A DNA stretch of 33,981 bases from the NCBI GenBank assembly GCA_024711405.1, contig JANJSZ010000027.1, positions 1-33,981 on the forward strand. The letters are read 5' to 3'. The notes beneath the pieces were generated by a model, which saw only the letters and a list, made by a program, of their open reading frames with translations, searched no databases and had not been told where the DNA came from. The DNA is from Acidovorax sp. Its GTDB lineage: Bacteria; Pseudomonadota; Gammaproteobacteria; Burkholderiales; Burkholderiaceae_C. Numbering within the stretch: the first letter of the stretch is position 1; each line of letters opens with the position of its first letter. This document shows, one piece after another, positions 1 to 33,981 of the stretch. The position numbers and the translations under genes were made by a program.

Positions 1-495
1 CCCGTCGCCACCGTTTACCGCCTGACCACGCGATGGGGCTTTGACGCACCGCTGGACGCCGTATGGAATGCCATCGTCGATGCGGAGCACTGGTCGGCCT
101 GGTGGCCAGGCATCGACTGCGTGACCCTGGAACCCGGCGATGCCCAGGGCCTGGGCGCGCTGCGGCGCTACACCTGCCGCGGCGCCCTGCCCCTGCACCT
201 GCGCTTCACCGCCCGGGTCACGGACATCAGCCCGCAGCAGCTGATCGAGGGGCAGGCCTGTGGCGACCTCGTGGGCATGGGCCGCTGCCGCCTGGGCCAT
301 GCCCAGGGGCAGACCACCGTCTGCTTCGACTGGCAGGTGCACACGACCGGCGTCTGGCTGAACCGCCTCGCTCCGCTGACCCAGCCGCTGCTGCGCTGGA
401 ACCACGACCAGCTCATGCGGGCCGGGGGCCGGGGACTGGAACGCCACCTGGCACGCAGCGCGGCCGGGAGCGCTATCCAAAAAGAGAGCTCGTAA
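1..495 (+). CDS. SRPBCC family protein (polyketide cyclase/START-like), 5' truncated by the window edge
   Basis: Frame 1 is open from base 1 (PVATVYRLTTRWGFDAPLDAVWNAIVDAEHWSAWWPGIDCVTLEPG...) to TAA at 493-495; the 'W..I.D...W..WWPG' pattern is typical of the SRPBCC family. Confidence 0.75.
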   Translation, partial: PVATVYRLTTRWGFDAPLDAVWNAIVDAEHWSAWWPGIDCVTLEPGDAQGLGALRRYTCRGALPLHLRFTARVTDISPQQLIEGQACGDLVGMGRCRLGHAQGQTTVCFDWQVHTTGVWLNRLAPLTQPLLRWNHDQLMRAGGRGLERHLARSAAGSAIQKESS

Positions 496-585
496 CGCTT
501 TCACCTGAAGGGTTTCGGGCGATTGACCTCTGGAACCGCCCAATGGCATGCGCCATCAGCTCACGGTTTTGCAGCATTCACCGCA

Positions 586-1698
586 TCAGAACCGCTCGCC
601 CGGCGCCAGGTAGCGCCATTGCCCGACAGGCAGGTTGCCCAGCACCACGCGGCCCATGCGGATGCGCTTGAGCCCCACCACCTTGAGGCCGACTTGCTCG
701 CACATGCGGCGGATCTGGCGCTTCTTGCCCTCGGTGAGCACGAAGCGCAGTTGCTCGGGGTTCTGCCACTCCACCTTGGCCGGCTTGAGCGGCTGGCCGT
801 CCAGGCTCAGGCCGTGGCGCAGGCGCGCCAGCAGCTCGGGTGGAAACACCGCCTGCACGTTGGTGCTGACGGGGTCGCGTTCGTTGATTTCCTGCAGTGG
901 TGCGCTGCGCTCGCCGGGGTGCCGTGGCGCGGCCTGGCCGGATCCTTCGTAAACCACGCGCACCAGGTATTCCTTGTCGATCGTGGAGTCCTCGCCAATC
1001 AGCTGGCGGGCCACGCGGCCGTCCTGCGTGAGCACCAGCAGGCCCACCGAGTCGATATCGAGCCGCCCGGCGGGCGCCAGCCCGCGCAGTTGTGGCGGCG
1101 AAAACCGGATGCGGCTGGGATCATCGCGCCAGTGCGTGCGCGGGTTGATCAGTGCCACGGCGGGCGTATGGCCGTCCTCGGCCTGGCCGCTGACATAACC
1201 CATGGGCTTGTGCAGCAGGATGGTGACGCGCTGCTCCTGAAAACCCTGGGCGACCTTGTCCACGTCAATGCGGTCGGTGGGCAGCACCTGCAGGCCCATC
1301 TCCGCCACCTCGCCATTGACCTTGACCCAGCCCTGGGCAATCCAGTCGTCGGCCTCGCGGCGCGAGCACAGGCCCAGTTCGGCCATGCGCTTGTTCAGGC
1401 GGGACGTGACCAGCCCGTTGGCAGCCACGGTGGGGGCGGCCCGCACGGGCGCCTGGCGAACCGGCGCGACAAACGGACCCGACGCCGTGCGGTAGTTGGG
1501 GGGCGCGGGCGCCCTGGAGGGCCTCGGCGGCGGTGCAGGTCGGACAGGCGCTGCCTTGGCCGCCACGGCGGGACGGCGCAGCACGGCGCGCGCGGGGGCG
1601 GCTACGGGCGCTGCAGGCACAGGAGCGGGTGGGCCGCCCGCGTCGGAGGCGGGGGCGGCAGCGGGGCCGGCAGGCGGGCGGGTGCGGGAAGAAGACAT
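586..1698 (-). CDS. 23S rRNA pseudouridine synthase, RsuA/RluB/RluF family, with a low-complexity Ala/Pro-rich N-terminus
   Basis: S4 domain (LNKRMAELGLCSRREADDWIAQGWVKVNG), catalytic motif GRLDIDSVGLLVLTQDG, and C-terminal EGKKRQIRRMCEQVGLKVVGLKRIRMG. Confidence 0.9.
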   Translation of the reverse strand: MSSSRTRPPAGPAAAPASDAGGPPAPVPAAPVAAPARAVLRRPAVAAKAAPVRPAPPPRPSRAPAPPNYRTASGPFVAPVRQAPVRAAPTVAANGLVTSRLNKRMAELGLCSRREADDWIAQGWVKVNGEVAEMGLQVLPTDRIDVDKVAQGFQEQRVTILLHKPMGYVSGQAEDGHTPAVALINPRTHWRDDPSRIRFSPPQLRGLAPAGRLDIDSVGLLVLTQDGRVARQLIGEDSTIDKEYLVRVVYEGSGQAAPRHPGERSAPLQEINERDPVSTNVQAVFPPELLARLRHGLSLDGQPLKPAKVEWQNPEQLRFVLTEGKKRQIRRMCEQVGLKVVGLKRIRMGRVVLGNLPVGQWRYLAPGERF

Positions 1699-1902
1699 GG
1701 TGCGTATTTTCGCCTGCCAAGCCGGGCGGTCCCATGGCGCTGATGTCTGGCGCGCCTGCCAGGCCAGAAAATCACCGGCCGGCGAAGGCCGCGCAGGCGA
1801 TACCCCTGCGGCGACAGGCGGTTGGGCATGGCCCCGAAGACACCAGCGGGGGACTGCGTTTTTTGCCCCTAGGCAAGGGCATCGGCGCCGCCTCGGGGGC
1901 CG

Positions 1903-2676
1903 CTACCCGGGGTCTTTCCTCTGAAAGATGCTGGACCGCAAGGCGCACAGATCCAGCACCCGCAGCCCGCCATATTCGATGCGAATGGCCCCTTGCCGCT
2001 CCAGGGCCGCCAGGGCCTCGTTGACCCGCTGGCGCGACAGCCCCACCAGATAGGCCAGCTCCTGCTGCGTGATGCGCAACACCTCGCCCACGCCGGGATA
2101 CAGCACGGGGTTGAACAGCGCGGCCAGGCTGCGCGCCACCCGCACATCGGGGTTGTTCAGCCGGTCGATCTCGCGCGCCGCGATGAACTGGGCCAGGCGC
2201 TCGTTGAGCTGGTTCATCACGAAGCGGTTGAAGCCGATGGAATGGTCCAGCAGCCAGTGGAAGGTATCGATCGGCAGCCCCGCCACCACGCTCTTGCGCA
2301 GGGCCTGGATGTTGTAGCGGTAGGGCTCGCGCTTGAGCGCGGTGCCCTCGCCAAACCAGCCGCCGGGCGGCACGCCGGTGAAGGTCATGGTCTGGCCCTG
2401 GGCGTTGTCGCTGCTCATCTTGAGCAGGCCCTCGACCACGCCAAACCAGTAGGTCACCGGCCGCCCGAGACGGCAGACAAAGTCGCCCGCTTTCGCGTCT
2501 CCCACCCGCAGCGAGTCCACGGCGCGCTCGCGTTCGGCGGGCAGCAGCGGGGCCAGCCACGGAATATCGTCCAGTTCCGCCTCGGTGGGCGGACGGCGGC
2601 GCTGGTGCAGGGACAGATCGTGGGTCATGCGCGTGTCTTCGGGGCGGTGCAGAGGTTCCCAAGGGTTCAACCCCAT
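1903..2676 (-). CDS. Crp/Fnr-family transcriptional regulator (start may be internal at about 2628)
   Basis: cNMP-binding-like N-terminus and C-terminal HTH (LAYLVGLSRQRVNEALAALERQGAIRIEYGGLRVLD); divergent to the downstream operon. Confidence 0.88.
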   Translation of the reverse strand: MGLNPWEPLHRPEDTRMTHDLSLHQRRRPPTEAELDDIPWLAPLLPAERERAVDSLRVGDAKAGDFVCRLGRPVTYWFGVVEGLLKMSSDNAQGQTMTFTGVPPGGWFGEGTALKREPYRYNIQALRKSVVAGLPIDTFHWLLDHSIGFNRFVMNQLNERLAQFIAAREIDRLNNPDVRVARSLAALFNPVLYPGVGEVLRITQQELAYLVGLSRQRVNEALAALERQGAIRIEYGGLRVLDLCALRSSIFQRKDPG

Positions 2677-2735
2677 GAGGACTTTCCCGCAAATTGTCGT
2701 CCGAAAGACATGCCAACGTCAAAGCCCGTCCTAGC

Positions 2736-4748
2736 ATGGAACCCAACGCACTGCCCCAGCCTGCAGCGCACCCGGCAGCCACCGGGCTGACACCACCCTT
2801 ATTAGGAACCGGAATGAAGACCACGTTCCCGCAACTGCTGCTCCAACATGCCGCCGAGCGCCCCACGGCCCCGGCGCTGCGCGAAAAAGAATACGGCATC
2901 TGGCAAACCTGGAGCTGGCAGGAGGCCGCCGAAACCGTGCGCCACATGGCCTGCGGCCTGGCGGCCCTCGGATTGGAGCGGGGCCAGAACCTCGCGCTGG
3001 TGGGCGACAACCGCCCCCACCTCTACATGGGCTTCATTGCCGTACAAAGTCTGGGCGGCGTTCCCATTCCCCTGTACCAGGATGCCGTGGCATCCGAGAT
3101 GGCCTTCGTCATGGAAGACGCCGAGGTCCGATTTGTCTTCACCGAAAACCAGGAGCAGGTGGACAAGCTGCTGGAAGTGCGCGAAACCCTGCCCGGCATC
3201 GCGCACATCATTTACGACGACCCACGCGGCCTGCGCGACTACGACCAGCCCGGCCTGATCAGCACCGAAAAGCTCCTGGCCCTGGGCGCCGAATGGGACC
3301 GCGCCCACCCCGGCGCCTGGGATGCGATGGTGGCCAGGAACCAGCCCGACGATGTGTCGGTGATCCTCTACACCTCGGGCACCACCGGCAAGCCCAAGGG
3401 CGTGTGCCAGACCCACGCCAGCTTCATCGCATCGGCACAAGGCGGGGTAGAGGTCGATGGGCTCAATCCCAACGACAACGTCATCTCCTACCTGCCCCCG
3501 GCCTGGGTGGGCGACCACCTGTTCTCGCTGGCGCAATGGCTGGTGGCAGGCTTCACCATCAACTGTCCCGAGTCGGCCAGCACCGTCAACATCGATCTGC
3601 GCGAAATCGGCCCCACTTATTACTTTGCGCCCCCGCGCGTGTTCGAGGGCATGCTGACCTCGGTCTCGATCCGCATGGAAGATGCCGCACCCGCGAAACG
3701 CTGGCTCTATGCCCGGTGCATGGACCTGGCCCGCCGCGTGGGTTCCGACATCCTGGACGGCAAGCCCGTAGCGCTGTCGGACCGCATCCTCTACCGCCTG
3801 GGCGACATCGCCATCTATGGGCCGCTGCGCAATGTGCTGGGGCTGTCGCGCCTGCGCGTGGCGTACACCGCCGGCGGCGCCATCGGCCCCGACCTGTTCC
3901 GCTTCTTCCGCTCGATCGGCATCAACCTCAAGCAGCTTTACGGCCAGACCGAGACCTGCGCCTACGTGTGCATCCAGAAGAACCGCCAGGTCAAGCTCAA
4001 CACCGTGGGCCAGGCCGCACCGGGGATCGAGCTCAAGATCGCCGACAACGGCGAGGTGCTGGTCAGGGGCGTGTCGGTGCTCAAGGAGTACTACAAGCGC
4101 CCGGACGCCACCGCCGAGGTGATCGATGCCGACGGCTACTTCCACACCGGCGATGCCGGCGTGCTCGATGAAGACGGGCACCTGCGCATCATCGACCGCG
4201 CCAAGGACGTGGGCAAGCTCCATGGCGGCGCCATGTTCGCGCCCAACTACATCGAGAACAAGCTCAAGTTCTTTCCGCAGATCAAGGAGGTGGTGTGCTT
4301 CGGCCACCAGCGCGACCAGGTCTGCGCCTTCATCAACATCGACTACGAGGCCGTGGGCAACTGGGCCGAGCGCCAGGGCCTGCCCTACGGCGGCTACGTG
4401 GACCTGGCCTCCAAGCCGCAGGTGCTGCAGCTGATTGCGGACTGCATTGCCCAGGTCAATACCGACCTGGCCGCCGAGGCCGGCATGGCCGACACCCAGG
4501 TGGCGCGCTTTCTGGTGCTGCACAAGGAGCTGGACCCCGACGACGACGAGCTCACCCGCACCCGCAAGGTGCGCCGCAATTTCATTGCCGAGAAATACGC
4601 CGTGCTGGTGGACGCGCTCTACACGGGCAAGGCCGAGCAGTTCATCGAAACCCAGGTCAAGTTCGAGGATGGCCGCACCGGCAGCGTGAGCGCCACGCTC
4701 AAGATCCTCGACGCCAAGACCCATGCGCCTGCCAAGGTCAGTGCCTGA
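2736..4748 (+). CDS. AMP-binding long-chain acyl-CoA synthetase-like protein
   Basis: AMP-binding motif VILYTSGTTGKPKGVCQTH, plus LYGQTETCAY and DGYFHTGDAGVLDEDGHLRIIDRAKD. Confidence 0.92.
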   Translation: MEPNALPQPAAHPAATGLTPPLLGTGMKTTFPQLLLQHAAERPTAPALREKEYGIWQTWSWQEAAETVRHMACGLAALGLERGQNLALVGDNRPHLYMGFIAVQSLGGVPIPLYQDAVASEMAFVMEDAEVRFVFTENQEQVDKLLEVRETLPGIAHIIYDDPRGLRDYDQPGLISTEKLLALGAEWDRAHPGAWDAMVARNQPDDVSVILYTSGTTGKPKGVCQTHASFIASAQGGVEVDGLNPNDNVISYLPPAWVGDHLFSLAQWLVAGFTINCPESASTVNIDLREIGPTYYFAPPRVFEGMLTSVSIRMEDAAPAKRWLYARCMDLARRVGSDILDGKPVALSDRILYRLGDIAIYGPLRNVLGLSRLRVAYTAGGAIGPDLFRFFRSIGINLKQLYGQTETCAYVCIQKNRQVKLNTVGQAAPGIELKIADNGEVLVRGVSVLKEYYKRPDATAEVIDADGYFHTGDAGVLDEDGHLRIIDRAKDVGKLHGGAMFAPNYIENKLKFFPQIKEVVCFGHQRDQVCAFINIDYEAVGNWAERQGLPYGGYVDLASKPQVLQLIADCIAQVNTDLAAEAGMADTQVARFLVLHKELDPDDDELTRTRKVRRNFIAEKYAVLVDALYTGKAEQFIETQVKFEDGRTGSVSATLKILDAKTHAPAKVSA

Positions 4749-4766
4749 GACACCGGAAAGCACCCC

Positions 4767-5552
4767 ATGACCCAGAAAAAGATTGGCGACGTCATCCTGG
4801 ACGTCAAGAACATCAGCCTGCGCTTCGGCGGCGTGAAGGCGCTGACCGACATCTCGTTCAACGTGCGCGAACACGAGATCCGCGCCATCATCGGCCCCAA
4901 CGGCGCCGGCAAGAGCTCCATGCTCAACTGCATCAACGGCGTCTATACCCCGTCCGAGGGCTCGATCACCTTCCGCGGCAAGACCTTTGCCCACATGAAC
5001 TCGCGCCAGGTGGCCGAGATGGGCGTGGCGCGCACATTCCAGAATCTTGCGCTGTTCAAGGGCATGAGCGTGATCGACAACATCATGACTGGCCGCAACC
5101 TCAAGATCAAAAGCAATCTGCTGCTGCAGGCGCTGCGCCTCGGCCCGGCCGAGCGCGAGGAAATCCGCCACCGCGAATTTGTCGAGCACATCATCGACTT
5201 TCTCGAAATCCAGGCCTTCCGCAAAACGCCGGTGGGCCAGCTGCCCTACGGCCTGCAAAAGCGCGTGGACCTGGGCCGGGCCCTGGCCATGGAGCCGCAG
5301 GTGCTGCTGCTCGACGAGCCCATGGCGGGCATGAACGTCGAAGAAAAGCAGGACATGTGCCGCTTCATCCTGGACGTGAGTGCCGAGTTCGGCACCACCA
5401 TCGTGCTGATCGAACACGACATGGGCGTGGTGATGGACATCTCGGACCGCGTGGTCGTGCTCGACTACGGCAAGAAGATCGGGGACGGCACCCCCGATGA
5501 AGTGCGCAACAACGAAGACGTGATCAGTGCCTATCTGGGCACCAGCCACTGA
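4767..5552 (+). CDS. livG: Liv-type ABC transporter ATP-binding protein (LivG-like)
   Basis: Walker A GPNGAGKSS, Walker B VLLLDEPMAGMN, LivG-like overall sequence, next to two Liv permeases. Confidence 0.9.
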   Translation: MTQKKIGDVILDVKNISLRFGGVKALTDISFNVREHEIRAIIGPNGAGKSSMLNCINGVYTPSEGSITFRGKTFAHMNSRQVAEMGVARTFQNLALFKGMSVIDNIMTGRNLKIKSNLLLQALRLGPAEREEIRHREFVEHIIDFLEIQAFRKTPVGQLPYGLQKRVDLGRALAMEPQVLLLDEPMAGMNVEEKQDMCRFILDVSAEFGTTIVLIEHDMGVVMDISDRVVVLDYGKKIGDGTPDEVRNNEDVISAYLGTSH

Positions 5553-5568
5553 AGGCCGGAGAACACAC

Positions 5569-6498
5569 ATGGCATTCTTTCTTGAAACCCTCATTGGCGG
5601 CCTCATGGCCGGCATGCTGTATTCCCTGGTGGCGCTGGGCTTCGTGCTGATCTACAAGGCCTCGGGCGTGTTCAACTTTGCGCAGGGGGCCATGGTGCTG
5701 TTCGCGGCGCTGGCCATGGCGCGCTTTGCCGAATGGATTCCGAAGTGGACCGGCATCGAGAGTCCCATCGTGGCCAATCTCGCGGCCTTCGTGATCGCGG
5801 GCGCCATCATGTTCGTGGTGGCCTGGGTGATCGAGCGGCTGGTGCTGCGCCACCTGGTGAACCAGGAGGGCGCCACGCTGCTCATGGCCACGCTGGGCAT
5901 CACCTACTTCATGGAGGGCCTGGGCCAGACGCTGTTCGGCAGCGACATCTACAAGATCGACGTGGGCATGCCCAAGGACCCGATCTTCGTGCTGGAAAGC
6001 ATGTTCCAGGGCGGCATCCTGGTGAACAAGGAAGACGTGATCGCCGCCGCCATCGCCGCGGCGCTGGTGGCCCTGCTGTCGGTGTTCTTCCAGAAGACCT
6101 CCACCGGCCGCGCCCTGCGCGCCGTGGCCGATGACCACCAGGCCGCCCAGTCCATCGGCATCCCGCTCAACCGCATCTGGGTGATCGTGTGGTGCGTGGC
6201 GGGCGTGGTGGCCCTGGTGGCCGGAATGATCTGGGGCAGCAAGCTCGGGGTGCAGTTCTCGCTGACCACGGTGGCCCTGCGCGCGCTGCCGGTGGTGATC
6301 CTGGGTGGCCTCACCTCGGTGCCCGGCGCCATCATCGGCGGGCTGATCATCGGCGTGGGCGAGAAGCTCTCCGAGGTGTATCTGGGCCCGTTCGTTGGCG
6401 GGGGCATCGAGATCTGGTTTGCGTATGTGCTGGCGCTGGTGTTCCTGCTGTTCAGGCCGCAAGGCTTGTTCGGGGAAAAAATTATTGATCGCGTATGA
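5569..6498 (+). CDS. livH: Liv-type ABC transporter permease (LivH-like)
   Basis: MAFFLETLIGGLMAGMLYSLVALGFVLIYKASGVFNFAQGAMVLFAA, a typical LivH start. Confidence 0.92.
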   Translation: MAFFLETLIGGLMAGMLYSLVALGFVLIYKASGVFNFAQGAMVLFAALAMARFAEWIPKWTGIESPIVANLAAFVIAGAIMFVVAWVIERLVLRHLVNQEGATLLMATLGITYFMEGLGQTLFGSDIYKIDVGMPKDPIFVLESMFQGGILVNKEDVIAAAIAAALVALLSVFFQKTSTGRALRAVADDHQAAQSIGIPLNRIWVIVWCVAGVVALVAGMIWGSKLGVQFSLTTVALRALPVVILGGLTSVPGAIIGGLIIGVGEKLSEVYLGPFVGGGIEIWFAYVLALVFLLFRPQGLFGEKIIDRV

Positions 6499-6590
6499 AA
6501 TACGAGACCCATAATTTTTCGAAGGAGGCACAACGCGCACCGCGCGTTGTCAGCGGAGCCCAAGGCGCCGCGTGGCACCGCAGGTGCGCC
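6477..6590 (+). other. Cluster of three stem-loops at the livH 3' end / livH-livM intergenic region
   Basis: AAAAATTAT(6477-6485)/ATAATTTTT(6511-6519) with nested CGTAT-GAA-ATACG; ACAACGCGC-ACC-GCGCGTTGT(6530-6550); GGCGC(6564-6568)/GCGCC(6586-6590) with inner GCACC-GCA-GGTGC. Confidence 0.7.
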
Positions 6591-6650
6591 CCCGTGCAAA
6601 AGATCATTGATCGCGCTTAAACCCATCACAAGAACAACAGGAGACACACC

Positions 6651-7727
6651 ATGCTCTACCGCGAAAACGGGCAGTTCAAGACCAGCTACCGCGCCGACCA
6701 GCAGATCTTCCCGATCGCCCAGGACCGCCTGGCCATCGGCATCCTCCTGGCCATTGCGTTCATCGCCGTGCCCATGCTGGCCAGCGACTACATCTTCCGC
6801 GCCATCCTGATCCCCTTCGTGATCATGTCGCTGGCGGCCCTGGGGGTGAACATCCTGGTGGGCTACTGCGGCCAGATCTCGCTGGGCTCGGGCGCCTTCA
6901 TGGCCGTGGGGGCCTACGGGGCCTACAACTTCTTCGTGCGCTTTCCGGGCATGCCGCTGATCCCGGCGCTGGTCCTGGGCGGGCTGTGCGCCACGTTCTT
7001 CGGCATCCTGTTCGGCCTGCCCAGCCTGCGCGTGAAGGGCCTGTACCTGGCCGTGGCCACGCTGGCCGCGCAGTTCTTCAGCGACTGGATGTTCCTGCGC
7101 ATCAAATGGTTCACCAACAACTCCGACTCGGGCTCGGTGTCGGTGAGCAGCCTGCAGGTGCTGGGCCTGCCCATCGAGAGCGCCACCAGCAAATACCTGT
7201 TCTGCCTGGCCCTGCTGGTGATCGTGGCCCTGCTGGCCAAGAACCTCGTGCGCGGCGCGATCGGACGGGAATGGATGGCCATCCGCGACATGGACGTGGC
7301 CGCTGCCGTGATCGGTATCCGCCCCATGTACGCCAAGCTCAGTGCGTTTGCCGTGAGCTCTTTCATCATCGGCATGGCGGGCGCGCTGTGGGCCTTTGTG
7401 CACCTGGGTGCCTGGGAGCCGGCCGCGTTCTCGGTGGAAATCTCGTTCCGGCTGCTGTTCATGGTGATCATTGGTGGCCTGGGTTCCATCATGGGTGGAT
7501 TTTTCGGCGCGGCCTTCATCGTGGTGCTGCCCATCGTGCTCAACCAGTTCCTGCCCGCGCTCCTCGGCGCTTTTGGCATCGAGATCTCCACCGCCGGGGT
7601 CTCGCACGCCGAACTGATGATTTTTGGCGCCCTCATCGTCTGGTTCCTCATCGTGGAGCCGCATGGCCTGGCCAAGCTGTGGTCCACCGCCAAGCAGAAG
7701 CTGCGCCTGTGGCCGTTCCCCCACTGA
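6651..7727 (+). CDS. livM: Liv-type ABC transporter permease (LivM-like)
   Basis: Hydrophobic protein with NILVGYCGQISLGSGAFMAVGAYGAYN and GGLGSIMGGFFGA, typical LivM motifs. Confidence 0.92.
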   Translation: MLYRENGQFKTSYRADQQIFPIAQDRLAIGILLAIAFIAVPMLASDYIFRAILIPFVIMSLAALGVNILVGYCGQISLGSGAFMAVGAYGAYNFFVRFPGMPLIPALVLGGLCATFFGILFGLPSLRVKGLYLAVATLAAQFFSDWMFLRIKWFTNNSDSGSVSVSSLQVLGLPIESATSKYLFCLALLVIVALLAKNLVRGAIGREWMAIRDMDVAAAVIGIRPMYAKLSAFAVSSFIIGMAGALWAFVHLGAWEPAAFSVEISFRLLFMVIIGGLGSIMGGFFGAAFIVVLPIVLNQFLPALLGAFGIEISTAGVSHAELMIFGALIVWFLIVEPHGLAKLWSTAKQKLRLWPFPH

Positions 7728-7854
7728 GCGCGCAGCCCTTGAGGAAACCCCTTACGCGCAATTCCCGATACGGACTGCCTGCATTGCCGCGTTAACTGTC
7801 GGTCCGTCTGGTTTTTCCCCCGTGCTTCAACATATTCATCCAAAGGAGACATCC

Positions 7855-9183
7855 ATGAAGCTTTCGAAACTCGTGATCGCTGCCGCAGTGGTCGCCGCAG
7901 GCGCGTCGTCCGTCACGACCAGCGCCTTCGCGCAAGCCAAGGAGCAGTTCTTCCCGCTGCTGTCCTACCACACCGGCCCCTATGCACCCAACGGCGTGCC
8001 ATGGGCCAACGGCAAGCAGGACTACATCAAGATGATCAACGCCCGCGACGGCGGCATCAACGGCGTCAAGCTCACCTTTGAAGAGTGCGAAACGGGCTAC
8101 GCTACCGACCGCGGCGTGGAATGCTACGAACGCCTCAAGAGCCGCCCCGGCGTCTCGCTGTTCGACCCCCAGGCCACCGGCATCACCTTCGCCCTGACCG
8201 AAAAAGCCCCCGTGGACAAGATCCCGCTGATGACGCTGGGCTATGGCCTGTCGGTGGCGCAGGACGGCCAGGCGTTCAAGTGGAACTTCCCGTTCATGGG
8301 CAGCTACTGGACGGGCGCCGACATCCTGATCCAGCACCTGGGCAAGGCCAACGGGGGCCTGGACAAGCTCAAGGGCAAGAAGATCGCGCTGGTGTACCAC
8401 GACAGCCCGTTCGGCAAGGAACCGATCCCGCTGCTGCAGGAACGCGCCAAGATGCACGGCTTCGAGCTGCAGATGCTGCCCGTGACCGCACCCGGCGTGG
8501 AACAGAAGGCCACCTGGCTGCAGGTGCGCCAGAGCCGCCCCGACTATGTGCTGCTGTGGGGCTGGGGCGTGATGAACTCCACCGCCCTGAAGGAAGCCCA
8601 GGCCACGGGCTACCCGCGCGACAAGATGTACGGCGTGTGGTGGGCCGGTGCCGAACCCGACGTGCGCGATGTGGGCGACGGCGCCAAGGGCTACAACGCG
8701 CTGGCGCTCAACGGCTACGGCACGCAGTCCAAGGTCATCCAGGACATCCTCAAGAACGTGCACGACAAGGGCCAGGGCACGGGGCCCAAGGATGAAGTGG
8801 GCTCGGTGCTGTACACCCGCGGCGTGATCATCCAGATGCTGGCCGTCGAGGCCGTGCGCCGCGCGCAGGAGCGCTTCGGCAAGGGCAAGGTCATGACCGG
8901 CGAACAAGTGCGCTGGGGCATGGAGAACCTGTCTCTCGACCAGAAGAAGCTGGATGCGCTGGGCTTCAAGGACCTGATGCGTCCGCTGTCCACCAGCTGC
9001 GCCGACCACATGGGCTCCACCTGGGCACGGGTGCACACCTGGGACGGCAAGAAGTTCAACTTCTCGTCCGACTGGTACCAGGCCGACGAGCAGATCCTGA
9101 AGCCCATGGTCAAGGCGGGTGCCGACAAGTACCTGGCGGACAAGAAGATGACGCGCCGGGATGCCGGCGATTGCCAAAGCTAG
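7855..9183 (+). CDS. Liv-type ABC transporter substrate-binding protein
   Basis: Signal peptide MKLSKLVIAAAVVAAGASSVTTSAFAQA, type I periplasmic-binding fold (GVKLTFEECETGYATDRGVECYERL), preceded by AAGGAGA. Confidence 0.9.
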   Translation: MKLSKLVIAAAVVAAGASSVTTSAFAQAKEQFFPLLSYHTGPYAPNGVPWANGKQDYIKMINARDGGINGVKLTFEECETGYATDRGVECYERLKSRPGVSLFDPQATGITFALTEKAPVDKIPLMTLGYGLSVAQDGQAFKWNFPFMGSYWTGADILIQHLGKANGGLDKLKGKKIALVYHDSPFGKEPIPLLQERAKMHGFELQMLPVTAPGVEQKATWLQVRQSRPDYVLLWGWGVMNSTALKEAQATGYPRDKMYGVWWAGAEPDVRDVGDGAKGYNALALNGYGTQSKVIQDILKNVHDKGQGTGPKDEVGSVLYTRGVIIQMLAVEAVRRAQERFGKGKVMTGEQVRWGMENLSLDQKKLDALGFKDLMRPLSTSCADHMGSTWARVHTWDGKKFNFSSDWYQADEQILKPMVKAGADKYLADKKMTRRDAGDCQS

Positions 9184-9189
9184 GAGCAT

Positions 9190-9262
9190 CCCCCTGAGGC
9201 ACTGACGCGCCTTCCCCCTTCTCTCTCAGCGCTCGCGCTGCGGGAAGGGGGGGCAACTCCAG
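9190..9262. repeat. GC-rich intergenic dispersed-repeat-like element, copy A
   Basis: CCCCCTGAGGCACTGACGCGCCTTCCCCCTT...; closely matches copy B at about 10230; contains a CCCCCTTC...GGGAAGGGGG inverted repeat. Confidence 0.6.
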
Positions 9263-9407
9263 CGCGGCGGGGCGGCCCTTGCGCGGCGTTCCTGGCCTGG
9301 GCCGCGACAGTTTTTACGGCCAGTGACAGCGGTTGCTCCTGCGGGCAGCCGCCAACCGAGAGGGTTGCAAGCGCAGCCCTCCCGATTGGCACAGCGAAGG
9401 CAACACC

Positions 9408-10217
9408 ATGGACTCTCAAAACATCGTTCTCAATGTCAATGGCATCGAGGTCATCTACAACCACGTGATCCTCGTGCTCAAGGGCGTCTCGCTGCAGGTG
9501 CCCGAGGGCGCCATTGTGGCCATTCTGGGTGGCAACGGCGCCGGCAAGACCACCACGCTGCGCGCCATCTCCAACCTGCTCAAGGGTGAGCGCGGCGAGG
9601 TCACCAAGGGCACGATCGAGCTGCGCGGCGAGCGCATCGAAAACCTCTCGCCCGCTGATCTGGTCCAACGCGGTGTGGTGCAGGTCATGGAGGGCCGCCA
9701 CTGCTTCGCCCACCTGACGATCGAAGAAAACCTGATGACGGGCTCTTACACCCGCACCAGCAAGGCCGAAATCGCAGCCAATCTGGAGAAGGTCTACAAC
9801 TACTTTCCACGCCTGAAGACGCGCCGCACCTCGCAGGCGGCCTACACCTCGGGCGGCGAGCAGCAGATGTGCGCCATCGGCCGCGCGCTCATGGCCAACC
9901 CCAGCGTGGTGTTGCTCGACGAGCCCTCGATGGGGCTGGCGCCGCAGATCGTGGAAGAGGTGTTCAACATCGTGAAGGACCTCAATGCCAAGGAGAAGGT
10001 GACCTTCCTGCTGGCCGAGCAGAACACCAACATGGCGCTCAAATATGCCGACTACGGCTACATCATGGAAAGCGGCCGCGTGGTGATGGACGGCGCCGCC
10101 ACCGATCTGGCCAACAACGAGGACGTCAAGGAGTTCTACCTGGGCGTGGGCGGCGGTGAGCGCAAGAGCTTCAAGGACGTCAAGAGCTACAAGCGCCGCA
10201 AGCGCTGGCTTGCTTGA
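9408..10217 (+). CDS. livF: Liv-type ABC transporter ATP-binding protein (LivF-like)
   Basis: Walker A GGNGAGKTT, signature SGGEQQMCAIGRALM, Walker B VVLLDEPSMGLAP. Confidence 0.92.
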   Translation: MDSQNIVLNVNGIEVIYNHVILVLKGVSLQVPEGAIVAILGGNGAGKTTTLRAISNLLKGERGEVTKGTIELRGERIENLSPADLVQRGVVQVMEGRHCFAHLTIEENLMTGSYTRTSKAEIAANLEKVYNYFPRLKTRRTSQAAYTSGGEQQMCAIGRALMANPSVVLLDEPSMGLAPQIVEEVFNIVKDLNAKEKVTFLLAEQNTNMALKYADYGYIMESGRVVMDGAATDLANNEDVKEFYLGVGGGERKSFKDVKSYKRRKRWLA

Positions 10218-10230
10218 CGTGCGCGCTGTG

Positions 10231-10320
10231 ATGCCCCCTGTGGCGCTGCGCGCCTTCCCCCTCAGGGGGACGCCTCCGGTGGCCCGGCGAAGCCGGCTCC
10301 ACGGTGGCGCTGGCATTGGG
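10231..10320. repeat. GC-rich intergenic dispersed-repeat-like element, copy B
   Basis: CCCCCTGTGGCGCTGCGCGCCTTCCCCCTCAGGGGG; near-identical core to copy A at about 9190. Confidence 0.6.
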
Positions 10321-10365
10321 GGTGTGGCGGTTTCAACCCATTGCGCCGCAAATACAAAAGATGAA

Positions 10366-10425
10366 AGCCCTCAATTTAATAGCTGCTAACGCTTGATTAA
10401 TAAGCGCCAGATGCCAATTTCGCTC
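10366..10425. repeat. AT-rich palindromic small repeat (AGCTGCTAACGCTT-n-AAGCGCCAGATGCC)
   Basis: Imperfect palindrome centred on GATTAAT, compositionally distinct from its surroundings; resembles small intergenic repeats I recall from Comamonadaceae genomes. Confidence 0.45.
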
Positions 10426-10451
10426 CTATTTACTGCACTGGAACCCTTTGC

Positions 10452-11699
10452 ATGAACACGTTCTACGACGCCCTGGAAGCCCGCGACCCGGCACAACGCG
10501 AAGCCCAACTGATGGCAGCCCTGCCCACCCAGATCGCCCATGCGCAGCGCCAGTCGGCCGCCTTGGGCCACATCCTGCAAGGCGTGGATGCGGCCCGCAT
10601 CACCAGCCGTGCCGCACTGGCGCTGCTGCCGGTCACGCGCAAGCACGAGCTGCAGGAGCGCCAGCAGGCCGGGCGCGCCGACAACGTTTTTGGCGGATTT
10701 GCCACCATTGGTTTCGGCGCTGCCATGCCGCGCGTTTTCTCCAGCCCCGGCCCGCTCTATGAGCCCGAGGGCACGCGCCGCGACTACTGGCGCATGGCGC
10801 GCGCCTTGTACGCCGCCGGTTTTCGCGCCGGCGAGCTGGCCCACAACTGCTTCAGCTACCACTTCGTGCCAGCCGGCTCGATGATGGAAAACGGCGCCCA
10901 TGCACTGGGCTGCACGGTGTTTCCGGGCGGCACCGGCCAGACCGAGCAGCAGGTGCGGGCCATGGCCGAGCTGCGCCCGGCGGGCTACATCGGCACACCG
11001 AGCTTTCTCAAGCTGATCCTTGAAAAAGCGGCCGAACTGCAGCAGCCCCTGCCCAGCGTGACCAAGGCCCTGCTGTCGGCCGAGGCCTTTCCGCCGTCGC
11101 TGCGCGACTGGTTCACCGAGCGCGGCATTGCCGGCTACCAGTGCTACGGCACGGCCGACCTGGGCCTGATTGCCTACGAAACCGCGGCGCGCGAAGGCCT
11201 GGTGCTGGACGAAGGCGTGATCGTCGAGATCGTGCGCCCCGGCACGGGAGACCCGGTGCCCGAGGGCGAGGTGGGCGAAATCGTGGTGACCACCCTGAAC
11301 CCCGACTATCCGCTGGTCCGTTTTGGCACCGGCGATCTCTCCGCCGTGTTGCCCGGCTTTTGCCCCACCGGCCGCACCAACACCCGTATCAAGGGCTGGA
11401 TGGGGCGCGCCGACCAAACCACCAAGGTGCGCGGCATGTTCGTGCACCCGGCGCAGATCGCCGCCATCGCGCGCCGGTTTCCGCAGGTGCTGCGGGCCCG
11501 GCTGGTGGTGAGCGGCGAGATGGCCAGCGACCAGATGGTGCTGCAGGTCGAGACGCACGAAACCGCCGAGGGCTTGGCGCGCCAGCTCGCCGACATGGTG
11601 CGCGAAGTGACCAAGCTGCGCAGCGAGGTGCAGATGGTGGCCCCGGGCTCCCTGCCCAACGATGGCCGCGTCATTGAAGACGCGCGCAGCTATCGCTGA
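10452..11699 (+). CDS. Phenylacetate-CoA ligase-like AMP-binding protein
   Basis: PaaK-like: FSYHFVPAGSMMENGAHALGCTVFPGGTGQTEQQ, YGTADLGLIAYE, DLSAVLPG...CPTGRTNTRIKGWMGRADQTTKVRGMFVHPAQ. Confidence 0.88.
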   Translation: MNTFYDALEARDPAQREAQLMAALPTQIAHAQRQSAALGHILQGVDAARITSRAALALLPVTRKHELQERQQAGRADNVFGGFATIGFGAAMPRVFSSPGPLYEPEGTRRDYWRMARALYAAGFRAGELAHNCFSYHFVPAGSMMENGAHALGCTVFPGGTGQTEQQVRAMAELRPAGYIGTPSFLKLILEKAAELQQPLPSVTKALLSAEAFPPSLRDWFTERGIAGYQCYGTADLGLIAYETAAREGLVLDEGVIVEIVRPGTGDPVPEGEVGEIVVTTLNPDYPLVRFGTGDLSAVLPGFCPTGRTNTRIKGWMGRADQTTKVRGMFVHPAQIAAIARRFPQVLRARLVVSGEMASDQMVLQVETHETAEGLARQLADMVREVTKLRSEVQMVAPGSLPNDGRVIEDARSYR

Positions 11700-11930
11700 A
11701 AAACCACACCCGCGCACACCCGAATGCGGGTTGCGCGGACGAACGCAGGACACAGAAAATATCCGCGTTTACCCTTATCAAGCTATGAATTACATAGCTA
11801 TAAAGCTCTATGCACATTGATTTTTAAGCTTTATTAATTTAATTCATATCCGACAAGATTTAAGTGATTTCCTCAATACCCCTTGGAGGTGGTCTCGTTA
11901 TCATGGCGCGTCAAATCACCGGAGCGTTCC

Positions 11931-12917
11931 ATGAAAACGATGCTGAAACTCGCACTGCTCGCCACCGCAGCAGCCGCCACACTGGGCGCACATGCCCAGG
12001 ACTATCCCGCCAAGGACAAGACCGTCACCCTGGTGGTGCCCTTTACCGCGGGCGGCCCCACAGACCGCGTCGCACGTGACCTCGCAGAAGCCCTGCGCAA
12101 GCCGCTGGGCGCCAACGTGGTCGTGGACAACACGGCCGGCGCCGGCAGCTCGATCGGCTCAGCCCGCGTGGCCCGTGCCACCCCCGATGGCTACACGCTG
12201 CTGCTCAACCACATTGGCATGTCCACCATGCCTGCGCTGTACCGCAAGCTGTCGTTCAGTGTGCCCAACGATTTCGAGTACCTGGGCATGGTCAATGATG
12301 TGCCCATGACGCTGATCGCCCGGCCCAACATCCCGGCGAACAACATGAAGGAGCTCACAGCCTGGATTGACCAGAACAAGGGCAAGATCAATCTGGGCAA
12401 CGCGGGTCTGGGCGCGGCCTCCCACCTGTGCGGCCTGATGTTCCAGAACGCCATGCATGTCGAAATGACCACGGTGCCCTACAAGGGCACGGCGCCGGCC
12501 ATCACCGACCTGATCGGCGGTCAGATCGACCTGCTGTGCGACCAGACCACCAACACCACGTCGCAGATCGAAGGCAAGAAGGTCAAGGCCTTTGCCGTGA
12601 CCACCGCCAAACGCCTGAAGACACCGGCACTCAAGGACCTGCCCACGCTGGCTGAATCGGGGTTGAAGAATTTTGAAGTGACCATCTGGCACGGCCTGTA
12701 CGCGCCCAAGGGCACGCCAGCCGCCGTTGTGACCAAAATCAACGACGCCCTGAAACTGGCCTTGAAGGACCCCGACTTCATCAAGAAGCAGGAAGGCCTG
12801 GGCGCCGTGGTGGTGACCGACAAGCGCATCGAACCGGCCGAGCACAAGAAATTCGTGCAGGCCGAAATCGACAAGTGGGGCGCCGTCATCAAGGCCGCCG
12901 GCACCTACGCCGACTAA
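11931..12917 (+). CDS. Bug/tripartite tricarboxylate transporter family substrate-binding protein
   Basis: Signal peptide, then VTLVVPFTAGGPTDRVARDLAEALRKPLGANVVVDNTAGAGSSIGSARVARATPDGYTLL, a characteristic Bug signature. Confidence 0.93.
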   Translation: MKTMLKLALLATAAAATLGAHAQDYPAKDKTVTLVVPFTAGGPTDRVARDLAEALRKPLGANVVVDNTAGAGSSIGSARVARATPDGYTLLLNHIGMSTMPALYRKLSFSVPNDFEYLGMVNDVPMTLIARPNIPANNMKELTAWIDQNKGKINLGNAGLGAASHLCGLMFQNAMHVEMTTVPYKGTAPAITDLIGGQIDLLCDQTTNTTSQIEGKKVKAFAVTTAKRLKTPALKDLPTLAESGLKNFEVTIWHGLYAPKGTPAAVVTKINDALKLALKDPDFIKKQEGLGAVVVTDKRIEPAEHKKFVQAEIDKWGAVIKAAGTYAD

Positions 12918-12947
12918 CCCTGTCCCGCTTTCAGCACGGACCTGGCC

Positions 12948-12982
12948 AGCCGCCTGCCCCTTGGGGCGAGGCGGCTTTTTTC
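12948..12982 (+). terminator. Intrinsic terminator
   Basis: AGCCGCCT-GCCCC-TT-GGGGC-G-AGGCGGCT followed by a T run. Confidence 0.85.
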
Positions 12983-13085
12983 TGGCGCGTACACGGCTGC
13001 ACGCGCCGCATGGTTGGGGTTATCCACCTGCACGGCTACGCCCGGGACGCGTAGAACCCAAGCGTCTCCAACTGAAAGGAAGTTC

Positions 13086-14111
13086 ATGGCTTTGTTCAAC
13101 CACCTGCCCCGCCGGCAAAACCTTGCCGCCATGGTGGCGCTCTCCCTGGGTTGCGCCCTGGCTGCGCTGCCGGCCGCCCATGCCCAGGGCACCTGGCCCA
13201 CCAAGCCGGTGCGCATCGTCGTACCCTTCGCGCCGGGCGGCACCACGGACATCCTGGCGCGCGCGCTGGTACCGGACCTGAGCCGTGCGTTCGGCCAGCA
13301 GTTCATCGTGGACAACCGGGCAGGCGCGGGCGGCAACGTCGGCGCGGAGATCGTGGCCAAGTCCCCGGCAGACGGCTACACGCTGCTAATGGGCACCGTC
13401 GGTACACACGGCATCAACCGCGCGCTCTACGCCAAGCTGCCTTACGATCCCATCAAGGATTTTGTACCGGTGACGCTGGTGGCCGCCGTGCCCAACGTGA
13501 TGGTGATGAACACCGACAAGGCCAAGGCCCTGGGGGTGAACAATGTGCAGGACTTCATCCGGGCGGCCAAGGCCAGCCCGGGAAAGATGAACATGGCGTC
13601 GAGCGGCAACGGTACCTCCATCCATCTGGCTGGCGAGCTCTTCAAGAGCATGACGGGCACCTACATGCTGCACCTGCCGTACCGCGGCTCGGGGCCGGCA
13701 CTGATGGACATGGTGGCCGGCAATGCCGATGTCATGTTTGACAACCTGCCCTCGTCGATGGCGCAGATCAAGGCCGGCAAGCTGGTCGCGCTGGCGGTGA
13801 CCAGCAGCCAGCGCTCCGCGGCCCTCCCCGATGTACCCACGGTGGAGCAGGCCGGCGGCCCGGCGCTCAAGGGCTATGAAGCCAGTTCGTGGTTTGGGCT
13901 GCTGGCGCCGGCAGGCACGCCGCCCGACATCGTCAACCGGGTCCAGCAGGAAGTCGCCAAGGCCCTGGCATCACCGGGCATGAAAGAGCGGTTGATGGCA
14001 CAAGGGGCTATTCCCGGAGGCAACACGCCCACCGAGTTTGCCCGGCATATCGACAATGAGCACCGCAAATGGGCGGGCGTGGTGAAAGCCTCTGGCGCAA
14101 AGGTCGACTGA
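13086..14111 (+). CDS. Bug/tripartite tricarboxylate transporter family substrate-binding protein
   Basis: [70 protein letters not shown]. Confidence 0.93.
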
Positions 14112-14145
14112 CTTTCACGCGGAGAGGCCCCTTGCGAGCACCGCG

Positions 14146-14463
14146 TCAGGCGCCCCACACCACGTCGTGCTCCTCGGCGACCGAGCGGCGCAGCATTTCG
14201 AGAAACGGCGCCGCACGCTGGCGAAGGCGCACGGTGTCCGGGCGCTCCACGCCATCCTCGTCGACCTGTTCCTGTGCAGCGGCGGCAAGGGCTTCGTCGG
14301 CGGCAACGGCAGCTTCCAGCGCAGCCAGGGCACCAGGGATCTGTGCGGCCGTGATGATGCCGCTGGTGCCTGGGGCCTTGCCAATGATCTGAAGGATCTG
14401 GCGCCCGTGGGGTTCGAGCATGATCAGATCGGGGGCTGATCGGGACTTGAATTTATAGAGCAT
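14146..14463 (-). CDS. DUF1840 domain-containing protein
   Basis: MLYKFKSRSAPDLIMLEPHGRQILQIIGKAPGTSGIITAAQIPGALAALEAAV matches the DUF1840 pattern. Confidence 0.85.
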   Translation of the reverse strand: MLYKFKSRSAPDLIMLEPHGRQILQIIGKAPGTSGIITAAQIPGALAALEAAVAADEALAAAAQEQVDEDGVERPDTVRLRQRAAPFLEMLRRSVAEEHDVVWGA

Positions 14464-15740
14464 GCAGTGGAGTCCTTGGTGTACATGTAAGCGCGCGTGA
14501 ACGGATACGCCGATTGTGCGCCGGTCATCGTGCCAGAGCCCATGTCGCCATCGGGGCGCACTGCCAGTATCTGGTGCAATGCCATCCAGCCGCGCTCAAA
14601 CCCCAGCGCGCTGCCCGCCAGATACAGGCGATAGGCGCGCAGCGTCTTGTCCGCTTGCCCGGCGGTGGCCTGCTGCTGCAGCACCTGGCGGGCGGGCTCC
14701 AGCACGGCTTCCAGCGCATCGGACCAGGCCCACAGCGTGCGGGCGTAATGGGGCCGCAGATTCTCGGTGTCCACCATCTCCAGTCCGGCCTGCGCCAGGT
14801 CGTGCAGCACGGCGCTGGCGTGGAGCAGCTCGCCGCCCGGGAAAATGTACTGCTCGATGAAATCGCCCATGCCGGCGCCCAGCTGGACGTTGTCCACACC
14901 GCCGGCGGTGATGCCGTGGTTGAGCAGCAAGCCTCCCGGACGCAGGAGGTTGCGCACGGCGACAAAGTAGGCGTTCATCTTCGCACGCCCGACATGCTCG
15001 AACATGCCGACAGAGGCCACCTTGTCAAAAGGCTGCCCGGCCTGCAGCTCACGGTAGTCGCACAGTTGCATGCGCACGCGCCCCTGGAGCCCGCGCGCCG
15101 TGATGAGCTGCTGCACATGCGCATGCTGGTTGCGCGACAGGGTGATGCCGGTCGCGTCCACGCCATAGTGCTCCGCCGCCCACAGCAGCAACGCCCCCCA
15201 GCCAGCGCCAATGTCCAGAAAGCGCTCACCCGGCTGCAGGCGCAGCTTGCGGCAGATCAGATCCAGCTTGGCCTCCTGCGCGCGCGCCAGCGTCATGCCG
15301 GGGTCGCAAAAATAGGCACACGAATACACCCTGCGCGGGTCCAGCCACAGGGCATAGAAATCATCCGACAGGTCATAGTGGAACCGCACATGGCGGGCAT
15401 CGTGCTGGAGCGTGTGCGCCGCCATCGATCTTGCGCGCGCCAGCACACGGTGCCACCAGTGCTGGTGCGGGTCTTGCACCGGGCTGGTTGCCAGCAACCC
15501 GGCGGCAGCGGCCATCAATTCGCGCATGCTGCCTTCCAGCGCCACCTTGCCCTCGACAATCGCTGCGCCGACGTTCCCGATCTCGCCCGTGGCCAACGCC
15601 ACCAGCGCCATGCGGTCCCGAAACCGGAGCGTGACGGCCGCGTTGCGTGCCCCCAGCCGCTGCCCCGCCGGCAACTGAACCGCCATGCGGACCGGCAGCG
15701 CCTCCAGCCGCCCCTCCAGGATGCGCAGCAAGTGTTTCAT
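14424..15740 (-). CDS. Cyclopropane-fatty-acyl-phospholipid synthase family SAM-dependent methyltransferase
   Basis: HYDLSDDFYALWLDPRRVYSCAYF, LDIGAGWGALLLWAAEHYGVDATGITLS, EHVGRAKMNAYF, YIFPGGELL. Confidence 0.93.
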   Translation of the reverse strand: MKHLLRILEGRLEALPVRMAVQLPAGQRLGARNAAVTLRFRDRMALVALATGEIGNVGAAIVEGKVALEGSMRELMAAAAGLLATSPVQDPHQHWWHRVLARARSMAAHTLQHDARHVRFHYDLSDDFYALWLDPRRVYSCAYFCDPGMTLARAQEAKLDLICRKLRLQPGERFLDIGAGWGALLLWAAEHYGVDATGITLSRNQHAHVQQLITARGLQGRVRMQLCDYRELQAGQPFDKVASVGMFEHVGRAKMNAYFVAVRNLLRPGGLLLNHGITAGGVDNVQLGAGMGDFIEQYIFPGGELLHASAVLHDLAQAGLEMVDTENLRPHYARTLWAWSDALEAVLEPARQVLQQQATAGQADKTLRAYRLYLAGSALGFERGWMALHQILAVRPDGDMGSGTMTGAQSAYPFTRAYMYTKDSTACSINSSPDQPPI

Positions 15741-16026
15741 GGTTGTGCATTCTTGAAGCGGACGGCCGGCACGTCAACACCCTGCCTGGGCGGCGGCGCT
15801 CGCCGGCCGCCGACACGGGCCGATCACGCGCCAGGGCGGCAGCAGGGGTGCGATGTTTTTGCCTTGGATTTCCTCCACGCCAGGCCCCTCCAGGACGCCG
15901 ATGCGCGCGTCGGAGCCTCGCCGTTCGGATACGGCAGGCCCCGATGCATGGCCCATGGCGGGCCGACGCCATCGGCCCACGCCGAGCGAAGCGCGAAGCG
16001 CGCTGCCGCCCTGAGCGACGGCTTCG

Positions 16027-16614
16027 TCAGGCGGATGCGGCGCCAGGCACCTGACTGGCCAGCGCATGCCGCGCGGTGACCGTTGCCAGCGCACCCATGA
16101 AATACCCGAACGCGGGCGTCGCACGGCCGGGCACCTTGGCGGCATCGTCGTAGCGGCGCAGCCGGATGGCTTCGCTGGCGAATGGCTGGGAGGCAAATTG
16201 CACGGCCTCGTCCACCGAATACGCACCCCCTTGCAGCTCCAGGCTTTGCCGGGAAGCAGGCGACAGTGCTTCCCAGTACCCTTGTTCCATGGTGCACAGG
16301 TAGCGCTTGGCATCGACATGCAGCCGCACGGGCTCCAGCACGGCGCGTGGCAGCAGGGCCCGCAGGAAAGGCAGCGCCACATACTGGTGCAGATCATCGT
16401 GGCCCGCACGGTCTGCCGCCCCACCGCCTGGCGCCAACAGGTGTCCAATGTCATGCAGCAGCGCCGCGGCCACGGTTTCCGGCGTTTCACCGGCCAGTTC
16501 GGCCAGGTGGGCGCACTGCAACGCGTGCTCGAGCTGGCTGACGGCTTCGCGGCCATACTGCTCCTTGCCGCGGGTCACCAGCACCTGCGAAATATCGATC
16601 AGGGTCAAAGCCAT
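16027..16614 (-). CDS. PhnZ-like HD-domain mixed-valent diiron oxygenase / phosphonate-operon-associated HDIG protein
   Basis: Y20-x2-E23-x6-H30 ... H54-D55-x2-H58 ... H76 ... H99, spacing close to the PhnZ Tyr/Glu/His/HD ligand set; sits directly downstream of phnE. Confidence 0.85.
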   Translation of the reverse strand: MALTLIDISQVLVTRGKEQYGREAVSQLEHALQCAHLAELAGETPETVAAALLHDIGHLLAPGGGAADRAGHDDLHQYVALPFLRALLPRAVLEPVRLHVDAKRYLCTMEQGYWEALSPASRQSLELQGGAYSVDEAVQFASQPFASEAIRLRRYDDAAKVPGRATPAFGYFMGALATVTARHALASQVPGAASA

Positions 16615-16633
16615 GGGGGCTCCAGTGGTGGCG

Positions 16634-17440
16634 TTACACCAGGGCCTTGCGAACGCGCGCAGACACCAGGTCGATGGCACTCACGGTCACCACAATGATG
16701 AGCATCACCGCACAGGTTTCGGCATATTGAAAGCCACGGATGATTTCCCACAGCACCACGCCAATACCCCCGGCGCCCACCATGCCCACCACCGACGCGG
16801 AACGCACGTTGGCCTCGAAGCGGTAGAGCGTGAAGGAAATCCACAGTGGCATCACCTGCGGAATCACGCCATAGATGATTTCATGCAAGGCACTCGCCCC
16901 GGTCGAGCGGATGCCTTCCACGGGCTGGGGGTCGATGGCCTCCACCGCCTCGGAAAACAGCTTGGCCAGCGTGCCCGAGGTATGGATCCACAGCGCCAGC
17001 ACGCCCGCGAAAGGCCCCAGGCCCACGGCCACCACGAACAGCATGGCAAAGACCATTTCGTTGATGGCGCGGAAGGTATCGAGCACGCGGCGCATCGGCT
17101 GGTACACCCACCACGGCACGATGTTGGACGAGGCCAGCAACGCCAGAGGCACGGCGGTCAGCACTGCCAGGGCCGTGCCCCACAGCGCGATCTGCAAGGT
17201 GACGAGCATCTCCTGCACATACAGCTGCCACTGCGCAAAGTTGGGTGGAAAGAACTCTGCCGCATACCGTGCCATGTTGCCCGAGTCCTGCAACAGGTCC
17301 AGAGGGCGCATGTCGGCGCCCTTCCATGAAGCGGCCAGCAGCACCAGAAAAATGCCCCAGGACAGGTACCAGCCCAGGCTGCGCTTGGGCGCGGTGGCCT
17401 GGGCCAGGTGGGTGAGCGAAGGGGTCAGGGCAGAAGACAT
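16634..17440 (-). CDS. phnE: Phosphonate ABC transporter permease PhnE
   Basis: [11 protein letters not shown]... with [35 protein letters not shown] and [25 protein letters not shown]; located downstream of phnC and phnD. Confidence 0.93.
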
Positions 17441-17461
17441 GGATATACCTGAAATCACCGG

Positions 17462-17498
17462 GGCGGTGGGCAACAACTGCTGTTGTCAGCCCACCGCC
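17462..17498 (-). other. Stable stem-loop between phnD and phnE
   Basis: Perfect 10-bp stem GGCGGTGGGC/GCCCACCGCC with an inner CAACA/TGTTG stem; no T run. Confidence 0.8.
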
Positions 17499-17517
17499 GG
17501 CACAAGAGTGGAACGCT

Positions 17518-18462
17518 TTACTTCAGGGACGCCAGCTGCTGGTCGATCTCGGCCAGGCGGGTCTTCTTCTCGGTCTCGGCCAGTGTGCTGTCGGCTTCGA
17601 TCTTGTTGCGCTTGCCGAACAGGTCGAGCTGGCGGATCGGGGTGAGTTGCGCATTGCTCGACGGCTTGAAGCCCGACAGCTTGGAGATCTTCATCACGAC
17701 CTCCTTCTCGCGGGGGGCGGTCTTGGCGTAGTTGTAGAAGAAGTTCTTGATCTTCGTCTTGGTGGCCTCGGGCATGTCCTTGTGCATCACGAGGGGATCG
17801 AGCGCGATGAGGGGCGAGGTCCAGACGATCTTGATGTCCTTGAACTTCTCGGGCTGCCGTTCCTGGATCTTGCCGAGGTTTTCGCTGTTGTTGGTGGCCA
17901 CATCAACCTGCTTGTTGGCCACGGCCAGGGCATTGGTCTCATGGTTGGCGCTGCGCACGATCTTGAAATGCGTCTTCACGTCGACCTTGTTCCGTGCGAA
18001 GGCGTAGTAGCCCGGCACCAGGAAGCCCGAGGTGGAGTTGGGATCACCGTTGCCGAAGCTCAGCGACTTGCTGTTCTTGAGCACGTCATCCAGCGTGGCC
18101 AGGGGGCTGTCCTTGTGCACGATGAGGTGCGAGTAGTAGCCCTGCGTGCCATCGGCGTTGACCATTTGGGCAAACACTTCGCCGTTGGCGCGGTCCACGG
18201 CTTCCATGGCCGACTTGTTGCCCAGCCAGGCCACCTGCACCTTGTTGAAACGCATGCCTTCGATGATGCCGGCATAGTCGGGCGCAAAGAACGCCTTGAT
18301 CTTGAAGCCGGTCTGCTGGGCCATGTCGTCCAGCAGGGGCTGCCAGTCGGCCTTGAGGTTCTGCGTGGCCTCGGTGGAGATGATGCCGAAGTTGATGTCC
18401 TGGGCAAAGGCCCCCGTCATGCCCAGGCCCAGGGCCATGGCTGCGCACAGTTTCTTGATCAT
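17518..18462 (-). CDS. phnD: Phosphonate ABC transporter substrate-binding protein PhnD
   Basis: MIKKLCAAMALGLGMTGAFAQDINFGIISTEATQNLKADWQPLLDDMAQQTGFKIKAFFAPDYAGIIEGMRFNKVQVAWLGNKSAMEAVDRANGEVFAQ, a typical PhnD. Confidence 0.95.
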   Translation of the reverse strand: MIKKLCAAMALGLGMTGAFAQDINFGIISTEATQNLKADWQPLLDDMAQQTGFKIKAFFAPDYAGIIEGMRFNKVQVAWLGNKSAMEAVDRANGEVFAQMVNADGTQGYYSHLIVHKDSPLATLDDVLKNSKSLSFGNGDPNSTSGFLVPGYYAFARNKVDVKTHFKIVRSANHETNALAVANKQVDVATNNSENLGKIQERQPEKFKDIKIVWTSPLIALDPLVMHKDMPEATKTKIKNFFYNYAKTAPREKEVVMKISKLSGFKPSSNAQLTPIRQLDLFGKRNKIEADSTLAETEKKTRLAEIDQQLASLK

Positions 18463-18499
18463 GAAAACTCCCGTGAATGGAAAGAGCGAAGGAAAGGGA

Positions 18500-19360
18500 T
18501 CAGGCCGCCTGGGCCAGGGGTGGCATCCAGCCGGCAACCGGCGAAACGGCAGGCGCGGCAACCGAAGGCAAAGGGTTCGCACCCGCCAGGATCTCGTCGG
18601 CCTGCACGCCATAGAGCTCACGCAGCAGCCCGGGGGTGAGGGCAGCGGACGGGCCGTCGTACACCACGCGGCCCTGGTGCAGTGCCACCACGCGGGGGCA
18701 GTATTTGATGGCCACATCCACCTGGTGCAGCGACACGATGACCGTGCTGCCGTCTTCGCGGTTGATGCGCGCCAGGATGTCCATGACCTTGCGCGAAGAC
18801 TCGGGGTCTAGCGAGGCGATGGGCTCGTCGGCCAGCACCACCTTGGCGCCCTGCACCAGGGTGCGGGCAATGGCGGCCCGCTGCTGCTGCCCGCCCGACA
18901 GGGTGGAGGCGCGCTGGGCGTGGCAGTCGGCAATGCCGACACGGGCCAGCGCCTCCAGCGCCAACGCGCGTTCGTGCGGCCTGAACAGCCGCAGCCAGCC
19001 GCGCCAGCGCGGCGTGCGGTGCAACAGGCCCACCAGCACATTCATCAGCACCGGCAAACGGTCCACCAGGTTGAACTGCTGGAACACGAAACCCACCTGC
19101 GCCCGCACCTGGCGAATGTCGCGGTGGATGCGACCACCCTGCTGCACGCAGCGGCCGTCGACCTCGATCAGTGAATCGCTGGCGCCATCGGCCACCACCA
19201 GCCCGGCCACGTGGCGCAGCAGGGTCGATTTGCCAGAACCGGATGCACCGATCAGGGCCACCATCTCGCCACGCTGCACGGTCAGATGGATGTCGCGCAA
19301 GGCGTGCTTGCCATTGGCAAAATGCTTGTTCAGTTGCTGTATGCGAAGCGCTATAGACAT
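18500..19360 (-). CDS. phnC: Phosphonate ABC transporter ATP-binding protein PhnC
   Basis: Walker [17 protein letters not shown], signature [17 protein letters not shown], Walker [17 protein letters not shown]; PhnC-like [24 protein letters not shown]. Confidence 0.94.
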
Positions 19361-19375
19361 CACATGGCCCTCAAG

Positions 19376-19387
19376 TCGTATAGACAA
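19376..19387 (-). promoter_or_regulatory. Candidate PhnF operator upstream of phnC (TCGTATAGACAA on +)
   Basis: Shares GTATAGACAA with the phnF/phnG intergenic site; resembles the TGGTATAGACCA-type PhnF site I recall from mycobacteria. Confidence 0.55.
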
Positions 19388-19406
19388 CCCAGTGTGCGGT
19401 TGCCTC

Positions 19407-19424
19407 GTGACATGGTTTTGACAG
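19407..19424 (-). promoter_or_regulatory. Candidate Pho box upstream of phnCDE
   Basis: Minus strand CTGTCAA-AACC-ATGTCAC: two CTGTCAT-like 7-mers (6/7 and 5/7) with 4-nt spacing. Confidence 0.5.
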
Positions 19425-19455
19425 TTGCAAGAAATTTGGGTGTCAGAAAAGAGCC

Positions 19456-20610
19456 TCAGAGCACCCGGATGCCCTCGCGCCACACCCCGCGCACCACGGC
19501 CTGCAGCGATCCATCCGACAGTTCGGCCATGTGCACCTGGACCAGGTCCGCGCGCAGCCCCGGCGCCAGTTCGCCCCGGTCGGCCATGCCGGCCGAGCGG
19601 GCCGGGTTGCGCGTGACGGTGGCCACGGCCTGCGGCAGGGGAAGGATGCCGTCGTGCACCAGGCGCATCACCGCACTCAGCAGGCTGCCGGGCACGTAGT
19701 CGGACGAAAGAATGTCCAGCAGCCCCTGGCACGCCAGATCGGCCGCCGCCACATTGCCCGAGTGCGAGCCACCGCGCACCACGTTGGGGCCGCCCATGAC
19801 GGTGAGCAGGCCACGCTCATGCGCAGCGCGTGCAGCTGCCAGCGTGGTCGGGAACTCCGACATTGCAGCCCCCTCGGCATGGGCCTGCGCCACATGCGCC
19901 ACCGTGGTGTCGTCGTGGCTTGCCAGCGAGATGCCGTGCGTGCGGCAGTAATCCACGAAGTAGGCGCGGTGCGGCTCGGCATATTGCGCCTGCAGCGCAG
20001 CGGCATGCTCTACCTGGCGCTCGAACTTCTCGGCGCTCCAGCCCTTCTTGCCGGTGTAGTAGGTGCGCGCCTGTTCGATGTCTTCCCACTGGCGCTGGCC
20101 GGGCGTATGGTCCATCAGCGAGATCAGCGACAGGCGTGGGTGCCCGTGGAAGGGCTCGAACAGCGCGATGGTGTTGGGTGCGGGCAGTTCGCAGCGCACA
20201 TGCAGGTGGTGGTCGGCCCGCAGCAGATTGCGCTCGGTGCAGGTGTCGATGGTGTCGAGCACGCGGTTCCAGGCGCTGCCGCGCAGACTGTCCGCATCCG
20301 CCTCGCCCACCCCCAGGGCATCCAGCACCGTGGTGATGCCGGCGGCGGCGATCTCGGCGTCGTGCGCGAGCAGCGCGGGCATCTCGGCCCATTGCACCTT
20401 GGGCCGGGGCATGAGGTGGCGCTCGAAGTTGTCGGTGTGCACCTCCACCAGGCCCGGCATCAGGTAGTCGCCACCCAGGTCAAGACCTTCCAATGCCGAG
20501 GTGGCTCCGGTGTCCATCGACGCGATGCGCCCAGCATCTGCCCGCAAAGCGCCGTGCACCACCTCGCCCGGCAGCACCAGACGGGCGTTCTTGAAGACCA
20601 TGGCGCTCAT
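19456..20610 (-). CDS. phnM: Alpha-D-ribose 1-methylphosphonate 5-triphosphate diphosphatase PhnM
   Basis: Amidohydrolase with PhnM hallmark [26 protein letters not shown] and SLASHDDTT. Confidence 0.95.
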
Positions 20611-21326
20611 GCCGCCGTCCCCCGGAAATCGCCCACATTCACGCGGCGCGTGGCCACGGCGGCACCCACATGGGCGTCGTGGAAGATGCCCACCAAGGCG
20701 GCTCCGCGCGCCACCGCCTCGCCAATCAGGGCAATCACGGTTTCGGTGTTGGCCGCGTCCAGCGATGCCGTGGGCTCATCGAGCAGCAGCAGCGGCTTGG
20801 GCTTGATCATGTTGCGCGCGATGTTGATGCGCTGCTGCTCGCCGCCCGAAAAGGTGGCGGGCGGCAGGTGCCACAGGCGCTCGGGAATGCGCAGGCGCTC
20901 CAGCCACTGGCGTGCCTGGTCGCGCGCCGCCTCCAGCGCGGCAATGTCATCGTGGGCATCCTCGGCCAACGGTTCGGCCACCACGTCCAGCGCCGACACC
21001 CGGGGAATCACGCGCAGGAACTGGCTGACATACCCCATGGTGTCGCGGCGCAGCTGCACCAGCGCGCGGGGCGTGGCCTGGGTGACATCCACCGCCGCGC
21101 CGCCGGGCGGCTGCACCGTGATGCTGCCGGCATTGGCGCGGTAGTTCGCGTAGATCATCTTGAGCAGCGTGCTCTTGCCCATGCCCGAGGGGCCGTCGAG
21201 CACCACGCACTCGCCCGGGCTGACGGCCAGGTTCACATGGCACAGCACGGACAGTTCAATGCCGTTCCGGTGGTGCAGGGTGAAGCGCTTGGCCACCCCT
21301 TTCATCTGGAGAATGGGAGGGTTCAT
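20607..21326 (-). CDS. phnL: Phosphonate C-P lyase system protein PhnL (ABC ATPase-like)
   Basis: LDGPSGMGKSTLLKMIYANY, SGGEQQRINIARNMI, LLLLDEPTASLDAANTE; located between phnK and phnM. Confidence 0.94.
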   Translation of the reverse strand: MNPPILQMKGVAKRFTLHHRNGIELSVLCHVNLAVSPGECVVLDGPSGMGKSTLLKMIYANYRANAGSITVQPPGGAAVDVTQATPRALVQLRRDTMGYVSQFLRVIPRVSALDVVAEPLAEDAHDDIAALEAARDQARQWLERLRIPERLWHLPPATFSGGEQQRINIARNMIKPKPLLLLDEPTASLDAANTETVIALIGEAVARGAALVGIFHDAHVGAAVATRRVNVGDFRGTAA

Positions 21327-22111
21327 GGCTGCAATACCGAAGAAACGAGAAGCTGGGTATAGGGATGCTGCGGGTCGTCGAGCACCTGGTCGGTGAGGCC
21401 CGACTCGACCACGCGGCCGCGCTGCATCACCACCATGCGGTGGGCCAGCAGCCGCGCCACCGCCAGGTCGTGCGTGACGATGATGGCGGCCAGCTGCATC
21501 TGCCGGGTGAGCTGGCGCAACATGTCCAGCAGGCGCGCCTGCACCGACACATCCAGGCCCGAGGTGGGCTCGTCCATGAACACCAGGCGGGGCTGCGTGA
21601 CCAGGTTGCGGGCAATCTGCAGGCGCTGGCGCATGCCTCCCGAGAAGGTGCGAGGCGCGTCGTCGATGCGCGCCGGATCAATCTCCACGCGCTGCAGCCA
21701 GTCGGCAGCGGTGCTGCGCAGGCAGCCATAGTGGCGCTCGCCCAGACCCATCAGGCGTTCGCCCACGTTGGCGCCGGCCGATACATCCATGCGCAGGCCG
21801 TCCGCTGCGTTCTGGTGCACGAAGCCCCAATCGGTGCGGGCCAGCAGGCGCTGCTGGGCTTCGGTCATGGCATAGATGTCCTGCAGCGCGCCACTGCGCT
21901 GGCGGAACTGCACCGTGCCTTCGTCCGGGGCGCTGCGTGCCGCAATGGCGTTGAGCAGCGTGGACTTGCCGGAGCCGGACTCGCCGACCACGGCGAGCAC
22001 CTCGCCAGGCCACAGGTCAAAGGACGCGCCCTGCAGCGCCACACGGTCGCCATAGCGCTTGCTGACATTGCGCACGCTCAGCAGCGGCGCAGCAGGTTCT
22101 GGGTGGTTCAT
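21323..22111 (-). CDS. phnK: Phosphonate C-P lyase system protein PhnK (ABC ATPase-like)
   Basis: [57 protein letters not shown]. Confidence 0.94.
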   Translation of the reverse strand: MNHPEPAAPLLSVRNVSKRYGDRVALQGASFDLWPGEVLAVVGESGSGKSTLLNAIAARSAPDEGTVQFRQRSGALQDIYAMTEAQQRLLARTDWGFVHQNAADGLRMDVSAGANVGERLMGLGERHYGCLRSTAADWLQRVEIDPARIDDAPRTFSGGMRQRLQIARNLVTQPRLVFMDEPTSGLDVSVQARLLDMLRQLTRQMQLAAIIVTHDLAVARLLAHRMVVMQRGRVVESGLTDQVLDDPQHPYTQLLVSSVLQP

Positions 22112-22569
22112 GTGAGGGTCTCGACAACAAAGCTCAGGCCGTGCTGCGCAAAGCCCAGGGATTCATAAAACGCATGGGCGCCCGCGCGGCGGGCGTTGGA
22201 CGAGAGCGCGAGCTTGTAGCAGCCCGCATCGCGCGCCTGCTGCATGGCGTGGGCCATCATCTGGCGGCCAATGCCACGGCCCTGCTGGTCCTGTGCCACC
22301 ACCACGTCTTCGACGATGGCCGAGGACGCCCCCCGGTGCGCCAGGTTGTGCATGATGAGCAGCGCATACGTGCCCACCACCGCGCCGTGCGCCGCTGTGT
22401 CGCAGGCCACCCACAGCCGGTAGCTGGGGTAGCGGGCAAACTGGGCCCATACGGCCTGGGCTTCTTCCAGGGTCAGCACGTCAGCGGGGCTGTCTTCAAT
22501 GGCGGCATACAGGGCCAGCACGTTGTCCAGGTCTGCACGCTGGGCTTCACGAAGGTGCACGCTGCTCAT
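22108..22569 (-). CDS. GNAT-family N-acetyltransferase within the phn operon (PhnO-like role possible)
   Basis: Acetyl-CoA-binding loop VVVAQDQQGRGIGRQMMAHAMQQARDAGCYKLALSSNARRAGAHAFYESLGF; ATGA overlaps with phnJ and phnK. Confidence 0.88.
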   Translation of the reverse strand: MSSVHLREAQRADLDNVLALYAAIEDSPADVLTLEEAQAVWAQFARYPSYRLWVACDTAAHGAVVGTYALLIMHNLAHRGASSAIVEDVVVAQDQQGRGIGRQMMAHAMQQARDAGCYKLALSSNARRAGAHAFYESLGFAQHGLSFVVETLT

Positions 22570-23498
22570 GCTGCACCGCCTTGTGCCTGCGCGGAATCGG
22601 CTTGCCGTGCCTGGCGCTCCTGGCAATAGTCGGAGTCCGAGCACACATGCATGCGGGTGCCCCGATCGTCGGTGATCACCTCGTCCAGAAAGCTGTCGGT
22701 CGCACCGCACAGCGCGCAGGCCGCATCCCAGCGCTGCACCTCGAAGGGGTGGTCGTCAAAGCCCAGGCTTTCCACCCGCGTATAGGGTGGCACGGCGTAG
22801 ATGCGCTTTTCGCGGCCGGCCCCGAACAGCTGCAGGGCCGGGCTCATGTGCAGCTTGGGGTTGTCGAACTTCGGGATCGGCGAGGGCGACATCACGTAGC
22901 GGCCATTCACCAGCACCGGGTAGTCGTAGGTGGTCGCGATGTGCCCGTGGCGCGCGATGTCCTCGTAGAGCTTCACGTGCATCAGGCCGTATTCGGCCAG
23001 GCCATGCAGGGTACGGGTCTCGGTTTCGCGCGGTTCCAGCCGCTGCATGGGCTCGGGCACGGGCACCTGGTAGACGAGCACCTGGCCTTCGGTCAGCGGA
23101 GTCTCCGGAATGCGGTGGCGCGTCTGGATCAGCGTGGCCTCGACGGTGCGCGTGGTGGTGGCCACCCCCGTGGTGCGTTCGAAGAACCGGCGGATGTTCA
23201 CGGCGTTGACCGTGTCGTCCGAGCCCTGGTCGATGACCTTGAGGCGATCCTGCGGCCCGATGATGGCCGCCGTCACCTGGATGCCGCCGGTGCCCCAGCC
23301 ATAGGGCAGCGGCATCTCGCGCGATCCGAAGGGCACCTGGTAGCCGGGAATGGCCACGGCCTTGAGGATGGCGCGGCGGATCATGCGCTTGGTGCGCTCG
23401 TCCAGGTAGGCGAAGTTGAAGTGTCCGTGGGCCTGGGCCGCCTCGGCGGGCAGTCCCATCACGGCGGGCATACAGTCGGGGTGATGGGGTGCATTCAT
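22566..23498 (-). CDS. phnJ: Alpha-D-ribose 1-methylphosphonate 5-phosphate C-P lyase PhnJ
   Basis: CALC-x21-C-x5-C matches the PhnJ CX2CX21CX5C Fe-S cysteine motif; FAYLDERTKRMIRRAILKAVAIPGYQVPFGSREMPLPYGWGTGG. Confidence 0.97.
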   Translation of the reverse strand: MNAPHHPDCMPAVMGLPAEAAQAHGHFNFAYLDERTKRMIRRAILKAVAIPGYQVPFGSREMPLPYGWGTGGIQVTAAIIGPQDRLKVIDQGSDDTVNAVNIRRFFERTTGVATTTRTVEATLIQTRHRIPETPLTEGQVLVYQVPVPEPMQRLEPRETETRTLHGLAEYGLMHVKLYEDIARHGHIATTYDYPVLVNGRYVMSPSPIPKFDNPKLHMSPALQLFGAGREKRIYAVPPYTRVESLGFDDHPFEVQRWDAACALCGATDSFLDEVITDDRGTRMHVCSDSDYCQERQARQADSAQAQGGAA

Positions 23499-24607
23499 GC
23501 ATCGTCTCCTTGCAGGGAATCGGCAACGGCCCCGCTGGCGGCGGCGCGCATCTTGCGCACCAGCTCCAGCTCTGCCTGGAAATCCACGTAGTGCGGCAGC
23601 TTCAGGTGCTGCACGAAGCCCGAGGCCTCCAGGCTGTCGCTGTGCGAGAGCACGAATTCCTGCATCTGCGCGGGCGAATTGATGGCCTCGCCCAGCTCGT
23701 CGGCCCGCAGCGCGCGGTCCACCAGGCTCATGGCCATGGCCTTGCGTTCGCTGTGGCCAAACGCCAGCCCGTAGCCCCGCGTGAACTGCGGCGGGCTGGT
23801 CTTGCTGCCGGCGAACTGATTCACCATTTCGCACTCGGTGATTTCGATATCGCCCAGGGAGATCGCAAAGCCCAGCTCCTCGGGTTCGATCTCCACCGCC
23901 ACCGAACCCAGGCGCACCTCGCCCACGAAAGGATGCGAGTGCGCATAGCCGCGCTGGGTGGAATACGCCATGGCCAGCAAAAAGCCTTCGTCACCGCGCG
24001 CCAGGTTCTGCAGCCGCGTGGCGCGGTCGGCCGGGAAACGCAGGGGCTCGCGCGTCAGGTCGCTGGGCATCGGATCCCCCGGCGGGGCGGGCCGGGTTTC
24101 CATGAGACCCTCCTGGTTCAGCAGGTCCACCACGCGCGGGCTGGCCGCAGGCTCTGGCACCACCGGCGCACCGCTGGCCGGACCATCCATCGCCGCGCCC
24201 TGTGCCAGCAGCGTGAAATCCAGCAGCCGCTGGGTGTAGTCATAGGTCGGGCCCAGCACTTGCCCGCCCGGCAGGTCCTTGAAGGTGGCGGAAATGCGGC
24301 GGTCGAGCGCCATGGCGGCGGTGTCCAGCGGACAGGTGGTGCCCAGGCGTGGCAGCGTCGCGCGGTAGGCCCGCAGCAGGAAGATGGCCTCGACCAGATC
24401 GCCCGACGCCTGCTTGATGGCCAGTGCCGCCAGCTCGGGGTCGTACACCGACCCTTCGGTCATCACGCGGTCCACGGCCAGCTTGAGCTGCTGGCGGATC
24501 TGGGCCACCGACAGTTCAGGCTGTGCGGGGTCGCCCCGGCGCTGCTCGGCCAGCAGGCGATAGCTGTTGAGGATGGCGGCTTCTCCGCCCTTGACGGCTA
24601 CGTACAT
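23495..24607 (-). CDS. phnI: Carbon-phosphorus lyase complex subunit PhnI
   Basis: MYVAVKGGEAAILNSYRLLAEQRRG, YSTQRGYAHSHPFVGEVRLG, YGLAFGHSERKAMAMSLVDRAL. Confidence 0.96.
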   Translation of the reverse strand: MYVAVKGGEAAILNSYRLLAEQRRGDPAQPELSVAQIRQQLKLAVDRVMTEGSVYDPELAALAIKQASGDLVEAIFLLRAYRATLPRLGTTCPLDTAAMALDRRISATFKDLPGGQVLGPTYDYTQRLLDFTLLAQGAAMDGPASGAPVVPEPAASPRVVDLLNQEGLMETRPAPPGDPMPSDLTREPLRFPADRATRLQNLARGDEGFLLAMAYSTQRGYAHSHPFVGEVRLGSVAVEIEPEELGFAISLGDIEITECEMVNQFAGSKTSPPQFTRGYGLAFGHSERKAMAMSLVDRALRADELGEAINSPAQMQEFVLSHSDSLEASGFVQHLKLPHYVDFQAELELVRKMRAAASGAVADSLQGDDA

Positions 24608-25236
24608 GCTCGGGCCTCCACGGCGGACGCGATGCGGGTGGTGCGGGGCAGGCCCGCAAGCTGGTGCGTCGTGGCCAGCAGCACATCCACGCCGCGCGGA
24701 AAGGCGGCATGGTTGTCGGCCCACTGGCGTTCCAAGTCGGCCGGAAGGCCCCCCACCCGCAGCTGCTGCACGCCCCGGATGCCCGGGCCGCTCAGGCACC
24801 ACATGCCCTCTGCCGGTTTGCCGACGGTCAGGGCCTCCACATCGATGAAGCAGGTGGCCGATTGCTCGGGGTAGGCGTCGCTGCCCTGCGCAAAGGTGGG
24901 CAGGGGTGGCAGGGCATCGCCCTGTGCGACCCAGGCGAAGCGGGCCAGCTCTGGCCTCGCCACCAGCTGGCAACCGGTGTGAAAGCGCAGCCACAGGCCC
25001 GCATTGCTGGCCGCCAGGCGGGGCGACAGCCACAGCGTGCAATCGCTGTCGAGCAGGGCCAGCAAGGCGGCGGCCGAAGCGCCATGGCCTGCCGCAGGCA
25101 ACTCGGCATCGTGGTCCAGGGGCACCGGCTGGCCCGGTTGCGACAGCGCCTGCAAGACGGCACGGAACACGGCCTGGCTGCCCAGGGCTTCGCTGGAGAA
25201 TCCCGCGCCCAGCGCGGACAACGCGTGCTCGCTCAT
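24598..25236 (-). CDS. phnH: Phosphonate C-P lyase system protein PhnH
   Basis: SSEALGSQAVFRAVLQALSQPGQPV, LSGPGIRGVQQLRV, FPRGVDVLLAT; between phnG and phnI. Confidence 0.94.
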   Translation of the reverse strand: MSEHALSALGAGFSSEALGSQAVFRAVLQALSQPGQPVPLDHDAELPAAGHGASAAALLALLDSDCTLWLSPRLAASNAGLWLRFHTGCQLVARPELARFAWVAQGDALPPLPTFAQGSDAYPEQSATCFIDVEALTVGKPAEGMWCLSGPGIRGVQQLRVGGLPADLERQWADNHAAFPRGVDVLLATTHQLAGLPRTTRIASAVEARACT

Positions 25237-25739
25237 TCCGTGTCCTCCTCGCCATCGCCTGCGCTTTCGCGGGCCACCGTGAAGAAATCGACCTTGGTGC
25301 TGGCGGCACGCGCCCTTCGGCGCGCCTGCAGCTCCACCAGATGCCTGCGCACCGGTGCCAGCAGGGCGGCGTCCAGCGCCGACTGCTGTGCGGGGTCCTG
25401 CAGCAAGGCATCGGCCAGCGCGGCCAGATGCACCTGGCGCTGCGAACGCCCCAGCACATAGGCCACGCCCACGGTGGCTTCACCACCGCCTGCCTCCACG
25501 CGCAATGCGCAGCGGGTGACCGTGATCTCTCCCAGGTTGAAGCGCTCGCCCGTGCCACCGGCGCGGCCCTGCACCATCATCAGCCCGGTTTCGGGGGCAC
25601 GCAGCCAGCGTGCGGGTCGGCCCACGTGTTCGCGCAACACGGGCTCCAGCAGCTCGACCGGCGCACGGGCCAGCAAGGCCATCCATTGCGCCCGCTCGGG
25701 CGGCCTGCCAGCGCCGGGGTTGTCAAAGGCTTGAAACAT
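25233..25739 (-). CDS. phnG: Phosphonate C-P lyase system protein PhnG
   Basis: RAQWMALLARAPVELLEP, LRAPETGLMMVQGRAGGTGERFNLGEITVTRCALRV, first gene of the divergent operon. Confidence 0.94.
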   Translation of the reverse strand: MFQAFDNPGAGRPPERAQWMALLARAPVELLEPVLREHVGRPARWLRAPETGLMMVQGRAGGTGERFNLGEITVTRCALRVEAGGGEATVGVAYVLGRSQRQVHLAALADALLQDPAQQSALDAALLAPVRRHLVELQARRRARAASTKVDFFTVARESAGDGEEDTE

Positions 25740-25758
25740 GAAAGTGATACCCTGAAAG

Positions 25759-25770
25759 TTGTATAGACAA
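25759..25770. promoter_or_regulatory. Candidate PhnF operator in the phnF-phnG divergent intergenic region (TTGTATAGACAA)
   Basis: 10/12 palindromic TTGTATAGACAA; shares GTATAGACAA with the phnC upstream site. Confidence 0.6.
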
Positions 25771-25814
25771 ATTGAACAACTCGCGCCAGCTTAAAGAGCG
25801 CTCATGTAGTTTTC

Positions 25815-26579
25815 ATGACAGCCAGCACCTCCTCCACGGTTTCATCGACCCCGACACCACGCCCGGCCCGCGACAGCTTCTGGACACGCATCGCCGCCGA
25901 ACTGGCCGAGGCCATCGGCAACGGCATTTACCCACCAGGCCAGCGCCTGCCCTCGGAGCACGCGCTCGCCGAACAGTTCGGCGTGAACCGCCACACCATC
26001 CGCCGCTCGCTGGCCAGCCTGTGCCACCAGGGCCTGGTGCGCATCACGCAAGGCAGCGGCACTTACGTGGAAGACTTTGCGGTGGACCTGGTGCTGGGCA
26101 AGCGCACGCGGCACCAACAAGGCCTGGCGCAGGCCGGCCTGCGCGGCAGCCTGGAGGTGCTGCACGAACAGGTGGTGCCTGCCACGGCGGCACTGGCCAG
26201 GGCCCTGCAGGTGCCGGTGCGCAGCAAGGTGCTGGTGCTGCGCGTGATGGGCAACGCCGAAGGCCAGCCGCTGCATGTGAGCGAGCGTTATTTCCCCCTG
26301 CCCCGCTTCGAAGGGCTGGCCGCCGTGGTGCGGGAGACCGGCTCCATCACGGCAGGCTTCGCCGCCCATGGCGTGGCCGACTACACCCGCCGCGAAAGCC
26401 GCATCACCGCCGATCTGCCGGAGACGCAGGTGGCCACCGCACTGCGCCAGCCCGCCAGCCGCCCCGTGCTGCAGGTGGAGAGCCTGAATGTGGACCCCGC
26501 CGGCGTCCCCATCGAATGGGCCCGCGCCTGGTTCGCGGGAGACCGCGTCAAACTGACCATTGCACACCATGAGCACTGA
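25815..26579 (+). CDS. phnF: GntR/HutC-family phosphonate regulator PhnF
   Basis: GntR HTH (IGNGIYPPGQRLPSEHALAEQFGVNRHTIRRSLASLCHQGLVRITQGSGTYV) and UTRA domain; divergent from phnG. Confidence 0.94.
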   Translation: MTASTSSTVSSTPTPRPARDSFWTRIAAELAEAIGNGIYPPGQRLPSEHALAEQFGVNRHTIRRSLASLCHQGLVRITQGSGTYVEDFAVDLVLGKRTRHQQGLAQAGLRGSLEVLHEQVVPATAALARALQVPVRSKVLVLRVMGNAEGQPLHVSERYFPLPRFEGLAAVVRETGSITAGFAAHGVADYTRRESRITADLPETQVATALRQPASRPVLQVESLNVDPAGVPIEWARAWFAGDRVKLTIAHHEH

Positions 26580-27291
26580 AACCGCCCCCGCGCACCGCTA
26601 CGCGGTGTATTTCGCCCCGGCCCCCGGCACCCTGGGCTGGCTGGCCGGCAGCCACTGGCTGGGCCGCTGCGCTGCGCAGCTGCAACCCCTGCCCCAGCTG
26701 GACATCGTGGGCGTAGCCCAGGAAGACCTGTACCGCCTGACGGCAGCGCCCCGGCGTTACGGCTGGCACGCCACGCTGAAAGCGCCCTTCATGCTGGCGC
26801 CCGGCGTGGACTGGTTGACGCTGCACCAGGCCACACAAGCCGTAGCCCGCCACCTGCAGCCCTTCACCCTGCCGCCCCTGCAGGTCGAACGCCTCGACGA
26901 TTTTCTGGCGCTGGTGCCGATGGCAGCGCCCGCCACGCAAGCCGCCCTCCACGAAGCCGCCGCCGCCTGCGTGACGCAGCTGCAGCCGCTGGCGGCGCCC
27001 TTGTCGCCCGTCGAGCTGGCACGCCGACGGGCGGGCGGACTGACGCCCCGGCAGGAAGCGCTGCTGCTGCGCTGGGGCTATCCGTTCGTGCTGGAAGAGT
27101 TTCGCTTTCACCTGTCGCTGACCGGCCCGCTCGACACCGTGGCCGCCAGCACCCAGGCCCTGGTGCAGGATGCGGCGGAACAGTTCTTTGCCGATCTGCC
27201 CCCCCTGAGCTTCAACAGCCTGGCCCTGTTCGCCGAACCCACCCCGGGCGCCGATTTCGTGCTGCTGGACCACCTGGAGATGGGGGCATGA
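26569..27291 (+). CDS. DUF1045 phosphonate-operon protein with 2H phosphoesterase-like motifs
   Basis: RYAVYFAPAPGTLGWLAGSHWLGRC; two H-x-[ST]-L motifs: WHATLKAPF and FHLSLTGPL; 11-bp overlap with phnF and 4-bp overlap with phnN. Confidence 0.9.
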   Translation: MSTETAPAHRYAVYFAPAPGTLGWLAGSHWLGRCAAQLQPLPQLDIVGVAQEDLYRLTAAPRRYGWHATLKAPFMLAPGVDWLTLHQATQAVARHLQPFTLPPLQVERLDDFLALVPMAAPATQAALHEAAAACVTQLQPLAAPLSPVELARRRAGGLTPRQEALLLRWGYPFVLEEFRFHLSLTGPLDTVAASTQALVQDAAEQFFADLPPLSFNSLALFAEPTPGADFVLLDHLEMGA

Positions 27292-27851
27292 CCGGGCGGC
27301 TGGTCTATTGCATGGGACCCTCGGGCGCGGGCAAGGATTCGCTGTTCGACTGGCTGCGCCAGCACCTGCCCGAATCCAGCCGCGTGCACTGGGCGCGGCG
27401 CACCATCAGCCGCTCCGCGCCTGCCGGCGGCGAAGCACACGAAAGTGTGGATGAAAGCACCTTCAGGCAGCTGCGCGACACCCAGACCTTTGCCCTGCAC
27501 TGGGAGGCCAACGGCCTGCACTATGGGGTGCGGCACGCAGAGCTCGCACCACTGGCCAGGCACACGTGGGTGCTGGTCAACGGCTCACGCGCCTACCTGC
27601 CCCAGGCGCTGCAGCACTACCCGCAGCTGGTCGCCGTGCACATCACCGCCAGCCCCGACATGCTGCGCCAGCGCCTGACCGCCCGTGGCCGCGAAAGCGC
27701 CGAGCAGATCGAAGCGCGGGTCCGGCGGGCGGTGGCCTTCCAGCCCACGCCCCATGCCGCCGCCGTGCAGGTGCACAACGACACCACCCTGGACCACGCA
27801 GGCAGCACCCTGCTGCACGCGCTGCGGCAACTGCCTGGCTGGCCCGCCTAA
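27288..27851 (+). CDS. phnN: Ribose 1,5-bisphosphate phosphokinase PhnN
   Basis: P-loop GPSGAGKDSLFDWLR, guanylate-kinase-like; ALHWEANGLHYGV. Confidence 0.94.
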   Translation: MTGRLVYCMGPSGAGKDSLFDWLRQHLPESSRVHWARRTISRSAPAGGEAHESVDESTFRQLRDTQTFALHWEANGLHYGVRHAELAPLARHTWVLVNGSRAYLPQALQHYPQLVAVHITASPDMLRQRLTARGRESAEQIEARVRRAVAFQPTPHAAAVQVHNDTTLDHAGSTLLHALRQLPGWPA

Positions 27852-27897
27852 CCCTGCCCATTGCAACGGCCATGGCGTCCTGAGACACTTCCCACCC

Positions 27898-28320
27898 ATG
27901 TCCACCGTCACCATCTATCACAACCCGAAATGCGGCACCTCCCGCAACACCCTGGCCATGATCCGCAACAGCGGTGTGGAGCCAGAGGTCATTGAATACC
28001 TCAAGACACCGCCCAGCCGCGAAACCCTGGTATCCCTGATTGCGGCCACCGGCCAGCCGGTGATCAACGCAGTGCGGTCCAAGGAAACGCTGTTCACTGA
28101 ACTGAACCTGGGCGCCCCCGGCGTAACGGACGACCAGCTCATTGATGCCATGCTGGCCCACCCCATCCTCCTCAACCGCCCCATCGTGGTCACGCCGCAG
28201 GGCACACGCCTGTGCCGCCCATCGGAGGCTGTGCTGGACATCCTGCCCCAGCCACAGCAGGGCGCCTTCACCAAGGAAGACGGCGAAGTGGTCATCGATG
28301 CCAAAGGCCAGCGCGCCTGA
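27898..28320 (+). CDS. arsC: Arsenate reductase (glutaredoxin-type) ArsC
   Basis: MSTVTIYHNPKCGTSRNTLAMIRNSGVEPEVIEYLKTPPSRETL, HPILLNRPIVVTPQGTRLCRP. Confidence 0.95.
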   Translation: MSTVTIYHNPKCGTSRNTLAMIRNSGVEPEVIEYLKTPPSRETLVSLIAATGQPVINAVRSKETLFTELNLGAPGVTDDQLIDAMLAHPILLNRPIVVTPQGTRLCRPSEAVLDILPQPQQGAFTKEDGEVVIDAKGQRA

Positions 28321-28386
28321 CGCGCCAGCCGCAGCGCCGGCAAGCCTTGGCACCCCCAGGCTGCGCGGCGTGGCGCACGGGCGCTC

Positions 28387-29577
28387 ATGAGACCATCGTC
28401 CCGGCACTGGACCGTGGCACGCCTGGGCAGCGCGCAAACCCTGGCCTGGGCCTCGTCCTATTACCTGCCGGCCATGCTGGCGGCGCCCATGGCGCGTGAC
28501 CTGGGTGTGGCCACGCCCACCGTATTCGCGGCGTTCTCGGCGGCACTCATCGTGTCGGCCTTGCTGGGCCCTTTGGCGGGCCGGGCGATTGACCGGCATG
28601 GCGGCCGCCCGGTACTGGTGGCCACCAACCTGCTGTTTGCCGCCAGCCTCGCGGGCATGGCGCTGGCCCAGGGTCCCGTGGGACTGTTTGCCGCCTGGGT
28701 GCTGATGGGCGTGGCCATGGGCTCGGGGTTGTATGAAGCCGCGTTTGCCACGCTGGTGCGCCTGTACGGCCAGGGCGCGCGCGGCGCCATCACCGGCATC
28801 ACGCTGATTGCGGGCTTTGCCAGCACCGTCGGCTGGCCGCTGTCGGCGTGGATGGAAGTGCACTGGGGCTGGCGCGGCGCATGCGTTGGCTGGGCCGCCT
28901 TGCACCTGCTGGTGGGCTTGCCGCTCAATGGCTGGCTGCCTCGCACCGAATCCGCAGAAATGGCACCGGCCCCACCCGTGAGCACACCCGTCGCCACCAC
29001 CGCCATGCCAGCATCGCCCACCCCGGACCACGCCCTGCGCACCACCGTGCTGCTGTCCTTCGTTTTCGCCGTCACCTGGTTCACCAGCACGGCCATGGCG
29101 GCCCATCTGCCGCGCCTGCTGCAAGCCAGCGGCACGTCGCTGCAGGCCGCAGTGGCCATGGCGGCGCTCGTCGGACCGGCCCAGGTTGCTGCGCGCCTGC
29201 TGGAGTTTGGTTGCTTGCGCCGGCTGCACCCCTTGCTATCGGCCCGGCTGGCGGCGGCGGCCCACCCGGTGGGCGCGGCCTTGCTGATGGTGGTGGGCGG
29301 GCCGGCGGCTGCGCTGTTCACCGTGCTCCACGGAGCGGGCAACGGCATTCTGACCATTGCCAAGGGCACGTTGCCGCTGGTGCTGTTCGGCCCCGCAGGC
29401 TACGGCGCCCGCCAGGGCCTCATGATGGTACCCGCCCGCGTGGCACAGGCCTTTGCGCCGGTGCTTTTTGGCATGCTGCTCGATGGCCTGGGCGCCGCAG
29501 CGCTGTGGCTGACGGCACTGCTGGGGGTGGCGGCACTGGGGGCGCTGTGGATGCTGCGCCCGCGGCCGGCCTCCTGA
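28387..29577 (+). CDS. MFS transporter
   Basis: About 12 hydrophobic segments; MFS motif GPLAGRAIDRHGGRPVLVA. Confidence 0.88.
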   Translation: MRPSSRHWTVARLGSAQTLAWASSYYLPAMLAAPMARDLGVATPTVFAAFSAALIVSALLGPLAGRAIDRHGGRPVLVATNLLFAASLAGMALAQGPVGLFAAWVLMGVAMGSGLYEAAFATLVRLYGQGARGAITGITLIAGFASTVGWPLSAWMEVHWGWRGACVGWAALHLLVGLPLNGWLPRTESAEMAPAPPVSTPVATTAMPASPTPDHALRTTVLLSFVFAVTWFTSTAMAAHLPRLLQASGTSLQAAVAMAALVGPAQVAARLLEFGCLRRLHPLLSARLAAAAHPVGAALLMVVGGPAAALFTVLHGAGNGILTIAKGTLPLVLFGPAGYGARQGLMMVPARVAQAFAPVLFGMLLDGLGAAALWLTALLGVAALGALWMLRPRPAS

Positions 29578-29604
29578 ACCGCCAGCCCCCGCCGCACGCG
29601 GTTT

Positions 29605-30270
29605 TCAGGCGCGCGGCATGTCCAGAGCCTGCCGCGCATCCAGTGCGGCGGCGCGGACGTGGCACCCCTCCAGGTGGTCGTTCACCAGCCCCATGGCCTG
29701 CATGAAGGCGTACATGGTGGTGGGGCCCACAAAGCTCCAGCCGCGTTGCTTGAGGTCTTTCGACAGGGCCACGGATGCGGGCGAGGTGACCAGGGTGCGC
29801 GCCACTTCGCGGGTGATGCGCTGCGGGCGATCCGCGGCAGCCGGCTCGAAGCGCCACACATAATGCGCCAGCGAGCCAAACTCGCGCCGCAGCTCCAGCG
29901 CCCGCCGGGCATTGTGGATGGTCGATTCGATCTTGCCGCGGTGGCGCACGATGGCGGTGTCCTGCACCAGGCGCTCCACGTCCTGCGCATCGAATGCGGC
30001 AATGGCTTCAGCGTCGAACCGGGCGAACGCCGCACGGAAGCCCTCGCGCCTGTTCAGGATGGTGAGCCAGCTCAGGCCGGCCTGGAAGCCCTCCAGGCAG
30101 AGCTTTTCGAACAGCCGCCGGTCATCGACCACCGGGAATCCCCATTCATGGTCGTGGTAGTGGCGGTACAGCGGTGTGGCCTGGCACCAGCTGCAGCGCG
30201 GGCAGCCGGCCTCGTCGGCAAACAGGCCCGCAGGCATGGGCGTGGCAGGTTCGGGGGCAGCACAGGTCAT
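29605..30270 (-). CDS. tag: DNA-3-methyladenine glycosylase I
   Basis: CSWCQATPLYRHYHDHEWGFPVVDDRRLFEKLCLEGFQAGLSWLTILNRREGFRAAF, WSFVGPTTMYAFMQAMGLVNDHLEGC. Confidence 0.96.
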   Translation of the reverse strand: MTCAAPEPATPMPAGLFADEAGCPRCSWCQATPLYRHYHDHEWGFPVVDDRRLFEKLCLEGFQAGLSWLTILNRREGFRAAFARFDAEAIAAFDAQDVERLVQDTAIVRHRGKIESTIHNARRALELRREFGSLAHYVWRFEPAAADRPQRITREVARTLVTSPASVALSKDLKQRGWSFVGPTTMYAFMQAMGLVNDHLEGCHVRAAALDARQALDMPRA

Positions 30271-30377
30271 GGCGCATTCTAGAAACGGCGCGCGCCAGGC
30301 TCCTGACAGGCCCCGCAGACCGCAGGCAGCCGGCCTTGTGTCTACACTGCGGGCCATCCCCCGCTCTCCTTGCCGGC

Positions 30378-31529
30378 ATGCCCTTTTCGTTTCTGCCACG
30401 CTGCGCACTGGCCAGCCTTCTGCTCCTGGCACTGCCGGGCTGCGCCAGCCAGGGCGGCACGCTGGGCTACTACTGGCAGTCGGTGCGGGGGCATCTGCAG
30501 ATCATGCAGGCGGCCGAGCCCATCGACCGCTGGGTGGCGCGAACCGACACTGCACCCGCACTGCGCGAACGCCTGCAGCTGGCCCAGCGCGCCCGCGCCT
30601 TTGCGGTGACGGAACTGGCCCTGCCCGACAACGCCAGCTACCGCCGCTATGCCGACCTCCAGCGTCCCTATGCCGTGTGGAACGTGGTGGCCGCGCCGCC
30701 CTTTGCACTCACGCTGCACCGCTGGTGCTTTCCGGTCGCGGGCTGCATCGGCTACCGCGGTTATTTCACCGAAGCCGACGCCCAGGCCGAAGCCGCCCAG
30801 CTGGCGCAGCAAGGCCTGGAGGTCGAGGTGTATGGCGTGCCCGCCTACTCCACCCTGGGTTACATGAACTGGGCCGGCGGCGACCCGCTGCTCTCCACCT
30901 TCATCGCCTGGCCCGAGGGCGAATTCGTGCGCCTGCTGTTCCACGAACTGGCGCACCAGGTGGTCTATGTGCCGGACGACACGCTGTTCAACGAATCGTT
31001 TGCCACGGCGGTGGAGCGGCTGGGCAGCGCGCAGTGGCTGGCCACGCAGGCCAGCCCGCAGGCCCGCGCGGCCTTTGCCGAAAGCAACGGGCGGCGCAGC
31101 GCCTTCCGCGCCCTGACGCGCGCCACCAGGGCGCGGCTGGCGGCCATTTATGAACAAAAAGAGGCTCTGGCGCTGGAGGAGAAAGCGCTGGCAGCCATGA
31201 AAACAGAAGCAATGCAGGACTTTCGCACCGGCTACGCTGCGCTGCGCACCGGCTGGCTGGCGGCCCCGCACGGACGGCCCGCCGCCCTGAATACCGCCCA
31301 GCTGGCAGGTTACGACCGCTGGGTGGCCCGAGCCAACAACGCCAGCTTTGCCGCCCAGGCCGCCTACGACGAGCTGGTGCCCGCGTTCGAAGCCCTGTTC
31401 GAGCGCGAGGGCCGCCAGTGGCCCCGGTTTTATGATGCCGTCAGACAACTGGCGCAGCAGCCCCCGGCGCAACGCCACCAGAGCCTGCGCGCACTACAAC
31501 CCCACCACAAGGAGACCCCCGGTGCCTGA
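30378..31529 (+). CDS. Predicted aminopeptidase lipoprotein (COG4324-like)
   Basis: Lipoprotein-like LLLLALPGCASQ; zinc-protease-type LLFHELAHQVVYVPDDTLFNESFATAVE. Confidence 0.9.
   Translation: MPFSFLPRCALASLLLLALPGCASQGGTLGYYWQSVRGHLQIMQAAEPIDRWVARTDTAPALRERLQLAQRARAFAVTELALPDNASYRRYADLQRPYAVWNVVAAPPFALTLHRWCFPVAGCIGYRGYFTEADAQAEAAQLAQQGLEVEVYGVPAYSTLGYMNWAGGDPLLSTFIAWPEGEFVRLLFHELAHQVVYVPDDTLFNESFATAVERLGSAQWLATQASPQARAAFAESNGRRSAFRALTRATRARLAAIYEQKEALALEEKALAAMKTEAMQDFRTGYAALRTGWLAAPHGRPAALNTAQLAGYDRWVARANNASFAAQAAYDELVPAFEALFEREGRQWPRFYDAVRQLAQQPPAQRHQSLRALQPHHKETPGA
31147..31212. repeat. Possible palindromic repeat-derived insert inside the aminopeptidase CDS
   Basis: AT-rich patch with GGCGCT-n-AAGCGCTGGCAGCC; aligns without gaps at 23/38 positions (hand count) with the 10366 palindromic repeat. 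Confidence 0.3.
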
Positions 31530-31884
31530 CATCCACATCCACCGCGAACACCACCTGGGCTTCGAGGAAGCCCGAAAAATCGGTTGCGCCTGGGCCGAAA
31601 AGGCGGAAGAAAAGTTTGACATGGACTGCACCTACGAAGAAGGCGACACGCAGGACACCCTGCACTTCAGCCGTGCCGGCATCAACGGCACGCTGCGGGT
31701 GGATGCCATCCAGTTTGAAATGAAGGCCGAGCTCGGTTTCCTGTTGGGCGCCTTCAAGGCGCGCATCGAAGCCGAGATCGGCGAGCAGCTCGATGCGCTG
31801 CTCAACGCCCCCCGCCCCGGCGCACGCAAGGCAGCACCGGCCAAAAAGAAGACCCCCGCCATAGCGGCGGCCCCGAAAGCCTGA
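31522..31884 (+). CDS. Polyhydroxyalkanoic acid system family protein (GTG start)
   Basis: VPDIHIHREHHLGFEEARKIGCAWAEKAEEKFDMDCTYEEGDTQDTLHFSRAGINGTLRV, Lys/Ala-rich tail. Confidence 0.85.
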   Translation: MPDIHIHREHHLGFEEARKIGCAWAEKAEEKFDMDCTYEEGDTQDTLHFSRAGINGTLRVDAIQFEMKAELGFLLGAFKARIEAEIGEQLDALLNAPRPGARKAAPAKKKTPAIAAAPKA

Positions 31885-31885
31885 G

Positions 31886-32605
31886 ATGGCCACACCGAAC
31901 ACACCGCTGCCCGCAGCAGCACCTGCCGGAACAACGCCCGCCCACGAAGCGCTGTCCACCCTGCTGCACACCCGCTACAGCTGCCGCGCCTTCCTGCCGC
32001 AGGCGCTGGAGCGCGCCACCATCGAACGCATCCTGGCAACCGCGCAGCGCACGGCCTCGTGGTGCAACGCGCAGCCCTGGCAGCTCACCATCGCCAGCGG
32101 CGCCACCCTGGCCCGCCTGCGCAGCGCCCTGCAGGCCCATGTGGCCACCCAGGCCCCCACGCCCGACCTGCCCTGGCCACGCGAATACCGGGGCGTCTAC
32201 CAGGAGCGCCGGCGCCAATGCGGCTGGGGTCTTTACGAGGCCCTGGGCATCGCCAAGGGTGACCGCGAGGCCTCTGCCCGGCAGGCGGCCGAAAACTTCA
32301 CCATGTTTGGCGCCCCGCATGTGGCCATCGTCAGCAGCGACGAGGCCCTGGGTTTGTATGGTGCGGTGGATTGCGGCGCCTATGTGGGCAATTTTCTGCT
32401 GGCCGCCCACGGCCTGGGCGTGGCGTCCATTGCGCAGGCCGCGCTGGCCGCCTACCCCGGCGTGCTGCGCGAGGTGCTGGGCATTGACCCAGACCGCAGC
32501 ATCGTCTGCGGCATCTCGTTCGGACTGGCCGACCCCGCGCATCCGGCGAACCTTTTCCGCACGCAGCGCGCTGCTGTGGGCGACAGCGTGACCTGGCGCG
32601 ACTGA
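31886..32605 (+). CDS. Nitroreductase family protein
   Basis: LLHTRYSCRAFLPQALERATIERILATAQRTASWCNAQPWQLTI, VDCGAYVGNFLLAAHGLGVASI. Confidence 0.94.
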   Translation: MATPNTPLPAAAPAGTTPAHEALSTLLHTRYSCRAFLPQALERATIERILATAQRTASWCNAQPWQLTIASGATLARLRSALQAHVATQAPTPDLPWPREYRGVYQERRRQCGWGLYEALGIAKGDREASARQAAENFTMFGAPHVAIVSSDEALGLYGAVDCGAYVGNFLLAAHGLGVASIAQAALAAYPGVLREVLGIDPDRSIVCGISFGLADPAHPANLFRTQRAAVGDSVTWRD

Positions 32606-32638
32606 AGCACTGCCCGCCGCCACCCTGTGGCGCTCATG

Positions 32639-32663
32639 AAAAAACGGCCTGAAGCCGTTTTTT
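32639..32663. terminator. Bidirectional intrinsic terminator between convergent genes
   Basis: AAAAAACGGC-CTGAA-GCCGTTTTTT, perfect inverted repeat. Confidence 0.93.
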
Positions 32664-32680
32664 CGGGGGCAAACACCGCT

Positions 32681-32935
32681 TCAGCTCAGCGACTCAATCA
32701 GGTCGATGTACTGCTGCTTGGCGGCATCGAGACCGGTGCCCTTGAGCTTTTCCCATGCGTCCCACTTGGCGCGGGCCACCACGTCGGAAAAGCCGGGCTT
32801 CTTTTCGGTGTTGTCGCCCGCCGTGGCCTGCTTGTACAGCGCATAGATCTTCAGCAGCGTGACGTTGTCGGGGCGCTCGCTGAGGTTCTTGGAATGGGCC
32901 ACTGCGGCTTCGAAAGCGGCATTCAGGTCAGCCAT
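32681..32935 (-). CDS. Acyl-CoA-binding protein (ACBP)
   Basis: MADLNAAFEAAVAHSKNLSERPDNVTLLKIYALYKQATAGDNTEKKPGFSDVVARAKWDAWEKLKGTGLDAAKQQYIDLI, canonical ACBP. Confidence 0.97.
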   Translation of the reverse strand: MADLNAAFEAAVAHSKNLSERPDNVTLLKIYALYKQATAGDNTEKKPGFSDVVARAKWDAWEKLKGTGLDAAKQQYIDLIESLS

Positions 32936-33004
32936 GTCATGGGTCCTTGGTTGAAAATTCGGGAAGAGAACGGCGTTGGCAACGGTTTGCTGCGCCCTAT
33001 CTTA

Positions 33005-33844
33005 GAACGTGTTTACGATCTTCCAGGGACTGACAATAGCCCGGTGAAAAGAAAGCCATACCCAAGCGACATCAGTAGAGAGAAATTCGCTGAGATTGAG
33101 CCATTGCTGCGTAGCGTTCGACGCAGTACCAAGCCTGTAGCGCTGGATCTGTACGAGGTGTTCTGCGCGGTGCTGTACCTGCTGCGCACGGGCTGCCAGT
33201 GGCGGTTTCTTCCACCGGAGTTTCCCAAGTGGCAGAACGTCTACGCGTACTGGCGCAAATGGAGCGAGCCTGACCCGCACGGAGTAAGCGTGCTGGAGCA
33301 GGCCTTAAAAAAATCAGGTTGGCGCGGCCCGCGAGAAACTGGGGCGCAACGCCTCAAGCGCGTTCTTGATCGTGGACGCGCAGAGCGTGAAGAACACGGA
33401 CACGGCGCAGAGCAAGGGCTATGACGCGGGCAAGAAAGTCTCAGGCATCAAGCGCCACATTGCAGTAGACACCCAAGGTCTGCCGCACGCCATTGCGGTG
33501 ACCACGGCCGAAGTGACTGACCGCAAAGGGGCCTTGCAGGCACTGCAGCGCTGCAAACCTGCCCTGGGCAAGGTACAAGCGCTGCTGTGTGACAGCGGCT
33601 ATGTGGGCAAGCCGTTCGCCAAGGGCGTGCAGGACATCTTGGGCGGGCACGTCACAGTGCAGATTGCCAAACGCAGTGAACTGCATACGTTCAAGGTGAT
33701 GCCCCAGCGCTGGGTGGTGGAGCGCAGCTTTGCGTGGCTGGAGAAGAACAGGCGATTGTGGAAGAACTGCGAGCGGTTACTGAACACCAGTCTGCAGTTC
33801 ATCCACTTGGCCTTCTTGGCTTTGCTATGCAGAAGATCGTAAAC
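33005..33844 (+). mobile_element. IS5-family (IS427-like) insertion sequence, right terminal repeat truncated
   Basis: 13-bp inverted repeat GTTTACGATCTTC (33011-33023)/GAAGATCGTAAAC (33832-33844) bracketing transposase frames. Confidence 0.9.
33044..33842 (+). CDS. IS5-family transposase in two overlapping frames needing a +1 shift (or equivalent) near the A7 tract at 33307-33313
   Basis: Frame a: VKRKPYPSDISREKFAEIEPLLRSVRRSTKPVALDLYEVFCAVLYLLRTGCQWRFLPPEFPKW...LEQALKK; frame b: ...LIVDAQSVKNTDTAQSKGYDAGKKVSGIKRHIAVDTQG...WVVERSFAWLEKNRRLWKN. Confidence 0.9.
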
Positions 33845-33981
33845 CAATGGGATGGACGCCCCCGCCCTAAACGGCATCGAAAGTGCCACAGTGGAGACGT
33901 TAGTTCTTCCACTCGAACCAGCAGGAGCGTCCACCATGAAGATTACAACCATTGGCATCGACTTGGCAAAGAATGTGTTTC
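33845..33981 (+). mobile_element. IS110/IS1111-family element, left end only (continues beyond the window)
   Basis: Starts where the IS5 right terminal repeat diverges; encodes MKITTIGIDLAKNVF. Confidence 0.75.
33936..33981 (+). CDS. IS110-family transposase N-terminus (partial, 3' truncated)
   Basis: ATG at 33936, AGGAG upstream, MKITTIGIDLAKNVF including the first catalytic-type Asp. Confidence 0.88.
   Translation, partial: MKITTIGIDLAKNVF

Follow-up and report, generated by a model that had tools for sequence, protein, structure and literature searches.

A PhnP-less C-P lyase cluster

The phn cluster of this Acidovorax sp. encodes PhnN and lacks PhnP, which raises the question of what acts between PhnJ and PhnN. 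A sequence-only reading of the window (the whole 33,981-nucleotide stretch analyzed) had assigned this step to a DUF1045 protein encoded between phnF and phnN, as a cyclic phosphodiesterase. We consider it highly probable that DUF1045 is a 2H-fold cyclic phosphodiesterase acting between PhnJ and PhnN in place of PhnP, an assignment supported indirectly by the predicted fold and the motifs, by the order of the genes, and by the phylogenetic profile.

The DUF1045 open reading frame, with its ATG at 26569 and its stop codon at 27289-27291, encodes 240 amino acids (Table 1). As the sequence-only reading had claimed, it overlaps the genes on both sides, by 11 nt with phnF (which ends at 26579) and by 4 nt (ATGA) with phnN (which starts at 27288), and the presence of PhnN was confirmed by a family match over the cut-off. 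The minus-strand phn genes (phnG to phnE) diverge from phnF. The interval between phnJ and phnK also holds a GNAT acetyltransferase gene (22108-22587, minus strand) that is weakly PhnO-like (PRK10146, 50 bits against a cut-off of 142).

No PhnP was found in the window, in agreement with the same reading, and none was found in the 82% complete assembly, where the sole TIGR03307 match, located on a different contig, reached 20.9 bits against a cut-off of 272. Complete PhnJ-positive congeners (G086, G263, and G327) were also without PhnP. Three PHP proteins are encoded elsewhere in the genome and none in the window. The closest named genome in the DUF1045 search was Acidovorax soli DSM 25157, with 98% DUF1045 identity and an identical gene order; plasmid records, for the most part from Sinorhizobium, carry the annotation DUF1045 protein for the gene.

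Table 1. Features of the phn cluster in the window and of the broken orphan DUF1045 genes at other loci
Feature	Position	Strand	Description	Basis
DUF1045 gene (240 aa)	26569..27291	+	Predicted 2H phosphoesterase, probable 5-phosphoribosyl 1,2-cyclic phosphate phosphodiesterase	PF06299, TIGR03223, AlphaFold model
First 2H motif, WHATLKAPF	26764..26790	+	Residues 66-74, predicted catalytic H67, T69	
Second 2H motif, FHLSLTGPL	27106..27132	+	Residues 180-188, predicted catalytic H181, S183	
phnF	25815..26579	+	GntR/UTRA regulator	TIGR02325, 206 bits, over cut-off
phnN	27288..27851	+	Ribose 1,5-bisphosphokinase	TIGR02322, 195.4 bits, over cut-off
phnG	25233..25739	-		PF06754, E=2.4e-45
phnH	24598..25236	-		PF05845, E=1.6e-57
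phnI	23495..24601	-	Open frame lying between phnJ and phnH, with the true start within it	Assigned from location and the conserved N-terminus MYVAVKGGEAAI
phnJ	22608..23423	-	C-P bond-cleaving subunit; extent is that of the Pfam match	PF06007, E=4.9e-151
phnK	21323..22111	-		TIGR02323, 386 bits
phnL	20607..21326	-		TIGR02324, 307 bits
phnM	19456..20610	-	Ribose 1-alkylphosphonate 5-triphosphate diphosphatase	NF011984, 551 bits
phnC, phnD, phnE	16634..19372	-	Transporter genes	TIGR02315, TIGR03431, TIGR01097, over cut-off
Broken orphans	L039:9992-10714; L041:9968-10672; L046:9962-10642; L047:9977-10651; L064:7204-7893		Open frame kept	

Family, motifs, and predicted fold of DUF1045

The protein matched PF06299 (DUF1045) over positions 1-158 of the 159-position profile (E=4e-50, 170.3 bits against a gathering cut-off of 24.3), and TIGR03223 ("putative phosphonate metabolism protein") at full length with 236.7 bits, the curated cut-off of 248.95 being about 12 bits higher; no other family was matched in Pfam or NCBIfam. 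The two H-x-[ST]-L motifs that had been noticed from the sequence are both present, as H67-A-T69-L and H181-L-S183-L, and given these family matches the pair is not a chance occurrence. H67, T69, and H181 were invariant in an alignment of 76 homologs reaching down to 30% identity, while position 183 was S or T in every phnJ-linked copy examined. Of the distinct DUF1045 sequences whose locus also holds phnJ, all 100 kept HxS/T twice. Two other identities considered for the open reading frame were rejected: a PhnP-type protein (TIGR03307, metallo-beta-lactamase family), as no such match was obtained, and PhnPP, a cyclic phosphate hydrolase with a PHP fold, as the PHP domain (PF02811) was not matched.

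Since a sequence search of the PDB returned no relative, we compared folds. The AlphaFold model (pLDDT 96.4, pTM 0.92) had 14 Foldseek matches at E≤0.001, all of them 2H proteins except one unclassified mitoribosomal chain (6hiw_DQ). Arabidopsis CPDase (1jh6/1fsi) was the best match, and the top PDB matches also included Bacillus subtilis YjcG, human Usb1, and Escherichia coli LigT (probability 1.00, TM by target 0.5-0.66), with 11-15% sequence identity to the nearest 2H structures. The modeled structure thus matches the 2H fold, with LigT among the matches, as the comparison proposed in the sequence-only reading was meant to establish, and DUF1045 is by prediction a 2H protein; nearness in structure is not proof of substrate. 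In predicted fold and in having two HxS/T motifs, DUF1045 resembles CPDase, LigT, and Usb1, but it is about 60 residues longer and has conserved residues of its own (R10, Y64, K71, P73, R153, and GYP at 170-172). Arabidopsis CPDase opens ribose 1,2-cyclic phosphate, and both the bond and the regiochemistry match the conversion of 5-phosphoribosyl 1,2-cyclic phosphate to ribose 1,5-bisphosphate.

We infer the substrate, product, and residue roles as follows. PhnJ would supply 5-phosphoribosyl 1,2-cyclic phosphate, and DUF1045 would open its 1,2-cyclic phosphate, with H67 and H181, partnered by T69 and S183, as general acid and base at the phosphate. Cleavage of the 2-O-P bond would give ribose 1,5-bisphosphate, from which PhnN, the product of the overlapping gene, would form PRPP. 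The step proposed here for DUF1045 is catalyzed in E. coli by PhnP (TIGR03307), a metal enzyme whose metallo-beta-lactamase fold and sequence are unrelated. PhnPP uses the same cyclic intermediate as substrate (PMC8774927), but its product is ribose 5-phosphate, so that PhnN is not needed.

Earlier proposals

That DUF1045 substitutes for PhnP is an already published hypothesis, as the sequence-only reading had suspected: it was proposed in 2009 (Podzelinska 2009, as cited in PMC10574752) and restated in 2013 (PMC3840354), 2021, and 2023 (PMC8235418 and PMC10574752). According to the 2023 review, which reports a survey of 54 PhnM-containing operons, 27 had PhnP, and a 2H gene, "rcsF," occurred in 16 operons without PhnP (PMC10574752, citing Podzelinska 2009); from context, "rcsF" is probably DUF1045. 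Martinez 2013 considered that a 2H protein likely fills the role of PhnP, and reported a marine fosmid (B3_TF_MPn_2) with a 2H gene and without phnP that gave E. coli delta-phnHIJKLMNOP growth on methylphosphonate, which is complementation by a gene cluster and not a single-gene test (PMC3840354). In two other papers, DUF1045 is named a putative phosphoribosyl cyclic phosphodiesterase (PMC8235418) and rises with PhnI, PhnJ, PhnL, and PhnM under phosphorus stress in Phaeobacter (PMC10132767). The protein studied here agrees with these members of PF06299/TIGR03223 (which publications on C-P lyase call "rcsF" or a "putative phosphoribosyl cyclic phosphodiesterase") in family, neighborhood, and proposed role, and differs in nothing of substance, its TIGR03223 score below the cut-off aside. 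A full-text search for DUF1045 returned no enzyme assay of the purified protein in the accessible literature; paywalled work may hold one.

Distribution of DUF1045 and PhnP

Genomes sampled from the family of the window (401 genomes) and from its phylum (399 genomes) were searched for PhnJ and DUF1045, and every PhnJ-positive genome was searched for PhnP at the curated cut-off. DUF1045 was strongly associated with PhnJ (phylum sample: both in 63 genomes, DUF1045 only in 9, PhnJ only in 21, and none in 306). Among 126 PhnJ-positive Pseudomonadota genomes, 102 had DUF1045 only, 22 had PhnP only, 2 had neither, and none had both; in the family sample, DUF1045 was present in 41 PhnJ-positive genomes and PhnP in 4. 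This is the anti-correlation that the sequence-only reading had anticipated under replacement, and neither a PhnP elsewhere in the genome nor free co-occurrence of the two families, each of which entered into the contrary evidence that it had named, was observed. The Fisher value for this profile (1.3e-22) is left out of the argument, since the genomes are not independent of each other. By a quick method, the PhnJ tree requires no more than about two changes of enzyme type; the clusters therefore move as sets, and the evidence amounts to a few independent events rather than 126. Two pairs of congeners (G092/G390 and G122/G348) have a DUF1045-type and a PhnP-type cluster within one genus, with PhnJ in different clades, and represent exchange of whole clusters.

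PhnN was found in 59 of the 64 PhnJ- and DUF1045-positive genomes tested, which fits ribose 1,5-bisphosphate as the DUF1045 product, and of 80 named loci, 68 had phnN immediately after DUF1045. None of 136 loci had a gene fusion joining DUF1045 to another phn protein, an arrangement that would have spoken strongly for function. Two genomes, G765 (L109) and G769 (L110), have PhnJ- and PhnN-positive C-P lyase operons with neither PhnP nor DUF1045, and in the PhnJ tree they are nested within the PhnP clade; a dedicated diesterase is therefore not always encoded. No hidden diesterase was seen adjoining phnN in these operons, and of the two genes tested farther out from phnN in G765, one had a weak match to an NAD-binding family and the other matched nothing.

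DUF1045 outside C-P lyase clusters

Replacement of PhnP is an incomplete account of the family, as DUF1045 homologs occur in genomes without C-P lyase. Sixteen sampled genomes had DUF1045 without PhnJ, 14 of them with strong matches, and PhnN was absent from 13 of these 14. DUF1045 adjoins phnM in six PhnJ-less genomes (L093, L095, L102, L104, L105, and L106; about 8-11.7 kb in each), with no further C-P lyase gene alongside save phnN in L093. A nucleoside hydrolase gene adjoins DUF1045 in L104. PhnM was over the cut-off in seven PhnJ-less DUF1045 genomes and PhnM-like, at about 268 bits, in three, and many PhnM H/D/E residues were invariant across the PhnJ-less pairs and the C-P lyase-linked copies. 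These pairs may be remnants, or may represent a separate pathway. Two distant proteins from PhnJ-less genomes (L107 and L108; G606 and G681), with weak DUF1045 scores and HxT twice, are possibly another 2H subfamily.

Eight Acidovorax loci have DUF1045 at the same site (EamA, AsnC, DUF1045, ArsC) with no recognized phn gene around it, and PhnJ is absent from the genomes of all eight and of a ninth orphan, Variovorax L079. The 2H motif is broken in five of the eight (Table 1), by S183P in all five and in some also by H67Q or H67R, by T69A, T69V, or T69P, or by H181Y; four of the five have in-frame deletions around residues 152-176. In the tree, four broken orphans group in a single clade (support 100/98) that lies among lineages carrying phn genes, and the fifth, L046, is a separate event. 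Pairwise omega in the dead clade was about 0.24 for residues 8-60, 0.5-0.8 for residues 111-185, and 0.10 for residues 186-240, against 0.10-0.15 throughout in live relatives, and the C-terminal third of the four-member clade is as constrained as in working copies. The active-site half is therefore relaxed and the rest still selected, which shows that the protein can persist without a catalytic role. Set against the broken orphans, retention of the motif in all phnJ-linked copies points to a catalytic role in connection with C-P lyase.

The PhnJ-less and catalytically dead copies were not found in print and are new here. We tentatively suggest, with appreciable doubt, that DUF1045 is wider than C-P lyase: a PhnM-DUF1045 module may process another ribose cyclic phosphate in PhnJ-less, mostly PhnN-less bacteria, and the orphan in phn-less Acidovorax lineages, now catalytically dead, may have a new selected role.

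Alternative roles

DUF1045 might open the same ring on the other side, giving ribose 2,5-bisphosphate, or act on an earlier triphosphorylated intermediate, and would then be a side-product or repair enzyme and not a PhnP equivalent. Its pairing with phnM, not phnN, in the six PhnJ-less loci and the scarcity of PhnN among PhnJ-less genomes would suit such a role. We regard it as unlikely, however: PhnN, which needs ribose 1,5-bisphosphate, accompanies DUF1045 in most PhnJ-positive genomes, no other candidate for the ribose 1,5-bisphosphate step was found, and known 2H enzymes retain the 1''-phosphate.

Less probable still is a general role for DUF1045 as a phosphodiesterase of cyclic nucleotides or RNA ends, located in phn operons by chance, with an unlinked enzyme supplying the PhnP function. 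Although 2H enzymes act on many substrates, orphan copies without phn genes exist, and the genome encodes a weak PhnP-like metallo-beta-lactamase match and three PHP proteins elsewhere, a chance location agrees poorly with the strong PhnJ association, the exclusion with PhnP, the overlaps with phnN and phnF, and the complementation of a phnP-less host by the fosmid. That DUF1045 serves the phn cluster without catalysis, as an accessory or regulatory protein, might be imagined from its persistence without catalytic residues in PhnJ-less Acidovorax but seems very improbable, given that every phnJ-linked copy examined retains both HxS/T motifs and that residues 111-185 are constrained in phnJ-linked copies (omega 0.15) where the dead clade is relaxed.

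Implications

If DUF1045 does act as a cyclic phosphodiesterase in place of PhnP, the pathway would end with a 2H enzyme in most C-P lyase clusters of proteobacteria, among them those that underlie aerobic marine methane release and the use of glyphosate. Surveys that take phnP as a marker of the complete pathway would then undercount it, and one annotated pathway gap would reduce to a single enzyme assay.
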